Source: an uncultured Actinomycetes bacterium (lineage in GTDB: Bacteria; Actinomycetota; CADDZG01; WHSQ01). From it: 64,000 bases of DNA. Made by a program: the position numbers and the translations under genes. The DNA lies in contig CALMBW010000027.1 in assembly GCA_937863385.1 (NCBI GenBank), forward strand, positions 1 to 64,000. The letters are read 5' to 3'. The notes beneath the pieces were generated by a model, which was given only the letters and a program-made list of their open reading frames with translations, ran no database searches and had not been told where the DNA came from. Below, one piece after another: positions 1 to 64,000 of the stretch; within the stretch, counting starts at the first letter, position 1, and every line of letters starts with the position of its first letter.

Positions 1-224
1 TCGTTGGCCCGGTTGACCGCGTACTCGACACCTTGCGAGATCGGCAGACCAAGTGTTGCGTAGTCACCCGAGAGCGCACCCATCGTTCCGATGGTCCAGG
101 TGCAGTCCTTCGGCTCGTCACCGCCCGCGTCGCCGCCATCTTCACCATCGTCCCCGCCACATGCGGCGGCTACGAGGGCAACGACGCACAACAGCGACGT
201 CAGCCACAACTTCTTACGACCCAT
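1..224 (-). CDS. Substrate-binding lipoprotein, branched-chain amino acid ABC type (N-terminal part)
   Basis: Only the first 74 codons are in the window; the gene runs off the left edge. The protein begins MGRKKLWLTS with a hydrophobic signal segment ending in a lipobox (VAAAC). A Gly/Asp-rich linker follows, then the segment IGTMGALSGDYATLG, which is typical of the start of LivJ/HAAT-type periplasmic binding domains. It is probably a membrane-anchored solute receptor for an ABC importer of branched-chain amino acids, amides or similar ligands. The ATG at 224 is preceded by an AAGGGGG ribosome-binding site. Ligand specificity cannot be judged from this fragment. Confidence 0.75.
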   Translation of the reverse strand, partial: MGRKKLWLTSLLCVVALVAAACGGDDGEDGGDAGGDEPKDCTWTIGTMGALSGDYATLGLPISQGVEYAVNRAN

Positions 225-516
225 CCATTCCCCCTTGCTCCGTGACCCCTATCTGGGGTCCCTACCTCCCGACACCCGCTCCGAAGGCAGGGTGTGAGAT
301 AGAGAAACTAAGCCACCGAGCGCCGTCAGACAACTACCGATGTCGTAGCAGCCCCCGGCGACCCCCGCATCGCCCCTGTGGCGGGCAAGAAATACCTCGC
401 GAGGCCACGGAGAACCGTGCCCGGCCGGGGGGTTCTTCGTCGTTGCCCCGGGCCCGACCCGGTACGCCTCGACCACGCTGAGTGGTCGGGTAAGGGCATC
501 TCCATCACGGGCAGTA

Positions 517-3096
517 ATGTCCCGTCTAGCACGAACTGGGATGAGGACTACTCGGGACGAGGACTTGGCTGACGAAGCGCGCGGCACGACCACCGACCAG
601 ATACAGGCACATCTATTGGATCAAGCCCAGGCCGCGCTCGTCGCCATGGACCTCGACGGCAACGTCACGCACTGGAATCGTTATGCCGAGATCCTCTACG
701 GGTTGACATCGATCGAGGCCCTGGGCAAGCGGGGCCGCGATCTGTTGCCACCCCCTTCACAGCTCAGCGAATACGACAAGGCGTTCCAGATCGCAGCATC
801 GGGGGGGACCTGGGAGGCGGATATGCAGGCGCTCCGCCAACACCAACAATCCCTATACGTGCACTCAACGTACTCACCCTTGGCCGACTCGAACTCAGAG
901 GTGATCGGGGTCCTCTGCGTTTCCTTCGACATAACGCAGAGGATCCGCTCGGAACGTGCGCGGGTCCTTTCCCATGAGGTCACCCAAACGTTGTCCGAGT
1001 CAGATCACGTTTTCGAGGCAACGCCTCAGATCCTCAAAGCGATCTGTATCAACTTCAACTGGGAGTTCGGGGGACTTTGGCAGGTCGACAAGATGGCCAA
1101 CGAGCTTCGTTGCGTAGATGTTTGGCACCAGTCCGGGAACCGCCTGGCCGAGTTCGAGGAAGCCACTCGATGGATGACCCTCAAGAAGGGAGAGGGATTG
1201 CCGGGGCGCGTCTGGGATGCGCGCGCGCCCCGCTGGATCGCCGATCTCTCGGTTGATATGAACATCCCCCGCCGTTCCGCCGCAGACAAGGTCGGTTTCC
1301 ATGCCGGCGTCGGATTCCCGATACTCCTGCGGGCAGAGGTACTCGGCATCATGGAGTTCTTCAGCCCGGAGATCCGAGAGCCGGAAGAAGAACTGATCGA
1401 GACCATGATGGCGATCGGGAGTCAGATCGGTCAGTTCATGGAACGCAAGCAAGCCGAAGAGAGGCAACGACTTACCGAGGCTCGCAAGACGGCCATCGTG
1501 GAGTCCGCCCTCGACAGCATCATCATCATGGATCACCTCGGATACATCCAGGAGTTCAACCCCGCCGCCGAGCAAACCTTTGGCTACTCGCGGGAAGAAG
1601 CGATCGGCAAGGAGATGGCCGGGATGATCATCCCCGAGCGCTTGCGCGATGCCCATCGCAGAGGACTCTTGAACTATCTGGAGACCGGCGATGGTCCCGT
1701 GATCGGCAACCGCATCGAGATCGTTGCCGTGCGCTCAACCGGCGAGGAATTCCCTATCGAACTCGCCGTCCAGCGTGTTGACGTCCCCGGCCCCCCTGTC
1801 TTCTCCGGCTATATCCGCGACATCACCGAGCGCAAGGAATCGGAGAGCGAACGACTGCGGTTGCTCGAAGCGGAGCAGAAGGCGCGGGCCGATGCCGAAC
1901 GAGCCTCCAAGCGCTTATCGCAGCTGCAAAGGATCACCGACGCTGCACTTTCGCACCTCTCGGTTAACGAGCTGCTCGACGAGCTGCTCGCCCGCATCAC
2001 CGAAACACTTTCCAGTGACACGACCGCCATCTTGTTGATGCGGGAAGAGGGCGAGGATCTGACGGTCCGAGCTGCCCGCGGGGTCAAGAGCGACATCTCA
2101 ACGCTTCCGCCCGTGCCGCTAGGCGAGCAGGCTGCAGGCATCGTCGCCGCCACCCGCGAACCATTGACGATCGATGCTCTTTCAAAGAGTGAGATCCAAG
2201 CTCCCGTGCTTCGCTCCGAGGGCATGGAGTCCCTCATGGCTGTGCCTCTGATGCTGGAGAACCGGGCACTTGGAGTGCTCTTGACTGCCTCGAAAGAGGA
2301 AGCCCATTACTCGGCCGACGACCTGATGCTGCTACAGCTCGCCGCCGACCGGATCGCCCCGGGCATCCAGAACGCCAGCCTCTTCGAACGCGAGCACCAG
2401 ATCGCCACTCAGTTGCAGCAGAGCCTGCTTCCCAGCCGATTGCCAACTTTCGACACCATGGAGATCGCCGTCCGTTACGTGCCCGGGGGATCCGGGCTCG
2501 CCGTTGGTGGCGACTGGTACGACGCCTTGTCCTTACCCGACGGATCGGTAGGGGTCACCATCGGCGACGTTGTCGGAAAAGGGATCCGGGCGGCTTCTGT
2601 CATGGGGCAGCTGCGCAACTCGCTGAGGGTGTTCGCGCTAGAGGGACATGCACCGGATCGGGTCGTCACCCGCATAAACCGGCTCTCGGACACGTTCGAC
2701 CGAGCCACCATGGCCACCTTGATCTATGGAACATACGATCCCACCGCTCGCATCTTCAGGCTTACCAATGCCGGTCACCCTCCCCCATTGATCGTTACGA
2801 GATCGGGGGCCAGGTTCCTCGAAACCACGGCGAACATCCCGCTAGGCGTAGCTGAGGATGAGGAATTCACCATGGAAAGTTTCACGCTCGAGACCGGCGA
2901 CATCGTAGTGATGTACACCGACGGTTTGATCGAGAGCCCTTCAGCGAGCATCGATCAGGGCATGGAGGAGCTACGCGCGGCCGTCGTCGATGGCCCGCAA
3001 GATCTCGAACTACTGTGCAACTCGGTCCTTGAAGTCATCTTCAGAGAGCGCGAGCGCTCGGATGACACCGCCATCTTGATGTTCCGGGTCCGCTAG
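517..3096 (+). CDS. PAS/GAF sensor SpoIIE-type protein serine phosphatase
   Basis: This 859-residue protein has a multi-sensor layout: PAS (about 30-145, ending VSFDITQRIRSE), GAF (about 150-305), PAS (about 320-440, with FNPAAEQTFGYSREEAIG), GAF (about 470-620), then a C-terminal PP2C/SpoIIE phosphatase domain (about 640-855). The phosphatase has GGDWYDA, IGDVVGKG, NAGHPPPL, YTDGLIES and the closing SDDTAIL, which supply the metal-binding aspartates. The family dephosphorylates anti-anti-sigma factors (RsbU/RsbP role) in response to signals sensed by PAS/GAF. No transmembrane segment is seen, so it is probably cytosolic. No anti-sigma partner gene is adjacent. An in-frame ATG at 541 is an alternative start; neither start has a strong ribosome-binding site. 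The 292 bases upstream hold no gene that I can support. Confidence 0.9.
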   Translation: MSRLARTGMRTTRDEDLADEARGTTTDQIQAHLLDQAQAALVAMDLDGNVTHWNRYAEILYGLTSIEALGKRGRDLLPPPSQLSEYDKAFQIAASGGTWEADMQALRQHQQSLYVHSTYSPLADSNSEVIGVLCVSFDITQRIRSERARVLSHEVTQTLSESDHVFEATPQILKAICINFNWEFGGLWQVDKMANELRCVDVWHQSGNRLAEFEEATRWMTLKKGEGLPGRVWDARAPRWIADLSVDMNIPRRSAADKVGFHAGVGFPILLRAEVLGIMEFFSPEIREPEEELIETMMAIGSQIGQFMERKQAEERQRLTEARKTAIVESALDSIIIMDHLGYIQEFNPAAEQTFGYSREEAIGKEMAGMIIPERLRDAHRRGLLNYLETGDGPVIGNRIEIVAVRSTGEEFPIELAVQRVDVPGPPVFSGYIRDITERKESESERLRLLEAEQKARADAERASKRLSQLQRITDAALSHLSVNELLDELLARITETLSSDTTAILLMREEGEDLTVRAARGVKSDISTLPPVPLGEQAAGIVAATREPLTIDALSKSEIQAPVLRSEGMESLMAVPLMLENRALGVLLTASKEEAHYSADDLMLLQLAADRIAPGIQNASLFEREHQIATQLQQSLLPSRLPTFDTMEIAVRYVPGGSGLAVGGDWYDALSLPDGSVGVTIGDVVGKGIRAASVMGQLRNSLRVFALEGHAPDRVVTRINRLSDTFDRATMATLIYGTYDPTARIFRLTNAGHPPPLIVTRSGARFLETTANIPLGVAEDEEFTMESFTLETGDIVVMYTDGLIESPSASIDQGMEELRAAVVDGPQDLELLCNSVLEVIFRERERSDDTAILMFRVR

Positions 3097-3200
3097 AAGG
3101 TCCCCAGCGGGACGCAATCATCTCGATAACCTGCACGACCGCTTCAGCCACCCTGTCCAAGCAGAAGGACATCGGGTGGCGTCGAGCCCACCGGACCTCG

Positions 3201-4079
3201 CTAGATAGCCAAACCTCCACAAGCCCTTAGGTCCGCCCGGCGCGCCGCCCGGACTTCCGCCCGGACCCGCCGCTGCAGTCCTTGCCGCGCTCGGCGCAGT
3301 TGTTTGCCAGAGGACTTCGGTCGCAGCGCGTTCTGCAACCTCAGCAATGACGAATCTGTTCGCCTGAACGACATCACGAACGCCGGAGAGCGATCCGCTT
3401 CTCCCTGAGCGACGAGGACGGCGAGCGTGCGAGCCCGCACGTGGCGCGCCTTTCGAACATCCTTCACCCACGCACGGCGTGGGCGTGGGCGTGCAGCCTG
3501 CACACCAAGCCGTGACGCCTTCTGACAGGCTCGCTTGCTCGTAGAGATCGTTTCCTCTGCTTCCTCGATAACTTCGGGGATGGTGTCGGGGTCACGCCCT
3601 TCCTCCGAGGAGTTGAAGGCGAAGAAGGCACCCGCAAGGCCGAGGGCAACGGCAACTACCGCACCGATCGGCCGGGCCAGCGATCGCGAAGCGCTCTTGG
3701 ACTCGGGCATCTCGAGGGGCAAGGTCGACTCGGACTCGGCTAGAACGGGTGCCGATGCCCCTGTCATCGTGTCGGCCGACTGCCACGGTTCGACCACCTG
3801 CAAGGTAGTTCCACCGAGCTTCACCGAGTCACCGCCATGAAGCCGCATCTCGTCGTCGATGCGCAGACCATTGACGAAGGTTCCGTTCGTGGAATCCAAG
3901 TCGTTCACGAACAAGCGGCCATCCCGAACGACGAAACGAGCGTGCCGGCGCGAAAGGAGTGGGTCGTCGATGGTGAGATCGGCTCCGAGCCGCCCGATCG
4001 TCAGGTCGCGCTCCACCGTGACCGACTTGCTACTCGCGGGACCCGAGGTCACTCGCAGTTCGAAGACCGGGCCGCTCAT
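3201..4079 (-). CDS. FHA-domain membrane protein with Arg-rich tail
   Basis: Residues 1-97 form a forkhead-associated domain with the GR, SRRHA and N-S-T-N-GT-V-N signatures (LTIGRLGADL, LLSRRHARF, LDSTNGTFVNG). The domain binds phosphothreonine peptides. A Ser/Glu-rich linker follows, then one transmembrane segment (about 137-158, GAVVAVALGLAGAFFAF). After it comes an acidic stretch and a strongly basic tail of about 115 residues with many Arg and Ala. The start overlaps the stop of the upstream aminopeptidase gene by ATGA, so the two are likely co-translated. The tail is not recognisable as a domain. It may be disordered and bind nucleic acid or wall polymer, or the reading frame may have been lost late in the gene. 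The FHA call is firm; the role is unknown. Confidence 0.8.
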   Translation of the reverse strand: MSGPVFELRVTSGPASSKSVTVERDLTIGRLGADLTIDDPLLSRRHARFVVRDGRLFVNDLDSTNGTFVNGLRIDDEMRLHGGDSVKLGGTTLQVVEPWQSADTMTGASAPVLAESESTLPLEMPESKSASRSLARPIGAVVAVALGLAGAFFAFNSSEEGRDPDTIPEVIEEAEETISTSKRACQKASRLGVQAARPRPRRAWVKDVRKARHVRARTLAVLVAQGEADRSPAFVMSFRRTDSSLLRLQNALRPKSSGKQLRRARQGLQRRVRAEVRAARRADLRACGGLAI

Positions 4080-5002
4080 GTGGTCAGGACCTCGGCACCA
4101 TCATCGGTGACGACAACTGTGTGCTCGAACTGAGCGGTCCGCGAAAAGTCGGCGGTAACGGCGGTCCAGCCGTCGGGCCAGATCCGGTGACGCCAGGTTC
4201 CGGCCGCGATCATCGGCTCGACCGTAAAGACCATGCCCGGACGCATCTCGGTGTTGTAGGCGGGGTCGTAGTAATGCGGGATCGACAGACCATTGTGGAA
4301 GAGTTCACCGATGCCATGTCCGGAGAATGCCCGAACGACCGAGTATCCAAACCGAGATGCGTGCGCCTCGATCGCCCGTCCGATGTCCGAGATCGGGCTA
4401 CCGGGAGAGACGGCAGCGATACCTTTCTCACAACACTCGCGCGTGATCTCGATCAGGTGCAGGTGGTCGGGATGAACAACGCCCACGGGATAGGTGGCAT
4501 CCACGTCTCCGTGCACTCCGTCCAGGAACACCGTGATGTCGATGTTTACGATGTCGCCATCGCAAAGTGCCCGGCTGTCAGGGATGCCGTGGCAGATCAC
4601 CTCGTTCACTGAGATGCAGCAGGACTTCGGGTAGCCCTTGTAGTTCAGGGTGCTCGGATAGGCCCCCTCTTCGATACATCTGCGATGGATGAACGCGTCG
4701 ATGTCTTCGCTCGTAACTCCAACATCGACGAGACCTGCTGCTTCGTCTAAGAGACGCTTCGCCAACCGGCTCGCCCTCCGGATGCGAGCGATCGTTCCGG
4801 CCGGTGCGATCGGAGACGACGACTCCTGTGCCGGTTGCCCCGTCACGGCGTAGTCGGGCCGTGGGATGCGAGGGGGCACCTCCCTGATGGGTGAGATCCG
4901 CCCCGCCCGGACCGGAAGGTCAGATAGCCGATGGCATCTCTTGTACTTCTTGCCACTCCCGCACCAACAGGGATCGTTAGATCGGATCGTTGCTTGTATC
5001 AG
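4076..5002 (-). CDS. map: Methionine aminopeptidase, type I, with N-terminal SEC-C zinc motif
   Basis: This enzyme removes the initiator methionine from nascent proteins. The catalytic domain carries the five metal ligands of the pita-bread fold: D (IDITVFLDG), D (HGDVDATYPVG), H (GHGIGELFH), E (TVEPMI) and E (FEHTVV). The family HYYDP/MRPGM context is also present. A GTG at 4879 has its GGGAGG overlapping the start codon, so it is unlikely to be used. The open frame continues upstream through NDPCWCGSGKKYKRCHR, a SEC-C zinc motif known at the N terminus of chlamydial and other bacterial MetAPs. No ATG, GTG or TTG precedes that motif in frame. A CTG at 5002 lies 7 bases after GAGGAG and gives a protein of about 308 residues. 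The stop overlaps the FHA gene. Function is certain; the CTG start is inferred. Confidence 0.85.
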   Translation of the reverse strand: MIQATIRSNDPCWCGSGKKYKRCHRLSDLPVRAGRISPIREVPPRIPRPDYAVTGQPAQESSSPIAPAGTIARIRRASRLAKRLLDEAAGLVDVGVTSEDIDAFIHRRCIEEGAYPSTLNYKGYPKSCCISVNEVICHGIPDSRALCDGDIVNIDITVFLDGVHGDVDATYPVGVVHPDHLHLIEITRECCEKGIAAVSPGSPISDIGRAIEAHASRFGYSVVRAFSGHGIGELFHNGLSIPHYYDPAYNTEMRPGMVFTVEPMIAAGTWRHRIWPDGWTAVTADFSRTAQFEHTVVVTDDGAEVLTT

Positions 5003-5006
5003 TGGC

Positions 5007-6644
5007 CTACTCCTCGGCCATGAACGGATAGCGGTAATCCGTCGGCGGGGCGAAGGTTTCCTTTATCGAGCGTGGGCTGACCCAGCGGATCAGGTTCCAC
5101 ATCGAGCCCGCCTTGTCGTTCGTGCCGGAACGTCGTGCCCCACCGAAGGGTTGTTGACCCACCACCGCACCGGTTGGTTTGTCGTTGACATAGAAGTTCC
5201 CTGCCGAGAAGCGGAGGCGCTTCTTGGCCTCGACGACCGCCTGCTTGTCGTTCGAGAACACGGCCCCAGTAAGTGCATAAGGAGAGGTCTGGTCGACAAC
5301 CCCAAGGGTGTCCGAGAAGTCGCTCTCGGGGTACACGTACGCAGTGACTATCGGACCGAAGAGCTCTTCGCGCATCAAACGAGCATTGGGGTCCTCTGTC
5401 TTGAGAACGGTTGGGCGCACGAAATATCCAGTCGCGTCGTCCACCTCTCCCCCGGCCACGACCTCCATCCCCACCGAGCTCTTCGCTTCCGCCAATGCGT
5501 CTGAATGCTTGGCGAATGCACGGTCGTCGATCACGGCGCCCATGAAGTTCGTGAAGTCCGTGACATCACCCATCTTGATCTGAGGGACCTCATCCGCCAG
5601 CTTCTCCTTGACGGCGTTCCACAGGTTGCTGGGGATGTAGACACGCGATGCGGCGCTGCACTTCTGGCCTTGGTATTCGAAGCTCCCTCGGATGATCGCC
5701 GTCGCGACGGCTTCGGCGTCTGCAGACGGATGGGCGATGATGAAGTCCTTGCCCCCGGTCTCGCCGACGATGCGTGGGTAGCTGCGGTAGGAGTCGATGT
5801 TCTGCCCGACCTTGGACCACATCCAATTGAAGGTTGGGGTCGAACCGGTGAAGTGGATCCCCGACATCTCAGGGTGAGACAGGACCATCTCACCGATCTC
5901 GGGGCCAGGTCCATGGATCATGTTGATCACGCCGGGGGGAACCCCCGCCTCTTCGAATAGCTTCATCAAGAAGTGGGCGGAGTAAGCCTGAGTAAGCGAC
6001 GGTTTCCACACCACCGTGTTACCCATGAGAGCCGGAGCCGTCGGCAGGTTCGCGGCGATCGACGTGAAGTTGAAGGGCGTTACTGCGAACACAAAGCCCT
6101 CGAGCGGCCGATAGTCCATCTGGTTCCACATGCCCGGGCCAGAGATCGGCTGCTCGGCATAGATACGCGCTGCGTACTCGACGTTGAAACGCCAGAAGTC
6201 GATGAGCTCGCAAGCAGCATCGATCTCGGCCTGATAGACGGTCTTGGACTGCCCGAGCATCGTTGCAGCATTCAACGTGTCACGCCACGGCCCGGCTAGA
6301 AGCTCCGCTGCCCGCAGGAAAACAGCCGCTCGCTCCTCCCACGGAAGTGCCGCCCAGTCGGCCTGCGCATGCAGGGCCGCCTCGATGGCTTGGGTGGTGT
6401 GCTCGGCACCGGATCGATGGACGTCGCCCAAGATGTGCTTAGTGTCGTGTGGCATCACGGTCTCGTAGATATCCCCCGAGCTGATCGCGCGGCCACCGAT
6501 GACCATCGGGATCTCGACACGATCAGACGCCATCTGGTCAAGACGGACCTTCAGGCTCGCTCGCTCTGGCGAGCCCGGCAAGTAACCCTTCACGGGCTCG
6601 TTGTGGGCCGGAGGGGGACGCAGTATCGAGAAGTTGGTTGCCAT
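5007..6644 (-). CDS. pruA: L-glutamate gamma-semialdehyde (1-pyrroline-5-carboxylate) dehydrogenase
   Basis: This enzyme oxidises glutamate semialdehyde to glutamate with NAD+, the second step of proline catabolism. The sequence (545 residues from ATG 6644) has the family start FSILRPPPAHNEPVKGYLPG. It also has AVTPFNFTSIA (cofactor entry), the general-base Glu in VGETGGKDF and the catalytic Cys in YQGQKCSAASR. The C-terminal oligomerisation part contains FGGARRSGTNDKAG. ATG 6644 follows GAGGTC at a good distance; an upstream ATG at 6662 lacks one. The length fits the stand-alone, non-PutA form. No proline dehydrogenase is next to it. The stop lies 4 bases from the proposed CTG start of the aminopeptidase gene, so the two may share a transcript. 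Confidence 0.92.
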   Translation of the reverse strand: MATNFSILRPPPAHNEPVKGYLPGSPERASLKVRLDQMASDRVEIPMVIGGRAISSGDIYETVMPHDTKHILGDVHRSGAEHTTQAIEAALHAQADWAALPWEERAAVFLRAAELLAGPWRDTLNAATMLGQSKTVYQAEIDAACELIDFWRFNVEYAARIYAEQPISGPGMWNQMDYRPLEGFVFAVTPFNFTSIAANLPTAPALMGNTVVWKPSLTQAYSAHFLMKLFEEAGVPPGVINMIHGPGPEIGEMVLSHPEMSGIHFTGSTPTFNWMWSKVGQNIDSYRSYPRIVGETGGKDFIIAHPSADAEAVATAIIRGSFEYQGQKCSAASRVYIPSNLWNAVKEKLADEVPQIKMGDVTDFTNFMGAVIDDRAFAKHSDALAEAKSSVGMEVVAGGEVDDATGYFVRPTVLKTEDPNARLMREELFGPIVTAYVYPESDFSDTLGVVDQTSPYALTGAVFSNDKQAVVEAKKRLRFSAGNFYVNDKPTGAVVGQQPFGGARRSGTNDKAGSMWNLIRWVSPRSIKETFAPPTDYRYPFMAEE

Positions 6645-6819
6645 GTGTTGACCTCGCTTCATCGCGATCTAGGGAACCTAACCAGGGTAGCCGAACGCCT
6701 TCGGCAGACCGAGCGGCAGGCTTGTGCCCAGTCCGGCGGCAACCTTCGGGGTCCGGTGCAAGTCCTATAGTGGATGCGAACACCACCGACATCTGCAGCC
6801 GAACCTTCGGGGTCGATCC

Positions 6820-8253
6820 TTGCTCTTTCCAACTACTGACTTCGCCATATTCTTCTGCGTCGTTTTCACGGCGAGCTGGCTGCTCATGCCCTATCGAGCC
6901 GCTTGGAAGATCTTCATGACAGCAGCGAGCTACGTCTTCTACGCGTGGTGGGACCCGGGTCTGGTCTGGCTGCTGGCTGCGGTGACCGTCACGGCACAGC
7001 TTGGGGCGATCTGGGTCAACGCAAGCGAACCATCGACCCGTCGGAGAACCGCTCTGTCGGCTTCGGTGGGACTCGTCCTGCTTCCACTGCTTTGGTTCAA
7101 GTACTACGGGTTCATCTCGGTAACCGCAGCCGATCTCTTCGGCCGTTGGGGTGCCGGCGCGCCTCTTCCACTGCTGCAGATCGTCTTACCGGTAGGCATC
7201 TCGTTCTACACGTTCATGGCCATCTCTTACGTCGTCGACATCTACCGCAAGGAGCTAGCACCGGCCGGTTGGTTGGATCTATCGCTTTACCTGTCCTTCT
7301 TCCCCCATCTGGTCGCCGGGCCGATCGTTCGAGCAGGCGAACTGATCCCCCAGTTCGCAACCGCACGAGACCCTGCAAGGATAGATGTGGGGCATGCTGC
7401 CCGGTTGATCTTCAGGGGTCTTTTCAAGAAGGTCGTCGTCTCATCGTTCCTGGCGACACAGATCGTCGATCCCGTTTTTGCCGATCCTTCGGGATACTCG
7501 TCGCTCGACGTCCTGTTCGCGATCTATGCGTACTCGATCGTCATCTATTCGGACTTCTCTGGATACACGGACATCGCCATCGGCGTCGCCGAGTTGCTCG
7601 GATTCGGATTCCCTCACAACTTCGACTGCCCCTACATCGCACGGTCATTGCAGGACTTCTGGCGTCGCTGGCACATCACGTTGTCTCGGTGGTTGCGCGA
7701 TTACCTCTACATCCCGCTGGGCGGTTCCAGGACAACCTCGGAACGCGTCTACTTCAACATCCTGCTCACGATGCTGTTGGGAGGGCTATGGCATGGTGCC
7801 GGGTGGACCTTCATGATCTGGGGAGCGATCCACGGTGTCGGCCAAGCGACCGGCCACTTCCGGCGCTCGCGCACCGGCCGCACGGAGAAGCGAGCAGACG
7901 GCCCTTTGGTACGAGCCCGGCAGATCTTCATCACGTTTCACATCGTCAGCTTCGCGTGGATCTTCTTTAGAGCAGACTCCGTGGGACAAGCCTGGGATGT
8001 CATCTCAAGCCTCGTGACCAACCTCAGATCACCCGAGCTGTTGACAGTATGGGTCGCCGCGATCGTCCTGGGTGCCATCGCAGCTCAGTTCGTCGGTTCG
8101 GTTCCAACACTGGCCGCTTCTATCTCGGCCGGGTGGAAAGCGTTCGGGGCGTCGTCACCGCTGGCCCAAGGCACGGTGGGAGCGGTAGCTCTGTTCGCGA
8201 TCACCACCCTCGGACCCGAAGGTGTAGCTCCTTTCATCTACTTCAGGTTCTGA
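6820..8253 (+). CDS. MBOAT-family membrane O-acyltransferase (AlgI-like)
   Basis: This polytopic membrane protein (about 477 residues from TTG 6820, beginning LLFPTTDFAIFF, the usual AlgI-like N terminus) has some ten hydrophobic segments. Conserved MBOAT/AlgI signatures include FPHLVAGPIVR, DFWRRWHITLSRWLRDYLYI, and GLWHGAGWTFMIWG with the catalytic His. AlgI-type proteins move acetyl groups across the membrane to a periplasmic or extracellular SGNH partner that acetylates a polysaccharide. The next gene starts one base after this stop and encodes an exported SGNH protein, which supports that role. The open frame extends upstream to 6724, but that part is not membrane-like and does not match the family. 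The substrate polymer is unknown. Confidence 0.87.
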   Translation: MLFPTTDFAIFFCVVFTASWLLMPYRAAWKIFMTAASYVFYAWWDPGLVWLLAAVTVTAQLGAIWVNASEPSTRRRTALSASVGLVLLPLLWFKYYGFISVTAADLFGRWGAGAPLPLLQIVLPVGISFYTFMAISYVVDIYRKELAPAGWLDLSLYLSFFPHLVAGPIVRAGELIPQFATARDPARIDVGHAARLIFRGLFKKVVVSSFLATQIVDPVFADPSGYSSLDVLFAIYAYSIVIYSDFSGYTDIAIGVAELLGFGFPHNFDCPYIARSLQDFWRRWHITLSRWLRDYLYIPLGGSRTTSERVYFNILLTMLLGGLWHGAGWTFMIWGAIHGVGQATGHFRRSRTGRTEKRADGPLVRARQIFITFHIVSFAWIFFRADSVGQAWDVISSLVTNLRSPELLTVWVAAIVLGAIAAQFVGSVPTLAASISAGWKAFGASSPLAQGTVGAVALFAITTLGPEGVAPFIYFRF

Positions 8254-8254
8254 G

Positions 8255-9343
8255 ATGGCCGACCCGACGCTCTCTCCCGAGAAGAACATTGCATCAACGT
8301 CATGGCTCCGCGCGTGCCTCGCTCTGTTCATCTGCCTCGGTCTGTGGCTGCTCCTCTCGGCTCCCAGGTTGGAGCATTCGGCTTCTGCGTCACCCGACGG
8401 TTTGCGCCGCACGGCAGCGCTCAGCATCCTGCGTCCGGTCGCGCGCTTCAGTGAGGCGATCGGGCTCGCAGATGCAACCGCCGCCATCCAGACCGCTTTC
8501 GGAAAGGATCCCGACGAGCCCCCCGGTGGCGAGCTTGACCTGGAGGAGGAGCTCGCAGGCGAAGAACTTCCACCGTTGCCCCCCCAAGAGATCCGGCCTC
8601 CCGTAAAGATCCAGCCACCCGACCAACCCCGGCCGGACGAGAAGAAAGCTGATCCTCAACGATCCCCGCGCGACACACCCTTGCGCCGTCCGAGCGAGCG
8701 CTATCGGCTTCGAGTGGCGGTGGTCGGAGATTCCCTCGCGCAAGGTTTGGGCGACGCCATGCGCAGGACATTTCGAAGTTCGTTGGTCCATGTACTCGAC
8801 GTTGGAAGGCTCGCAACAGGGCTGGCACGAGCCGACTACTTCGACTGGGTCGATGCGATGGGGAAGATCTCGAGGCGCTACGACCCGGACGTAGTAGTAG
8901 TGATGGTGGGAAGCAACGACAAACAGTCTGTCGTCTTCCCGAGTGGCCGAACCGTGGTCAGTGGCGATCCGGATTGGGGCGCTGCTTACCGTCAACGGAT
9001 AGCCGATCTCCTCGGCGCGACGAAGCAACGCGCTCACATCGTTTGGGTCGGGTTACCGCCGGTGAGAGACCGCGGAAAGAGCCGACTCTTTCGAATCTAC
9101 AACGACATGTACGAGGCCATGCTGCAAGAGCGGCGCGACGCCAGGTTCGTCGACATCTGGGATACCTTCGCCGACTCCGACGGAAACTATCGGGCCTACG
9201 GCCGGGGGCCGGATGGCAAGGTGGTGCTACTGCGAGCGGGTGATGGTGCTCACTTCTCCGTTACCGGATACGACATGATCGTTGACCTGGCTCTGCAGGT
9301 GATGCAGAACCGTTGGGATCTGACGCGAAAGGTCCTTCGATAG
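8255..9343 (+). CDS. Membrane-anchored SGNH hydrolase/acetyltransferase (DUF459-like)
   Basis: The 362-residue protein has an N-terminal signal anchor (about 18-37, LRACLALFICLGLWLLLSA) and a Pro/Glu-rich linker (about 85-150). A C-terminal SGNH domain follows with the Ser block VVGDSLAQG, the Asn block VVMVGSNDKQ and the final Asp/His block DGAHFSVTGYDM. It is translationally coupled to the MBOAT gene: stop 8253, start 8255. I infer that it accepts acyl groups delivered by the MBOAT protein and puts them on, or takes them off, a cell-surface polymer, as in AlgI/AlgX and PatA/PatB pairs. The DUF459 resemblance rests on the motif pattern only. Confidence 0.82.
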   Translation: MADPTLSPEKNIASTSWLRACLALFICLGLWLLLSAPRLEHSASASPDGLRRTAALSILRPVARFSEAIGLADATAAIQTAFGKDPDEPPGGELDLEEELAGEELPPLPPQEIRPPVKIQPPDQPRPDEKKADPQRSPRDTPLRRPSERYRLRVAVVGDSLAQGLGDAMRRTFRSSLVHVLDVGRLATGLARADYFDWVDAMGKISRRYDPDVVVVMVGSNDKQSVVFPSGRTVVSGDPDWGAAYRQRIADLLGATKQRAHIVWVGLPPVRDRGKSRLFRIYNDMYEAMLQERRDARFVDIWDTFADSDGNYRAYGRGPDGKVVLLRAGDGAHFSVTGYDMIVDLALQVMQNRWDLTRKVLR

Positions 9344-9383
9344 GACTTCACCTACACAGACCCCATCGGGGATACTCGGAGTC

Positions 9384-9872
9384 ATGAGCGATCACGTCCT
9401 GATAAGAAAGCTCGAGCACGTGACAGGCTCGGCGGCAGCTCCTCGATTCGGCTTCGCGATCGAGACCAGAGAGAGCGCTGGGCCGGCTCACAAGCATGGA
9501 GCGTTCCCCGACGATGTCGTGTGGCTGAAGCTTCACGGCGGCCTCGTTGTCGGCAAGGCGAAGATCCGCATCTGCTGGATCGGCGAATACTCGTCGATCG
9601 CGGAGGTGAGGGCACGAACCCGAGGCGCGCCGCTCCACGATCTCGACGGCTTCTGGGCAGGCCGGCCGAAGGCGGGCTACGCGGCCGTAGCCGAGCTCGC
9701 GTACGAGCGCTGGACCGAACCGCACTGGCAAGGCCCCCGGACCTACGGGTACGAATGGGTTGTGTTGGACAACGACTCAAAACGCAGTTCGTGGCTAGAA
9801 GACAAGCCACCACCGCGCGGCGGGGCAGATCTGCTGCGTAGCTTCGTTGAGTTCCGCCAGGGCTTGTCCTGA
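9384..9872 (+). CDS. Small protein of unknown function (possibly ASCH/PUA-like)
   Basis: The 162-residue soluble protein starts MSDHVLIRKLEHVTG and lies 40 bases after the SGNH gene on the same strand. The layout of short beta-type segments (VVWLKLHGG, KAKIRICWIGEY, YGYEWVVLDN) with conserved-looking Trp residues and a terminal DNDSKRSSW is reminiscent of ASCH/PUA RNA-binding folds. No diagnostic motif proves this. It ends 7 bases from the end of the convergent CocE-like gene. Function unknown. Confidence 0.55.
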   Translation: MSDHVLIRKLEHVTGSAAAPRFGFAIETRESAGPAHKHGAFPDDVVWLKLHGGLVVGKAKIRICWIGEYSSIAEVRARTRGAPLHDLDGFWAGRPKAGYAAVAELAYERWTEPHWQGPRTYGYEWVVLDNDSKRSSWLEDKPPPRGGADLLRSFVEFRQGLS

Positions 9873-9879
9873 AGCTTCG

Positions 9880-11766
9880 CTAGAAGGTAGGCCGGACCGC
9901 CTTGCGCCCGCACACGGTGGCAGAGGCGAGCCCACCTCCGTCACGGTCACCGACGGTGGCGGAAGACGAGGCCAGCGTTGGGACCTGGTCCGGTAGCTCG
10001 TCTTCTTCACGAACGTTGAGTAACGGCGCCGATCGATCGGGCATCAGGAAACGCAACACACTGGGGAAGTCGCAGTCGTGTAAGACGGTGATCTGTGATG
10101 CGACACCGGATGGCAACGAATCACCCTTGGCATAGGACACCGAACCGGAGATCGTCAGGCGCAGGGAGCCACCGGCCGGCACCACGAGGTCGGTAGGCAG
10201 GAAACGCACCTTTACCCGGGTCGGTGTCGCGGTGGGGAAAGGTTCACCGCTCGACTGCTCGAAGAACCCACGCTTCATCCGGGCGATGTGCTGAAGTGAC
10301 CGCGCCCCGTAGGTGCCCTGGTCGGCGTATCCACCACTGTGGGAAAGCACTTGACCGTTGGCTCCGATCACCTCTAGCTTCACCCCGATGTGACCGTCGG
10401 GCAGATCGCTCTGGATCCAGGCATCGAGCACAGGTTGTCCGGTCAGATGCAAAGGAGCGTCCAGCTGGGGGGTCTCGAACACCGCCGCCTGACTGGGTAG
10501 GGGGATGCCGATGGCAGGCTGCTCGATGTACGTGGTCCCTCCGCCCTTGGGCGTTGTGACACCAAGCGTGCCGTTCTCGCTCAGTGCCAGTTGCCCGGGA
10601 TTGTTGCTGACCCGCGCGGGAAACTCGTTCGCCGCCCACCACTGGCCGTCGTTGCTCTGGATCTGCACGTCCGGCCACTTCTCCACACCGGTGTCCTTGC
10701 CTTTGAGGTAACGATCGAACCAGGCGGTGACCATCGGGAACCAGTCGGCTCGCTCCCAGGCCTGCTCGACCGAGGCATGGCTGGAGGGGAAGGCGTGGTT
10801 CCAGACCCCGAGAAGGCCCTTGTGGGGTGTCTTCTTAGAAAGCGCATCGAACCAACCGGCAGCGGTGATCGGCTGCACGTTGAAATCGCGCAAGCCGTGC
10901 ACGAATAGCGTTGCGGCCTTGACCTTCGGCGCGCCCGGACGGTACTCGCGTGCGGCCCAGTAATCGGTGTAGTCACCGGTTTGGTCGGCCGACGACGCCA
11001 TCACCTCTCCCTGACAGGTGAGCTTCTCTGGGTAGTGCTGTGGAGCTGGCTTCTGGCCCGGGAAGAGGCTTACAGCCGCAAGATAAGAGGAGTTGCCGAG
11101 CAGGGGCTGGCCTGCCCATGGAACCCCGTCGAAGAAATTCCAGTCGTACTGAGACCCGACCGATGCCGTGGGGATGATCGCCTTGAGGTACTTAACCTTC
11201 TTTGGGTCGCCGTAGCCGGCGGTCGAGATCTGAGTCTCAGCGTCGTATGACGCCCCGTACATCCCCACTCGTCCATTACTCCAAGGAGCTTTTTTGCCGA
11301 GATACTCGACGACACGAGCGCCATCGTCGATCTGGGCGGCAGCGGTCTGCTCCAAACAACCCCCCGACTCACCCGTTCCACGAACGTGATGCTGAGCAAC
11401 TGCATAGCCACGAGCGTTGAAATATTCGACGAAACTTGGATTGCTGCCCGCCGGGTATTCCTCGGTCCCCGCGCTGACGTAGGGGGTCATGATCAAGATG
11501 GTTGGGATCTTCTTGGGAACGATGTTGCCGTCTTTGTCCTCGGGCAGCCAGGTTTCGACGTACAGATCGACCCCATCGGCGGCCTCCACATAGTGCTGCT
11601 GTCTCTCGGGGTCCTCGCTGGGGGGTTTGGACCCATAGAGAGGCTGTGACAGCGGGCGCGGCTCGAAAGCTTTGCCTTCGTCGGGTGCCGATGCGGCGAA
11701 CGCCGAGCCCGGAACGACAACAGCCAACAAAAAGAAACACCAAGCGGTCGAAAGGAGACGTTTCAT
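9880..11766 (-). CDS. Exported S15/CocE-family hydrolase (X-Pro dipeptidyl-peptidase-like)
   Basis: A 628-residue protein with a signal peptide (MKRLLSTAWCFFLLAVVVPGSAFA). The alpha/beta-hydrolase domain has YVSAGTEEYPAG early, the nucleophile Ser in GMYGASYDAETQ, the acid Asp in VHGLRDFNVQP and the His in GVWNHAFPSSHAS. A C-terminal jelly-roll domain of the X-Pro/CocE type follows (PLHLTGQPVLDAWIQSDLPD, then VRFLPTDLVVPAGGSLRLTIS). Family members cleave X-Pro dipeptides, acyl esters or glutaryl groups; substrate cannot be predicted. The next gene upstream on the same strand, 54 bases away, is a paralogue, so the two probably form an operon. Confidence 0.88.
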   Translation of the reverse strand: MKRLLSTAWCFFLLAVVVPGSAFAASAPDEGKAFEPRPLSQPLYGSKPPSEDPERQQHYVEAADGVDLYVETWLPEDKDGNIVPKKIPTILIMTPYVSAGTEEYPAGSNPSFVEYFNARGYAVAQHHVRGTGESGGCLEQTAAAQIDDGARVVEYLGKKAPWSNGRVGMYGASYDAETQISTAGYGDPKKVKYLKAIIPTASVGSQYDWNFFDGVPWAGQPLLGNSSYLAAVSLFPGQKPAPQHYPEKLTCQGEVMASSADQTGDYTDYWAAREYRPGAPKVKAATLFVHGLRDFNVQPITAAGWFDALSKKTPHKGLLGVWNHAFPSSHASVEQAWERADWFPMVTAWFDRYLKGKDTGVEKWPDVQIQSNDGQWWAANEFPARVSNNPGQLALSENGTLGVTTPKGGGTTYIEQPAIGIPLPSQAAVFETPQLDAPLHLTGQPVLDAWIQSDLPDGHIGVKLEVIGANGQVLSHSGGYADQGTYGARSLQHIARMKRGFFEQSSGEPFPTATPTRVKVRFLPTDLVVPAGGSLRLTISGSVSYAKGDSLPSGVASQITVLHDCDFPSVLRFLMPDRSAPLLNVREEDELPDQVPTLASSSATVGDRDGGGLASATVCGRKAVRPTF

Positions 11767-11820
11767 GCCGCAAGGGTTCTCCGACAGAGCTGGCCTCCTC
11801 CCACGTTACGAAAGGACGGT

Positions 11821-14169
11821 CTAGTTCACGATCGGTTGATAGGGCCGGCAGGGTTGGTTGCGCAGGCTAGGGCACGGGGGCAAGGGGGTGGGGGCCCGCA
11901 AGCCCGGGATCACCGGAAGCACCAGCTTGGACGGCCGTACCGGAGAGAACGAGATCGCGACCTTAGATCTTGTCCCGGGCACCGACTTGCTGAATGACCA
12001 CACCGGCTGGGCGCCGTTGGGTGCAGCGATCGTCACTCGTATCCGGGAACCGGCGCGGTAAACGTGCCCCTGGTAGTAGAGCGGGATAGCGATCCGCTCG
12101 AAACTGTCGCCCGGCATCGGCGAAGCGTCTGCTTCAAGAAAAGTCGGGATCGGGTTCAGCAATGTGCTCTCACGCTTGAAGATGTTGTTCGAGTTCGTTG
12201 CCAGCTTGCGCTTGCTCGCTCGCATGTAGCCGTTCTGTACGAACGTCTCGTTCCCGTCCGGCCGAACCTCACTGATCGTCGCCTGCAGATCGACATCGGC
12301 CGTCGAAGATCGCACCCATGCGTACACAGCTCCAGCACCGACGACGGCCGTGTCTGCCTTAAGGGGCTCGGAGACGTATGAGATGGCGGTGCCCTCGGGG
12401 TTCTGCTTCCAATCCCACTCCCACTGTGAGGCGTTGCCCCACAGGCCACCGGTCCCGGTACCGCCGGTGTAGTTGGTAAGGGGAAGTGCGTTGGCGTCAG
12501 AGGTGTAGCGATCGATCCCAGAGGCGGTTGGGGGTGCGCTCGACAGGGTGCCCTTCGGCCCGAAGTACCAGGTCCGGGCAGCGGTGCGCTTGATCGGCCA
12601 GGAATCGAACGAACGCTCGAATGCAGGGTAGGGGTCACCGGGGATCGACTGCCCCGTCGGCGAGGTACCCGCCCCGTTCTCGAACAGCACGCGCACCTCC
12701 GGCAACTTCTCGAAGGCTTCGAGCGCCGCCTCGTAGGTAGGCATCGTCTGGATCGGGTCGGCCGGGAAGGTCACGACGCTGTCCTCTGGAAGTCCGTAGG
12801 CCTCTTGATAGATGACCGGAGCTGCCGCCCGTGTCGCAGCCTGCTTCACGATCGGTGCTTCCTTGGCCACGTACAACTGCAGGAAGTCGTACCAGCGATT
12901 GTAGGTTTCGGGAGCTAGCGAATCGATGTGGGTGCCGTTGGTGAAGGTGAACCACTTCTTGTCCGTCCCTGTGAACCTCGAGGCCAGCTCGGGGCAGTGG
13001 CCGCCGGTCTGCTCGTCCTGCCACTGGCACACCAAGAACGTCGGCACTTCGATCTGGTCCACGAACGTCACCGGGTCGAGGGGGTCTGCAACCTTGGGCA
13101 CGTAGTACGAGTTGGCGTCGATCTTGGCGGCGAGATCGGCGGCTTCGGGGTGCAGCGCCTGATTCTCTTCGCACTTGGTGTCACCGGCCTGGATCCGTTC
13201 CCATGCGTAGGGCTGGCCCCTGTCCGGTCCTGCGGCTTGTGCTTCCTTCTGGCGTTCCTCCGCCCATGCGGCCGCGAATCCGGTGTTGAGGTTCCCACCC
13301 GGATACAGCACCGACGCGGTGGTATCGAGAACCGACAGCGGGGAGATGGCGGCGAGTGACGGGGGTTTGGTCTGCGCGGTGAACAACTGGCTGATACCAC
13401 CGTACGAGATCCCCATCATGCCGACCTTGCCGCCCTTTACCCACGGCTGATTGGCGATCGTCTCAACGATGTCGTAACCGTCAAGGCTCTGCAGTGGTTC
13501 GAAGAAGTCGAAAGCGCCACCCGAGCAGCCCGTTCCGCGCATCTGGATATCCACGACCGCGAAGCCCATGGCGTTGGCGAGCACGGCGATACCGCTCTGC
13601 GGCCCATCGGGCTTTGCGTACGCGTATCCCGAGTACTCGATCAGGGTTGGATACGGCGGGAGGAAAGGAACCCCCCCGGCGTTGGGAAGCGGGCCCGGTG
13701 GCTTGGGAACACCAAGGTTGGCGGGGCTGGTCGGCGGATGTACGGTCAAGGCCAGCTCGGTCCCGTCGCGGGTCGTCAGGTACTGATAGCCACTAGGTGC
13801 GATCGGCTGGTCGTAGACGCTGGGGTCCCACGGAGCCGAGTCATCGTCGTGAACCACGACCGGGGCAGACCGGACACCTTTGGACTTCACGCGGTAACCC
13901 TCACCGGGCGTCACCTCGCGAAAGAGCACGCCGCCGAGTTCGTTCACCGTCTGGGTCTTGATGACGGTGCCTTGAGCATCGAGAAGGAACGCCTGGGCGC
14001 CGGGCGTGAGGTCCGTGACGTAGACCTGCTCGACGCTCCCGACCGCTTCGATGCGTGACGGTGCCGCCGTGGCACTCGAGAAGGTCTGAGAACCGATCAA
14101 CAAGCCCACAGACAGCGCCAGGGCTTCGATCCGCAATCGGCCGCCGCGTGCCCGCGTGTTGCCCACCAT
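11821..14169 (-). CDS. Exported S15/CocE-family hydrolase, second paralogue
   Basis: The ATG at 14169 follows GGGAGG by 7 bases; a TTG at 14184 is less likely. The protein is about 782 residues. A hydrophobic signal sequence (LALSVGLLIGSQTFSSATA) is followed by a beta-rich N-terminal region of about 100 residues. The catalytic domain then has the nucleophile in GMMGISYGGISQ, an acid region LVCQWQDEQTGGHCPE and the His in FTNGTHIDSLAPE. The C-terminal X-Pro jelly roll contains ADVDLQATISEVRPDGNE and VTIAAPNGAQP. It is larger than its neighbour because of the N-terminal domain and inserts. It is probably secreted and acts on peptides or esters outside the cell. Confidence 0.87.
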   Translation of the reverse strand: MVGNTRARGGRLRIEALALSVGLLIGSQTFSSATAAPSRIEAVGSVEQVYVTDLTPGAQAFLLDAQGTVIKTQTVNELGGVLFREVTPGEGYRVKSKGVRSAPVVVHDDDSAPWDPSVYDQPIAPSGYQYLTTRDGTELALTVHPPTSPANLGVPKPPGPLPNAGGVPFLPPYPTLIEYSGYAYAKPDGPQSGIAVLANAMGFAVVDIQMRGTGCSGGAFDFFEPLQSLDGYDIVETIANQPWVKGGKVGMMGISYGGISQLFTAQTKPPSLAAISPLSVLDTTASVLYPGGNLNTGFAAAWAEERQKEAQAAGPDRGQPYAWERIQAGDTKCEENQALHPEAADLAAKIDANSYYVPKVADPLDPVTFVDQIEVPTFLVCQWQDEQTGGHCPELASRFTGTDKKWFTFTNGTHIDSLAPETYNRWYDFLQLYVAKEAPIVKQAATRAAAPVIYQEAYGLPEDSVVTFPADPIQTMPTYEAALEAFEKLPEVRVLFENGAGTSPTGQSIPGDPYPAFERSFDSWPIKRTAARTWYFGPKGTLSSAPPTASGIDRYTSDANALPLTNYTGGTGTGGLWGNASQWEWDWKQNPEGTAISYVSEPLKADTAVVGAGAVYAWVRSSTADVDLQATISEVRPDGNETFVQNGYMRASKRKLATNSNNIFKRESTLLNPIPTFLEADASPMPGDSFERIAIPLYYQGHVYRAGSRIRVTIAAPNGAQPVWSFSKSVPGTRSKVAISFSPVRPSKLVLPVIPGLRAPTPLPPCPSLRNQPCRPYQPIVN

Positions 14170-14463
14170 CTCGCTGCCTCCCAAGGTCGGATGGACTCGA
14201 TCCCCGAGCCATGAACCACTCGCTCGCGGGGCTCGTCCGATTTCAGAGGAAATCTTTCCTAGGAAGCTTTGTTCGACGACGGTAGCCTCGGTTCCTTTAC
14301 CGCCGCGACCGTTTTCCTACCGGCCCTGCATCGACCCCGCTCCGGTTCTAAGACGAAAGCCAGGGCCGGCGACGTGGCGTCTAGCTCTCGTCGCAGGAGT
14401 GATCGCGTATCCCGAAAGCAAGCCGGGAATCCGCCGGGGAAGACAGAGATCGAGGCTGTGGCG

Positions 14464-15588
14464 TCAGGGGGCCGGGACGCCGCCCCGCCATAGCTTCCAG
14501 TTCTTGAGGATGTGGTCGGTCACAGCCACACCGACCCGGTAGGCGTTCTGGACCGAGGGCCTGAACGCCCCGCTGTTCGAAGCCAGCGACTCTTGGGCGC
14601 TCTGGCCGGGATAGGGCTGGTCGAAGTTGCTGGCCGTACGCAGCACCATGATGCGGTCCCAGTCCACGAGACCGGAGTCTGCCAGTCGATCGAGGGCGGC
14701 CAGCGTCGAGCTGTCTTCCATGTTGGTCATGCAGTAGTCACCCAGACCATTGGTCCACATCTGCGTCCACCATCCCGCCCAATCGGCCAGCAACTTGCCG
14801 TGCCAGTAGGTGCTGGACGAGAAGCTGTCACAACGCGTGACGAACGGAGTGCTACGCGCAGGGGTGCCCTCGGGATAGTTGGCACGGTATGCCTGGGCGT
14901 CAACGCTGTCCGCTAGCTCGACGTTCTTGGACAACTCGTAGGCACGCTCGGATAGATCTGTGTTGAGTCCAAACACCTCTGTTCCCGCCACCGCACCGTC
15001 CTCGCACCACGGTTCGTTGCAGCCGAGATGGATATACGGGTAGGTCCACCCCTCGGGCATCTCGCGCGCATCGATCTCATGAGCGAGATCTCCATCGACG
15101 ACCCAATCGGCCCACGCCGCCGCGCCGAGCGTGGCCCGGTCCGGCGAGGTCCCGGCGATGCCCGCCACCAAGAAGTAGGTATCGGTGAGGTCGAAGTACC
15201 TGCTCGCACCAACCGCCATGATCGTTGCGGCCGCGTTCGCGCCTCCCATCCCGGTAACCACGAGGCAATGCTTTAGATCCGGCGCAGTCCCTCCCGATCG
15301 TGCAGCTCGGCAACGCACGGGCGTTGGAAGACCGGGTACCTGGATCTTGATGTCGAGGTTCTCGTTCGCCAACCAGGGCTCGGCTTCGGCTTGGAACATC
15401 GCGATGGTCAGCACCCTCACGGGCCTTTTCGTGAACCGTTCCTCGGCCGCCAGAGCGACGGTTTCTGGACGCGTCCCGGTTTCGAAAGAGCGCGCGCTCT
15501 GCGACTCCTCCGCGTAGGAGATCATCGACATCCCTGTGATGCCGGCCATCGCGCCGATAAGAAATGTCAGGACTGGCAGTTTCCGCAC
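14464..15588 (-). CDS. Exported purine nucleoside permease (NUP) family protein
   Basis: The GTG at 15588 follows AAGGAGA by 6 bases and gives a signal peptide VRKLPVLTFLIGAMAGITGM; a start further upstream lacks a ribosome-binding site. The protein matches the NUP family: PVRVLTIAMFQAEAEPWL, CLVVTGMGGANAAATIMA, YFLVAGIAGTSPDRATLGA, ADWVVDGDLAHEID and a late VVDWDRIMVLRTASNFD. The fold is related to nucleoside phosphorylases, and fungal/bacterial members have been linked to purine-nucleoside uptake or binding. There are no membrane spans beyond the signal, so a periplasmic or secreted role is more likely than a permease proper. Confidence 0.82.
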   Translation of the reverse strand: MRKLPVLTFLIGAMAGITGMSMISYAEESQSARSFETGTRPETVALAAEERFTKRPVRVLTIAMFQAEAEPWLANENLDIKIQVPGLPTPVRCRAARSGGTAPDLKHCLVVTGMGGANAAATIMAVGASRYFDLTDTYFLVAGIAGTSPDRATLGAAAWADWVVDGDLAHEIDAREMPEGWTYPYIHLGCNEPWCEDGAVAGTEVFGLNTDLSERAYELSKNVELADSVDAQAYRANYPEGTPARSTPFVTRCDSFSSSTYWHGKLLADWAGWWTQMWTNGLGDYCMTNMEDSSTLAALDRLADSGLVDWDRIMVLRTASNFDQPYPGQSAQESLASNSGAFRPSVQNAYRVGVAVTDHILKNWKLWRGGVPAP

Positions 15589-15718
15589 TTGGTGTCTCCT
15601 TGTTGGATCGCACGTCACGCCCCTCCCAGGCTGGCACGCGACGCGCAGCGCCAGGAAGGGCCCGACCTAAGTGGTATCGGCCCCCCGCCGGGGCCTCTGT
15701 AATCTGAACTCACAGATG

Positions 15719-15761
15719 GTGGGCGGTACTGGGATCGAACCAGTGACCCCTGCGTTGTAAG
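15719..15761. repeat. attL: displaced 3' half of tRNA-Val
   Basis: These 43 bases are identical to 27303-27345. They contain the anticodon loop, 3' anticodon stem, variable loop, T arm and acceptor 3' strand of tRNA-Val on the minus strand. No 5' half follows (bases after 15761 diverge), so this is not a working tRNA gene. It marks the far end of the integrated element. Confidence 0.9.
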
Positions 15762-15869
15762 AGCCAATGAGGGTGAAGTGAATCCCAACCAGTTAGAGCT
15801 TTTCCGCAGGTCAGACTAGGTTTTCGTTTGCCGCTGTTTCGCGCTCATGACCCACGTTTCGCGATGGAG

Positions 15870-15888
15870 TGTGGACCAGGTGTGGACC
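15870..15888. repeat. Putative integrase arm-type site (left)
   Basis: Two copies of TGTGGACC start at 15870 and 15881, exactly 11 bases apart. The same pair with the same spacing lies near the right end, at 27211 and 27222. The position close to the att repeat, the helical phasing and the presence at both ends suggest arm-type binding sites for the integrase. This is inference from pattern and place only. Confidence 0.5.
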
Positions 15889-15905
15889 GGGGACCTGGTC
15901 GATGG

Positions 15906-17186
15906 TCATGCGCGGGATCGTCTTGAAGCCTCCACCTCAAGACGATGGAGGAAGAAGAACGCGTTCTTGCGAACCTCGCGCTGCGCATCGATCTTCCTTC
16001 CAACAGCGCGGCCGACAGTGTCAGCGACAGGCACCCCTAGCGCTAGGCCGGCTGTCATCAACCCCGGGAGGGAAAGGACCTCCCCGTTGCCCGCGGCGAT
16101 CACACCGCCAGCCTCAACCATCAGACGACGCGGGTCTCCAAGAGAGATTGAAGCGATTTCTTTGAGCAATCCGTGCTCAGCCAAGGTTTCGCGGATTTCC
16201 GATAGTGCCGGCGCAATCTGCTCTCGCCATGCGTTCTCGAGCTCAGTCTCGAACCCCTCGTCAATAGGTCGCATCTCAAACTCCCGACTTAGTCTTGCTA
16301 GGGCCCCACGGAAACGGCTGAGCGGGCCACTCAGTTGGATGCGGAGGTCTAGGATTTCATCCATGCCCAATTGCTCGAATGACGGGAGATATCCCATGTA
16401 CGAGACAGCAGAGGAGACCTCAGCGCCTCGCCGCATGGAGTGGCTAGGAATCTGAGCTCCCTCTCTCTCCATGGCACGGGCCAAATCTGCCGAGGTGTCA
16501 TCCAAAAGTGGGAACGAACGTCGCTCGGTAAGGATTTCAATGAGCCTGTCGGTGAAGTCCGCGATGACATCGCCCAATTCCCCATCGTCCCTCTCACCAG
16601 TCGCTGCGCGAATAGAAGCGGCAACGTAGTCAGTGTTCGAAGTCGTCCCAAGATCAGCCACGGCGACGGGCCCGTTTTCCATGGCGTTTAGCAATTCGTC
16701 GGCTCCGAATTTGGCACGGATCTCCCCGAGCACCTGGGGGATCTGTTTCTCCCAGACTTCGTCCAGCTCACCGAGCTTTTCGTATAGAGCGTCGATCTCA
16801 TTCGCGCTTCCGTAGGCGCGTCCTACCTGACGAACCAAACGCCTATCCACAGAGAGGAAGGCCTTCATTTGCTCAAGCACCTCAGGGGCAACATCCAACT
16901 GACCTGCCAGGGAAGGAACCTTGCTCACGATTTCGAGGACGGCGTCGATCTGCTGGCGGCGATCGGTGAGCGCCCCGAGGCTCATTGCTCCGGTGAGGAG
17001 GGAGGCCACCGGCGAGTGGATTGTTACGCGATCGGCGTAGAGGACGGCCGGTTTGATCAGCGCAGTCGCCGCCCTGAGATCGTTGTCGGCCAGGGCTACC
17101 TTGACGTGGACCATCGGCTGAGAAGCCGGTGCCCTTCCGCTCGTCTGGCGGCCGCTCTTTCGCTTCCTCTTCTTGCGCTTAGCCAT
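15906..17186 (-). CDS. Unknown protein of the island (426 aa, basic N terminus)
   Basis: I do not recognise this gene. The protein starts with a Lys/Arg run (MAKRKKRKRKSGRQTSGR). A mostly helical body follows, with repeated Leu/Ala/Glu segments such as RFRGALARLSREFE. Near the C terminus is a Gly/Ala-rich hydrophobic stretch (about 370-400, SLPGLMTAGLALGVPVADTV) that could contact a membrane. There is no clear ribosome-binding site before ATG 17186, so leaderless translation is possible. It is divergent from the HEPN-like gene at 17283, with 96 bases between the two starts, so the two may be co-regulated. A defence role is plausible only from the setting. Confidence 0.6.
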   Translation of the reverse strand: MAKRKKRKRKSGRQTSGRAPASQPMVHVKVALADNDLRAATALIKPAVLYADRVTIHSPVASLLTGAMSLGALTDRRQQIDAVLEIVSKVPSLAGQLDVAPEVLEQMKAFLSVDRRLVRQVGRAYGSANEIDALYEKLGELDEVWEKQIPQVLGEIRAKFGADELLNAMENGPVAVADLGTTSNTDYVAASIRAATGERDDGELGDVIADFTDRLIEILTERRSFPLLDDTSADLARAMEREGAQIPSHSMRRGAEVSSAVSYMGYLPSFEQLGMDEILDLRIQLSGPLSRFRGALARLSREFEMRPIDEGFETELENAWREQIAPALSEIRETLAEHGLLKEIASISLGDPRRLMVEAGGVIAAGNGEVLSLPGLMTAGLALGVPVADTVGRAVGRKIDAQREVRKNAFFFLHRLEVEASRRSRA

Positions 17187-17282
17187 ATTCGGATTATCGC
17201 GTTCGGCTACGACAGAACTGGGTACCGGGCTCTGAGTCCCGGCTGATTCGGCTGCATTCCTACTCCGCGCGATGCTGGGGTC

Positions 17283-17960
17283 ATGAGCAATTTCGAGCGA
17301 CTGACCCTGGCTAGGTGGATGAAGTGGCTAGACAGGATCGATCTTGAGCTTGTCGTCATGCACATGAACCGCAAGGTTTGGCGGGACACGATCGACATGA
17401 TGCGGTCGAACAATCACATCAAGACGACCGGCGCCTTCTTCGCCGATTTCCTGACCCGGCTGTACGTCGATGGCCAGGCCATGAGAGTCAGGCGCCAAGG
17501 CGAGGTGAACACGGGCGTTGTCTCCCTGGCTCGACTAATTGATTCAATTCAAAGCAATCCCCAATTTCTGACCAAGGAAAGGCACATCGGTCTGTATGCC
17601 GAGGTCTACCCCGACGACGAGGTCATGGCTGAAGTCGCCAAATCAGAGTTTGAGGCGGCGTGGGGAGTGGACGCCCCTCACGTCGATCCCGAACGGCTTG
17701 TTGCAGACCTAGACGAGCTCGGCTCTGTCGTTGGGCCCGTTAAGGACTTTGCTGACAAACACGTGGCTCATCTCGATTACACACCTGTTGACGAGATGCC
17801 CACCTTCAACGAACTGAATGCAGCAATTGACGTGTTTGGAACGTTGTTTTCGAAGTACTACTTGGCTCTCACCGGAAGCTCCAAGGGCGTGTCCGCAACA
17901 ATCATCGACGACTGGATGGCACCCTTCCAGGTTGCGTGGTCGCTGCCTCAGCCGAACTGA
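17283..17960 (+). CDS. HEPN/AbiU2-like helical protein
   Basis: The 225-residue all-helical protein starts MSNFERLTLARWMKWLDRID. The pattern of an N-terminal helical bundle followed by VKDFADKHVAHLDYTP resembles AbiU2-type HEPN proteins, in which a basic/acidic residue and a downstream D-K-x-x-A-H form the active site of an RNase or a tRNA-AMPylating partner system. The usual Arg of the R-x4-6-H motif is replaced by Lys-Asp here, so catalytic activity is uncertain. It lies next to the left end of the island and diverges from the unknown gene at 15906-17186. It may be the toxin-like part of an abortive-infection module. Alternative: a non-catalytic helical protein. Confidence 0.5.
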   Translation: MSNFERLTLARWMKWLDRIDLELVVMHMNRKVWRDTIDMMRSNNHIKTTGAFFADFLTRLYVDGQAMRVRRQGEVNTGVVSLARLIDSIQSNPQFLTKERHIGLYAEVYPDDEVMAEVAKSEFEAAWGVDAPHVDPERLVADLDELGSVVGPVKDFADKHVAHLDYTPVDEMPTFNELNAAIDVFGTLFSKYYLALTGSSKGVSATIIDDWMAPFQVAWSLPQPN

Positions 17961-18053
17961 GTCACTCCCCGCCTTTTGCGCGTCGCTCGATCAAACCGCT
18001 CAAGCGGCGCAAATCGCATCTCAGAGGATTGCTTGCGGCAGCGCGTGATGTCT

Positions 18054-18809
18054 CTACTGGGAGCTCGGGTCGTCATGATCCCGGGTTGCAGTGCTCAGAT
18101 GGCCCGATCCCAAGGCCCATGTTTCCTCGAGCAGTCGTTGTGCGTACGCAAAGGCTGGCTGTTTGACCCATTCCGGAGTTACCAGGCGCCACCAGGCGGC
18201 CGCCGCTACCACATACAACGCAGCTAAGGCCGCCACAATGCCGCGCTCAGGGCGCACTAGCTCACTGTCCACGATGACAAGCGAGCCCAGAGCGAAGGCG
18301 GTTACCAAACAGATCCCGATCGCCCATGAACGTAATCCGAGCACGTTGCGCCGATATCCATAGTGACAGTTCTCCTCGAAGACCAGGGGGAAGTGTTCTC
18401 TGTTTCTCGTCGCTCTGCGGAGCTGGTCAGTGGCAGTCTCGTAGATGTTGTCAGCACGATGCGGATCTTGCGCTTCTTCCTCCGCGGTGGGGAACTCCAT
18501 GCCCGTCAACACAGAGAGTCGCTTATGGAGCTCCTCAACGCGAACCGGATTCGAGTTATCTGCATGGCGCAGCAAGATCGTCGTCGGTGCCCCACCCCAT
18601 GATTTCCAGAGTTCGGGCTCCCGCTTCTTTCCCGAATGGCGTCCGATCTGTGAAATCAGCCCCCAGAAGCCGCTCGCAACAACAAGGCCCGCGAGTGATG
18701 ACCACCACTCAGCTCTGGTTATTCCGAGGATCACGGCGGCCGTTGAGATCGGGAGCGCAGCCAACAACGCCGGGTAGAGGCGGGCACGCCGGTTGTACTC
18801 GTCACCCAT
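18054..18809 (-). CDS. Four-TM membrane protein (SLATT/S-4TM-like), end of MBL operon
   Basis: The 251-residue protein has two N-terminal transmembrane hairpin helices (about 12-31 LYPALLAALPISTAAVILG and 36-56) and a cytosolic middle region of about 100 residues with a predicted coiled, charged segment. Two more helices follow (about 166-186 and 192-212). This 2+2 layout with a soluble insert is that of S-4TM/SLATT proteins, which often act as membrane effectors in nucleotide-signalling defence systems. It starts 30 bases after the MBL gene 18840-19910 on the same strand, so it is the third gene of that operon. The family assignment is by layout, not by a catalytic motif. Confidence 0.6.
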   Translation of the reverse strand: MGDEYNRRARLYPALLAALPISTAAVILGITRAEWWSSLAGLVVASGFWGLISQIGRHSGKKREPELWKSWGGAPTTILLRHADNSNPVRVEELHKRLSVLTGMEFPTAEEEAQDPHRADNIYETATDQLRRATRNREHFPLVFEENCHYGYRRNVLGLRSWAIGICLVTAFALGSLVIVDSELVRPERGIVAALAALYVVAAAAWWRLVTPEWVKQPAFAYAQRLLEETWALGSGHLSTATRDHDDPSSQ

Positions 18810-18839
18810 CGGATGGCTCGTTCAGACGAGACATGGCGC

Positions 18840-19910
18840 CTAATCTTCGTCGAAGTCGGATAGGTAGGGCCGAGGCGTCATGGGGGACCAATTCGGGCGA
18901 GATCGACCTGGGCTCGAGAGCAACATCGATACACCGGCCGTAACGAAAGGCTTCACGCCCCGCCGCCAGGCAGCATTCAGCACGCGCTGAGACGGATGCT
19001 TAGGACTTCCCTTCTTGGCCGCAGAAATGAACGCCTCACGCGCCGAGACTTCTCCCTCTATGACTGGGTCACCCAGCAGGCGAGTCATGATTTTCGGTCC
19101 CACATTCCTCTTGCTTCCGTGATGAGGAAGCTGCGTGAAGGTCGCCCTGTCGAGTCCAAGAGCGTCTCGGACGTCTAGCGCTCGTTCAAGAGCCGGAACC
19201 CCCGCGTCCCCCGTAAACAGCACGGTCTCATCGCCGAGAGCCGCATGGAGAATTACGCTCGAATTGTTTCTGTTCGACACGGCGTCCGAGTCCGGCTCAA
19301 CCAATGCTTCCTGATCCCAGATATCGACAACCCGTTCCTTAATCGTTGTTACCGCGGCCTTGAGTTTCGCTGCCAGCGTCTCAACGGCTGTCATCCCGAA
19401 GTCCTTCGCGAGCTCGGCGTAGTACTCCTGAGACGGTCCTAGAACTCGAAGGGCTCCATCGGCCCAGGTTAATCCCTCGAAGGGCTCGACGATGTTTACT
19501 CCTCGTCGCTTGGCTGCCTTTTCGAGTTCCCACGCCGTCGATAACGCCCGCTTCATTGACTCGCTGAATGTTCTCTTCGAGGATCCCTTAAGGACGTAGC
19601 TGTAGACCTCGCTCTCGTACTGCCAAGGCTGATGCATCCAGAGTTCGCCTACATTCAGATTCTCAACGAGGTGAACGAGGCCAGCAGTGTGATCACCGTC
19701 GGGATGCGTCGAGATCACGAGGTCGATGTCACGGGTGTCGTAAAACTCGTCGAGGAAATCTTCTAGATCCTCACCCGAAGCCGCGAAGCCTCCATCGATA
19801 ACGACAACATTCTGGCTCCGTACGGTGGAGAGATCACCGAACCGCATCGCGATCGCATCGCCGCTCTTCGACTCTTCGCCAACAGCTCTTACATCGACTT
19901 CAAAGCTCAC
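18840..19910 (-). CDS. ComEC/Rec2-type metallo-beta-lactamase-fold hydrolase (MBL-1)
   Basis: The 356-residue soluble protein has metal-ligand motif H-P-D-G-D-H at 69-74. It also has the NRNNSSVIL strand seen in ComEC-type MBL domains, the Asp in LFTGDAG, and the His pair in QLPHHGSKRN. SPKHPSQRV near the C terminus matches the ComEC-family S-x-x-H-P motif. Members of this branch are phosphodiesterases or nucleases, and ComEC degrades one DNA strand during uptake. There are no membrane segments, so it is a free-standing enzyme. The GTG start follows GAAAGGG. It is the middle gene of an MBL-2, MBL-1, 4-TM operon with gaps of 54 and 30 bases. The substrate could be DNA or a signalling nucleotide. 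Confidence 0.8.
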   Translation of the reverse strand: MSFEVDVRAVGEESKSGDAIAMRFGDLSTVRSQNVVVIDGGFAASGEDLEDFLDEFYDTRDIDLVISTHPDGDHTAGLVHLVENLNVGELWMHQPWQYESEVYSYVLKGSSKRTFSESMKRALSTAWELEKAAKRRGVNIVEPFEGLTWADGALRVLGPSQEYYAELAKDFGMTAVETLAAKLKAAVTTIKERVVDIWDQEALVEPDSDAVSNRNNSSVILHAALGDETVLFTGDAGVPALERALDVRDALGLDRATFTQLPHHGSKRNVGPKIMTRLLGDPVIEGEVSAREAFISAAKKGSPKHPSQRVLNAAWRRGVKPFVTAGVSMLLSSPGRSRPNWSPMTPRPYLSDFDED

Positions 19911-19964
19911 ACCAATCCCTTTCGTAATCGCTGGCCGAAACGCGATGGCCGTGGGCCACTCGCA

Positions 19965-20897
19965 TCACGCCGCATCGTGCAGGGCCACTAGGAGGCTCCC
20001 GCTGGCGTCGAACAACTGAACATTGCCCGAGTCATGCATCCTGATCGTTACGGTGCCGACCTCGCGCGTCGAGTAAACGTGACGCGTGTGCTTTCGGTAG
20101 AAAGGCAGCCCGTCTTCTTTTTCAGGGATGTTTGCCGCACTTGCGATCACGATCTCAGGGCGGATGCTCGCCATGGCTCGTTCCGAGTATCCAGTCTTCC
20201 GTCCGTGATGCGACGCGACCAAGACGTTGGCGCGGAGATTGATGCCGCGATCCAGCATGTCGTCCCATCCCGGACCTTCCACGTCGCCCGGGATGAGAAT
20301 CGAACTGGTGGCGTGCCGCACGCGCATCACGTATGAAGCGTCGTTGTAGATGTCCTTGTCGTCAGCGTCATCGACAAGCCTCGCGGTCGGACCGAGAATC
20401 TCGATGTTGTCGTCGGTCCAGAATTGACCAGTCGCCTGTGCGAGCGGATGGATCAGTTTCGTCGTCGCGGTTCCGCCGGCCTCTCGGAACGCCTGATAGG
20501 CGAGCCAGTCTTGTCGTGCACCCTCGGTTCTAAACGAATAGTTGCGGCCACGGCGGCGCAGGTGGGGCAGATCCCAGAAATTCGACGGCCGCAACTCCCC
20601 ATCCCGCAAAATGCGGCGGATGCCGGACATGTGATCTGCGTCGGGGTGACTAAGGATGAATCGCCAAAGGTCCGAGCCGAATCGATCCTGGACCCATATG
20701 ACCGGGTCGACCAAGTCAGCCGCGAGGTGACGGGTTCCAAAATAGATCTCGGCCAACGATCTCTTCTCGTAACTCCGAAGCTCGCCCCCGTCGTTCACAT
20801 CGATCATCGAGACCCGACCGCTCGGCGACTCGATCACGGTGCACGAGCCAGCCCCCACGTTCAAAATGTGCACGTCCGTATAGCTCGTCTGGTACAT
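19965..20897 (-). CDS. ComEC/Rec2-type metallo-beta-lactamase-fold hydrolase (MBL-2)
   Basis: The 310-residue soluble protein has H-P-D-A-D-H at 84-89, a central NDASYVMRV strand, LIPGDVEG (Asp ligand) and VASHHGRKTGY (His ligands). Its N terminus VHILNVGAGSCTVIES is the standard first strand of ComEC-like MBL proteins (usually G-x-G-D-S/A). It is distantly similar to MBL-1 but not a recent duplicate. It lacks the C-terminal S-x-x-H-P motif in usual form, although YRKHTRHVYST may replace it. ATG 20897 follows AGGAGG, a strong site. It is the first gene of the operon and diverges from the XRE regulator with a tandem repeat between them. Confidence 0.8.
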   Translation of the reverse strand: MYQTSYTDVHILNVGAGSCTVIESPSGRVSMIDVNDGGELRSYEKRSLAEIYFGTRHLAADLVDPVIWVQDRFGSDLWRFILSHPDADHMSGIRRILRDGELRPSNFWDLPHLRRRGRNYSFRTEGARQDWLAYQAFREAGGTATTKLIHPLAQATGQFWTDDNIEILGPTARLVDDADDKDIYNDASYVMRVRHATSSILIPGDVEGPGWDDMLDRGINLRANVLVASHHGRKTGYSERAMASIRPEIVIASAANIPEKEDGLPFYRKHTRHVYSTREVGTVTIRMHDSGNVQLFDASGSLLVALHDAA

Positions 20898-20927
20898 CCC
20901 GCACTTCCTCCTCGATCGAGCTGCTTC

Positions 20928-20981
20928 ACTCGTCGAGCCGGTCCGCCTGGTTTTACTCGTCGAGCTGGCTCGCTTGGTTCG
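20928..20981. repeat. Two tandem 27-bp repeats, candidate operator
   Basis: Units at 20928-20954 and 20955-20981 begin ACTCGTCGAGC and share about 22 of 27 bases. They lie between the divergent MBL operon (start 20897) and the XRE gene (start 21053), where a repressor would control both sides. I infer binding by the adjacent XRE protein. Confidence 0.55.
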
Positions 20982-21052
20982 ATTCTAGACGGGATGTCAA
21001 CCCATCGCACGTCTTCTCCCCGGTTCGTCAGTCTGATTGACTGTCAGTATCG

Positions 21053-21457
21053 TTGACGCGCGAACTCCTAACTGTCAAGATCGTCGTTGTGGACCATCTC
21101 TACATTGAGCTGGGGCGTCGCCTTAGGGAGGCCCGCAAGAATCAGGACCTCACGCAAGCGGCGCTCGCGGAGCGGGTTGGCGTAAGCCGCACCTCAATCA
21201 CCAACGTTGAACAGGGGAACCAACATGTGCCCATACATGTCCTCTACCAAATGGCTCGCGCTCTCGGAGTGCCAGCCTCATCGCTTCTTCCAGACGAGGC
21301 AACTCTTGACCGAGCAGACGAACCCGACCACGAGATGATTAGACGCCTCAAGCCGAAGGAACGAAAACAAGTGGCCGCGTTACTGCAGCAAATCCCTGAC
21401 GATCAGCGCAAGTGGGTATACCGAGTCATCGAAGGAGGTAGGACCGATGGCAACTAA
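21053..21457 (+). CDS. XRE-family transcriptional regulator (ImmR-like)
   Basis: The 134-residue protein has a helix-turn-helix domain at about 18-75: LGRRLREARKNQDLTQAALAERVGVSRTSITNVEQG, with the classic Q-AAL-A-GVS-S-N-E pattern (shown here only as landmarks). The C-terminal part is helical and charged. TTG 21053 is the longest start; GTG at 21089 is an alternative that begins VDHLYIELG. Its last codons overlap the ImmA gene by 11 bases, so the two are coupled. In ICEBs1 and related elements such a pair forms a repressor that is cleaved by the metalloprotease on damage or cell signals. Confidence 0.85.
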   Translation: MTRELLTVKIVVVDHLYIELGRRLREARKNQDLTQAALAERVGVSRTSITNVEQGNQHVPIHVLYQMARALGVPASSLLPDEATLDRADEPDHEMIRRLKPKERKQVAALLQQIPDDQRKWVYRVIEGGRTDGN

Positions 21458-21980
21458 CCCCAAGCTCGAAGCAAGAGCCGAAACGCTTCTTACCGACGAA
21501 GGTGTCCTACGCGATCCCGTCCCCGTTGAAAGTCTGGCTCGACGATTAGGGGCTGAACTTTCCTTTCAGCCCTTCGATAAAGATATGTCTGGGATGCTCT
21601 ATCGCGATGGACAACGCGTCGTCATTGGTGTGAATTCAAGCCATGCAAAAACGCGACAGCGGTTCAGCATCGCTCACGAGATAGGGCATCTTCTTCTTCA
21701 CAAGGGTCGACCGATGTTCATCGACAGAGATGGAAGGTTGAATCGGAGGGATGAGGTTTCGACGCTTGGAACTGACACTGAGGAAATCGAAGCGAATAGC
21801 TTTGCTGCTGCTCTCCTGATGCCTCGCCCCCTCTTGGCCGAGGCAGTTGGTCGGCTTCATCGAAAGGGCCAACCAGCTAGTCCAGAGGTCTTGGCAAAGC
21901 GGTTCGAAGTGAGCGTCCAAGCAATGGAGTACCGACTCATCAACCTGGGCTTACTCTCACCGGACTGGGATTCGTCCTAA
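21447..21980 (+). CDS. ImmA/IrrE-type metallopeptidase
   Basis: The 177-residue protein has the zinc motif HEIGH (His77, Glu78, His81) followed by LLLHKG. It also has the family NSFAAALLMPRPLLAEAV segment, in which the third ligand Glu precedes N-x-F-A-x-x-L-L-M-P. The start at 21447 has a strong GGAGG and overlaps the XRE gene. ImmA cleaves its cognate XRE repressor; IrrE does this in the radiation response. Here it probably inactivates the neighbouring XRE protein and so controls the MBL operon or element excision. Confidence 0.88.
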   Translation: MATNPKLEARAETLLTDEGVLRDPVPVESLARRLGAELSFQPFDKDMSGMLYRDGQRVVIGVNSSHAKTRQRFSIAHEIGHLLLHKGRPMFIDRDGRLNRRDEVSTLGTDTEEIEANSFAAALLMPRPLLAEAVGRLHRKGQPASPEVLAKRFEVSVQAMEYRLINLGLLSPDWDSS

Positions 21981-21984
21981 CCTG

Positions 21985-22164
21985 TTACTTGGCCCTTTCC
22001 TGTTCCAACAGGGCATTCAATGCTTTGAATAGCTTCGGGTTTCCTCCGCTGTAGTTCGCTCGCGAGTCCACGACAATGCGCTCGTTCGCATGCGGCCCTT
22101 CCAAGAGTTTGATGTGAATCTTGGGGTCGTTCTCATGTCGCCAGACCTCTAGCGTGACTCGCAT
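21985..22164 (-). CDS. Small unknown protein (59 aa) after the restriction gene
   Basis: An open frame of 59 codons starts MRVTLEVWRHENDPKIH and ends LLEQERAK. ATG 22164 follows AGGAGG by 5 bases, one of the best ribosome-binding sites in the island. It starts 12 bases after the stop of the PaeR7I-like gene, so it is the last gene of the restriction-modification transcript. The mix of beta-type and helical segments and its charge give no family. It could be a controller, an inhibitor or an unrelated small protein. Confidence 0.65.
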   Translation of the reverse strand: MRVTLEVWRHENDPKIHIKLLEGPHANERIVVDSRANYSGGNPKLFKALNALLEQERAK

Positions 22165-22176
22165 CTCAACCTCCTA

Positions 22177-22815
22177 CTAGACCGGCGTTCTTCCCTTAGT
22201 GACTGCTGCTGCAAAGTTGATCAGGCCCAAGTCACCATCCTCTGGGTGTTGGTATGAACCATCGCGCCGAATTGTCAGAACAGCGGCCGCGTCATACAGA
22301 GGAGCCTGACGCAGCTTGTAGTCAATGATCCGTCGAGCGAAGATCACCCTCCTCGTGACGTGAGAGCTGCCCTCGAAAGCTGGGTCGGGATCAGGCACTC
22401 TGGGCTTCGTGATGCGCTGGCTCTTCTCTTCGTCGCAGATCACGAACACGAATCCCAGGCCGATCCTCTTGCCATATCTTGCTCTGACGTCCAGGGCATT
22501 ACCCAGGGCCTCCTCGTAGCGGTTGTTCTCGTTGTTGCCGTAGGAATCTGCCTGGGTCTTGAGTTCGATCGCGATCTGGGGCTCATCACCATCCCAGCAA
22601 ACGAGGTCCCATTCTTTCGCCGGGCGGAAGTAACCGCCGATCGTGATGCGCTTTTTGCCACCCTTCTTCTTTACCGCGACATCGGTCCAGCCCTCGCGAG
22701 CAAGATCGGTCGCGATGAGATCGAGGAAGGCCTTCGGATGGCTGTCGGACTGCGTTCCCCGTTTGCGTGCCCGCCAGAATTCTTTGACCGCGCTCTTTAT
22801 CTCGCTTTCCCGCAT
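22177..22815 (-). CDS. PaeR7I-like type II restriction endonuclease
   Basis: The 212-residue protein carries a PD-(D/E)xK core: Asp70 in RPAKEWDLVCWDG and E84-x-K86 in IAIELKTQADS. SYGNNENNRYEEALGNALDV follows. The GNN-x-NNR-x-EEA-G-A-D run after an E-x-K strand is the hallmark of the PaeR7I/XhoI family. The gene lies 57 bases downstream of a DNA methyltransferase on the same strand, as expected for a restriction-modification unit. PaeR7I itself cuts CTCGAG. CTCGAG does occur in this window, but that says nothing if the sites are methylated, so the target here is not proven. Confidence 0.75.
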   Translation of the reverse strand: MRESEIKSAVKEFWRARKRGTQSDSHPKAFLDLIATDLAREGWTDVAVKKKGGKKRITIGGYFRPAKEWDLVCWDGDEPQIAIELKTQADSYGNNENNRYEEALGNALDVRARYGKRIGLGFVFVICDEEKSQRITKPRVPDPDPAFEGSSHVTRRVIFARRIIDYKLRQAPLYDAAAVLTIRRDGSYQHPEDGDLGLINFAAAVTKGRTPV

Positions 22816-22872
22816 CTCCCCGGCCTTTGTAAAGGCCGAAAGTAGCAGGCAAAGCTAGACCTCGACCACTCG

Positions 22873-23751
22873 CTACTCGGTGCGCTCCTCGAGCTCCACG
22901 ATGGCGTCGTTTAACAGGTCAACCTGTGAGAGGCGTTCCTTGATGAGGGGTATGTATGTCGGCTCAACCTCGTAGGTAAACGACGATCGGCGACCTTGAA
23001 GCGCAGCCAGGGCTGTGGTCCCCGTTCCGCCAAATGGATCGACAACAACGTCCCCGACAAACGAAAACATGCGTATCAGTCGCGAGGCGAGCTCGAGCGG
23101 GAATGGAGCGGGGTGATCCTTAAGAGAAGCGCCTCGGATGTCATCCCAGATTGAACGGAACATCTGGACATAGTCATCCGTGGGAATGAAGCTCTGCTCT
23201 TCCATTTCGCCCGAAGGAGACCGATAACCTGGCTTACGCAAGAAAACGATGTGCTCGATGTCGTTCTTGACGATCCCGTTAGGAAGATTGGGCTTTCCCA
23301 GATAGCGACTGGATTTCGACGCTTCGAGTTTGATGTTGGCGACCTTGTACCAAATGATTCCCTGCAGATGGTCGAAACCGATTCGCCGACCGCGCACTCT
23401 GATATCGCCTGCAAGGGGAAGTACATGATGGCGACCGCCCTTTGACCGAGCGACGTTGACGTCGCCGACGACGCAGCAGACGCGACCGCCGGGTACGAGA
23501 ATCCTCATGCACTCGCTCCACACACGGTCGAGTTGATCCAGGAAATGCTCGTAGTTGTCGATGTCGCCAAGCTGATCGGGATTACCCGGCGCGTACTCCT
23601 TCAAATTCGCGTAGGGCGGAGAAGTGACAACCAGATGCGCGGACTCATCCGGAATCTCAGGCATAGCCCGACTGTCGCCCAGGATGATCCTGTGGACCGT
23701 GGGCCCGGTCTGTAGCTGCTCTCTCGGATTCTTAGCTGGTTTAGGCGGCAA
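22873..23751 (-). CDS. Site-specific DNA methyltransferase (beta-type amino-MTase)
   Basis: The 292-residue enzyme has catalytic motif TSPPY at 43-47 and the S-adenosylmethionine-binding motif DPFGGTGTTALAA near the C terminus (about 238-250). The order, with catalytic motif first, is that of beta-class amino-methyltransferases; SPPY is most common in N4-cytosine enzymes but occurs in N6-adenine ones. The middle WYKVANIKLEASKSSRYLGKP region is probably target recognition. TTG 23751 follows AGGAG. It is paired with the PaeR7I-like nuclease and protects the host from it. PaeR7I's own methylase is an N6-adenine enzyme, so this pairing may be atypical. Confidence 0.88.
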   Translation of the reverse strand: MPPKPAKNPREQLQTGPTVHRIILGDSRAMPEIPDESAHLVVTSPPYANLKEYAPGNPDQLGDIDNYEHFLDQLDRVWSECMRILVPGGRVCCVVGDVNVARSKGGRHHVLPLAGDIRVRGRRIGFDHLQGIIWYKVANIKLEASKSSRYLGKPNLPNGIVKNDIEHIVFLRKPGYRSPSGEMEEQSFIPTDDYVQMFRSIWDDIRGASLKDHPAPFPLELASRLIRMFSFVGDVVVDPFGGTGTTALAALQGRRSSFTYEVEPTYIPLIKERLSQVDLLNDAIVELEERTE

Positions 23752-23778
23752 TAATGGCTCCTAAGGAGAGGTGATACC

Positions 23779-23800
23779 CATTCAAGTCACCCTAGCTGGG
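23779..23800. repeat. Direct repeat copy 1 upstream of the methyltransferase gene
   Basis: The 22 bases match 23827-23848 at 20 positions (CATTCAAGTCACC, then CT or TG, then AGCTGGG), 48 bases apart. This copy lies about 30 bases upstream of the methyltransferase start, where a controller-type operator would be. It may instead be a duplication left by insertion or deletion. Confidence 0.55.
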
Positions 23801-23826
23801 TGGTGCGACAGAACTGTGGCTTTGAT

Positions 23827-23848
23827 CATTCAAGTCACCTGAGCTGGG
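23827..23848. repeat. Direct repeat copy 2 at the end of the nuclease-like gene
   Basis: This is the second copy of the 22-base repeat. It spans the last four codons and the stop of the gene at 23835-24671, so the stop region itself is duplicated in front of the methyltransferase gene. Confidence 0.55.
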
Positions 23849-24671
23849 GGAATCGCTCCTCCCAGAAGCCACATATCCGCCGAAGGTAAGTCTCGTATTG
23901 GTCGAGGTCACCCGGCTGCGGGGCTGGCGGGTCAGCCCAGAGGGTCGCAGGACCCCGATTGTCGCAGTCGATGACGATGGTCGAGTACGCCTCGAACCCG
24001 ACGCCTCCGACGCTGTCTCGAAACCGCAGCCCTCGTAGGTGCTCGATCATGCCGCCGGCGGCCTCCGGCTGCTTGTGGGAAGTCACTTCCAGCGGCTGTC
24101 CAGCACGCTGACGAAGCGGTGAAACGAACTCGCTAGCGATGTTCACAACCGAGATACCCGTCGCAATCGCGTCGGGCCAGCCTTGGTGGACGATCTCATG
24201 AGACGAGCTCAGCTCGTCGTAAAGCCTCGGCTTGGACTTCGAATGCTCAGTCATGCAGGACTTCGCCTCGCAGGAGAACAGGAGATCTTCGATCGGACCG
24301 GTAGCGATCGGCTCAGCCCCGAACTCCGGGGCTCCAGCCGGTGTCCCGATCGCCAAATCGAGGGTTTTCCTCTTCCCGCTCGCCGACTCGACTTCCAGGT
24401 TGATTCCGTAAACGATGCTGCGGCTCTCGGCCTGCTCACGAATGACTGGGCAGTTATCAATCAGATCTTCCAGAACGCTCAGGCATAGCTGCTTGGAGTG
24501 AGAATCGCTTCTCGGGTGGTAGCGATACTCGCCGTATTTGTCTCTGTGCACGTTCGCAGTCATCCAGACCGCGAATTTCTCAGGGGCCAGCATCAACAGA
24601 GGGTAGCGCCGCCACCGAATCAAGCGGCTCCCTGAACGCGTTGACGCGTATACGAAAGCACCGGGGTGCAA
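23835..24671 (-). CDS. Nuclease-like protein, possibly PD-(D/E)xK
   Basis: I do not recognise the family with certainty. The 278-residue soluble protein has a plausible PD-(D/E)xK arrangement: RKTLDLAIGTP (Asp) followed after about 25 residues by LLFSCEAKSCMTEHSK (E-x-K). SKPRLYDELSSSHEIVHQG then follows and resembles substrate-handling parts of PD-(D/E)xK proteins in restriction clusters. The TTG at 24671 is the longest start; ATG 24593 is an alternative. It lies 83 bases upstream of the methyltransferase gene on the same strand, and so may be a second nuclease or the solitary cutting subunit of this R-M group. Confidence 0.55.
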   Translation of the reverse strand: MHPGAFVYASTRSGSRLIRWRRYPLLMLAPEKFAVWMTANVHRDKYGEYRYHPRSDSHSKQLCLSVLEDLIDNCPVIREQAESRSIVYGINLEVESASGKRKTLDLAIGTPAGAPEFGAEPIATGPIEDLLFSCEAKSCMTEHSKSKPRLYDELSSSHEIVHQGWPDAIATGISVVNIASEFVSPLRQRAGQPLEVTSHKQPEAAGGMIEHLRGLRFRDSVGGVGFEAYSTIVIDCDNRGPATLWADPPAPQPGDLDQYETYLRRICGFWEERFPQLR

Positions 24672-24795
24672 GTCTGTGCTCGTCGAGCGCGAAGCCGTTT
24701 AGAAGGATTCGCAAGGGGGCGCTTTCGGAGCCATGGCGCTCGGATGAGGTTGATCGAGAGTCGTGGGATTGACCGGCAAGATCAAGGCAAGCTAG

Positions 24796-25344
24796 TCAGG
24801 CAAGGGAATCGCTAGAGGGAAGCCATCGGAGTGCCCGCAGGGTCTCCACGACCAAGCCTCGAAGTTCTCGTCCGTCGTTCTCCACCTCAAAATCGTGGAT
24901 GCCAGCCGATCTGATCTCTTCGGCCACGATTGCTGTGCGAGACAGGAAATCGTCCCTCAGCCTTCCCGAGTTACGGCTGTGGATCCGGGCCTTCAGCACC
25001 TCCGTTGGCGCTGTGACGAGCGCTACAGTCAAGTGGGAGCCTCCGAAAGCAGCTTGTAAGCCCTCCCGATGGGATCGACTCAGAAGGGTGCCGGCAATCA
25101 CCGCCCTTTCGGCACCCGCGGCTAGGAAGTTGGGCCAGATCTCCTTGAGGTTCTGCAAGGCCAGCTCGTAACCGTAAGGATCGTGGCCGTCGGGCACCGG
25201 ATAGACCTGCCCGAGCCAGTCGAGGTCGATCAAGGCGTGCCTGACACCCCGCTCGTGCAACTCTTCCGAGATCGCCTCGGCCAGGGTGGTCTTGCCCGCT
25301 CCGATCGTGCCCGTGAGCGCCAAAGATCGAACGCCGTTGTCCAT
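24796..25344 (-). CDS. P-loop kinase-like ATPase
   Basis: The 182-residue protein has a Walker A motif GTIGAGKTT at 11-19, followed by a helical region. A DLDWLGQVYP segment (about 41-50) is the position of a substrate or magnesium-binding Asp in small-molecule kinases. A late SGRLRDDFLSRT could be a lid with Arg. Such AAA/zeta-toxin-like or adenylyl-sulfate-kinase-like proteins phosphorylate small substrates; the exact one is unknown. It stands alone on the minus strand between the nuclease-like gene and the excisionase. It could be a toxin, a resistance kinase or a nucleotide-sugar kinase. Confidence 0.7.
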   Translation of the reverse strand: MDNGVRSLALTGTIGAGKTTLAEAISEELHERGVRHALIDLDWLGQVYPVPDGHDPYGYELALQNLKEIWPNFLAAGAERAVIAGTLLSRSHREGLQAAFGGSHLTVALVTAPTEVLKARIHSRNSGRLRDDFLSRTAIVAEEIRSAGIHDFEVENDGRELRGLVVETLRALRWLPSSDSLA

Positions 25345-25384
25345 GCCCCCACCGTACCGGTGGGAGAAGGTGGGTCAAAGGAAC

Positions 25385-25447
25385 CCTTACGTGAACCTTG
25401 CAGGGCCCAGGGGCTCGCCGTAAGGAAGAAGTAAGGGATAAGTAAGG
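25385..25447. repeat. GTAAGG iterons before the excisionase gene
   Basis: GTAAGG occurs at 25420, 25431 and 25442, exactly 11 bases apart, and the inverse CCTTAC lies at 25385. The set lies 70-130 bases upstream of the excisionase-like gene. One-turn phasing suggests several protein monomers on one face of DNA: excisionase, integrase arm or a regulator. Confidence 0.5.
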
Positions 25448-25519
25448 CGGGAAAGACGGAAGGTCGTCGTATCGGCTCGGTAGCTTGGACGTTTCCCCAC
25501 CTGCGAGCTAGGCGGCAAC

Positions 25520-25849
25520 GTGAACCACAACCCGAGCGATCCAGTGCAACTGCAGCTTCCCTTCCTAACGCCCTACCTCACGATCGACCAGGTCGCGGCC
25601 CTGATCGGGGTCCCGAAGTCATTCATCTACCGGCGCACGGCCAGGGGACACGGTGACCCGATCCCCCACTACCGACTCGGCGGTCATCTCCGCTTCAAGC
25701 TCGACGACGTCGAAGACTGGATCGAGCGGCACCGCAACGAACCTGAGCGCGAGTCGGCGGCTGCTCTAGTCGCCGCGATCAAGGAACGCTCACGTCGACG
25801 CACCACAAAGCCGATGAAGCAACAGCAGATCCAGAGGCGCACTCGATGA
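25520..25849 (+). CDS. xis: Excisionase-like helix-turn-helix protein
   Basis: The 109-residue protein has a MerR-like/AlpA winged-helix core YLTIDQVAALIGVPKSFIYR, then RLGGHLRFKLDDVEDWIERH, the typical layout of excisionases that bend DNA and bias the integrase toward excision. The C-terminal tail is Arg/Lys-rich. It overlaps the next small gene by ATGA, and the integrase follows. The symbol denotes the functional type only. Confidence 0.8.
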   Translation: MNHNPSDPVQLQLPFLTPYLTIDQVAALIGVPKSFIYRRTARGHGDPIPHYRLGGHLRFKLDDVEDWIERHRNEPERESAAALVAAIKERSRRRTTKPMKQQQIQRRTR

Positions 25850-26091
25850 GCTCCCTCCCCCACGATCAGCACATGGCCCGGGTGAGCATCGCCGAGGAGC
25901 GATGGCTCGAGTTCCGAGCACTCGCCATCCGCAAAAAGCGATCGATCGCCGCGTATCTCGGGCACCTGGTCGAGAAGGAGATCGGGAGGGATGGACGCGT
26001 GGGGCAACGACGGGCAACTCGCCAGGACTCCCAAGAGCCCGTCTACGAGACAGAGGTGGACGAGACGTGGATTCCTCCCTGGGAGGAGTGA
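25846..26091 (+). CDS. Small RHH-like protein between xis and int
   Basis: The 81-residue protein has RVSIAEERWLEFRALAIRKKRSIAAYLGHLVEKEI, a strand-helix-helix pattern suggestive of a ribbon-helix-helix DNA-binding protein, followed by an acidic tail ending WIPPWEE. ATGA overlap with the excisionase gene and 43 bases to the integrase suggest one operon. It may help Xis or control int expression. Confidence 0.6.
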   Translation: MSSLPHDQHMARVSIAEERWLEFRALAIRKKRSIAAYLGHLVEKEIGRDGRVGQRRATRQDSQEPVYETEVDETWIPPWEE

Positions 26092-26134
26092 GCCGGTTGA
26101 CGAAAGTGGGCAGCGGACGTAGTTAGGAGAGGCG

Positions 26135-27364
26135 ATGGCATCGATCAGGCAATGGCACAACGGGTATCAGGTCCGGTGGCGAGACCCCGCCGGCCGCCAG
26201 CGGTCGAAGACATTCAAGCGCAAGACCGATGCGAAGCAGTTCTCGAACCGCGTGGAGGTCGAGATGCAGCGCGGCACCTACGTCGACCCGCAGCTTGGCA
26301 AGTTGCTCTTCGCCGATTGGGCGAACGAATGGCTCCAGTCGAAGATCAACCTGCGTGCTTCGTCGTGGACCCGCGACGAGAGCTACCTGCGAAACCACGT
26401 CATGCCAGCCTTCGGCAACATCGCTCTCGCCAAGATCGACAAGCTCCTCGTCCAGTCGTGGGTCCGAGACCTGGTAACCAAGGGCCTCCATCCCAGCACC
26501 ATCAAGGAGTGCTATCGGATCCTTCGCGGCGTCCTGAACGAGGCCGCCGATGCGCGGCTGATCGTCGAGTCGCCCTGTAGGAAAGTCACGCTCCCCCGCG
26601 TCCCGAAGACGGAACAGCGTTACCTGACGGCCGCACAGGTGGAGCAGCTCGTCGATGCGACCGATCCACAGTTCCGAGTCCTGGTTATGAGTGGGGCCTA
26701 CCTTGGGGCCCGTTGGGGCGAGCTCGTCGGGCTCAAGCGCCAGCACCTGAACCTTCTGAAGCGTGAGGTGCGAATCGTGGGGACGCTCGAGGAGGTTCCT
26801 GGGGGCGTCAGGTACGTCGAGGAGACCAAGACCAGCGCCAGTCGTCGGACTCTCGACATCCCGGCCTTCCTCGTCGATCTCCTGGCCGCTCACCTCAAGG
26901 ACGCGCCCGAGTCGGAGTTCGTGTTCTCCACGAAGGACGGCAGCGCGATCCGGCGATCCAACTTCCGTCAGCGCGTGTGGAAGCCGGCAGTCAAGAAATC
27001 CGGGATCGATCCGGACTTTCGGTTCCACGACCTGCGGCACACGTGCGCGTCGCTCCTGATCGAGCAAGGAGCGCATCCGAAGGAGATACAGGCTCGGCTC
27101 GGCCACTCGACGATCACAACGACCCTCGACCGTTACGGCCACCTAATGCCGGGACTCGGCCGCCAACTCGCCGCGAATCTCGACGAGATGCGCGCCAGAG
27201 CGCGTTCTGATGTGGACCAGATGTGGACCAGCGGGGATGCGGAGGTCATCGCGTTCCCGGAGCCGGAAGACGGAAACGCCGATCTACCTACGGAAACGGA
27301 AAGTGGGCGGTACTGGGATCGAACCAGTGACCCCTGCGTTGTAAGCGCAGTGCTCTCCCGCTGA
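26135..27364 (+). CDS. int: Tyrosine recombinase (integrase)
   Basis: The 409-residue enzyme has an N-terminal SAM-like core-binding domain (about 55-165) and a catalytic domain (about 165-345). Catalytic residues: Arg191 in GARWGELVGL, the H-x-x-R box in HDLRHTCASLL (about 297), His in LGHSTITTTLD and the nucleophile Tyr in DRYGH (about 332). The first 20 residues (MASIRQWHNGYQVRWRD) form the arm-binding beta-sheet domain seen in many actinobacterial integrases. The last about 20 codons lie inside the tRNA-Val gene, so the C terminus depends on the attachment site. Integrase next to the att site is the usual layout. Confidence 0.92.
   Translation: MASIRQWHNGYQVRWRDPAGRQRSKTFKRKTDAKQFSNRVEVEMQRGTYVDPQLGKLLFADWANEWLQSKINLRASSWTRDESYLRNHVMPAFGNIALAKIDKLLVQSWVRDLVTKGLHPSTIKECYRILRGVLNEAADARLIVESPCRKVTLPRVPKTEQRYLTAAQVEQLVDATDPQFRVLVMSGAYLGARWGELVGLKRQHLNLLKREVRIVGTLEEVPGGVRYVEETKTSASRRTLDIPAFLVDLLAAHLKDAPESEFVFSTKDGSAIRRSNFRQRVWKPAVKKSGIDPDFRFHDLRHTCASLLIEQGAHPKEIQARLGHSTITTTLDRYGHLMPGLGRQLAANLDEMRARARSDVDQMWTSGDAEVIAFPEPEDGNADLPTETESGRYWDRTSDPCVVSAVLSR
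27211..27229. repeat. Putative integrase arm-type site (right)
   Basis: Two TGTGGACC copies at 27211 and 27222, 11 bases apart, match the pair at 15870 and 15881 in the same orientation. They lie 74 bases inside the right att repeat but also within the integrase coding region, so they serve both as codons and as a possible binding site. Confidence 0.5.
27303..27345. repeat. attR: 3' half of the intact tRNA-Val
   Basis: This is the right copy of the 43-bp direct repeat. It belongs to the complete tRNA gene and ends in its anticodon loop. Recombination with 15719-15761 would excise the island and leave the tRNA 3' half intact. Confidence 0.9.
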
Positions 27365-27375
27365 GCTAACCGCCC
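27304..27375 (-). tRNA. tRNA-Val(UAC)
   Basis: A 72-base cloverleaf can be drawn: acceptor GGGCGGT/ACCGCCC with discriminator A, D arm GCTC/GAGC, anticodon stem CTGCG/CGCAG with loop CTTACAA (anticodon UAC), and T arm ACTGG/CCAGT with loop TTCGATC. The CCA end is not encoded. It is the target of the genomic island, which left the gene complete. Confidence 0.95.
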
Positions 27376-27482
27376 GGTAAGGGGGAACCCCCCGGTGCTT
27401 GCGAATCTGGGCTCCACCGAACTTCGGGAAAATGAGACTACGTTGCCGGGCGCAAGTCTGGGGACCGGGCTAGAGTCTTGCC

Positions 27483-28073
27483 ATGGCCGACCAACCCGAT
27501 GACCTTCTCCAACGGATCAGCGAGCTCGAACAGCAGCTCGATGCTCGATCACAGCAGCTCAGCAGCATCCGGGAGCAGCTTGCCTCTCTAGCCACGGTGG
27601 ACGAGCAGACCCACCTGCTTAACCTCAACGGCTTGAAAGAGTTCGTACGGATAGCGCTTCACCGGCTGCAACGTCACGACGAACCTTTCACCCTGGTCAT
27701 GGTTCGGATCCCCGAGATCAACGACATCCCCAAGACGGACCCGAACTTCGCAGAGGTCGTGACGCACACGGCCACACTGCTCAGCTCCGGTTTGCGAGCA
27801 CTCGACAGCACCGCTCGCATCGGAGACGAATCCTTCGGGGCGCTCCTGGCGGGAACCGGCACCGAACACGTCCCGATGATCCTGGCAAGGCTGCGAACCC
27901 TGGTGACCGCTGCCAACATCACCTCTCACATCAAGGAGTACGACCCGAAACCCCTGTTCTCTGCGATCGTTGTCACCGACGCCGGCGACATCGAACCCGA
28001 GCAGGTCATCACGGCGGCGAACGAGGGGCTCACAGACGCTCAAGACGGCGCCCCTGCGATATCCGAGCTCTAG
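27483..28073 (+). CDS. Degenerate GGDEF-domain protein
   Basis: The 196-residue protein has an N-terminal coiled coil (about 5-38, LLQRISELEQQLDARSQQL) followed by a GGDEF-like domain: DEQTHLLNLNGLKEFV, VMVRIPEINDI and STARIGDESFGALLAG. The signature GG(D/E)EF is reduced to IGDES, and the usual D of the metal site (D-x-L-T-x-L-x-N-R) is only partly kept. Diguanylate cyclase activity is therefore unlikely; it could bind nucleotides or serve as a scaffold. It is a free-standing chromosomal gene next to the tRNA, outside the island. Confidence 0.78.
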   Translation: MADQPDDLLQRISELEQQLDARSQQLSSIREQLASLATVDEQTHLLNLNGLKEFVRIALHRLQRHDEPFTLVMVRIPEINDIPKTDPNFAEVVTHTATLLSSGLRALDSTARIGDESFGALLAGTGTEHVPMILARLRTLVTAANITSHIKEYDPKPLFSAIVVTDAGDIEPEQVITAANEGLTDAQDGAPAISEL

Positions 28074-28223
28074 CGGGCGCCGGCAGCTCTGGGCTTCGTC
28101 GCAGGGTTTGCGGAATAGGGGCCACCCTATCCGGTTCTCAAGAGAAAGGCCCCTGCGGGGTCAGCGGTAGGCTCGACCTACCGCTTCTCAAGCCACGTCA
28201 TCCGTCAAAGGAGAGGAGACAGG

Positions 28224-28829
28224 ATGGGATATCAACTTCCCGATCTGCCGTACGACTACAGCGCGCTCGAACCCCACATCGACGCCAAGACGATGGAGAT
28301 CCATCACACCAAGCATCACCAGACCTACATCGACAAGGTCAACGCCGCGTTAGACGGCACTGAGTGGGCCGACAAGCCCATCGAGGAAGTGCTGCGCAAC
28401 ATCAGCTCGCTCCCTCAAGACAAGCAAGGCCCCGTTCGCAACAACGGTGGAGGCCACGCCAACCACTCGATGTTCTGGACCATCATGGGTCCGAACGGGG
28501 GCGGCGAGCCCACCGGCGACATCGCTGCTGCCATCGACAACGACCTCGGCTCCTACAAGGAGTTCAAGGACAAGCTGACCGAGGCCGGCATCAACCAGTT
28601 CGGCTCGGGTTGGGCATGGCTGGTCCTCAAGGACGGCAAGCTCGAGGTCACCAACCGGCCGAACCAGGACTCGCCGCTGATGGACGGACTCACCCCCATC
28701 TTGGGCGTCGACGTCTGGGAGCACGCGTACTACCTGAACTACCAGAACAAGAGGCCCGACTACCTCGAGGCTTGGTTCAACACCATCAACTGGGACGAAG
28801 TGAACCGCCGCTACAACGAAGCCAAGTAG
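28224..28829 (+). CDS. sodA: Superoxide dismutase, Mn/Fe family
   Basis: The 201-residue enzyme converts superoxide to oxygen and hydrogen peroxide in the cytosol. Metal ligands: His27 ([11 protein letters not shown]), His81 (HANHSMFW), and Asp and His in the signature [19 protein letters not shown] fits the Mn/Fe family, with features closer to Mn enzymes; the metal cannot be proven. ATG 28224 follows AGGAGA with good spacing. A strong terminator lies 20 bases after the stop, so the gene is monocistronic. A small hairpin at 28162-28184 in the upstream region might be a leader structure. Confidence 0.95.
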
Positions 28830-28848
28830 CTACTAGCTACGAAACGGG

Positions 28849-28880
28849 TAAGGGGGCCGGTCAAAAGACCGGCCCCCTTA
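28849..28880. terminator. Bidirectional terminator between sod and a convergent gene
   Basis: A perfect 14-bp stem with an AAAA loop ends in a TTA tract. It serves sodA on the plus strand and probably the convergent secreted-protein gene, whose stop lies at 28912. Confidence 0.9.
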
Positions 28881-28911
28881 TCGTTGCTATCAGAGATGAG
28901 CTGCGGGCTGC

Positions 28912-29370
28912 TTAAGCTCCGGGCGAGCTCGAGAACGTCACCTTGATCGTGCCCGAGGTGGAAGATCCGTCCGGGCAGTCGGCGCCGGGGAGAACCCAAG
29001 GGAAGGCTGTCATCGTTACACCTTCCGGAACCTCGAGCCACCCGTCGGTTGCACCGCAGACCTCGAAGCCAGTGTCGGAGATCCCATCTCCATCGGTGTC
29101 CCAAGAGAATGAGACTCCAGCCTTGGGTGTTAGGTCATCTGTGACCTCGACCTTTACGAAGGTTTCTCCGGGACCCGTAGGGAAGGAGGGGCATCCCAGG
29201 CATCCACCACCGGTTGACGAGGACCCGATACCGGCGGGGAACTCGTAGCGAGATTCTTGTACACGCTCGACACGAACCGGCTTCTTCTTTTTCTTCTTGG
29301 CGTCGGCGGGCAATGCGAAAGCGCCAGCAACCAGACCAACTGTCACCAACGTAACGATCGTCTTCTTCAT
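28912..29370 (-). CDS. Small secreted protein with Lys-rich mature N terminus
   Basis: ATG 29370 (MKKTIVTLVTVGLVAGAFA) is preferred to the upstream 29394 start, as a GAGAGG lies at a good distance. The signal peptide ends PADA, followed by six Lys. The mature protein has CLGCPS (possible disulfide), FSWDTDGDGISDTGFEV, a calcium-binding-like D-x-D-G-D pattern, and a late CP. It resembles a small extracellular domain. It is followed on the same strand by two related secreted proteins further up, each with its own terminator. Function unknown. Confidence 0.7.
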   Translation of the reverse strand: MKKTIVTLVTVGLVAGAFALPADAKKKKKKPVRVERVQESRYEFPAGIGSSSTGGGCLGCPSFPTGPGETFVKVEVTDDLTPKAGVSFSWDTDGDGISDTGFEVCGATDGWLEVPEGVTMTAFPWVLPGADCPDGSSTSGTIKVTFSSSPGA

Positions 29371-29498
29371 CGTGGTCGTCCTCTCATCCGTCAAGACCTA
29401 GGTGATGGTTCTCCTCAAGGCGGCTCATTCCTCCAGGTGCGGGACCCGGAAAAGCAAGAAAGCGACCGGCCCCTGGGCGATGGCCGTGGTGACAAGAC

Positions 29499-29532
29499 GA
29501 AGGGGAGCCGGCCCCAAGCCCGGCTCCCCTTC
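29499..29532. terminator. Terminator after the second secreted-protein gene
   Basis: A 13-bp perfect stem (GAAGGGGAGCCGG) with an 8-base loop lies 24 bases downstream of the gene ending at 29556 on the minus strand. Confidence 0.8.
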
Positions 29533-29555
29533 TGGAAGGTAGTGACTTCCAGCGG

Positions 29556-30197
29556 CTAAGCGCAGGACTTCCCGCTGGCGGGAACGCAGTTGAACTCAAG
29601 GCGGGTAGCCGCGTCGGGAGAGTCATAAAGCAGACGGCCGGGGTAGGTAGCGCCGCTGCCCAGAAGTTCGACGAGCACCCAGTGGTTCGCGGTCAGATTC
29701 AGTTGCTCGAAAACGATCTCGACCTCGGACTGCCCGGGCGGCACGTCGACAACCACCTCCGATGCAGGCTCGACGTAGCCGTCATTGCACGAGAAGTTGG
29801 GGACGTCCACCCAGATACGCGCGGTGACGGTGCCTGGAGGGCTGATGAACGAAGCGGTGATCTTGGCATCACCGAGGATGGTTCCAGTCAATGGACCCTG
29901 GAAGGTCGGGAAACCGGTAGGTAGTCCCGTGCATTGGGTGTTCAGCGCCGGGTTGCCAAGCGCCTGCGACTTCGGAAACGCGTCGACCGGTTCGGCCGGG
30001 GTGAGCGTGGTCAGGGGAGGTCCCCCAAGGCTCGTGAGCCATTCGGCACCGTCGGCCTCACCCAAGGGCTTGGGTCCATGGAAGTACAAAGTAGTTGCGA
30101 CCGGCTTGACCTTCTTCTTCTTGCCGGCCGACGCCGGAGCCACCAAGAGGCTCCCGATCAGGCCGAGCACACAAAGTGCCACGATCGACTTCTTCAC
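29556..30197 (-). CDS. Secreted protein of the GKKKK family (paralogue A)
   Basis: The 213-residue protein has signal peptide MKKSIVALCVLGLIGSLLV, cleavage near APASA, then GKKKK. The mature protein is a beta-rich domain with Cys pairs and the C-terminal segment LLYDSPDAATRLEFNC. LYFHGPKPLGEAD and that C-terminal segment match the neighbouring gene 30341-30973 (MFLHGRGPVAEA and VFFDSPDFASNIEF), so the two are paralogues. The middle has acidic and Pro-rich parts. Role unknown; the repeated family suggests a cell-envelope or extracellular structural function. Confidence 0.72.
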   Translation of the reverse strand: MKKSIVALCVLGLIGSLLVAPASAGKKKKVKPVATTLYFHGPKPLGEADGAEWLTSLGGPPLTTLTPAEPVDAFPKSQALGNPALNTQCTGLPTGFPTFQGPLTGTILGDAKITASFISPPGTVTARIWVDVPNFSCNDGYVEPASEVVVDVPPGQSEVEIVFEQLNLTANHWVLVELLGSGATYPGRLLYDSPDAATRLEFNCVPASGKSCA

Positions 30198-30294
30198 TCT
30201 CCGCTCCTTGATCGATAACTCCTGTCAGATGTTTCGCTGCGCGTGGTTGAGTTCCTTGTTGACGCTCGACGAGGTGACAGATCGCGCACAGAAA

Positions 30295-30327
30295 AAAGAA
30301 GGGGCCGAACAAGCCGGCCCCTTCTTT
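30295..30327. terminator. Terminator after the third secreted-protein gene
   Basis: A 13-bp perfect stem AAAGAAGGGGCCG/CGGCCCCTTCTTT with a 7-base loop lies 14 bases downstream of the gene ending at 30341. The A and T flanks make it usable on both strands. Confidence 0.85.
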
Positions 30328-30340
30328 CGAACTCGTGCGA

Positions 30341-30973
30341 TCACTTGATGAATTCGATGTTCGAGGCGAAGTCGGGAGAGTCGAAGAACACGCGGACCTG
30401 ACCGGGGGTGGTCAGCGTCGGCACGCTGAGTTGCAACGCCAAACCGGCAGCCGCCTTCAGCTTGACGTTCTCGAACAGCACCTCGGTTACGGCCGGGCCC
30501 GGAGCTACATCGATCAGCGTCGTTGCTACCGGTTGAGGCGCCTCCGAGGCTGCCGTAGCGGGGGTGCCTGCGCTGGAGCAGGTTCCCGTGGGGTCCGGGT
30601 ATAACGACACCGTCAACTGAGCAGCAGGGGTGGCGACTGTGTGCAGCGTCACCTTGATGTCGCCCTTGAACTTGCCGGCGAAATCGCCGCGCCACACCGG
30701 CAGCAAACCGTTGCCGTCGCAGTCCGTGTTCGGCCCGCGGAAATAGTTGGTGACAAACATCGAACTGGGCTCGGCATTGGTGGGCTCGGTGGTGTCCATC
30801 GTCATCCATATGGAGTCGAGCCACGTCTCGTTGATGTAGGCCTCTGCCACCGGGCCACGGCCGTGGAGGAACATCGGGGCCGGTGCCTTGGCCGTCTTCC
30901 AAGCCGTTGCCGGGCCTGCGATGAATCCGGCTACCAGTACGGAGACCATGAGTCCCACGATCGTCCTGCGCAT
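30341..30973 (-). CDS. Secreted protein, paralogue B
   Basis: The 210-residue protein has signal peptide MRRTIVGLMVSVLVAGFIAG (cleavage near GPATA). The mature domain shares FLHGRGPVAEA and FFDSPDFASNIEF with paralogue A but lacks the Lys run. ATG 30973 follows AGGAGGACC, a strong site. The end, NIEFIK, lacks the terminal Cys of its paralogue. Both probably fold into a beta-sandwich that is exported. Function unknown. Confidence 0.72.
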   Translation of the reverse strand: MRRTIVGLMVSVLVAGFIAGPATAWKTAKAPAPMFLHGRGPVAEAYINETWLDSIWMTMDTTEPTNAEPSSMFVTNYFRGPNTDCDGNGLLPVWRGDFAGKFKGDIKVTLHTVATPAAQLTVSLYPDPTGTCSSAGTPATAASEAPQPVATTLIDVAPGPAVTEVLFENVKLKAAAGLALQLSVPTLTTPGQVRVFFDSPDFASNIEFIK

Positions 30974-31427
30974 CTTCGGTCCTCCTATGAGTGTGTGATG
31001 AGGGAAGGTTCGCCCCGGCCCTCGGGTTCCCTGCCCTCCCCGACGGCGACCGGTCGCTCAGACACCGAGACGGTCTAGGAAGCGCCTGCCGGATACCGGG
31101 CAACCTCCCAGGATCTAGGGGGTCAGGTCCACCGAGCCGACGCAGCCTCAGCGAGACAAGCCCCCCAAGGGGGAATAAGTGACCTTGTGAGGGTGTTTTT
31201 GGCTATGAAACACAACAGATGACCCCTTCACGACTATGAAGGAAAAGCTTAGAGTGGTGGAGAATCGTCTCTACAGCACGAAACCGTTATTGATGACTTC
31301 CTCCTCAGAGATGAGAGGCGCCCCGAGGGCGGCCCGATCGGGAGATGAAAGCCAAGAGCGGATGGGTAGAGACCACTTTGTAGCGCGCTATGACGCTCTC
31401 GTTAGCCACGGAAAGTTGAGGTAATTG
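30974..31427. other. Divergent intergenic region, 454 bases
   Basis: No gene that I can support lies here. It must hold promoters for paralogue B (leftward) and for the sigma factor (rightward). A 62-codon frame from ATG 31236 ends next to the sigma start but has no ribosome-binding site or protein-like composition. The left part is rich in G/C hairpin-like stretches near 31015-31100, which do not add up to a known riboswitch. Confidence 0.6.
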
Positions 31428-32381
31428 ATGGCCCAGGCATCGCGGCCTTACGAATCGACTCGGGAGGAGGCTGCCCACGAGGATCTCGTGCGGCAGTATC
31501 TGCGCGAGATCGGTCAGTACCCGCTATTGACCGACGTGCAGGAGGTGGAACTCGCCCGAGCGATCGAAGAGGGTGAGAAGGCCTCGGAGAAACTCGAGAA
31601 GACAAAGAAGATCTCCGACAAGCAGCGCGTCGAACTCGAGATGCGCGTTCGCACCGGAAAAGCGGCCAAGCGCCGCTTCATCCAGAGCAACTTGCGCCTC
31701 GTCGTGTCGATCGCCAAGAAGTACTCGGCGGCCGGTCTCCCCCTGCTGGACCTGATCCAGGAAGGAAACCTCGGCCTCATGCGTGCGGTCGAGAAGTTCG
31801 ACTACCAGCGTGGTTTCAAGTTCTCCACCTACGCAACCTGGTGGATCCGTCAGGCCATCACCCGCGCTATCGCGGACAAGGCCCGCACGATCCGTATCCC
31901 GGTGCACATGGTCGAGACCCTGTACCGCGTTCGCAAGGTCCAGAGCGAGCTTCTCGAGAAGCTCGGCCGCGAACCGACGATCGAAGAGATCGCCGAAGGC
32001 TCCGACCTCTCCCCCGAGAAGGTCCGCGAGGCTTTCCGCGTGCTCCCCGAGCCCGTTTCCCTACACGAGCCCGTGGGTGACGAGGATGCCGAGCTAGGCG
32101 ACTTCATCGAGGACGAGGACGTCGAGGGGCCCTTCCAGGCTGCCGCTGTTGCTCTTCGTCAAGAGGACCTTTGGAACATGCTTGGGACGCTCAGCGACCG
32201 CGAGCGAAAGGTTCTGGCACTGCGCTTCGGTCTAGTCACCGGCGAGCCCCGCACACTCGAAGAGGTAGGGAAAGAGTTCAACCTCACCCGCGAGCGGATC
32301 CGCCAGATCGAGGCGAAGGCGCTAAGCAAGCTGCGCCACCCCTCGACCCCCGGCAAGTTGCGGGACATGGTCACCATCTAA
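31428..32381 (+). CDS. RNA polymerase sigma factor, RpoD/SigA-type
   Basis: This is a sigma-70 factor of about 317 residues. ATG 31428 follows GAGGT; a TTG lies just before it. Region 1.2 ([21 protein letters not shown]), region 2 with the -10 recognition part ([20 protein letters not shown] and [14 protein letters not shown]), region 3 ([20 protein letters not shown]) and region 4 with helix-turn-helix [20 protein letters not shown] are all present. The acidic region 1.1 is very short. It is thus either a principal sigma of a small type or a group 2 (SigB-like) factor; whether it is the essential one cannot be told here. A terminator follows. Confidence 0.93.
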
Positions 32382-32400
32382 CGACCACGAGTCCATCAGG

Positions 32401-32425
32401 AAAGGCCCGCCTCCGGCGGGCCTTT
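32401..32425 (+). terminator. Terminator of the sigma factor gene
   Basis: An 11-bp stem AAAGGCCCGCC/GGCGGGCCTTT with a 3-base loop and a C/T-rich tail follows the stop by 20 bases. Confidence 0.88.
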
Positions 32426-32496
32426 CTCTATGTCTCGAAAATAGTACGTAAATAGCCCAAACGGGCGGTTGCGGTTGCTCGCTCGGACTTGGTTGC

Positions 32497-34296
32497 ATGT
32501 TCCCGATGAGAGGGAGACTCCACCGTTCGTTGCTCTGTTTCGCCGCGCTCGCGGTCGCCGCCGAGAGCATGGTTCCCGGCACCCCCGCTTCCGCGCAAGA
32601 ACAGCAGCCGGTCCGGCAGCTTCCCCGCCCACTTTCCATCGACGATCAGATCGCGCAGATGACCTTGGAGCAGAAGGTCGGACAACTCTTCATGGCGCAC
32701 GCCTACGGGACAGAAGCCGCCACCGATGACCCCGCGATGGTTGCTGCCAACCAAGAGCTCTACGGGGTCGACAACGCCAAGCAACTGATCGAGCGCTACC
32801 ACCTGGGAGGGATCATCTACTTCGGGTTCAGCAACAACGTGGACTCCCCCCACCAGATCGCCACACTCAGCAACGACATCCAGGACACTGCCGTCGCCAC
32901 TTCCGGCGTGGGCGCATTGATCGCCGCCGACCAGGAACAAGGTCTCGTCATGCGCACCGGGGCCCCGACCACCCAGTTCCCCGGCGCTATGGCTCTCGGC
33001 GCGACGAGAGAACCGGACTTCGCACGGCGTATGTACAAGGTCACGGGTGACGAGATGCGCGCTATGGGTATCAACTGGAACTTCGCGCCCGTTGCGGACG
33101 TGAACTCGAACCCATTGAACCCCGTGATCGCAACCCGAGCGTTCGGGTCCAAACAGGACCTCGTTTCCAAGTTCGTCACTTCATCCATCGAGGGGCTGCG
33201 TCAAGCAACCGTTGCGTCGGCCGCTAAACATTTTCCCGGGCACGGGGATGCCGACACCGACAGCCACACGGGACTCCCCGTCATCGATCACACCCGCGAG
33301 TACTTCGAGAAGGTGGACCTGAAACCGTTCCGGGCCGCCATCGAAGCAGGTGTGGACGCGATCATGACGGCCCACATCGTGGTCCCTGCGTTCGATGACT
33401 CCGGACGTCCTGCGACTCTGTCGCGCCCGATCCTGACTGGGCTTCTGCGAAAGGAGTACAGATACAAGGGAGTGATCGTGACCGATGCACTCACCATGGA
33501 AGGTGTGCGCCAGATGTTCAGCGACGAACGGATCCCGGTAGAGGCGCTGAAGGCTGGCGCCGACATGATGCTCATGCCACCCGAGATCGACGCCTCCATC
33601 TCGGGGATCCTCGAAGCCGTCGAAAGCGGCGAGATCACCGAAGCACGCATCGATAGATCGGTCAGAAGGATCCTCAAGCTGAAGACGAAGTTGGGCCTCA
33701 CGGTCGCTCCTTGGGTGAACGTGGACAGGGTCTACGACCGGGTAGGTACGCCGAAGAACCTCGCAACTGCGATGAAGGTCTCGCGGCCCTCTGTCACGAT
33801 GCTGCGCAACGACTCTTCCTTGCTACCGCTGGCAGCGGGCACTGGACAGAAGATGCTCGTCACCGGCTGGGGTCCGACGACCTTGACGACCACATCCCTC
33901 GGCGTGATGAACCGGGGGTGGACCCCGGAGATCATGGAGACGGGCCTGAATCCCGACGAGGTCACGATCGCCGCCGCCGTCTCGGCAGCGCAGAACAAGG
34001 ATGTCGTGCTGGTAAACACGAACCGAGCTTGGATCAACACCCAGCAGCAGGAACTCGTATCGGCTCTCGTGGATTCCGGTGTGCCCGTCATCGTGCTCGC
34101 GGTCAGGGACCCCTACGACGCCACCTACGTTGACGGGGACGCGTTCCTCGCCACCTATGGATTCCGAGGTCCTTCGATCGAGGCGGCATTGAGTGTCATA
34201 TTCGGCGAACTGGATGCTTCGGGCAGGCTTCCAGTCGACATCCCGGCCCCCGGTGACCCGGACACCATCGTCTACCCATACGGGTTCGGGCTATAG
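32497..34296 (+). CDS. Exported glycoside hydrolase family 3 (beta-N-acetylhexosaminidase-like)
   Basis: The 599-residue protein has a signal peptide (about 1-33, ending TPASA). The GH3 N-terminal domain has MTLEQKVGQLFMAHAYG, the NagZ-type catalytic loop AAKHFPGHGDADTDSHTGLP (Asp-His dyad) and the nucleophile Asp in GVIVTDALTMEGV. A GH3 C-terminal domain follows (about 410-599). KHFPGHG is diagnostic of N-acetylglucosaminidases of the NagZ type; extracytoplasmic forms act on peptidoglycan fragments. The ATG at 32506 is an alternative start. The hairpin at 34330-34348 could end the transcript. Confidence 0.9.
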   Translation: MFPMRGRLHRSLLCFAALAVAAESMVPGTPASAQEQQPVRQLPRPLSIDDQIAQMTLEQKVGQLFMAHAYGTEAATDDPAMVAANQELYGVDNAKQLIERYHLGGIIYFGFSNNVDSPHQIATLSNDIQDTAVATSGVGALIAADQEQGLVMRTGAPTTQFPGAMALGATREPDFARRMYKVTGDEMRAMGINWNFAPVADVNSNPLNPVIATRAFGSKQDLVSKFVTSSIEGLRQATVASAAKHFPGHGDADTDSHTGLPVIDHTREYFEKVDLKPFRAAIEAGVDAIMTAHIVVPAFDDSGRPATLSRPILTGLLRKEYRYKGVIVTDALTMEGVRQMFSDERIPVEALKAGADMMLMPPEIDASISGILEAVESGEITEARIDRSVRRILKLKTKLGLTVAPWVNVDRVYDRVGTPKNLATAMKVSRPSVTMLRNDSSLLPLAAGTGQKMLVTGWGPTTLTTTSLGVMNRGWTPEIMETGLNPDEVTIAAAVSAAQNKDVVLVNTNRAWINTQQQELVSALVDSGVPVIVLAVRDPYDATYVDGDAFLATYGFRGPSIEAALSVIFGELDASGRLPVDIPAPGDPDTIVYPYGFGL

Positions 34297-34365
34297 AGCT
34301 CTAGAGAACGGCGGTTGCAATAACGGGCGGCGGCCCCGTGGGGGCCGCGCTGCTACGCTTCGAGC

Positions 34366-34653
34366 ATGGTTACTACCGTTGTTCTGGCCGTCTGCAACGT
34401 CCATCAGATCCCCGAAACCGCTGCTGCGGTGGCAGAGATCGAAGGCGTCTCCGAGGTTTACTCGGTCGCCGGTGACTTCGACCTCGTGATCATGGTTCGG
34501 GTACGAGACCACGATCAACTTGCAACCGTCGTATCCGAAAGGATCGCCAAGATCGAGGGTATCGAGCGAACGCAGACCCTCGTCGCGTTCAAGGTCTACT
34601 CCCGTCACGACGTCGAAGCGATGTTCTCTGTAGGTTTCGAGAACGGGGACTGA
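34366..34653 (+). CDS. Stand-alone Lrp/AsnC ligand-binding (RAM) domain protein
   Basis: The 95-residue protein is only the effector domain of the Lrp/AsnC family (VVLAVCNVHQIPETAAAV, EVYSVAGDFDLVIMVRVRD, IEGIERTQTLVAFKVYS) and has no DNA-binding helix-turn-helix. Such stand-alone RAM proteins bind amino acids and assemble as dimers or octamers. ThiI follows 7 bases downstream, so the two are probably co-transcribed. Confidence 0.85.
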   Translation: MVTTVVLAVCNVHQIPETAAAVAEIEGVSEVYSVAGDFDLVIMVRVRDHDQLATVVSERIAKIEGIERTQTLVAFKVYSRHDVEAMFSVGFENGD

Positions 34654-34660
34654 CGCCACG

Positions 34661-35890
34661 GTGAGCAGCCTTGGGGGGCCTCTGCCGCCCGGTTACGACG
34701 CAATCGTCGTCCACCATCACGAACTCGGACTCAAGGGCAAGAACCGGGAGTTCTTCGAGGGCATCTTGTTGCGGAACCTCAAACGTGCTCTTCGGCACAC
34801 GGGCTACAAGAAGATGCGGCGGATCTTCGGCCGCATCATCGTCGATCTGACCCCCGACGCTTTAGCCGAAGAAGCTGCCCACAGGGCCGCCAACCTGTTC
34901 GGGGTCGCCTACGTGGGATTGGGCAGGAAGGTGCAACCTGATCTGGAGATGATCTCCCAGATCGCGATGGGCTACATGCTGCAAGAGCCCTTCGAGAGCT
35001 TCCGCGTCCGAGCCCGCCGTACCTACTCGAGTTTCGAAGGCAAGTCGCAACTGCTTCACGAGGTCCTCGGTCAACGCATCAAGGATGCGACGGGAGGACG
35101 GGTGGACCTCAAGCATGCCGAAGCGACCGCATGGATCGAACTCTTCGCCAACTCCGGCATCGTGTACAGGAGGCGCATCGAGGGGCCGGGGGGGCTTCCC
35201 AGCGGCGTCAGCGGCAAGATGATCTGTCTGCTGTCGGGTGGGATCGATTCACCGGTTGCTGCCTGGCGGATGGCCCGGCGAGGATGCACCGTGGAGTATC
35301 TGCACTTCCACGGCCAACCGTTCACCGATCGCTCCTCCGTAGGCCAAGCGGTTGAGATCGCTCAGGCGTTCACCCGCTACCACCCCAGCATCGCCCTTCA
35401 CCTGATTCCCCTTGGCGACATCCAGCAAGAGATCGTGATGAACTGCCCGGCCGAATTGCGCGTGGTCCTCTACCGGCGCTTCATGATGCGGATAGCTTTC
35501 CGGCTGGCCAAACAACGCCGGGCTAAGGCATTGATCACCGGCGACGCGCTGGGGCAGGTGGCATCGCAAACCATCGAGAACATCACGACCATCTCCGCCG
35601 CCGTCCCCGGTGCTCAAGTTATCCGGCCCCTGATCGGCATGACCAAACAAGAGATCATGGATACGGCCAAGCTGATCGGTACCTATGAGATATCGACTCG
35701 CAAGTACCAGGACTGTTGCGTGCTGTTCGAACCTCGATCCCCCGCGATCCGCGCTACGCCGGAAGAAGCCGCGGAAGCCGAAGCCACTCTGGACGTCGAT
35801 GCGCTCGTCGACAAAGCCCTGCAAGGGCTCGAAACAAGACTCTTCGAACTCGGCGAACCACCAGGTTGGGAGCTGGCAGCAGAAGCCTGA
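34661..35890 (+). CDS. thiI: tRNA 4-thiouridine synthase ThiI
   Basis: This enzyme adenylates U8 of tRNA and transfers sulfur to give s4U; it may also support thiamine thiazole synthesis. The order is an NFLD/THUMP domain (about 1-165, with HHELGLKGKNREFFEG) and the PP-loop ATPase with SGGIDSP (about 190-196). A conserved Cys follows in CCVLFEP near residue 350. It ends without the C-terminal rhodanese domain of the E. coli enzyme, as in many Gram-positive bacteria, so persulfide must come from elsewhere. GTG 34661 is the start. Confidence 0.92.
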   Translation: MSSLGGPLPPGYDAIVVHHHELGLKGKNREFFEGILLRNLKRALRHTGYKKMRRIFGRIIVDLTPDALAEEAAHRAANLFGVAYVGLGRKVQPDLEMISQIAMGYMLQEPFESFRVRARRTYSSFEGKSQLLHEVLGQRIKDATGGRVDLKHAEATAWIELFANSGIVYRRRIEGPGGLPSGVSGKMICLLSGGIDSPVAAWRMARRGCTVEYLHFHGQPFTDRSSVGQAVEIAQAFTRYHPSIALHLIPLGDIQQEIVMNCPAELRVVLYRRFMMRIAFRLAKQRRAKALITGDALGQVASQTIENITTISAAVPGAQVIRPLIGMTKQEIMDTAKLIGTYEISTRKYQDCCVLFEPRSPAIRATPEEAAEAEATLDVDALVDKALQGLETRLFELGEPPGWELAAEA

Positions 35891-35906
35891 GATCTAGGCC
35901 GGAAAA

Positions 35907-37616
35907 CTAGAGCTTGCCCTTTATCGCCGTCCGGATGTTGCGTGCGATGTCGCCCAAGCCACTCACCTTGTCCGCGATCTTCGGCGAGCCGAGGAGCTTG
36001 ATCGCACCTTGAGTGAAGTTCCTGGTGGCGTCGTCGTACGGGAACCACCACGGGTTCTTCAGGGACGGTGTCTGGTTGATGGCGACGTGCACCGGGACCG
36101 AGAACTCCTGTAGTCCAAGCTCGCCGTTCAGACGCCCGAATCCAGATTCGCCTACCCCGCCCCAACTGGCCCAAGGGACCGCCGGAAGCTGCCCGTGGGT
36201 GTTCGAGGCGATCGCACCGGCCCTGAGCTGCCGAGCGAGCTCGTCGGCACGCTTCTTGCTCTTGGTCCACACCGACGCCGTCAGATTGGTGGCTTCTTCG
36301 TTTGCACGTCTTACCGCTTCGTCTTCGTCTTGCACGCGGGTGATGGTGACCACCGGTCCGAAGGTCTCTTCGTGCAGCACCTTCATCTCGTCATTGACGT
36401 TCTCGATGATCGTAGGTGCGTACCAAAGGCTGCCGTCCTTGTTGACCACCCCAGCATCCGGTCCCCCGGCAAGCAGGCGTGCCCCGTGCTTGACCGCGTC
36501 GTCGACCTGTTCCTTGACGATGTCAAGCTGCCGTCCGAAGGTCAACGAGCCGACGTCGCCGTCATCGCCGCCGAGGCGGACCTTCTGGAGCTTGTCGAGC
36601 AAAGCAGAAGTGAACTCGTCCGCGATCGAGTCGACGACGTAGACACGTTCGATGGAGCAGCAGGTCTGGCCGGCGTTGAAGAATGACCCCCACAGAACGC
36701 CCGAGCTGGCTACGTCGACATCTGCATCTGACGCCACGAGCGCGGCGTCCTTCCCACCTAGCTCCATGACCACCGGGGTCAGGTGCTTGGCTGCCGCCGC
36801 ACAGATAAGACGTCCAGTGTGGGGTGACCCCACGAATGAGATCTTGTCGCACGGCGCGTCGACCAGAGCCGCGCCAACATCACCACCACCCTGGATGACG
36901 GTGGCAACACCAGACGGAAGCGGCTCGAGGATCTTTCGCAGTAGCTCGCCGCATGCGGGAGTTACTTCCGAAGGCTTGATCACCACGACATTGCCCGCGA
37001 ACAGTGGAGTGATGAAAGCCAGGAACGAGTTAGTGATCGGGTAGTTCCACGGCGTGATGCATCCGACGACACCGAAGGGGCGCCACTCGACACGGGATGA
37101 CAGACCAAGAAGTCCTCCCGCGATGCGACCAACCCTCTTGGGCTTCAGAGCTTTCTCGGTCGCCCGCTCCAGATAGCTCATCATCATCAGGGCCGGCATC
37201 ACGTCGTGCGCCAGGGCCTCGGTCCGGGGTTTACCGCACTCGGCGGCCACGGTGTCGACGATCTCGTCCATCAGCTCGTAGACCCGATGGCGGACCTCTT
37301 TGAGGATCCGAACCCTCCCGGCGGGCAGGATCGCCGCCCACTCCGGCGCAACCTTGCGCGCTCTGGCAACGACTTCAGCCACCTCGGCAGGATCGATCGT
37401 AGGGATCTCGCCCAAGGTTTCGCCGGTTCGAGGGTTGAACGACCTAAGCATCGGAGACTGCTTGGGAGCCTTCTTGCGCCGGGGCGTGGAGACGGAAGAA
37501 CCCTTCGGCGTACTGACCGCCTTCGTGGTCCTCGTGGTCTTCGTGGTCTTAGCCGCGCCCGCCTTGGCCGGCGCAGGGGTCTTTCCGGGGGTGCTGCTGG
37601 AGCCGGGCGTAGCCAT
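35907..37616 (-). CDS. NAD(P)-dependent aldehyde dehydrogenase with Thr/Lys-rich N-terminal extension
   Basis: The 569-residue enzyme has the ALDH core: GVVGCITPWNYPITNSFL (cofactor entry), the Glu base in VVMELGGKDAALV and the catalytic Cys in FFNAGQTCCSIERVYV. It also has the late HEETFGPVVTITRV and FGRLNGELGLQEFSV. It most resembles succinate-semialdehyde or broad-range fatty-aldehyde dehydrogenases. The first about 55 residues are low-complexity Ala/Lys/Thr/Pro (histone H1-like) and do not belong to the ALDH fold. The real start is probably ATG 37616, since the tail precedes the core without another good site. The C terminus has a non-standard basic extension. Confidence 0.88.
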   Translation of the reverse strand: MATPGSSSTPGKTPAPAKAGAAKTTKTTRTTKAVSTPKGSSVSTPRRKKAPKQSPMLRSFNPRTGETLGEIPTIDPAEVAEVVARARKVAPEWAAILPAGRVRILKEVRHRVYELMDEIVDTVAAECGKPRTEALAHDVMPALMMMSYLERATEKALKPKRVGRIAGGLLGLSSRVEWRPFGVVGCITPWNYPITNSFLAFITPLFAGNVVVIKPSEVTPACGELLRKILEPLPSGVATVIQGGGDVGAALVDAPCDKISFVGSPHTGRLICAAAAKHLTPVVMELGGKDAALVASDADVDVASSGVLWGSFFNAGQTCCSIERVYVVDSIADEFTSALLDKLQKVRLGGDDGDVGSLTFGRQLDIVKEQVDDAVKHGARLLAGGPDAGVVNKDGSLWYAPTIIENVNDEMKVLHEETFGPVVTITRVQDEDEAVRRANEEATNLTASVWTKSKKRADELARQLRAGAIASNTHGQLPAVPWASWGGVGESGFGRLNGELGLQEFSVPVHVAINQTPSLKNPWWFPYDDATRNFTQGAIKLLGSPKIADKVSGLGDIARNIRTAIKGKL

Positions 37617-37631
37617 CTGCTCTCCTATCCG

Positions 37632-37871
37632 CTAGCCGCCGGTGAAAGGTGGCATCAAGGTTACCTCTGCTCCTTCGCCAACCCGAGCGGCGAGGTCACA
37701 GGGCTCGCCATCCAGTATCGCCAAGAAGACCATCCCCGGGGAGACCCCCAGGTACTCGGCTACGGACGCCACGGTCGATCCGGGCGCCACGTCAACCTCA
37801 ACGATGTCTCCCGGGCGCTCGGCTCCGACGATCTCCCGGATACTCCCGTAGGCGCGCACGCTGACCTTCAC
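37632..37871 (-). CDS. MoaD/ThiS-like ubiquitin-fold sulfur carrier
   Basis: From GTG 37871 the 79-residue protein is VKVSVRAYGSIREIVG and so on to the C-terminal double Gly (MPPFTGG), the mark of MoaD/ThiS sulfur carriers whose Gly-Gly becomes a thiocarboxylate. An upstream in-frame GTG/ATG would add a 34-residue arginine-rich sequence that does not belong to the fold. It overlaps the peptidase gene by 4 bases. No MoaE, MoeB or ThiF is nearby, so its acceptor is unknown. Confidence 0.75.
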   Translation of the reverse strand: MKVSVRAYGSIREIVGAERPGDIVEVDVAPGSTVASVAEYLGVSPGMVFLAILDGEPCDLAARVGEGAEVTLMPPFTGG

Positions 37872-38977
37872 AGGGCCCGCTCCAGGACGATCTTTCCCAG
37901 CACGGATCTCGCAACGGCCGTGGCACGGTCCAAGGCCGCGGGGTCGACATTCTCCATCACGTCCGTCGGCCAATGCCAGTTCGGCGGGACCCCTTCATCG
38001 CTCACCGCTAGAAGGGTCATCGCCGGTATCCGCTCACGCAGCAGCACCGTCGCATCGGTAGGAAGCCCCTTGAAGGGTTCGTCCTCGGCACCCGCGGCCA
38101 CGGCGGCCGCCAGCATCTTCTTGTCGGCGCGCCGCTCCCGCAGGACTCCTTCTGCCGAAACCGCGATCAATCGCCCGGCGCCCACGTTGTCGATGTTCAA
38201 CATCCGTGCCCCGTCTAGCTCGTCGCGATATCGATCCACGAACGCTCGCGCTCCGATCATCCCGGCCTCTTCGCTACCGGTCACCACGAACCACACACGG
38301 TCTCCCCAATCCATACGAGCGAGACGCATCAGAACCGCGACTCCCGAGGCGTTGTCGTTGCCTCCGGCTACCAGTGGCATGCGGAAGTGCCCGTAGAGCA
38401 GAAGGGACATCACCACCGCCAGATAGAAAGCGATGGCACCGGCAGGTACCCACATCGCCGCTGGCAGTTCACGGCCGGCTTCGGCTATCCAGGCCGCGGC
38501 AGCCAGAACACAGACCGACGCGAGCGCAAGGTTCAAAGCAACCACCGAGCTATGGAAGCTACCGACCACCGAAGGATGAAAGCTCGGCGAAGAACGCGCC
38601 GAATCCATATGGGCGATGACGACGGCCTCAGGCCGGGTGGATCCAACCGGGCGAGCGATCACATTGCGTGAACGACCCGACCGCGGCCGGACCAGCGGAT
38701 CGCCCTCGGAGTCACGAGCGTACGCAACGAACGCCGCAAGACTCAAGGGAACGGCTGCCGCTGGTAACGGGACCACTAGCAGCGCGGCAACGAAAGCCGT
38801 CGCGAAGTAGGCGACGAACCAGGGCGCATAAGCCGGCCGCGAGAAAAACTCCTCGATCTCGGCCTCGAAGCCCAGCTCACCCAACTGCGCTGCGCACCAA
38901 TGCGCGGCGCGTTGCTCGGCGGGCGAGCACGGCGGCCGCGGCCCGATCTCGACCGCCAGAGCCCGGATGGTGTCCAC
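37868..38977 (-). CDS. Membrane M28-family zinc aminopeptidase-like protein
   Basis: GTG 38977 (VDTIRALAVEIGPRPPCSP) is chosen because a terminator of the upstream gene lies at 39006-39034; the longer frame would run through it. Metal ligands of the co-catalytic M28 site: His in VIAHMDSA, Asp in GGNDNASGVAVL, Glu pair in TGSEEAG, Asp in LNIDNVG and His in NWHWPTD. Three or four hydrophobic segments (about 80-120, 165-190 and 200-225) anchor it to the membrane, as in the Fxna/Vps70-like subgroup. It probably trims peptides at the membrane. It is transcribed together with the MoaD-like gene. Confidence 0.85.
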   Translation of the reverse strand: MDTIRALAVEIGPRPPCSPAEQRAAHWCAAQLGELGFEAEIEEFFSRPAYAPWFVAYFATAFVAALLVVPLPAAAVPLSLAAFVAYARDSEGDPLVRPRSGRSRNVIARPVGSTRPEAVVIAHMDSARSSPSFHPSVVGSFHSSVVALNLALASVCVLAAAAWIAEAGRELPAAMWVPAGAIAFYLAVVMSLLLYGHFRMPLVAGGNDNASGVAVLMRLARMDWGDRVWFVVTGSEEAGMIGARAFVDRYRDELDGARMLNIDNVGAGRLIAVSAEGVLRERRADKKMLAAAVAAGAEDEPFKGLPTDATVLLRERIPAMTLLAVSDEGVPPNWHWPTDVMENVDPAALDRATAVARSVLGKIVLERAL

Positions 38978-39005
38978 GCTCTTCAGCCTAAGGGCACCGC
39001 ACGCA

Positions 39006-39034
39006 ACAGCGCCGCCCCTTCGGGGCGGCGCTGT
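39006..39034 (-). terminator. Terminator of the rhodanese transcript
   Basis: The perfect 13-bp stem ACAGCGCCGCCCC/GGGGCGGCGCTGT with a 3-base loop lies 39 bases after the rhodanese stop on the minus strand. Confidence 0.85.
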
Positions 39035-39072
39035 TCGTGCCAGTAGGCGTTGCGTGATGAGGTGCTCGTTGA

Positions 39073-39921
39073 CTAGACGTCCTTCTCGATGGGAACGCCT
39101 ACAAGGCTGCCGTACTCGGTCCACGAACCGTCGTAGTTCTTGACATCGCCGTAGCCGAGCAACTCCTTGAGCACGAACCAACTGTGTGAGCTGCGCTCAC
39201 CGATGCGGCAGTAGGTGACGACCTCTTTGTCGGCGGTCACTCCCTCGGCCTCATAGAGCGCTTTGAGCTCGTCGGCGGACTTGAAGGTGCCGTCTTCCCG
39301 AGCGGCCTTTGCCCACGTCACATTCGCCGCGCCCGGGATGTGACCGGGAAGTTGCGCCTGCTCCTGAGGGAGATGGGGTGGTGCCAGCAGCTCGCCTCGG
39401 AACTCTTCGGGTGAACGGACATCGATCCACGCCTCGCCGCCCTTGCGGGCACGGGCGATCACGTCGTCGCGGAAGATGCGGATCGACTCGTCCGGTGCGC
39501 CGATCGAGAACGTCGTAGCCGATCTGTTGGGCTCGTCCTGCACCAGCAGCCGGCTCTCGAGCTCCCACTTCTTGCGGCCACCATTGAGGAGCTTGACGTT
39601 CTCCACACCACGCAGTTTGAACAGCCAGTACGCGTAGGTGGCGAACCAGTTGTTGTTCCCACCGTAGAGAACGATGGTGTCGTCCGACGAGACACCCTTG
39701 CTGCCCAGAAGCTCGGCGAGTTCCTCGGACGAGATGAACTCGCGGGTGGGCAGACTGCGAAGCTCGGTCGCCCAATTGATCGAGATCGCGTTGGGGATGT
39801 GTCCCTTCTCGTAGGCCTGGAAGTCTTCATCGACCTCGACGATCGCCAGCTTCGAGTCATCGAGGTTGCTCTCGAGCCAATCCGTCTCTACGAGGACGTC
39901 GGGGTTTGCGTACTCGGCCAC
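39073..39921 (-). CDS. Thiosulfate sulfurtransferase (rhodanese, two domains)
   Basis: The 282-residue protein has two rhodanese domains. The first is catalytically silent, with VLVETDWLESNLDDSK and IVLYGGNNNWFATYAYW. The second has the active-site Cys in VTYCRIGERSSHSWFVL. It transfers sulfane sulfur from thiosulfate to cyanide or other thiols. CRIGERS is typical of the actinobacterial CysA/SseA type. It is co-transcribed with the ArsR-like gene directly upstream (stop 39925, start 39921), probably as its target. Confidence 0.92.
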   Translation of the reverse strand: MAEYANPDVLVETDWLESNLDDSKLAIVEVDEDFQAYEKGHIPNAISINWATELRSLPTREFISSEELAELLGSKGVSSDDTIVLYGGNNNWFATYAYWLFKLRGVENVKLLNGGRKKWELESRLLVQDEPNRSATTFSIGAPDESIRIFRDDVIARARKGGEAWIDVRSPEEFRGELLAPPHLPQEQAQLPGHIPGAANVTWAKAAREDGTFKSADELKALYEAEGVTADKEVVTYCRIGERSSHSWFVLKELLGYGDVKNYDGSWTEYGSLVGVPIEKDV

Positions 39922-39924
39922 TTG

Positions 39925-40356
39925 CTACTCCTCTCCTTCTGATCTCTCCTGGATCTCCAGCAGTTCCTGGACCCGGGATAGCTGTCGCGTTGCATCGAGG
40001 AGCAGACGTTCGAGAACGCGAACCTCGACCTGAATCTCCGTTAGTCGCACCTGGGTGCGCAGCGGCGATTCGACGTCTACGCCCGCTTCTTCCAGCGAAC
40101 CGATCTCGCCTTCCCAGGTGAAATAGACCTTGGCCGGACGCCCCTTGTCCCGGCGTCTCGTCTCGGTCATCAAGAAGCCCGACTCCACCATCAGGTCCAG
40201 GTGGGCCCTCGCTACGTTGGGGTGGATGTCGAAGGCTCCGGCGATCTCCTTGACCGTCTTGGGGCCGGTCTTGAGCAACATGGACAGGATCGCCGCCCGG
40301 GTGGGCAAGCTGAGGACCTTCGCGGTCCTGGTTGCAGAGTCGTCTCCGAGCGCCAT
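39925..40356 (-). CDS. ArsR-like winged-helix regulator
   Basis: The 143-residue protein has a winged helix: LPTRAAILSMLLKTGPKTVKEIAGAFDIHPNVARAHLDLM, the pattern of ArsR/MarR-type DNA binding, with a wing RRDKGRPAKVYF. A C-terminal coiled coil (about 95-140) is probably the dimerisation part. No Cys cluster for metal binding is visible. It precedes the rhodanese gene in one operon and likely autoregulates. Upstream, around 40380-40400, CTATT and AATAG flank TGCAAGTG-like bases, a possible operator. Confidence 0.85.
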   Translation of the reverse strand: MALGDDSATRTAKVLSLPTRAAILSMLLKTGPKTVKEIAGAFDIHPNVARAHLDLMVESGFLMTETRRRDKGRPAKVYFTWEGEIGSLEEAGVDVESPLRTQVRLTEIQVEVRVLERLLLDATRQLSRVQELLEIQERSEGEE

Positions 40357-40409
40357 GCCCCCTTGATAGCAGACTTTTGCCTATTCTGCAAGTGTTAATA
40401 GTGCAAATC

Positions 40410-41501
40410 CTAGGGCGTGGAGAAGGTCAGCCTCTCTGGCGTTGCGTTGAGGGCCTCGGCCCCCTCCGCGGTGAGCAGGACCAGGTTCTCGTAGCGGAGA
40501 CCGAACCTGCCCGGGACATAGATCCCCGGCTCGATCGAGAAGCAGTTGCCTGCCTTCAGGGGCACTTCATTGCCCTCCCGGATGTAGGGATGCTCGTGGA
40601 CGTCGAGTCCCACACCGTGCCCGGTGCGATGGATGAAGTAGTCACCGTAGCCGGCCTCGGTGATGACCGAGCGAGCCACTCGGTCGACCTCCTGCGCCGG
40701 TACGCCCACGGCGACCGAATCGAATGCAGCACTCGCGGCACTCAGCAACACCTCATAGGCATCGGATACCTCAGGCGCAACCTCGGCCGGGAAGATCACG
40801 CGCGTCGTGTCCGACTGGTAGCCGTTCACCGCGGCACCGATATCGATCAGCAGCGGTTGAGCCGTGTCGATGGGCACATCCCCGCCTGCGTAATGTGGCA
40901 TCGAGGCATTGGCTCCGGATGCCACGAGCAGCTCCTCCCACGGATGGTGTCCCAACTCCTGGTAGCGCAACGAGATGCGCCGTGCGAGTTCGATCTCGGT
41001 CATCGACCCAACGTGTTGCGACGCGACCCACATCACCATCTCGTCGGTGACCCTGGAGGCTTCTCGCAGCGCGTCGGCTTCGGCCGCATCCTTGCAAGCC
41101 CGAAGGCTCGCAACCGTTCCACGATCGATCTCGACATCGATCGATGGCCGTGCAGAGCGCATCTGCTGGACAACCCCGAAGGGCAACGTCTCCGAGACAT
41201 GCACGGCCCCGATCCCTTCGAGAGCTTCTTTCAGGGCACCCTCGGGACCTTGGGTGTCATCCCAGTCGAGGAACCTGCAATCCGGAACATGCCGCGATTC
41301 CTCCAACAACATCGAAGGAACGACCATCTGCAGCTGACCCTCGGCAGGCACCAGCAGTCCCATCACCCGCTCCATGCTCAAGGGAGCCAGTCCGGTCAGG
41401 TAACGAAGATCGAACGAAGGATGCACCCACAGGGCCCGCACCCCGCCCGAGCGCATCGCATCACGCAAACGCCCCATCCGAGCGGCGTAGACCTCCTCCA
41501 T
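40410..41501 (-). CDS. M24 metallopeptidase (Xaa-Pro aminopeptidase/dipeptidase)
   Basis: The 363-residue protein has an N-terminal creatinase-type domain (1-135) and a pita-bread catalytic domain. Metal ligands: Asp in LLIDIGAAV, Asp in YQSDTTRVI, His in HRTGHGVGLDVHE, Glu in SIEPGIY and Glu in LRYENLV. The family (PepP/PepQ) cleaves N-terminal or dipeptide X-Pro bonds. It is separated by 50 bases from the ArsR-like gene, and its start (MEEVYAARMGRL) lies 30 bases from the end of the GH114 gene. Confidence 0.9.
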   Translation of the reverse strand: MEEVYAARMGRLRDAMRSGGVRALWVHPSFDLRYLTGLAPLSMERVMGLLVPAEGQLQMVVPSMLLEESRHVPDCRFLDWDDTQGPEGALKEALEGIGAVHVSETLPFGVVQQMRSARPSIDVEIDRGTVASLRACKDAAEADALREASRVTDEMVMWVASQHVGSMTEIELARRISLRYQELGHHPWEELLVASGANASMPHYAGGDVPIDTAQPLLIDIGAAVNGYQSDTTRVIFPAEVAPEVSDAYEVLLSAASAAFDSVAVGVPAQEVDRVARSVITEAGYGDYFIHRTGHGVGLDVHEHPYIREGNEVPLKAGNCFSIEPGIYVPGRFGLRYENLVLLTAEGAEALNATPERLTFSTP

Positions 41502-41533
41502 AGGGGAAGTCTAGATGCGAGTGGCCGGCCCGA

Positions 41534-42340
41534 TCACTCCCAACAAGGGTTGCGCCAGGCTTTCAGGCTGTACCGCTTGCGCATCGAGGTAAAGCCCATC
41601 TCAATAGCCTCAGCACAGAACTTGGACTTCTTCAACTCGTACTCGACGTTGAAGACTGCCTTGTCGTTTTCGATGAAGGCTGCATACTCACCGCACTCGT
41701 TGTATTGGAAACACTGTTCGTTCACGACGAAATCCCAGTTCGGCTCGAGCTCTTCGCCAAGCTGGGGCAGGTTCTTGAGGCCGGCCGACAAACCGCGTGC
41801 ATGAGCGGCTTCCGACAGGTAGGTCAGATATTCGAGCTGATCGGCTTTGGTGAGAGGGAACCCCGTGTCGTTCGTGTAGCCGTCTACATTGTCGTACTCG
41901 ACACCGTCGAATCCCTTCGCTGCGCATCTGTCGAGACGTGCATCCATGATCTCTTTCAGCTCGGTCAGTGCTCTGACGTCGAGCCACCGCTCCCCCGGCC
42001 ACCCGTCTAGCGGCTTGCCCAGGATCTCTTCGGGGAAGTCATCAGCATCCGGACGCCAGTCTTCGTAAGACCCCGCCGACACGTAACAGATGACCTTGCG
42101 GCCCTGTTCGTGAAGCTTAGTGACCAGCTTCTTTCGGGAGTCGAACATGTCGATGTCATAGACCTCGGCCGCCACGGTCGTATCGACCTTCCCCTGGAGT
42201 TGCCACTGGAAAGTGACCCCGGGAGCAGGGACCCAGATATCGGCCGCGGTTGACTCCGTGGTCACACCAGCCGAGGCGGGTAAGCCCATCAAAGACGAGG
42301 AAACCAAAGCGACCACCCAGGTCGCGCAGAAGCGTCGCAT
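41534..42340 (-). CDS. Secreted GH114-type endo-alpha-1,4-polygalactosaminidase-like protein
   Basis: The 268-residue protein has a signal peptide (MRRFCATWVVALVSSSLMG, cleavage near PASA) and a TIM-barrel of the Glyco_hydro_114 type. Motifs: TFQWQLQGK, YDIDMFDS, VICYVSAGSYEDWRPD, LDVRALTELKEIMDARLD and GFDGVEYDNVDGYTNDTGF. The acidic residues in ICYVSAGSYEDW and VEYDNVDGY are probably catalytic. This family degrades galactosaminogalactan-like polymers in bacteria and fungi. It may process the cell's own or a competitor's exopolysaccharide. Confidence 0.9.
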   Translation of the reverse strand: MRRFCATWVVALVSSSLMGLPASAGVTTESTAADIWVPAPGVTFQWQLQGKVDTTVAAEVYDIDMFDSRKKLVTKLHEQGRKVICYVSAGSYEDWRPDADDFPEEILGKPLDGWPGERWLDVRALTELKEIMDARLDRCAAKGFDGVEYDNVDGYTNDTGFPLTKADQLEYLTYLSEAAHARGLSAGLKNLPQLGEELEPNWDFVVNEQCFQYNECGEYAAFIENDKAVFNVEYELKKSKFCAEAIEMGFTSMRKRYSLKAWRNPCWE

Positions 42341-42628
42341 TCCTTCAATATCGGACGTTTGACCTCCGGACTACAACCCCCGGATAGGGCCATCTGGTTG
42401 TGACCCAGTGGGACTACGGAGCAGCCTGGGCCAGCGAGTGAGATCCGGTGCTCGATTGGATGCGATCAAGCGAGGAACTGTGGTGGAACGGACTTTTCCC
42501 CACAAGAAAATGAAAAAGTATTGCTAGTCCCCGCTGAAAGCTTGCTAAACCTGGACACATGGATAAACAAGGAGAACTAGGCGGAACGGGACCCAAGGCA
42601 GCTCGACTACGGCTACGACGCGAGGGGC

Positions 42629-44653
42629 TTGCTGAAGACCCATTCGCAGGAGGTGCAAGCGCCCGGCAAGGCTGCGGTCGTTCGCGCCCAGACCCTGGAC
42701 TACCGTGACGATGGCTTGCTCACTACCTCTAGCTTTGACGGCAGCCCGACCTCCTACACCTACACCCCTGGCGGTTACCTCAGCTCGGTCACGGACTGGC
42801 GAGCGAACCCGGACACCGTGAGCTACGACAGCTTTCCGTCGGGCAACCCCCAGCGGATAACCTTCGGCGACGAGGCTACGGCCAGCTTCACCTATCACGA
42901 CGATGGCGCCGTGCGGTCGCTGGATTACGATGTCCCCACCTTGGGCAGCATCCGGAGCCACAGCAACATGACCTACGACCACCGTGGCCTGCTCACCTCC
43001 GAGCAGGTGAGCGTCGCGACCGTGACGCCCGGGGCGGACACCGGTGGCACGGCCGGCTTCTCCTACGACCTGGCCGGCCGGCTGAAGTCGTGGACCTCAC
43101 CGTTCAGGCTGGTGTCGTCGATGCCCACCACCGACAACCCGGTCACCACCTACAGCCTCGACGACGCCTCCAACATCACGTCTGAGCAGGTGACCGTGGG
43201 CTCAGAGGTGAGACGATCGACCACCGCGAGCTTCGTCAACGCACGCCTTGAGACCCACGCCACCGACACCTCCGATGTCGCCGCGGCGGGCACCGATACC
43301 GCCACCGACACCACCTTCGACTACCTGCCGATAGGCGATGAGTCGAGACGTGATTCCACCACCACGACCACCTCGCTCACCGGTGGCTCGACGTTCAGCC
43401 ACAGCCGCGCCTCGAGCTACGACGCCGCCGGACGCCCCGATGCGATCGACAACAGCGGCACCGCCCCGCCACCCGACGTCGACTACCTCTACGACGTCTC
43501 GGGACGCCTGTTGGCCCGCACCTCGGGTAGCGACACCCGCTACTTCTTCTATTTCGCCACCGGCTCCCGCTACGCCCAAGAGACCGATCCCTCGGGCACC
43601 GTCATCACCCGTTACCTGAACGCCCCCCGAGGCGGTGTGCTGGCTGAGCAGCGGGTGGGCTCCGGCGCCTGGGTGTGGCTGCTCAAAGACCCGCAGTCAA
43701 ACGTCGCCACCGAGCTCAGACAGGGCCAGGTAGCGCCCCAGGTGATCGGCCACCGTGCCTACGACCCCTACGGGGCCACCTACGACGGCGGCACCCAGAC
43801 GGCCGTAGGTGAGCAGGCCTCCAAGCTCGGCTACCAGTCCGCAAGGAGAGACGAGGACACCGGCTACCTGCTGATCGGGCCGCGTCTTTATGACCCCGAC
43901 ACCGATCGCTTCACCTCGGCCGACTTCTATGTGGGGGCCGCCTCAGACATGTCACTCGGCACCGACCCGCTCACCGGCAACCGCTACCTGTTCGCAGCCG
44001 CCAACCCGGTAGCGTTCGACGACGACGGCCATGCCCCGATCGACTGCTCTTGCGCAGGAAGGGCCGGCAGCCGTAGCTCCACTCCTGGGAGTGGCGATGG
44101 TGGCCTTCCGACGCCGATGGAGTGGGTTCGTGCTCTGGTGGGGAACTCACTGGAGGCAGGGCGAGCATCTCGAAGGACAGTAAGCGGACTCGCCCTTGCT
44201 TGGCGGTGGCACCCCGACCCAGAGGTACGAAGCCTGGCTGCAAGAACGATCGGGCCAGCAGGACGTTGGACGAAACCGTTCGTGTCGATAGCAAGCAGAG
44301 CTGGGGCCTTTGCTCTGCTCGGCCTTGACTATGGACTGACACTTGGCGACTACGACGGCCAGCCGCGATTCGAAGCTCACACTCGTACCATCCTTGAAGT
44401 CGGTGGCGGGGCGGGATCGGCGGCAGGAATAGGTGCAGGTTGCGCAGCCGGTGTGGCATCAGGTTTCTTTACGGCGGGGATCTCTACTGTCTTGCTTTGC
44501 GGAGGTCTGGCCGTTGGTGGCTCCGTAGCGGGGGCTCACGTCGGAAGGTTCGTTGGCCACGTTCTTTTCACGGATACCCCGAATCGGGTAATGGACGTCC
44601 CGCCAGAAGGCCAAACGTACGAGGAGTACTACTCGGATGATGTCGCTCACTGA
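42629..44653 (+). CDS. RHS/YD-repeat toxin 1 (orphan C-terminal part)
   Basis: The 674-residue frame has RHS/YD repeats (LDYRDDGLLTTSSFD, YTPGGYLSSVTDW, VSYDSFPSG and so on). It then has the RHS-associated core ending YDPDTDRFTSADFYVG and AFDDDGH, after which the variable tip (about 200 residues) begins. The frame stays open back to a TAG near 42575 and reads further YD-repeats (LDYGYDARGLL) upstream of the TTG start, so the 5' end of a longer RHS gene has been lost and no signal or PAAR/VgrG-like head remains. The tip has a Gly/Ala-rich hydrophobic stretch (about 585-645), typical of a membrane-inserting effector. The next gene, a 4-TM protein, overlaps its end. Confidence 0.8.
   Translation: MLKTHSQEVQAPGKAAVVRAQTLDYRDDGLLTTSSFDGSPTSYTYTPGGYLSSVTDWRANPDTVSYDSFPSGNPQRITFGDEATASFTYHDDGAVRSLDYDVPTLGSIRSHSNMTYDHRGLLTSEQVSVATVTPGADTGGTAGFSYDLAGRLKSWTSPFRLVSSMPTTDNPVTTYSLDDASNITSEQVTVGSEVRRSTTASFVNARLETHATDTSDVAAAGTDTATDTTFDYLPIGDESRRDSTTTTTSLTGGSTFSHSRASSYDAAGRPDAIDNSGTAPPPDVDYLYDVSGRLLARTSGSDTRYFFYFATGSRYAQETDPSGTVITRYLNAPRGGVLAEQRVGSGAWVWLLKDPQSNVATELRQGQVAPQVIGHRAYDPYGATYDGGTQTAVGEQASKLGYQSARRDEDTGYLLIGPRLYDPDTDRFTSADFYVGAASDMSLGTDPLTGNRYLFAAANPVAFDDDGHAPIDCSCAGRAGSRSSTPGSGDGGLPTPMEWVRALVGNSLEAGRASRRTVSGLALAWRWHPDPEVRSLAARTIGPAGRWTKPFVSIASRAGAFALLGLDYGLTLGDYDGQPRFEAHTRTILEVGGGAGSAAGIGAGCAAGVASGFFTAGISTVLLCGGLAVGGSVAGAHVGRFVGHVLFTDTPNRVMDVPPEGQTYEEYYSDDVAH
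42659..44032. repeat. 1,374-bp near-identical RHS core, copy 1
   Basis: It aligns without gaps to 45405-46778 at an offset of 2,746. I found only about three substitutions (one near 42681, a Ser/Asn codon near 42744 and a Phe/Leu codon near 43991). It covers the YD repeats and RHS core and stops exactly where the tips diverge. Confidence 0.95.
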
Positions 44654-45098
44654 TATGTGCGTTGGATGTGGAAGACGAAAGGAGGCACTAACCCCAGCGC
44701 AGAAGCAAGTTAAGAGGCGGTTGCTGACTATTGTCGGTTCTCTAGCTTTCCTTTCTTGGCCAGCTACAGCCCAAACTATTGGCGAACTAGAGTCAAGTCG
44801 TCGCGGAGCCGCATGGAGGTTGGCGATTCTTAGCTTTCTGCTAGGGCTTGTCTTGACTTGGTTGCTGATGGCAATGGCGAAGAAGCTGGACCAGTCCCCC
44901 CTAGTGCAATCGAGACCTTGGATACTCCGTTGGATGGTGGCATTTTTCGTAGCGTTAACGGGCGTGACGTTGGTCATAGAAGGAACACTCCCTCCTGCTC
45001 AACAGGCCGCCTTAACCGCTGCAGCGAGTGGATTCTTAATCGTAGGTGCCATTCGCCTCTTTATTCACCAACCCAGTAGGAGCGGAGGCCGGGAATGA
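44637..45098 (+). CDS. Probable membrane immunity protein to toxin 1
   Basis: The 153-residue protein has four hydrophobic helices (LLTIVGSLAFLSWPATA, AAWRLAILSFLLGLVLTWLL, WILRWMVAFFVALTGVTLVI and AALTAAASGFLIVGAIRLFI). Before them is an N-terminal cytoplasmic CVGCGRR segment. ATG 44637 follows GAGGAG, and the start overlaps the end of toxin 1 by 17 bases, as is usual for immunity genes. A membrane immunity protein suits a membrane-active tip. No other family is recognised. Confidence 0.6.
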   Translation: MMSLTDMCVGCGRRKEALTPAQKQVKRRLLTIVGSLAFLSWPATAQTIGELESSRRGAAWRLAILSFLLGLVLTWLLMAMAKKLDQSPLVQSRPWILRWMVAFFVALTGVTLVIEGTLPPAQQAALTAAASGFLIVGAIRLFIHQPSRSGGRE

Positions 45099-45210
45099 TC
45101 CGTTCCGGTGCGAGCGCCATCGAGATAGCCCGCTGCCAGCACCCGTACCACCACCTACGACAGAGCACCCTCTGGCGTGCTCGAGGACGTGGCCTCGTGG
45201 CGAAGCGGGC

Positions 45211-45239
45211 ATGACGCCAGCTTCTCGCGCTGGCGTCAT
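45211..45239. repeat. Perfect 11-bp inverted repeat between immunity gene and RHS copy 2
   Basis: ATGACGCCAGC at 45211-45221 pairs with GCTGGCGTCAT at 45229-45239 across a 7-base loop. There is no T-run, so it is not a standard terminator. It lies at the boundary where RHS sequence resumes, so it could be a recombination junction or a weak terminator. Confidence 0.6.
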
Positions 45240-45461
45240 GGGGGCGGTGAGTGACATCTCGCTCGGTGCCGAGATCACCGCTGCGCTCGACTACCACCGC
45301 GATGGATCGCTTGGCGAGCTGGTGTGGCGCAATGCCGCCGAGCAGATCCGCGCCCATACCGAGATCGACTACACCCGGGACGGGCTTCGTTCCTCTGAGA
45401 AGGTGCGCCCGGCAAGGCTGCGGTCGTCCGCGCCCAGACCCTGGACTACCGTGACGATGGC
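45240..45461 (+). pseudogene. RHS YD-repeat remnant before copy 2
   Basis: The frame reads ISLGAEITAALDYHRDG, then LGELVWRNAAEQIRAHT and IDYTRDGLRSSEK, clearly YD-repeat sequence. It joins the copy-2 core after a 4-base deletion relative to copy 1 (near 45404-45408), which throws it out of frame with the 45462 open frame. So the N-terminal and C-terminal parts of copy 2 are not one reading frame. Confidence 0.7.
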
Positions 45462-46778
45462 TTGCTCACTACCTCTAGCTTTGACGGCAACCCGACCTCC
45501 TACACCTACACCCCTGGCGGTTACCTCAGCTCGGTCACGGACTGGCGAGCGAACCCGGACACCGTGAGCTACGACAGCTTTCCGTCGGGCAACCCCCAGC
45601 GGATAACCTTCGGCGACGAGGCTACGGCCAGCTTCACCTATCACGACGATGGCGCCGTGCGGTCGCTGGATTACGATGTCCCCACCTTGGGCAGCATCCG
45701 GAGCCACAGCAACATGACCTACGACCACCGTGGCCTGCTCACCTCCGAGCAGGTGAGCGTCGCGACCGTGACGCCCGGGGCGGACACCGGTGGCACGGCC
45801 GGCTTCTCCTACGACCTGGCCGGCCGGCTGAAGTCGTGGACCTCACCGTTCAGGCTGGTGTCGTCGATGCCCACCACCGACAACCCGGTCACCACCTACA
45901 GCCTCGACGACGCCTCCAACATCACGTCTGAGCAGGTGACCGTGGGCTCAGAGGTGAGACGATCGACCACCGCGAGCTTCGTCAACGCACGCCTTGAGAC
46001 CCACGCCACCGACACCTCCGATGTCGCCGCGGCGGGCACCGATACCGCCACCGACACCACCTTCGACTACCTGCCGATAGGCGATGAGTCGAGACGTGAT
46101 TCCACCACCACGACCACCTCGCTCACCGGTGGCTCGACGTTCAGCCACAGCCGCGCCTCGAGCTACGACGCCGCCGGACGCCCCGATGCGATCGACAACA
46201 GCGGCACCGCCCCGCCACCCGACGTCGACTACCTCTACGACGTCTCGGGACGCCTGTTGGCCCGCACCTCGGGTAGCGACACCCGCTACTTCTTCTATTT
46301 CGCCACCGGCTCCCGCTACGCCCAAGAGACCGATCCCTCGGGCACCGTCATCACCCGTTACCTGAACGCCCCCCGAGGCGGTGTGCTGGCTGAGCAGCGG
46401 GTGGGCTCCGGCGCCTGGGTGTGGCTGCTCAAAGACCCGCAGTCAAACGTCGCCACCGAGCTCAGACAGGGCCAGGTAGCGCCCCAGGTGATCGGCCACC
46501 GTGCCTACGACCCCTACGGGGCCACCTACGACGGCGGCACCCAGACGGCCGTAGGTGAGCAGGCCTCCAAGCTCGGCTACCAGTCCGCAAGGAGAGACGA
46601 GGACACCGGCTACCTGCTGATCGGGCCGCGTCTTTATGACCCCGACACCGATCGCTTCACCTCGGCCGACTTCTATGTGGGGGCCGCCTCAGACATGTCA
46701 CTCGGCACCGACCCGCTCACCGGCAACCGCTACCTGCTCGCAGCCGCCAACCCGGTAGCGTTCGACGACGACGGCCAT
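45405..46778. repeat. 1,374-bp near-identical RHS core, copy 2
   Basis: The second copy of the repeat described at 42659-44032. Near-identity over 1.37 kb means recent duplication or ongoing gene conversion, while the sequence on both sides is unrelated. Confidence 0.95.
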
Positions 46779-47336
46779 AGGCCAACTTGTGAGGGATCTC
46801 CATCCTGTTCCAAAAATATGAATGGCCAAGTCGCCGAGGGCCTTCGAGACTTGCGAGAACGACAGCTCGATTTCTACAGTGACCTATTCGACTTCTTCCC
46901 GAATCCGGATGCACTTGCCCATGCGCTCGTCTACCCGCGCCACATTGAACTCTCACCAGCAACCATGAAGAGCCGGTCAGCGTCTCTGTGCTTCTTTGTC
47001 TGCGGGAGCGTTTCGTTCCCAGGCGGCATCAGCTTCGGTGTGACAAATGTAGGTAAAGGCCAAGGGCTCAGAGTTGGATTCGGTTTCTCTTACCTAGAGA
47101 GCGAGGGCACTGAACTTCCGGCTGACGGAGTTCAGCTCATCGAGTGTTTCATTCTGTGTACAGGGGCCTATCGAAACAGCGATGGTTCTTCTGGGAATTT
47201 TAGCGGGTTCGGATCATTGGGCGTGTTTGTTGGTCCCTCATGGACACCTTCCGAAGAGACCTGCGTTTCTCGCGGGGACTGTTGGGCTCCGTGGTTTCCT
47301 AGGGTCTTTGACGAGTACAAACCGCCCCTTGCATGA
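45462..47336 (+). CDS. RHS/YD-repeat toxin 2 (orphan C-terminal part)
   Basis: The 624-residue frame has an RHS core identical to that of toxin 1, with changes only at Ser/Asn and Phe/Leu, through AFDDDGH. A different tip of about 185 residues then starts CEGSPSCSKNMNGQVAEGL. It contains Cys-rich SLCFFVCGSVSFPGGISFG, Gly-rich beta segments (VGKGQGLRVGFGFSYLES and FSGFGSLGVFVGPSW) and a final CVSRGDCWAPWF. I cannot assign a toxin fold; no nuclease or ADP-ribosyltransferase motif is seen. It begins inside the shared block because the upstream remnant is out of frame, so translation may start at TTG 45462 or not occur. Confidence 0.7.
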   Translation: MLTTSSFDGNPTSYTYTPGGYLSSVTDWRANPDTVSYDSFPSGNPQRITFGDEATASFTYHDDGAVRSLDYDVPTLGSIRSHSNMTYDHRGLLTSEQVSVATVTPGADTGGTAGFSYDLAGRLKSWTSPFRLVSSMPTTDNPVTTYSLDDASNITSEQVTVGSEVRRSTTASFVNARLETHATDTSDVAAAGTDTATDTTFDYLPIGDESRRDSTTTTTSLTGGSTFSHSRASSYDAAGRPDAIDNSGTAPPPDVDYLYDVSGRLLARTSGSDTRYFFYFATGSRYAQETDPSGTVITRYLNAPRGGVLAEQRVGSGAWVWLLKDPQSNVATELRQGQVAPQVIGHRAYDPYGATYDGGTQTAVGEQASKLGYQSARRDEDTGYLLIGPRLYDPDTDRFTSADFYVGAASDMSLGTDPLTGNRYLLAAANPVAFDDDGHRPTCEGSPSCSKNMNGQVAEGLRDLRERQLDFYSDLFDFFPNPDALAHALVYPRHIELSPATMKSRSASLCFFVCGSVSFPGGISFGVTNVGKGQGLRVGFGFSYLESEGTELPADGVQLIECFILCTGAYRNSDGSSGNFSGFGSLGVFVGPSWTPSEETCVSRGDCWAPWFPRVFDEYKPPLA

Positions 47337-47360
47337 GAACCGGAAAGTGATGCGGGTTAG

Positions 47361-47636
47361 ATGAAGCATGATTGGGATGCGTCTTCCCACTACTTCAGGT
47401 CTCGCATCGAGGCAGGGCTGTATCTCTTGGGCGGGATTCTGACGGCCCTAGCTATCGTCGGAGTGCTGATAATCGCCTTTGTCGGGGTAGAGCGTTCTGG
47501 TGAGTGGATTCCTGTCATCGGGATTCCGGGGGCCATTGGAAGCCTTGCCATTAAGTGGCTGCCTCTGAAGGCAGTTCCCGCCAACGTGGGTTTCATCGAC
47601 CTGTTTCGCTCCGCCTGGGACGAGGTTCACGGATGA
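47361..47636 (+). CDS. Probable small membrane immunity protein to toxin 2
   Basis: The 91-residue protein has two membrane helices (about 18-42, AGLYLLGGILTALAIVGVLIIAF; about 50-68, IPVIGIPGAIGSLAIKWL) and starts 24 bases after the toxin 2 stop. The position is that of an immunity gene. It is not similar to the four-TM protein after toxin 1, as expected when tips differ. Confidence 0.55.
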   Translation: MKHDWDASSHYFRSRIEAGLYLLGGILTALAIVGVLIIAFVGVERSGEWIPVIGIPGAIGSLAIKWLPLKAVPANVGFIDLFRSAWDEVHG

Positions 47637-48160
47637 ACGGGAAAGCCATGGAGCGCGGCAGCCGAGCCGATCCGGTCGATCCCTCCCATGAGACCCGTTT
47701 CACATATCTACCCGAAGGCCAGCAGGAAAAGCGCATCGATAAGGTCAATGGGGCGGTAAAGCGTGAGGTGGAGTTCATCTACAACCTCGACTACACGCTG
47801 CGTTCCAAGGTCGCCACGCAAGGCTCGGATATCCTGGCCCAGTGCAACTTCGCTCAAGGGGCCTCTTCCGAGGCAGACAAGCAGCAGGTTATGACGCAGA
47901 GTGCAACCTGTTGATCTCTCGCACCGTTGCCGGAGGTGGCTGCTCGGGCGGCACCACCATCAAGACCGAGCAGCTCACCTGGGATAAACGCGGCTGGCTC
48001 GACACCTACCTACAAAGCATCGATCCCGTAGACGGGCCCAAGGTCGACCGACAGCAATCCTTCACTACCTCGCCAACGGTGCGCTCAAGACCTCGGCGTG
48101 GGGGCGCCGGGTGGCGCCACCCGCACCACGACGCACCCAAGCAAGCCGACCGTCGATAGT
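47637..48160 (+). pseudogene. Decayed RHS fragments downstream of toxin 2
   Basis: Two frames carry RHS sequence. One reads MERGSRADPVDPSHETRF, then TYLPEGQQEKRIDKVNG and YNLDYTLRSKVATQGSD. After a frame change near 47885, the other reads CNLLISRTVAGGGCSGGTT, then TEQLTWDKRGWLDTYLQSID. These YD-type repeats differ from the shared core, so they belonged to a different part of an RHS gene or to a third gene. No intact frame spans them. Confidence 0.7.
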
Positions 48161-48177
48161 TAGACGTCGTACCCGGC

Positions 48178-48648
48178 CTACTTCTGGTGTTTGGCGGCGC
48201 CGTCTAGGAGTTTGCGGTCGCCTAGGGGTTCCTCCAGTTGGATGACTGTGGTCTTTAGCTCGGCTATCTCGATGCAGGCGACATCTTCGGAACCGGGGGC
48301 GCGGCCCTCCCATAGCGTGACCGTGACTTTGGTTTCGCGCTCGACGACGTCGATGCGATCCAATACGTAGCAGGGCTCGACGCCGGAGTAATAGCTGACG
48401 TATAGGCGTCCCTTCTGATCGGCGTTGTAGCTGTCCCATCCGATCGCTCGGACATCCTCTTGGCCCGGTTGCGGTTGTGTATAGGAAGGACTCGGGTTGG
48501 GATCACCGCCAGCACCGGGGGTTGAGCTAACGACGCCGTCGGGATCAGGAGAAGCCGAAGAACCTGCACCGGGACCATCGGAGTCTTTCCCGCATCCGGT
48601 CGCAAGCACGACTGTGAGCATCAGCGACGCGACGAGTTTCGTATGCAT
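48178..48648 (-). CDS. Lipoprotein of unknown function
   Basis: The 156-residue protein has an N-terminal lipoprotein signal (MHTKLVASLMLTVVLATGC, lipobox LATGC). A disordered Ser/Pro/Gly linker follows (about 20-62). The small domain contains CYVLDRIDVVERETKVTV and CIEIAELKTTVIQL, with two Cys that may form a disulfide. Extracytoplasmic. It lies between the RHS remnants and sufU, convergent with the RHS locus. No family recognised. Confidence 0.75.
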   Translation of the reverse strand: MHTKLVASLMLTVVLATGCGKDSDGPGAGSSASPDPDGVVSSTPGAGGDPNPSPSYTQPQPGQEDVRAIGWDSYNADQKGRLYVSYYSGVEPCYVLDRIDVVERETKVTVTLWEGRAPGSEDVACIEIAELKTTVIQLEEPLGDRKLLDGAAKHQK

Positions 48649-48684
48649 ACTGGTGTGACGGGCCGAGATTGCGATTTGTTCCCG

Positions 48685-49128
48685 CTATGACTTCTCGGAG
48701 GCTTCGTCGAGCGCTTCGAGCAGGGTGTTCCATGACAGCAGGGCACACTTGATCCGCACCGGGTACTTCACGACCCCCTTCAGCGAAACGAGGTCACCGA
48801 GCGCGTCGGCGTTGCCTTCTTCCTCGCCGGCCATCATGCGCTTGATCGACTCGGCCAGTTCACGGGCATCCTTGGCCGGCAGCCCTTGAACCTTTTCGGT
48901 CATCATGGAAGCCGAGGCTTGGCTGATCGAACAACCTTTCCCTTCGAAAGCGATACCCGTCACATCGTCACCTTCGAACTTCAAGAACAGTTCGATCTCG
49001 TCACCGCACAGCGGATTGTTGCGCTCAAGGGCGACATCGTGCGGGTCTAGCCGGCCCTTGTTGCGAGGGTCGCGGTAGTGATCGAGGATCACTTCCTTGT
49101 ATAGCTCCTCGAGGCTCAGATGAACCAC
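48685..49128 (-). CDS. sufU: SufU, Fe-S assembly scaffold/sulfurtransferase
   Basis: SufU accepts sulfur from SufS in Gram-positive and actinobacterial SUF systems. The three conserved Cys are in NPLCGDE, EGKGCSISQ and RIKCALLSW; the Asp of the zinc site is in CGDE. The protein is about 147 residues from GTG 49128, which overlaps sufS by 13 bases (translational coupling). The long open frame upstream of it is not protein-like. Confidence 0.92.
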   Translation of the reverse strand: MVHLSLEELYKEVILDHYRDPRNKGRLDPHDVALERNNPLCGDEIELFLKFEGDDVTGIAFEGKGCSISQASASMMTEKVQGLPAKDARELAESIKRMMAGEEEGNADALGDLVSLKGVVKYPVRIKCALLSWNTLLEALDEASEKS

Positions 49129-50345
49129 CCTTTCGCTTTGTCGAGCGCTTCCATCAGCGAATCTACCTCTGCTTTGGTGTTGTAGAGGTAGAACGAAGCG
49201 CGAGCCGTGGCAGGGACCCCGAGCGTTCGCATCAGTGGCTGGGCGCAGTGGTGGCCCGCCCGGATGCACACCCCTTCTTGGTCGACGATGGTTGCCATGT
49301 CGTGCGGGTGGACTTCGGGAAGGTTGAACGACACCACCCCCGGGCGGGCTGCAGCGTCGTGAGGGCCATAGACCGTAGCCCCGATGGCAAGCAAGCGCTC
49401 GATCGCGTATGCCGTCAGTTCGACCTCGTGGTCGTGGATCGCATCGAGCCCGATCCCTTCGAGATACTCGACCGCAGCCCCCATGCCAACCGCCTGAGCC
49501 ACGTTCGGGGTTCCAGCTTCGAACTTGTGAGGGACCTCTGCCCACGTGGCTCGATCGATCCACACCTCGCGGATCATCTCGCCACCACCGTGGAACGGTG
49601 GCATCTCATGCAGTAGGTCCTTACGCCCGTACAGCACCCCCGCGCCCGTCGGACCACACATCTTGTGCGACGAGTAAGCGAGGAAATCGGCGTCCAGATC
49701 ATTGACGTCGAACGCCACGTGCGGAGCCGCCTGCGCTGCATCGATCACCACCCGGCCCCCGACCGCGTGCACCGCATCGGAGATCGCGCGCACCGGGTTC
49801 ACGGTCCCGAGCACGTTGGACTTCAGCTGCACCGCTGCGAGCTTGGTGCGATCGGTCACGTACTCCCCGAGCAGGTCCACGCGCCAGGTGTGGTCATCGG
49901 GTGAGATCGGAAGAGCACGCAAGGTGGCGCCGGTTTCTTGGGCCAAGAGTTGCCAGGGGATCAGATTGCTGTGGTGCTCGGTCTCGGTGACGAGGATCTC
50001 GTCACCTTCACGCACGTTCGCGCGCGCCCATGAGTACCGCACCAGATTGATCGATTCGGTCGTCCCCCGTGTGAACACGATCGAAGATGCATCGCGAGCA
50101 CCGATCCACCGGGCACAAGCTTCGCGAGCGCCCTCGTAGGCGGCGGTCGCCTTCTCGCCCAACTCGTAGATACCGCGATGAACGTTGGCGTTCTCCTCTT
50201 CGTAGAAGCGCACCATCCGGTCGATGACCTGACGGGGTTTCTGGGAGGTCGCGGCCGAATCCAGGTACACGAGAGGCTTCCCATGCGCCTCGGTGTGCAG
50301 GATCGGGAAGTCCTTGCGAACGACCTCGGGGTCTAGCCGCGGCAT
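49116..50345 (-). CDS. sufS: Cysteine desulfurase SufS
   Basis: This PLP enzyme takes sulfur from cysteine for Fe-S cluster building. The 409 residues include the PLP-binding Lys in FLAYSSHKMCGPTG, TETEHHSNLIPW (His stacking on PLP) and the active-site Cys in IRAGHHCAQPLM. The group II (SufS/CsdB) layout fits: no IscS-type extension in the Cys loop. It is coupled to sufU and follows sufC by 17 bases. Confidence 0.95.
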   Translation of the reverse strand: MPRLDPEVVRKDFPILHTEAHGKPLVYLDSAATSQKPRQVIDRMVRFYEEENANVHRGIYELGEKATAAYEGAREACARWIGARDASSIVFTRGTTESINLVRYSWARANVREGDEILVTETEHHSNLIPWQLLAQETGATLRALPISPDDHTWRVDLLGEYVTDRTKLAAVQLKSNVLGTVNPVRAISDAVHAVGGRVVIDAAQAAPHVAFDVNDLDADFLAYSSHKMCGPTGAGVLYGRKDLLHEMPPFHGGGEMIREVWIDRATWAEVPHKFEAGTPNVAQAVGMGAAVEYLEGIGLDAIHDHEVELTAYAIERLLAIGATVYGPHDAAARPGVVSFNLPEVHPHDMATIVDQEGVCIRAGHHCAQPLMRTLGVPATARASFYLYNTKAEVDSLMEALDKAKGWFI

Positions 50346-50362
50346 CGCACCGGCTCCCTCAC

Positions 50363-51163
50363 TCAGACTTTCGCTTCGGCGCTGCGCAGTTCGGCGATCT
50401 CTTCGTCCGTCAGACCGAGCTCGGCAGCGATACCGGCGTAGCCCTCTGCCTCGAGCCGTTCTGCGAGATCGAACCCACCCGTGCGCACGATGCGACCGGC
50501 CATCAGAACGTGCACCTTGTCGGGGCGGATGTAGTTGAGCAAACGCTGGTAGTGGGTGATCAGCAAGATGCCCACCTCATCGTTGGCAAGCTTGTTGACA
50601 CCAGCAGAGACGTGCTTGAGCGCATCGATGTCCAGGCCCGAGTCGGTCTCGTCCATCACGGCGAGCTGCGGCTGCAGCACGGCCATCTGGAGGATCTCGT
50701 TGCGCTTCTTCTCTCCGCCGGAGAATCCCTGGTTCACGTAACGGTCGACCAACTCGGTTGGGATCTCGAGCAGGTCGATCTTCTCTTGCAGGTACATGCG
50801 GAACTGCATGGCGGACTTCTGATCGTCTGGGTGGGTCGCGTTGTAGGCGGTGCGCATGAAGTTGACGACCGAAACGCCTGGCACCTCGGTCGGATATTGG
50901 AAGGCCAAGAAGATGCCCTTCTGTGCCCGTTCGTCGGGGGCAAGGTCCAGGATGTTCTCGCCGTTGTAGGCGATCTTGCCGGCGGTCACCTCGTACCCAG
51001 GGCGCCCGGTCAGGACGTACGCGAGCGTGGACTTGCCGGAGCCATTCGGCCCCATGATGGCGTGGATCTCGCCCTTGTCTAGGGTTAGGTCGAGACCTTT
51101 GAGGATCTCGCGACCCTCGACCTCGACCCGAAGGCCTTCGATGTGCAGAAGCGGGTCAGACAT
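50363..51163 (-). CDS. sufC: SufC, ABC-type ATPase of the SUF complex
   Basis: The 266-residue ATPase has Walker A GPNGSGKST (about 37-45), Q-loop AFQYPTEVPG, signature FSGGEKKRNEI and Walker B LAVMDETDSGLD. It dimerises on SufB-SufD and powers cluster assembly in the cytosol; it is not a transporter. It starts 3 bases after the Rieske gene's stop. Confidence 0.96.
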   Translation of the reverse strand: MSDPLLHIEGLRVEVEGREILKGLDLTLDKGEIHAIMGPNGSGKSTLAYVLTGRPGYEVTAGKIAYNGENILDLAPDERAQKGIFLAFQYPTEVPGVSVVNFMRTAYNATHPDDQKSAMQFRMYLQEKIDLLEIPTELVDRYVNQGFSGGEKKRNEILQMAVLQPQLAVMDETDSGLDIDALKHVSAGVNKLANDEVGILLITHYQRLLNYIRPDKVHVLMAGRIVRTGGFDLAERLEAEGYAGIAAELGLTDEEIAELRSAEAKV

Positions 51164-51166
51164 GAT

Positions 51167-51505
51167 CTAGACACTCCTCGGATTCGTACTGCCAACGGAT
51201 ATGACGTCGCCTTCGACCTTCACCTGGTAGGTGGGCTCGGGCTGGGTGGCCGGCAAGATCCGAACGTTGCCGGTTTCGATATTGAAGCGGGAACCGTGCA
51301 GAGGGCACTCGACCTCCATCTCCTCAGGCTCGAACTCGCCATCGGTCAGATAGGCGTGCTCGTGGGTGCAGATGTCGCCCATCGCGTAGATGGTGTCGCC
51401 GACCCGGTACAGCCCGATCAGCTCGCCGCGCAGGTTCACCTGCTTCATTGTGCCGTCGGGCAGCTCGCTCATGCGTGCAACTTCGATGAAGTCGGCCACT
51501 ATCAA
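51167..51505 (-). CDS. Rieske-type [2Fe-2S] ferredoxin in the suf operon
   Basis: The 112-residue protein has Rieske ligands C-x-H in GDICTHEHAYL and C-x-x-H in VECPLHGSRFN. It is like the ferredoxin subunit of non-heme iron oxygenases. Rieske genes often sit in actinobacterial suf operons, between sufD and sufC, and may supply electrons. TTG 51505 overlaps the sufD stop; GTG 51499 is an alternative. Confidence 0.93.
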   Translation of the reverse strand: MIVADFIEVARMSELPDGTMKQVNLRGELIGLYRVGDTIYAMGDICTHEHAYLTDGEFEPEEMEVECPLHGSRFNIETGNVRILPATQPEPTYQVKVEGDVISVGSTNPRSV

Positions 51506-52734
51506 GCACTCATCTCCAGGACCTGCGAGCCTTCGACCTTGCTCGAGATGGCATCGGCCAACTCGTCACGGACGGCAGGCACCCGGATGCGGTCGAGCAC
51601 CTCGCCGAAGAAGCCGAAGACCACCAGCTTCTGAGCGGTCACCCGGTCGATCCCACGGCTCATCAGGTAGAAGAGGTGTTCCTCTTCCACCGGCGAGACG
51701 GTGGCGCCATGGGTACAGCGCACCTCGTTCGCCTCGATCTCGAGCTGAGGGATCGAGCGTGCTTTGGATTCTTCAGATAGCACCAGGTTGCGGTTGGCTT
51801 GATACGCGTCGGTACCTTGAGCTTGCTTCGCGACCTTGATCAAACCCGAGTACTCGGACGTAGAGCGCTCCTTGAGGGCCCCCTTGTAGAGCAGGTCCGA
51901 CACTGCGTGTGGGGCCGCGTGGTTCTGCAGGGTGCGTTGTGCGAAATGTTGGTCCGCGTCGGCGAAGTAGAGCCCGAGCATCTCCGAGAAGGAGCCTTCG
52001 CCCGTCAGCACGGACTCGACCTGCGTTCGAGCGAACGTCGAGCCGAGGTTGACCGCGAGGCTGCGAACGGTCGAGTCCCGATGGCCGGTGAACCGCTGCG
52101 TCTGGAAGTGATGAACGTTGCGGCCCCATCGCTGCAGACTGATGTAGTTGACGGTCGAACCGCGCCGGGCTTCGACCTCGACGACCGACGCACACAGGGC
52201 GGGTCGGTCGGAGTCTTCGGAGCGGAACGAGTCCACGACCGTGAGGCTGGCGTTCTCGTCGACGACGATCGTTGCGTGCGGGAAGACCGAACCCCCCGGC
52301 GCCACCGTGTGGAAAGCCTCGAGCGGCAGCTCGACCTCGACCCCACGCGGCACATACAGGAAGAAGCCTTCGGAAACGAAAGCCCCGTGCAGTGCGGTGA
52401 ACCGGTGCTCGTCGGTGGGCACCTCGGTGAAGTAGTGCTCCTTGAATAGTTCGGCGTGCTGGGTCGCAGCGGTAGCAAGATCGGTGAAGATCACTCCCCT
52501 GTCGGCGACCTCAGCCGGGAGCTCGACCCCCTTGCCGCCCACGGCCGGCACGTCGAACTGTCCGAAATCGAAATCCCTGACGTCGACGTAGCGCCACTCG
52601 TCGCCCTTGGGGTCTGGCATGTCGAGCTTCTCGAAGAGATCGAAGGCGCCGTGGCGGCGCTCGGTCATCCACCCGGGCTCGGATAGCGAGCTCGCGAGGC
52701 CCTCCAGGGCGTCTCTGGTTAGTCTGTCGGTCAT
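51502..52734 (-). CDS. sufD: SufD, SUF scaffold subunit
   Basis: The SufD protein (about 410 residues from ATG 52734) has FFLYVPRGVEVELPLEAFHT and VVEVEARRGSTVNYISLQRW. The terminal SUFBD segments are IPQLEIEANEVRCTHGATVS and LFYLMSRGIDRVTAQ. It pairs with SufB and binds SufC. ATG 52734 is favoured over TTG 52752. It heads the sufD-Rieske-sufC-sufS-sufU operon. An iron-box-like palindrome lies about 80 bases upstream. Confidence 0.94.
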   Translation of the reverse strand: MTDRLTRDALEGLASSLSEPGWMTERRHGAFDLFEKLDMPDPKGDEWRYVDVRDFDFGQFDVPAVGGKGVELPAEVADRGVIFTDLATAATQHAELFKEHYFTEVPTDEHRFTALHGAFVSEGFFLYVPRGVEVELPLEAFHTVAPGGSVFPHATIVVDENASLTVVDSFRSEDSDRPALCASVVEVEARRGSTVNYISLQRWGRNVHHFQTQRFTGHRDSTVRSLAVNLGSTFARTQVESVLTGEGSFSEMLGLYFADADQHFAQRTLQNHAAPHAVSDLLYKGALKERSTSEYSGLIKVAKQAQGTDAYQANRNLVLSEESKARSIPQLEIEANEVRCTHGATVSPVEEEHLFYLMSRGIDRVTAQKLVVFGFFGEVLDRIRVPAVRDELADAISSKVEGSQVLEMSA

Positions 52735-52815
52735 CTGTGACGGTGCTCCCAACGGTTCGTAAGAAGGCCTCTCGGCGGACCGGAGCCAGTTGTGATTTGC
52801 TTCACAAGACTATCA

Positions 52816-52831
52816 GTTAGGCACACCTAAC
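52816..52831. promoter_or_regulatory. DtxR/IdeR-like iron box upstream of sufD
   Basis: The 16-bp sequence GTTAGGCACACCTAAC is a perfect inverted repeat (GTTAGG/CCTAAC, 4-base centre), like half of the TTAGG-x-CCTAA boxes bound by DtxR/IdeR iron regulators. On the sufD strand it is followed by TGATAGTCT, a possible -10. The same arrangement precedes sufB. It also lies 60 bases from the divergent EamA gene. Recognition by a DtxR protein is inferred. Confidence 0.65.
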
Positions 52832-52890
52832 CCAACCCCAGACCGGCCCTCGAGTGGGCCGGCGAGACAGCCCCGGAAGCCTCAAGGAAC

Positions 52891-53820
52891 TTGAACAGCC
52901 CCTCTGCTACCAGCGAACGCAGCCCCGCAGCGGCCCATTCCCAAGGGATCGGGCTGGCCTCTATCGCGCTCGCCGCGATCCTGTGGGCAGTGTCCGCTAA
53001 CGTCGCACGCACGCTGTTCGACGATGGCGTCGACCCCCTAGACCTCACCCCCGCTCGGGCCTACCTGGCGTTGATCTGTCTCGCCACCTTGAGGCCGTGG
53101 AAGGTGCGCCCGCAGGGCCGCACCATCGGGTTGATCGTGGCCCTCGGCATGTCGATCGCACTCGTCAACGCCACCTACTACGTGACCATCGAACGCCTTC
53201 CCGTTGCCGTTGCGATCGTCATCCAGTACACGTCCCCGGTCCTGGTGATCGGATGGATGTCACTGGGTCGCCGGGCACTACCCGGTCCCGATGTGCTCCT
53301 GGGACTGATCGGAGCCGTAGCAGGTGTCGTCTTGGTGTCCGAGTTGGGTTCGGTTTCGCTGGATGAGATCGACGGCGTGGGCGTCGGTCTCGCCTTGGGG
53401 AGCGCATGTCTTTTCGCTACCTACACCCTGCTGTCCGAAGCCGCCGAGAGCAAGCTCGGCCCGGCCGGATCGATGTTCTGGGCCTTCGGCGTAGCAACGA
53501 TCTTCTGGATCGTCGTGCAAGGCGTTCGCGGTTACCCAACGGAACTACTCGGCGGGGACTACCTGCCGCGCGTGGCCTTCGTCGGGATCGTGGGGACCTT
53601 CGCCCCGTTCCTGCTGTTCGTGTGGGGGCTCAAGCGGGTCGCATCCGAGCGAGCAGTGATCGCCGCCTCATTGGAACCCCCCGCGGCAGCACTGGTGGCG
53701 TGGATCTGGCTCGGGCAGTCTTTATCGGTGCTGCAGATCGTTGGTGGAGTCTTGGTCCTCGCGGCGGTGGTGTCTCTCCAAGCACGGGTGCACGAACCGG
53801 CACGCGCCCCAGAGCCCTAG
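52891..53820 (+). CDS. EamA-family drug/metabolite exporter (DMT superfamily)
   Basis: The 309-residue protein has ten transmembrane helices in two EamA repeats (about 20-140 and 160-300), with family features such as ALAAILWAVSANVARTLF, VIQYTSPVLVIGWM and FAPFLLFVWGLKRVASERA. DMT exporters carry amino acids, purines or drugs out of the cell. TTG 52891 is taken as start. It is divergent from sufD. Confidence 0.9.
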   Translation: MNSPSATSERSPAAAHSQGIGLASIALAAILWAVSANVARTLFDDGVDPLDLTPARAYLALICLATLRPWKVRPQGRTIGLIVALGMSIALVNATYYVTIERLPVAVAIVIQYTSPVLVIGWMSLGRRALPGPDVLLGLIGAVAGVVLVSELGSVSLDEIDGVGVGLALGSACLFATYTLLSEAAESKLGPAGSMFWAFGVATIFWIVVQGVRGYPTELLGGDYLPRVAFVGIVGTFAPFLLFVWGLKRVASERAVIAASLEPPAAALVAWIWLGQSLSVLQIVGGVLVLAAVVSLQARVHEPARAPEP

Positions 53821-53835
53821 GACGCGCGCGGACCT

Positions 53836-54879
53836 CTAGCCGACCTCGACCGCTGCTTCGGCATGAGTGGCCAGGTGTTCGCCGATCAGGGGGGCGAACT
53901 TGAACCCATGCCCGCTGCACGGTGATCCCACGACGATCCGTCCGTGACGTTCCATCACGAAGCTCTCGTCGGGCGTGTTGGTGTAGAGGCAGGTTTCCTT
54001 CAGATGCGGGAACGGCTCTGCCCAGGGGAACATCTTGGCTACCCAGGCCTGGATCCGCTCGACCGACTCGGGGTCGGGCTCGCCGATGTCGTTGGGATCG
54101 GCGACGGGCCCAGCGATGTGTTCGCCCACCTTTATCCCCTGACCCAGACTCGGCAGGGCGTAGATCAGCGGATCTTCCCAGGAGACAAGGGTAGGGATCC
54201 GCTCGTCTGGGACCTTGAAGTAGGCGACGGTTTCGCGCGTCGGAGTAACGTCGAGGTCTATCCCTACCTTCGCAAGCAATGGCTTCGCCCACGATCCGGC
54301 GGTGACCACAACGGCGCGCGCCTCGAACTCGTGAGTCATGGTCGATACCTTGATGAACTTGCCGTCCTCGAACTTGACCGCCTGCGCGTTGTCGTGGATC
54401 TCGGCCCCCTCTTCGAGCGCCAGCCGCGCGAGCGCGTACCAGGTTCGTTCGGCCCCCACGACGGCACCGTCGGGTTGATAGAGGACCGTTTCGTCGTCCC
54501 CTACGTTGACCATCGGGAAACGCCTCTTGACGTCCGCTCCATCGAGCACCTCGTACGGAATGCGCACGGCGTCGAGTGCTTCGATGTTGGCATCCAGGTT
54601 CGGGCCGACATCTAACCCGCCCACGGTGGTCATCAGCCGTTCGCCTGCTTCGGCTTCGAGCTCCTTCCACAGCAGATGTGCTTCTTGAGCCATCTGCACG
54701 TAGCCCTTCTCGGGGTACGAATACCTGAAGATGCGTGCTGCGCCGTGAGAAGAACCCCGCTTATGCCCGATCTGGAACCTCTCGAGGAGCGCCACCTTGC
54801 GGCCCCGCCGCGCCAGGGCCCGCGTCGTTGCCGTTCCCATCACCCCGCCGCCGATCACAACGACGTCGTACTTGCTCAT
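53836..54879 (-). CDS. solA: Sarcosine/N-methyl-amino-acid oxidase, FAD type
   Basis: The 347-residue flavoenzyme has the dinucleotide motif VVVIGGGVMGTATTRALARRG. It also has GSSHGAARIFRYSY (FAD/substrate), the covalent-FAD Cys region CLYTNTPDESF and GSPCSGHGFKFAPLIGEHLA. That set is typical of monomeric sarcosine oxidase and SolA. It oxidises N-methyl amines to formaldehyde and the amine. The ATGA overlap with the acetyltransferase suggests an operon. Substrate is inferred by family only. Confidence 0.85.
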   Translation of the reverse strand: MSKYDVVVIGGGVMGTATTRALARRGRKVALLERFQIGHKRGSSHGAARIFRYSYPEKGYVQMAQEAHLLWKELEAEAGERLMTTVGGLDVGPNLDANIEALDAVRIPYEVLDGADVKRRFPMVNVGDDETVLYQPDGAVVGAERTWYALARLALEEGAEIHDNAQAVKFEDGKFIKVSTMTHEFEARAVVVTAGSWAKPLLAKVGIDLDVTPTRETVAYFKVPDERIPTLVSWEDPLIYALPSLGQGIKVGEHIAGPVADPNDIGEPDPESVERIQAWVAKMFPWAEPFPHLKETCLYTNTPDESFVMERHGRIVVGSPCSGHGFKFAPLIGEHLATHAEAAVEVG

Positions 54880-55397
54880 GCCACCTCACCGCTGCCTCGG
54901 ATCACGTAACGTGCCATCTCCTTGCCGTAGTAGATGCCCCTGCCGTCGAAGTGCATGCCCACCTTCTCCATCACCCGGCGAGAAACGAAGTGATCGGTCT
55001 CGGCGACGGCGATTATCTCGTCCAGGCCGAGCTCATCAAGGCCATAGTCAACGACCGCACCTGCCGCTTCACCTCCGTAGCCACGGCCCCAACGTGACCG
55101 TGCCAGATGGTAGGCGAGCTCCACTTCGGTCCCTTTCCCTTCGACGAGCACCAGGCCACAGTCTCCGATCATCTCGCCGGTTTCTCGCTCCTCGATCGCC
55201 CACAGGGAGAAGCCGTGCCTGTCATTGTGTTCGATCAGCCACGCGAGCCGCTCATGGGAATGGTCGAGGTCACGAGACACCCCCGAAGGGATGCGCGCCA
55301 TAACCTGCGGGTCGCCGAAGACCGCATGGAAAGGCTCTAGGTCGTCCATCCGCAGAGGCCTGATCAGCAGGCGTTCGGTTTCCAGTGGAAGCGGCAC
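54876..55397 (-). CDS. GNAT family N-acetyltransferase (RimJ/RimL-like)
   Basis: The 173-residue enzyme of the Acetyltransf_3 type starts PLPLETERLLIRPLRMDDLE. It has the acetyl-CoA-binding RSRWGRGYGGEAAGAVVDYGL (Q/R-x-x-G-x-G/A), LDEIIAVAETDHFVSRRVMEK and a final KVGMHFDGRG. RimJ/L-type enzymes acetylate protein N termini or small amines. GTG 55397 lies directly after a small upstream open frame. Confidence 0.9.
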   Translation of the reverse strand: MPLPLETERLLIRPLRMDDLEPFHAVFGDPQVMARIPSGVSRDLDHSHERLAWLIEHNDRHGFSLWAIEERETGEMIGDCGLVLVEGKGTEVELAYHLARSRWGRGYGGEAAGAVVDYGLDELGLDEIIAVAETDHFVSRRVMEKVGMHFDGRGIYYGKEMARYVIRGSGEVA

Positions 55398-55496
55398 CTA
55401 CCACCCCCACAGATCGTCTCGGGCTCGCATCGGCATGGTGCGGGGGCCGAGGTAGAGGACCACCACGATCGCCACACACGCCAGTCTGCGCCTCAT
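55398..55496 (-). CDS. Possible 32-aa membrane peptide upstream of the acetyltransferase
   Basis: The frame starts MRRRLACVAIVVVLYLGP and ends DDLWGW. One hydrophobic helix, a strongly positive N terminus and a TAG right next to the acetyltransferase start suggest coupling. TAGAGT lies 6 bases before the ATG, so a leaderless transcript is possible. The evidence is weak: it is short, and I have only codon-level arguments. Confidence 0.3.
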   Translation of the reverse strand: MRRRLACVAIVVVLYLGPRTMPMRARDDLWGW

Positions 55497-55607
55497 CCCC
55501 CGACTCTATGGGAAGGAGTCGGGCCAGTCACGGTCGGCTCTTCTTCCCATCACCGCACTACCGCCTCCAGACAGCCCGGTCCAGCAAAGGTCGGTTACAG
55601 GTATGCA

Positions 55608-55633
55608 AGAGGGGCACCCGAAGGTGCCCCTCT
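55608..55633. terminator. Hairpin downstream of sufB
   Basis: A perfect 11-bp stem AGAGGGGCACC/GGTGCCCCTCT with a CGAA loop lies about 97 bases after the sufB stop on the minus strand. The rest of the sufB-to-acetyltransferase gap (about 330 bases) holds no gene except the small frame at 55398-55496. Confidence 0.75.
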
Positions 55634-55729
55634 GTAGTCCGTGTGTGGTTCAGCTTTTCGAGTTGGGAGGCTCGGAAGAGATGTCCCACGCAACGGAACC
55701 TCTGAAAACTCTTCCCAGAATGTTCTCCG

Positions 55730-58381
55730 TCAACCTACCGAGCCCTCCATCTGGAGCTCGACAAGCCTCTGAAGTTCGACGGCGTACTCCATCGGAAGCT
55801 CCTTGGTGATGGGCTCGATGAACCCACGAACGATCATCTGCATCGCCTGCGTCTCGTCTAGACCCCGGCTCATCAGATAGAAAAGCTGCTCCTCGGAGAC
55901 CTTTGAAACCGTGGCCTCGTGACTGACCGCCGCGGTCTCCTCTTCGATCTCGATGTAGGGGTAGGTGTCGCTGCGAGAGATGTCGTCCAAGATCAAGGCG
56001 TCGCAGATCACGTGGGACTTCGCGTTGCGGGCGTCGTCCTCGATCCGCACCAGTCCCCGGTAGCCCGCCCGGCCGCCATCCTTGCTGATCGACTTGGAAG
56101 TGATCGATGAAGAGGTGTTGGGGGCCGCGTGAACCATCTTGCCACCCGCATCCTGGTGCTGGCCGTCGCCCGCATAAGCGATCGAAAGCACCTCTCCGCG
56201 AGCATGCTCGCCGAGCAGATACACGGCCGGGTACTTCATTGTGACCTTCGAATTGTGGACGATGAAGCCCTGAGAGACGAAGTTGCCCGTTCCTTCAACC
56301 TCGATGTCCCATGTCGGCACAACCTCCAGAGGCTCGGACACCTCGACCTTGTGAACCTCCACGGTTTCGGGAAGCTCGATGGATGACCGCCCGATCTTTC
56401 GGAAGCGGGGACGTTCAAGGGTCTCTTGAGCCAAAGCCGCCCGGCGCAATCCCTCGGAAACGAAAGTCAGCAAACGCTCATCCGTCCTGAACTCGAGCCT
56501 GTGGGACCCGCGGGACCGCGAATCGACGCCTAGGATCTGAACCTTGCGCCCCTCGTGCTCGGTATAGACCTTGGCGGGGATCCCCAGAGAGGTAAGGATC
56601 ACTGCGGTGTCCTCGAGCAGAGTTCTGTTAACCGATTTGATCGAAAAGCCACGCCTGCCGGCCGGTGCGCAGCCATCCGAGTCCAAGTACCCGGCAACGA
56701 AACTGAGGCGCTGGGTTTCGGGAAGGCTGATAACCCAATCGGGGACCCTCTTTTCATTCGCTCCCGTGGTAAAGCCGTGGCCTTCGAAGAAATCGGCCAG
56801 CTCGACGCTGTTCCATGTCAGCGCGATGCCATCCTTGCGTGCCGTCGGTGCTACGCCGGGTAGGACCGCGTCCATCACTTGGGTCAAGCGATCACGTGCC
56901 CGATCGCTAGCGGGTACTGCAAACACAACTTTCGCCCAGCGGGTTCCGCCGTTGGAAGACGGGGCACGCTCGATCGAACCGTCGCCGGTGAAGAGACCGA
57001 ACAACCACATGAGGTCGTCGGTGGTCTCTTCAAAAGGATGCATCCGGCGAGCCCGTACGCGCGACGCCGCGAATCCCTCGCCATACTGGTTGGAATTCTC
57101 GAACGTCGTTTCTAAGGAAGGCATCTCGAGCTTGAAAGGCGCGCCGTAGTCAAGGCTCGTGACGGGCACGATCGCCCTTTCGAGATGGTCGGCGCGCACG
57201 TAAGCGAGGTCGTAGCGGCCAAGTTTCTTAGCTGCGGACTCGTCGTACGTGAACGAATAGAACGGGTGGTTGTCGGTTACCCGCAGGCTGCGCGCTCCAA
57301 CCTTGACCTCTCTGACCGGCTGATGTCCCGAGAACTTCTTCCCTAGGACGGTTCGCCAGACGAGGTCACCTGTAGTGTCATCGTACGAAGCGATCTGCTC
57401 GCCTGGGGTTAGATCCTCGATCGCCTTCACCCCTGCCGGCGTGGTGACCTGAGAGCCCTCTGCCAGACAGCCGAGGTTGCCGTCGACCCATTCCATGATG
57501 CCGCCCTGGTAGCAGACGGCACGTTTGGTGACCAGGTTGTACACGTTGTTGGACCAGTTCTGGATGGTCGTGTACCGGCACCGGGCATCCTTCTTGACGA
57601 TGATCTCGACCACCGCAGAGTGCAGGGAGTCGCTGGAGTACACGGGGGCCGAGCAACCTTCCACATAGTGCACGTACGCGCCCTCGTCAACGATTATCAG
57701 CGTGCGCTCGAACTGACCCATGTTCTCTTGGTTGATGCGGAAGTACGCCTGCAGAGGGATTTCGACCTCTACGCCCGGTGGCACATAGATGAATGAACCG
57801 CCCGACCACACCGCGGAGTTGAGAGCTGCGAACTTGTTGTCGGCAGGCGGGATGACCGTGCCGAAGTACTGCTTGACGATCTCGGGATGCTCGCGCAGGG
57901 CCGTATCCATGTCCGAAAAGATGATCCCGCGCTTCTCAAGCTCTTCCTGGGTCTTGTGGTACACCACCTCGGATTCATATTGAGCTGTTACGCCACCGAG
58001 GTACTTCTTTTCGGCCTCGGGGATACCTAGCTTGTCCCAAGTGGCCTTGATGTCCTCGGGCATGTCGTCCCAGGACTTCACCTGGTTCATCGGCTTGATG
58101 TAGTAGTAGATGTCATCGAAGTCGATGTCGGACAGGTCGGCACCCCACTTAGGCATGGGCTTGCGTTCGAAGATGTCGAGTGACTTATGCCGGAACTTTC
58201 GCATCCAGTCGGGCTCGCCCTTACGGTCGCTCATCATGTCGAGCACACCGTGATGGAGGCCTTTCTCGGGCTTCTCATCGTACGAAGTGGCATCGTGCCA
58301 GCCGTACTTGTAGTCGCCCTTTAGGGCTCGTACCTGCTCTTGCTCTTGCTGAACCTTCAGGTCTTCGGCTTCAGTGGACAC
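55730..58381 (-). CDS. sufB: SufB with in-frame intein
   Basis: SufB is the scaffold of the SUF Fe-S system. From GTG 58381 (after GAGGAG; a GTG at 58402 overlaps that site) the 883-residue precursor comprises an N-extein (1-304), a 406-residue intein (305-710) and a C-extein of 173 residues. Joined, the exteins make a SufB of 477 residues, the normal length. SufB features: VEIPLQAYFRINQENMGQFE, the Cys of YVEGCSAPVY and, after the intein, SKVTMKYPAVYLLGEHARGE and MSRGLDETQAMQM. It lies apart from sufD-sufU on the same strand, separated by three unrelated genes. An iron-box-like site lies upstream. Confidence 0.96.
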   Translation of the reverse strand: MSTEAEDLKVQQEQEQVRALKGDYKYGWHDATSYDEKPEKGLHHGVLDMMSDRKGEPDWMRKFRHKSLDIFERKPMPKWGADLSDIDFDDIYYYIKPMNQVKSWDDMPEDIKATWDKLGIPEAEKKYLGGVTAQYESEVVYHKTQEELEKRGIIFSDMDTALREHPEIVKQYFGTVIPPADNKFAALNSAVWSGGSFIYVPPGVEVEIPLQAYFRINQENMGQFERTLIIVDEGAYVHYVEGCSAPVYSSDSLHSAVVEIIVKKDARCRYTTIQNWSNNVYNLVTKRAVCYQGGIMEWVDGNLGCLAEGSQVTTPAGVKAIEDLTPGEQIASYDDTTGDLVWRTVLGKKFSGHQPVREVKVGARSLRVTDNHPFYSFTYDESAAKKLGRYDLAYVRADHLERAIVPVTSLDYGAPFKLEMPSLETTFENSNQYGEGFAASRVRARRMHPFEETTDDLMWLFGLFTGDGSIERAPSSNGGTRWAKVVFAVPASDRARDRLTQVMDAVLPGVAPTARKDGIALTWNSVELADFFEGHGFTTGANEKRVPDWVISLPETQRLSFVAGYLDSDGCAPAGRRGFSIKSVNRTLLEDTAVILTSLGIPAKVYTEHEGRKVQILGVDSRSRGSHRLEFRTDERLLTFVSEGLRRAALAQETLERPRFRKIGRSSIELPETVEVHKVEVSEPLEVVPTWDIEVEGTGNFVSQGFIVHNSKVTMKYPAVYLLGEHARGEVLSIAYAGDGQHQDAGGKMVHAAPNTSSSITSKSISKDGGRAGYRGLVRIEDDARNAKSHVICDALILDDISRSDTYPYIEIEEETAAVSHEATVSKVSEEQLFYLMSRGLDETQAMQMIVRGFIEPITKELPMEYAVELQRLVELQMEGSVG
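56252..57469 (-). other. LAGLIDADG intein in SufB (406 aa)
   Basis: The intein starts with Cys (CLAEGSQVTTP) and ends in His-Asn before a Ser (FIVHN then SKVT). Block A: CLAEGSQV. Block B: TDNHPF (65-70). Homing-endonuclease motifs: LMWLFGLFTGDG (153-164) and FVAGYLDSDG (257-266). Block F/G: TWDIEVEGTGNFVSQGFIVHN. All splicing residues are present, and both DOD motifs keep their acidic residue, so the element looks able to splice and perhaps to home. Confidence 0.95.
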
Positions 58382-58432
58382 GCAGCAAACACTCCTCTGC
58401 ACAGCTGGACGGTCGGTGAAGTAACTCTAGCA

Positions 58433-58448
58433 GTTAGGCCCGCCTAAC
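58433..58448. promoter_or_regulatory. DtxR/IdeR-like iron box upstream of sufB
   Basis: GTTAGGCCCGCCTAAC is a perfect inverted repeat of the same GTTAGG/CCTAAC arms and 4-base centre as upstream of sufD. On the sufB strand it is followed by TGCTAGAGT, equivalent to TGATAGTCT at sufD. A protein bound here would cover the -10 region. This implies co-regulation of the two suf units by iron. Confidence 0.65.
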
Positions 58449-58524
58449 CCGGCCCCGATCTTCGGTGCACCTAACTTCCCTCTACCATCCAGAACGCCCC
58501 GCCACAGCAACGGATTCCCTGGGG

Positions 58525-59313
58525 CTATGTAGGCGACGAACGGGGGTCGAGCGGGGCCTCGGCAGCAGGGAGATCGACGTCGTCCTGCTCCCCGGCGTGG
58601 AAGCCCGGGCCTTGGGAGACGACGCGGAAAGACTCGGCGTAGGCGTAACCGTGCGGCGCCCCCAACTCGGCACACCAACCCCTCACCCACTCGCCCACCG
58701 CGGCGGTGTCGTCACCGATCTGGCTGCGATGACAGGTTAGAGCCTCGATCTTGCGATCGATGGTCGAGGTGATGTCCACCACCACCGGGCCGCCGGCGGG
58801 ACCTGTGATCCACAGCTCCCTCAGCCCTCGCCAGGGGTCCAGACCTTCGCTTAACAACTCGGGAAAGATCCCAGGGGTAGTCCCTGCGGTCATCGAGACA
58901 TCGAGCGAAGCCTGACCCACTGCCCGGTGATCGGGATGATTGATGAAGCGGTCGTCGACGACAGGCGTGGGGTCAAGGACAACGAAGCGGTGGGGTTTGT
59001 AGCGACGAAATACCCGCGCTATGTCACGCCGCAGATCGAGGTTGTATTCGACATAACCGTCTCGATGGTTCAGCCACACGATCTCGGTCACACCGACCAC
59101 GGAAGCCGCGGCCTCGGATTCCGTTACCCGGATGTCATGCAGCTTCTTTCCCATCAGGTCACGGTCTTGGGTTCCAGCCGTTCCATCGGTGGCGATGCAG
59201 TAGGTGACCTCGGCCCCCTCGTCGGTCCACTTAGCGACGGTGCCGGCGCAAGAGAATTCGATGTCATCCGGATGAGCCGAGATGACGAGTGCCCGCCAGG
59301 GTTGCTTGGTCAT
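58525..59313 (-). CDS. PIG-L/LmbE-type zinc deacetylase (MshB-like)
   Basis: The 262-residue protein has zinc ligands in AHPDDIEFSCAG and in INHPDHRAVGQ. TDGTAGTQDRDLMG and VWLNHRDGYVEYNLDLRRD are also typical of actinobacterial GlcNAc-type deacetylases (MshB/Mca). Family members deacetylate GlcNAc-inositol in mycothiol synthesis or mycothiol conjugates. Which of these applies cannot be told. The start overlaps the Usp gene stop by ATGA. Confidence 0.85.
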   Translation of the reverse strand: MTKQPWRALVISAHPDDIEFSCAGTVAKWTDEGAEVTYCIATDGTAGTQDRDLMGKKLHDIRVTESEAAASVVGVTEIVWLNHRDGYVEYNLDLRRDIARVFRRYKPHRFVVLDPTPVVDDRFINHPDHRAVGQASLDVSMTAGTTPGIFPELLSEGLDPWRGLRELWITGPAGGPVVVDITSTIDRKIEALTCHRSQIGDDTAAVGEWVRGWCAELGAPHGYAYAESFRVVSQGPGFHAGEQDDVDLPAAEAPLDPRSSPT

Positions 59314-60173
59314 CTAGTGGTCTGAAGGATCAAGATGTCCGTCGGAGCGTGGTGCGAAAGCCGGTGCGGAACGTTGCCGAGAGCAAATCGCGCTGTCCCA
59401 CTCATCCCGACGCCACCCACACAGATGAGATCGAAGTTCTCATCCTCGGCGATCTCCAACAGCTTCTCGGCCGGGTGGCCGGGAACCGCTCTGGTCTCGG
59501 GTTCGACATCGAATTTGGCCGCATGATCGGCTGCCCGTTCGAGGACATCGTCGGCTTGCGCAGCGCTGGCGATCTTCCATTGATACTCGGGAGGGGTTTC
59601 GCGTTGCTCCTTGGTCGCGTGCCAGGCAGCCACGACCTCATTGGTACCCACACGCATCTGATCTAACTCATGTTCGCTGGGGCCCTCGAAAACGGTGACG
59701 ACGGTTGGGGCAACCCCAAGCTTGCTCGCCAACTCACTTGCCATCTCCACGGCCCGCATCGCAGTACCGGAACCGTCTGCGCCGACGAGGATCTTCTGAT
59801 ACGGAGTGTCTGCCCTGCGCCCCGTATCGGTCTTGACGATCAGCAGATCGCGTGACGACTGGTGGGAAACCTTGTTCGGCACGTTACCCAATGCGAAACG
59901 CTTGGCCCCGCTCATTCCCACGCTGCCCACCACCAATAGATCGGCGCCCAGCTCGTCGGCTTGGGCAAGCAAGGCTGTCGGTGGGTTGCCCTCGACCACT
60001 ACCGCTTCGGCCCCATTCTGTGTCGCCAACTCGGCCAGAGGGGCACCGGGGTCGCTACCCACGTGCACGAGGGTCAGGCTTGCACCGAGCTGTTCCGCGA
60101 GCATCGCTGCGCGGCGCACGGCGATCTTCGACGTTTCGGATAGGTCAGTACCGGCCACGATCTTCTTGTACAT
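59310..60173 (-). CDS. Tandem universal stress protein (two Usp domains)
   Basis: The 287-residue protein has two Usp domains (about 1-142 and 143-287). Each ends with the ATP-binding pattern G-x2-G-x9-G-(S/N): VVGSVGMSGAKRFALGN and CVGGVGMSGTARFALGN. The Walker-like aspartates are in IVAGTDLSE and ILVGADGSG. It is thus an ATP-binding Usp of the UspFG type. It is coupled to the PIG-L gene. Confidence 0.92.
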   Translation of the reverse strand: MYKKIVAGTDLSETSKIAVRRAAMLAEQLGASLTLVHVGSDPGAPLAELATQNGAEAVVVEGNPPTALLAQADELGADLLVVGSVGMSGAKRFALGNVPNKVSHQSSRDLLIVKTDTGRRADTPYQKILVGADGSGTAMRAVEMASELASKLGVAPTVVTVFEGPSEHELDQMRVGTNEVVAAWHATKEQRETPPEYQWKIASAAQADDVLERAADHAAKFDVEPETRAVPGHPAEKLLEIAEDENFDLICVGGVGMSGTARFALGNVPHRLSHHAPTDILILQTTR

Positions 60174-60183
60174 GCGGGACCCC

Positions 60184-60582
60184 CTATGCGAGATCTCTGA
60201 TCGCCAGCGTGCAGCGAGCGACCGCTACCTTGGCACCGTTCTCGTCGGTCATGTCGATGTTCCAAACGTGCATGCTCCTACCCTTGCGGACCGGTGTGGC
60301 GGTTGCTTTCACCGTTCCCGCGCGGCGAGCTCTCAGGTGCGAGATGTTGAGGTCCGTGCCAACGGCGAACTGGCCCTCCTCGCAATTGAGGTAGGCCCCG
60401 ATCGAAGCCGCGCTTTCGGCGATGACTGCGGACGCACCGCCATGAAGCAGCCCCATGGGCTGATGGACGGCCGGGCCGACATCCATCTCGAGAACGACCA
60501 CGTCGGGCGAAGCTTCCAACTGGCGGATACCGAGCGTCTCGTGGATCGTGCCTTCATAGATCAGACCGCTGGCTTCGTTCAT
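60184..60582 (-). CDS. PaaI-type hotdog thioesterase
   Basis: The 132-residue hotdog protein has LHGGASAVIAESAASIGAYLN (the hotdog helix with its catalytic Glu/Asp), ISHLRARRAGTVKATATPV and a final VARCTLAIRDL. PaaI enzymes hydrolyse acyl-CoA thioesters, often of aromatic acids. It lies 10 bases upstream of the Usp gene. Confidence 0.88.
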   Translation of the reverse strand: MNEASGLIYEGTIHETLGIRQLEASPDVVVLEMDVGPAVHQPMGLLHGGASAVIAESAASIGAYLNCEEGQFAVGTDLNISHLRARRAGTVKATATPVRKGRSMHVWNIDMTDENGAKVAVARCTLAIRDLA

Positions 60583-60640
60583 CGGGCGATGCTACCCGGA
60601 CCGGACTCGAACCCGTCAGGTGTGGCTTCGGCCAGACCGT

Positions 60641-61366
60641 TCAAGCCTCTTTCGGGAAGATCCCGCTGATGTCGCTCTTGCGCACCTGCAAGAATCCCGC
60701 TCTCGCCACCGCCTTCGGCCCCCCAAGGACGGTGATGATCGCGTCGGTCACCGGCAGGAAGTGGCGTTGGTCCCTGATCAGAGACTCCCACGCGTCCGAG
60801 AATCGTCCTAGCTCGGGGGGCAAGTGCATATTGCCCTCGATCTGGTAACTCGGTAACAGCATCACCACACGCACCGATATGAGATCGACGTGTCCACCCT
60901 GAGCCATCGGGGCCGGGGGCTGGGCGGGTTGCTGCGTTTGACCGCCGCCCTTGCTGCTCTGGTGGCCCTGATGCAGGTCGTCCAGCGTCGGCTTTGAGGG
61001 AGCGATGCCCTTGACCTGCGACTCGATCTTGTTCACCAGTGCTGATGCAGCGAAGGGCTTGCTCAGATATGCGCACCGCATCGACTCTGCCCGGGCCACC
61101 ACGTCTGCCTCGAGAAGGCCGGTCAGCACAACCATGGGAAGGCCGCTGAAGCGCCCATCGGCACGGACGCGCTCGATGAAGGTCCAACCGTCGGCACCGG
61201 GAAGTTTGATGTCGACGACCGCCGCGTCCGGCACCTCAGTGACAAGCTTGCGCCAGGCTTCCTCGACATCGCCCGCCTGAGTCGTATCAAAGCCAGCCTG
61301 CTCGACGTGGTACTGGACCACGGTTGCGACCGAAGGTTGATCCTCGACGATCAGCACCTTAGCCAT
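60641..61366 (-). CDS. Response regulator with novel C-terminal domain
   Basis: Residues 1-120 are a receiver domain (KVLIVEDQPSVATVVQYH, phospho-acceptor Asp in VVDIKLPGADGW, VVLTG Thr, and LSKPFAA with the conserved Lys). A Gln/Gly-rich linker follows, then a C-terminal domain of about 80 residues: VRVVMLLPSYQIEGNMHLPP, SDAWESLIRDQRHFLPVTDA, GFLQVRKSDISG. There is no DNA-binding helix-turn-helix. The C-terminal domain has the flavour of small actinobacterial domains of unknown function. No histidine kinase is adjacent. Confidence 0.87.
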   Translation of the reverse strand: MAKVLIVEDQPSVATVVQYHVEQAGFDTTQAGDVEEAWRKLVTEVPDAAVVDIKLPGADGWTFIERVRADGRFSGLPMVVLTGLLEADVVARAESMRCAYLSKPFAASALVNKIESQVKGIAPSKPTLDDLHQGHQSSKGGGQTQQPAQPPAPMAQGGHVDLISVRVVMLLPSYQIEGNMHLPPELGRFSDAWESLIRDQRHFLPVTDAIITVLGGPKAVARAGFLQVRKSDISGIFPKEA

Positions 61367-61468
61367 CTAGGGCCCCCCGGGCACATCCCTGCTCGCGACT
61401 ACGCATCCTTGAACTGTAATGGGAGAGTCGGCGCAGACACGGTTATGCCCTGAGGCCCCGTCAAAGAG

Positions 61469-62587
61469 CTACAGGGACGAGCGCGGCACCAGGGTCATCT
61501 GACCGGACGCGGCGTCGGTAACCAGCGCATATCCGCTAGACCACTCGACATCCATGACGTAGGGAGACCCCAGGGTGGCTGCCTTGGGACCAGGGGTTGG
61601 ACCCTCATCCACAGCCACCCTCTCGACGATCTTTCCCGAACGGGAGAAGGAGATGAGGCCCAAGGTCGAGTGCGCGACGAGGAGCCGCCCTGGGGCGAGA
61701 GCCATCCCTTGGATCCGCTCCTTGTTGGTCGGATCGGCGGCGCCGGCGGCGTCGAACCGATGATGCTCGGAGATGGCGTTCAAGTCGGTGGCGTCCAACA
61801 TCACTATCTCGGGTTCGAGCGAGGCATCGAACCAATACTCGGTGGCGGCATAGACCGTTCGCGACTTGCGGTTAGCGACCACCTCGATCTCGGCTAGGCC
61901 CACGTCGTCCCACTCGCCCACTACCTGCGGTGCTGCGGGGTTCGTGATGTCGTAGATCTGCAGGCCCGTCTCACCGGTAGTCACGTACATGAGCGGGCTG
62001 CCCGTTATCGGATCTTTCGGATCGATGTGGATACCCGCGGACGCGGGCCCACCTACCTTCAGTGCCGGAAGTGCGTCGACGGCCACCGGCACGACCTGTC
62101 CGCTCGTGGGCTCGAATCGGAACACGACGAGACCATGAGTCGCATCGAGCACGAAGACCCATTCGACCTCACCGTCGAAGTAGGTGGCCACCCGATATGC
62201 GCCGCCCATCGGCTGATAGGTGCTGAGCGCGATCGCGCCCGGGTCTGAGATGTCGAGGACGTGAAGGCCGTCACGCGAGAACTGTTCGGTCTGGCGAGCG
62301 TAGAAGAGGTAGTCGCCGCTTCTTGAGAAGGCGACATCGCCATCGAGGGACCGGGATGCACCATCGGAGTAGCTACCGATCTCCTCGCCGCTGCGCAGGT
62401 CCATCAGGGTAACGATGCCCTCATCTCGCCGAAGGACGGCCGCGGTCTTGCCTCGGACCTCGACCCTTCCTAATCCACCAGCGTCGGACACCTGGATCTC
62501 GCGGTAACGACCGGCCGAGGCCGGCGCGATGGATCCTGCTAAGGCTAGAACCGCCACGAACGCGGCGAACCTGCGGGTGATATGCAT
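61469..62587 (-). CDS. Secreted LVIVD-type beta-propeller protein
   Basis: ATG 62587 begins a signal peptide (MHITRRFAAFVAVLALAGS, cleavage near PASA); the frame extends to 62644 but that start is less likely. The mature protein consists of repeats of the LVIVD type (GLHVLDISDPGAIALSTY, GLQIYDITNPAAPQVVGEWD, EIVMLDATDLNAISEHH), forming a propeller. It is an extracellular protein. No enzyme motif is seen. Confidence 0.8.
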   Translation of the reverse strand: MHITRRFAAFVAVLALAGSIAPASAGRYREIQVSDAGGLGRVEVRGKTAAVLRRDEGIVTLMDLRSGEEIGSYSDGASRSLDGDVAFSRSGDYLFYARQTEQFSRDGLHVLDISDPGAIALSTYQPMGGAYRVATYFDGEVEWVFVLDATHGLVVFRFEPTSGQVVPVAVDALPALKVGGPASAGIHIDPKDPITGSPLMYVTTGETGLQIYDITNPAAPQVVGEWDDVGLAEIEVVANRKSRTVYAATEYWFDASLEPEIVMLDATDLNAISEHHRFDAAGAADPTNKERIQGMALAPGRLLVAHSTLGLISFSRSGKIVERVAVDEGPTPGPKAATLGSPYVMDVEWSSGYALVTDAASGQMTLVPRSSL

Positions 62588-62651
62588 GTCCCAAGGTTCC
62601 ACGCCGGCCCTCTGCCCTCCTGCTGGGCCCTCAGGGCCGGACACTGCTGGT

Positions 62652-63626
62652 TCAGCCGGTCAGTGATGGATCGGTCTCGTAGAGACCGTCGAGCACCTCG
62701 TCGATCCGCTTCAGGACCTCGTCGGTAAGCTCCAAGCCCGAAGCCCCCACGTTCTCGGTCACCTGTTCCGGCTTGGTGGCACCGATGATGGCCGCACTTA
62801 CGTTGTCGTTGCGCAACACCCACGCCAGCGCGAGCATCGCCATCGAGACGCCGAGCTCGGCAGCGATCGGCTGAAGATCCTGGACCGCCTTCAAGGTCTC
62901 CTCGGACATGTACTCGGTACGAACGCCCTGCCCGTAGGCCCCTCTGCTCCCCTGGGGAGGCGGCTGGCCCGGCTTGTACTTCCCGGTGAGCACCCCCATC
63001 GCCAGCGGTGACCAACAGATCTGTCCGATGCCTTCCTTGCGGCACAGAGGGATCACTTCGGCTTCGGGGACCCGCCACAACATGGAGTACTGCGGCTGAC
63101 TCGAGATGATGCGGTGCAGGCCCATCTCTGACGCGATCTTGTTCGCTTCAGCGATCTGGTCGGCCCGCCACTCACTGATCCCGATGTAAAGGGCCCGGCC
63201 GGTTCGAACGATGTGATCGAACGCCATCATCGTCTCTTCCAATGGAACCCGCTTATCGAAGCGGTGCGCCTGATAGAGATCCACGTAATCCATCTGCAGG
63301 CGTTTGAGGGAACCGTCTATCGACTCCAACATGTGCTTACGAGAGAGACCACGGTCGTTGGGGTCATCGCTCATCGACCAGAAGGTCTTGGTTGCGATCA
63401 CGAGGTGTTGCCTGTTATGGCCCTTGAGGATCTCGCCCAAGACGGACTCGGCCTTACCTCGCTCGTAGATATCCGCGGTATCGAAGAAGTTGATCCCTGC
63501 ATCCAAGGCGGCGTGCACGCAGGAACGGGCGGCGTCGTCCCCTACCTGACCACCGTGAGTCACCCAATTGCCCAAGGCGATCTCGCTGACCTTCAAACCG
63601 GATCTTCCAAGCGCTCTGTATTCCAT
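62652..63626 (-). CDS. Aldo/keto reductase
   Basis: The 324-residue NAD(P)H enzyme has the TIM-barrel catalytic tetrad: Asp and Tyr in FFDTADIYERGKAES, Lys in VIATKTFW and His in YQAHRFD. The C-terminal AWVLRNDNVSAAIIGATKPEQVTEN binds the cofactor phosphate. It resembles the potassium-channel-beta-like / YghZ family. Substrate unknown. Confidence 0.9.
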   Translation of the reverse strand: MEYRALGRSGLKVSEIALGNWVTHGGQVGDDAARSCVHAALDAGINFFDTADIYERGKAESVLGEILKGHNRQHLVIATKTFWSMSDDPNDRGLSRKHMLESIDGSLKRLQMDYVDLYQAHRFDKRVPLEETMMAFDHIVRTGRALYIGISEWRADQIAEANKIASEMGLHRIISSQPQYSMLWRVPEAEVIPLCRKEGIGQICWSPLAMGVLTGKYKPGQPPPQGSRGAYGQGVRTEYMSEETLKAVQDLQPIAAELGVSMAMLALAWVLRNDNVSAAIIGATKPEQVTENVGASGLELTDEVLKRIDEVLDGLYETDPSLTG

Positions 63627-63663
63627 CGTTCCACCCTACCGGCGCGACGAGTTCCCGAAGGCG

Positions 63664-64000
63664 CTAGATGTTGTTCAGAAGATTCTCGACGATGCTGATG
63701 GCACCCGGACCGATGGTCACCACGAACAGCGACGGGAAGATGAAGAAGATCAAGGGGAAAAGGATCTTCACCGGGAGTTGAGCGGCTTTCTCCTTGGCTC
63801 GCTGCCGGCGCTTGAGACGAACCTGTTCTGCTTGCACCTTTAAGACATCTGCGATCGGAGCCCCAACCTGGTCGGCTTGCACCAGGGCGACGACGAAGGA
63901 CGAGAGCTCCGGCACGTCGGTACGGAAACGGAGTTCGTTCAGCGCCTCACGACGGGTTACGCCCAACTCAGACTCTCGCAGCATGCGGGTGAACTCGTCG
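63664..64000 (-). CDS. Type II secretion system F (TadC-like) protein, C-terminal part
   Basis: The gene runs off the right edge; the visible 111 residues include the T2SSF signature (GAPIADVLKVQAEQVRLKRRQRAKEKAAQLPVK, abbreviated here to its ends) and the last transmembrane helix ILFPLIFFIFPSLFVVTIGP. This is the C-terminal half of a TadB/TadC-type inner-membrane platform protein of Flp/Tad pili. The rest of the tad genes would lie beyond the window. Confidence 0.9.
   Translation of the reverse strand, partial: DEFTRMLRESELGVTRREALNELRFRTDVPELSSFVVALVQADQVGAPIADVLKVQAEQVRLKRRQRAKEKAAQLPVKILFPLIFFIFPSLFVVTIGPGAISIVENLLNNI

What the first reader, a model, noticed from the sequence alone, without database searches (positions are those of the whole stretch)
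20928..21980. XRE/ImmA switch with a tandem 27-bp repeat between it and the MBL operon
Two 27-bp tandem units (20928-20981) lie in the divergent promoter region. The XRE gene overlaps the ImmA gene. In ICEBs1 ImmA cleaves ImmR to turn on the element. Here the switch faces the MBL operon, so DNA damage or infection could derepress it.
Basis: partly seen in the sequence, partly recalled or inferred. Interest (0 to 1): 0.65.

Follow-up and report, generated by a model that had tools for sequence, protein, structure and literature searches.

The report
Protease-controlled switch for MBL defence genes
A small mobile island carries a repressor and protease pair of the type that bacteria use to turn on anti-virus genes after DNA damage; here it faces a little-studied set of metallo-hydrolase genes, and its likely DNA switch is a pair of GTCA-N7-TGAC sites, not the 27-base repeat that drew attention.

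Summary
A 27-bp unit occurs twice in tandem (20928-20981, 21/27 identical) in the 191-bp gap between divergent MBL genes and an XRE gene whose end overlaps an ImmA/IrrE (M78) protease gene by 11 bp.

By profile, fold and neighbours of relatives, the pair belongs with CapH/CapP-type (ImmR/ImmA-like) switches: near relatives stand beside CBASS and Bub-like operons. A switch facing an MBL operon is therefore credible. Two other M78-protease loci, one with an XRE partner, also face this MBL + membrane-protein operon.

The 27-bp repeat is probably not the operator. Beside it lie two 15-bp palindromes, GTCA-N7-TGAC (21027-21041, 21043-21057). This motif is the top palindrome upstream of 82 related capH genes (15 loci; best of any motif in shuffled sets 8), and the doublet is unique in this 2.77-Mb genome. 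The 27-bp repeat was found in none of the related loci and forms no significant RNA structure.

Induction by DNA damage is inferred. This protease is a short 177-aa form, about 100 residues shorter than solved CapP, and I expect it lacks the C-terminal sensor domain. New member of a known kind of switch, with an uncharacterised target operon.

The parts
21089..21457 (+). XRE-family repressor (CapH/ImmR-like), 122 aa; GTG start chosen by homology
   Evidence: Pfam HTH_31/HTH_3; PADLOC HTH_VI, capH, Control_protein; start aligned with relatives
21447..21980 (+). ImmA/IrrE (M78) metalloprotease, CapP-like short form, 177 aa, HExxH (H77, E78, H81) and E113 invariant
   Evidence: Pfam Peptidase_M78 94 bits; PADLOC capP 118.7 bits over model positions 4-153 of 242; invariant residues in 27 homologues; model matches 7t5t CapP and PprI
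21027..21041 (.). Palindrome GTCAGTCTGATTGAC, proposed operator 1
   Evidence: Motif enriched upstream of related capH genes; doublet unique in own genome
21043..21057 (.). Palindrome GTCAGTATCGTTGAC, proposed operator 2
   Evidence: As operator 1; overlaps both predicted promoters
20928..20954 (.). 27-bp tandem unit 1 (function unassigned)
20955..20981 (.). 27-bp tandem unit 2 (function unassigned)
20911..20920 (.). CTCGATCGAG, third palindrome related to the CTCGTCGAG core of the 27-bp units, next to the MBL1 ribosome-binding site
21049..21078 (-). Tentative promoter for the MBL operon (TTGACA - 18 - AACGAT)
   Evidence: Own script; the consensus scan found none, so weak
21053..21081 (+). 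Tentative promoter for the XRE/ImmA genes (TTGACG - 17 - CAAGAT)
   Evidence: Own script; the consensus scan found none, so weak
19965..20897 (-). MBL1, ComEC-type metallo-hydrolase, 310 aa, first gene of the operon
   Evidence: NCBIfam ComEC_Rec2 and 6A-MBL weak matches; PADLOC PDC-M48B 45 bits; PDB ComEC
18840..19910 (-). MBL2, metallo-hydrolase of the PDC-M48B family, 356 aa
   Evidence: PADLOC PDC-M48B 264 bits over 2-353; Pfam Lactamase_B
18054..18809 (-). Helical membrane-like protein, 251 aa, constant partner of MBL2
   Evidence: Adjacent to MBL2 in Rhodococcus and Curtobacterium plasmids and viral contigs; all-helical model pLDDT 87, no PDB fold match
15719..15761 (.). Left att copy, 43 bp identical to the tRNA-Val 3' half
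27303..27345 (.). Right att copy inside tRNA-Val (27303-27375, -)
26135..27364 (+). Tyrosine integrase of the island
   Evidence: Pfam Phage_integrase 94 bits
22177..22815 (-). XhoI-family restriction endonuclease (context)
   Evidence: Pfam XhoI 69.5 bits
22873..23751 (-). N6/N4 DNA methyltransferase (context)
   Evidence: Pfam N6_N4_Mtase 112 bits

Best explanation
The XRE and M78 genes form a CapH/CapP-type (ImmR/ImmA-like) protease-controlled repressor switch. The XRE dimer binds the two GTCA-N7-TGAC palindromes at 21027-21057 and holds down both its own promoter and the divergent promoter of the three-gene operon MBL1-MBL2-membrane protein. When the protease is activated, most likely by single-stranded DNA or another sign of DNA damage or infection, it cleaves the XRE repressor and the operon is expressed as an inducible defence module. 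The 27-bp tandem repeat lies in the MBL-side half of the gap, probably in the untranslated leader of the MBL mRNA, and is either a local duplication or the site of something other than this repressor. Shown by sequence: gene layout, family assignments, catalytic residues, the motif and its enrichment in relatives. Inferred: binding, repression, cleavage, the inducing signal and anti-phage function.
For: Protease best model capP, 118.7 bits, XRE matches capH at 46 bits; AlphaFold model of the protease has solved CapP 7t5t as top PDB match, then ssDNA-bound PprI 8sln; HExxH and Glu invariant in 27 homologues. Nearest plasmid relatives (43-50% identity) sit beside CBASS genes; the nearest genome relative (L048, 53%) faces a ThiF-containing, Bub-like operon. 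In a search of all 4-base palindromes with spacers 0-15 over 82 upstream regions with the window left out, GTCA-N7-TGAC ranks first (15 loci); the best of any motif in 30 shuffled sets is 8. The second-ranked GTTT-N7-AAAC (14 loci) has the same 15-bp geometry. The doublet occurs once in the 2.77-Mb genome even with 2 mismatches allowed, and 1 of 20000 shuffles of the gap holds two sites. L143 has XRE + M78 divergent from a Cas2-like gene + MBL2 + membrane protein; L118 has an M78 protease divergent from MBL2 + membrane protein. Literature: CapP is activated by ssDNA and cleaves CapH, and CapW or CapH+CapP accompany 219 of 544 Bub operons (PMC13373217).
Against: Only 15 of 82 relatives carry the exact motif, so specificities vary; in more distant viral-contig relatives it is rare (3 of 75). 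No consensus promoter was found in the gap, so promoter overlap is tentative. The protease is 177 aa against 278 residues in the solved CapP chain, with the capP model matched only over positions 4-153 of 242, so the C-terminal sensor part is probably absent and ssDNA sensing may not apply. In L143 and L118 the XRE/M78 genes face the MBL operon but no exact GTCA-N7-TGAC lies in that gap. Most MBL2 loci have no such switch nearby, including a second MBL2 pair in this genome.
Confidence: 0.7

Rival explanations
1. The 27-bp units are the XRE operator: the repressor binds the CTCGTCGAG palindromes and the protease relieves it.
For: The unit is a real repeat in the divergent gap; its 11-bp core is identical in both copies while all 6 differences lie outside it, and a third CTCG-N2-CGAG palindrome lies 18 bp away. 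Three such palindromes occur in none of 5000 shuffles of the gap.
Against: The CTCG-N1-CGAG palindrome is present in only 2 of 82 related capH upstream regions against 15 for GTCA-N7-TGAC. The spaced 27-bp pattern is absent from every other fetched locus and the unit from IMG/VR. It lies well away from the XRE start and does not overlap the tentative promoters.
Confidence: 0.12
2. The repeat is a neutral local duplication, or the site of a second, unidentified regulator of the MBL operon, while the palindromes at 21027-21057 serve the XRE protein.
For: Repeat not shared with relatives; no significant RNA structure in the leader (z = -0.14); the core is conserved between copies.
Against: No candidate second regulator was identified. 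No close relative of the island was found, so turnover of the repeat could not be followed.
Confidence: 0.6
3. The XRE/ImmA pair is the excision switch of the island, as ImmR/ImmA is in ICEBs1.
For: The pair lies inside an integrated island of 11.6 kb with a 43-bp att duplication at tRNA-Val and an integrase.
Against: The only exact operator copies in the island are the two at 21027-21057; one-mismatch copies lie inside genes, none near int/xis at 25.5-27.4 kb. No conjugation gene was recognised.
Confidence: 0.1
4. The XRE protein is the controller of the neighbouring XhoI-type restriction-modification genes.
For: PADLOC Control_protein matches for the XRE gene (42.7 bits); restriction-modification genes lie immediately beyond the protease gene; L143 also has restriction-modification genes next to its XRE/M78 pair.
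Against: The R-M genes are convergent to the pair, with their own start near 23751; no exact operator copy lies there. Control proteins do not come with an M78 protease.
Confidence: 0.08

Closest known systems
CapH + CapP of CBASS and Bub operons (Thauera CapP 7t5t)
   Same: HTH repressor + M78 protease, overlapping or adjacent genes, beside an immune-type operon; protease fold; palindromic operator shared with relatives beside CBASS and Bub-like genes
   Different: Protease is 177 aa, about 100 residues shorter than the solved CapP chain; the operon encodes metallo-hydrolases and a membrane protein, with no CD-NTase or ThiF gene recognised
ImmR/ImmA of ICEBs1
   Same: Short ImmA-type protease paired with an XRE repressor on an integrated element (ICEBs1 features from general knowledge and PMC10233336)
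   Different: No recognised conjugation genes; operator copies lie only at the MBL operon, not at int/xis
IrrE(PprI)/DdrO of Deinococcus
   Same: M78 protease fold with HExxH (3dte, 8sln matches); repressor cleavage logic
   Different: PprI carries an additional GAF-like domain; DdrO is a genome-wide regulator
PADLOC candidate system PDC-M48 (B component)
   Same: MBL2 matches PDC-M48B over its full length
   Different: The A component was not identified; the membrane-protein partner has no PADLOC match; no paper on this candidate was found in the held library
CapK + CapS immune-operon regulators (PMC13373217)
   Different: Kinase and STAS repressor, not protease; whether those MBL operons resemble this one was not checked

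Membership tests
CapH/CapP switch | HTH repressor gene followed by an M78 protease gene | tested here: met
CapH/CapP switch | Protease active-site HExxH and downstream Glu | tested here: met
   H77, E78, H81, E113 invariant in 27 homologues
CapH/CapP switch | Fold of CapP protease domain | tested here: met
   7t5t top Foldseek hit, E 9.9e-8, probability 1.00, TM-score 0.61 by query length
CapH/CapP switch | C-terminal part beyond the protease domain, as in the solved CapP and PprI chains | tested here: not met
   177 aa against 278 residues in 7t5t; capP model matched 4-153 of 242. That the missing part is the sensor domain is from general knowledge and PMC10904395. Relatives beside CBASS are equally short (172-178 aa).
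CapH/CapP switch | Adjacent immune-type operon | tested here: inconclusive
   MBL2 belongs to a candidate anti-phage family only; anti-phage activity not shown
CapH/CapP switch | Operator shared with CBASS/Bub-linked capH genes | tested here: met
   GTCA-N7-TGAC
CapH/CapP switch | ssDNA-stimulated cleavage of the repressor | not testable with these tools
   Needs biochemistry
ICEBs1-type ImmR/ImmA element switch | Control of excision/conjugation genes | tested here: not met
   No exact operator near int/xis; no conjugation genes recognised
PDC-M48 | B component | tested here: met
   264 bits, near full length
PDC-M48 | A component | tested here: not met
   No PADLOC PDC-M48A match among the ten island proteins scanned
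R-M controller protein | Operator in front of its own R-M genes | tested here: not met
   Exact operator copies only at 21027-21057 within the island

The most novel reading that the evidence does not exclude
A so far undescribed inducible defence module: two ComEC-like metallo-hydrolases and a helical membrane protein with no PDB fold match, kept silent by a short CapP/ImmA-type protease switch, with the protease module exchanged for a sigma-factor-like partner in a related locus (L118).
Probability: 0.3. Interest if true: 0.6.

Novelty: new member of a known kind. Interest (0 to 1): 0.42.

Why it matters
It extends protease-controlled repressor switches from CBASS and Bub-type operons to an MBL + membrane-protein operon that has no studied example in the held literature, and gives a concrete operator (GTCA-N7-TGAC) that can be tested and used to find other genes under such switches.

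Tried and rejected
27-bp unit as operator: not shared with relatives. RNA structure of the MBL leader: folds no better than shuffles. Consensus sigma-70 promoter scan: none found; only weak candidates from a looser script. XhoI-site link: the repeat core CTCGTCGAG contains no CTCGAG; 43 CTCGAG sites are spread over the window. MBL1 in viral contigs by single-sequence query: none. MBL2 profile in 396 genomes of the phylum: only this genome; in 347 genomes of another phylum: 3. Literature search for PDC-M48 and 6A-MBL: no papers in the held library. Fold of the membrane protein: no PDB match below E 0.001. The first operator count (17 of 84) included one wrongly placed region (L063) and the window itself; the cleaned count is 15 of 82. 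Note: L063 also lacks a full upstream region.

Full report
Observation. The 27-bp tandem repeat is real and stands in the 191-bp gap between MBL1 (start 20897, minus strand) and the XRE gene (start GTG 21089, plus strand). The units share 21 of 27 bases, the first 11 being identical, and the tandem score beats every one of 2000 shuffles. The XRE and ImmA genes overlap by 11 bp. The start at 21089 rather than the longer mechanical ORF (TTG 21053) follows from alignment with relatives.

Setting. A 43-bp sequence of the tRNA-Val 3' half is duplicated at 15719-15761 and 27303-27345, and a tyrosine integrase lies just inside the right copy. The 11.6-kb island holds an XhoI-type nuclease and a methyltransferase, the XRE/M78 pair, two MBL genes, a helical membrane-type protein and several unknown genes. 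Its G+C content dips in the middle. MBL1, MBL2 and the membrane-type gene follow each other on one strand with gaps of about 54 and 30 bp, so they are probably one operon; the next gene, 17283-17960, is convergent.

What the pair is. The protease matches PADLOC capP at 118.7 bits and Pfam M78; the XRE matches several HTH models including capH at 46 bits. The AlphaFold model of the protease (mean pLDDT 90) has Thauera CapP as its best PDB match, followed by Deinococcus PprI. Relatives on plasmids stand beside CBASS genes (Streptomyces L045, Pukyongiella L047), and the closest genome relative, L048 at 53% identity, is divergent from an operon with a ThiF protein and small proteins that I read as Bub-like. 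Of 46 divergent neighbours of related pairs, several match CBASS phospholipase effectors, E1-E2 proteins or cyclases.

The operator. Inspection of the Pukyongiella gap showed two GTCA-N7-TGAC palindromes, and the window holds two, 16 bp apart, at 21027-21057. To guard against picking a motif by eye, I counted every 4-base palindrome with spacers 0-15 in 82 upstream regions with the window left out: GTCA-N7-TGAC came first with 15 loci, GTTT-N7-AAAC of the same geometry had 14, and ATGT-N11-ACAT, which extends both, had 14; the best of any motif in 30 shuffled sets was 8. The relatives were not weighted for phylogeny, so a few close pairs count twice. The doublet is unique in the window's genome with up to 2 mismatches. 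The CTCG-N1-CGAG core of the 27-bp unit is in only 2 of the 82 regions.

Promoters. A consensus scan finds none. A looser script finds TTGACA-18-AACGAT for the MBL side and TTGACG-17-CAAGAT for the XRE side, both overlapping palindrome 2. If right, the MBL transcript would start near 21042 and carry the 27-bp units in its leader; this is inference, and that leader folds no better than shuffled sequence.

Is the link to the MBL operon general? MBL2 and the membrane-type protein travel together in Rhodococcus and Curtobacterium plasmids and in viral contigs, mostly without an XRE/M78 pair. Two exceptions are independent of the window: L143, where an XRE + M78 pair is divergent from a Cas2-like gene, MBL2 and the membrane protein, and L118, where an M78 protease with a sigma-70-region-2-like partner is divergent from MBL2 and an adjacent gene in the position of the membrane protein. 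Neither has the 27-bp repeat nor an exact GTCA-N7-TGAC in that gap. The window's own genome has a second MBL2 + membrane pair without a switch.

Limits. No closely related island was found, so the history of the repeat is unknown. The protease is a short form, and the part of CapP and PprI beyond the protease domain is missing here; relatives beside CBASS are equally short. Whether such short forms sense ssDNA is not shown by anything I ran. That CapP is activated by ssDNA and cleaves CapH comes from PMC13373217 and PMC10233336. The anti-phage role of the MBL operon rests on a candidate-family match only.

Verdict. Observation confirmed; interpretation partly supported: right about the switch and what it faces, wrong, most probably, about the repeat as its DNA element.

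Noticed in passing
15719-15761 and 27303-27345: 43-bp exact duplication of the tRNA-Val 3' half marks the ends of an 11.6-kb integrated island.
   Followed up: yes
Own genome contig C18 184140-185138 (L170 6395-8139): A second MBL2 + membrane-protein pair without XRE/ImmA; membrane proteins 61% identical, MBL2 only 36%.
   Followed up: partly
L118 3504-6447: M78 protease (capP 120 bits) with a sigma-70-region-2-like protein in place of an XRE repressor, divergent from MBL2.
   Followed up: partly
L143 2473-7744: XRE + M78 pair divergent from a Cas2-like gene, MBL2 and membrane protein, beside a cytosine methyltransferase gene.
   Followed up: partly
23779-23848: Direct repeat CATTCAAGTCACC (two copies about 46 bp apart) just upstream of the methyltransferase gene.
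   Followed up: no
Upstream regions of related capH genes: A second operator class, GTTT-N7-AAAC, with the same 15-bp geometry as GTCA-N7-TGAC.
   Followed up: no
17283-17960: Weak match to HEPN_AbiU2, below the curated cut-off, in a gene convergent with the MBL operon.
   Followed up: no
L048 and L258 (contig PKZN01000043.1 / G397:C100, both 57990 bases long): What appears to be one Acidimicrobiaceae contig carries both the closest XRE/M78 pair, facing a Bub-like operon, and an MBL2 + membrane-protein pair about 15 kb away.
   Followed up: partly
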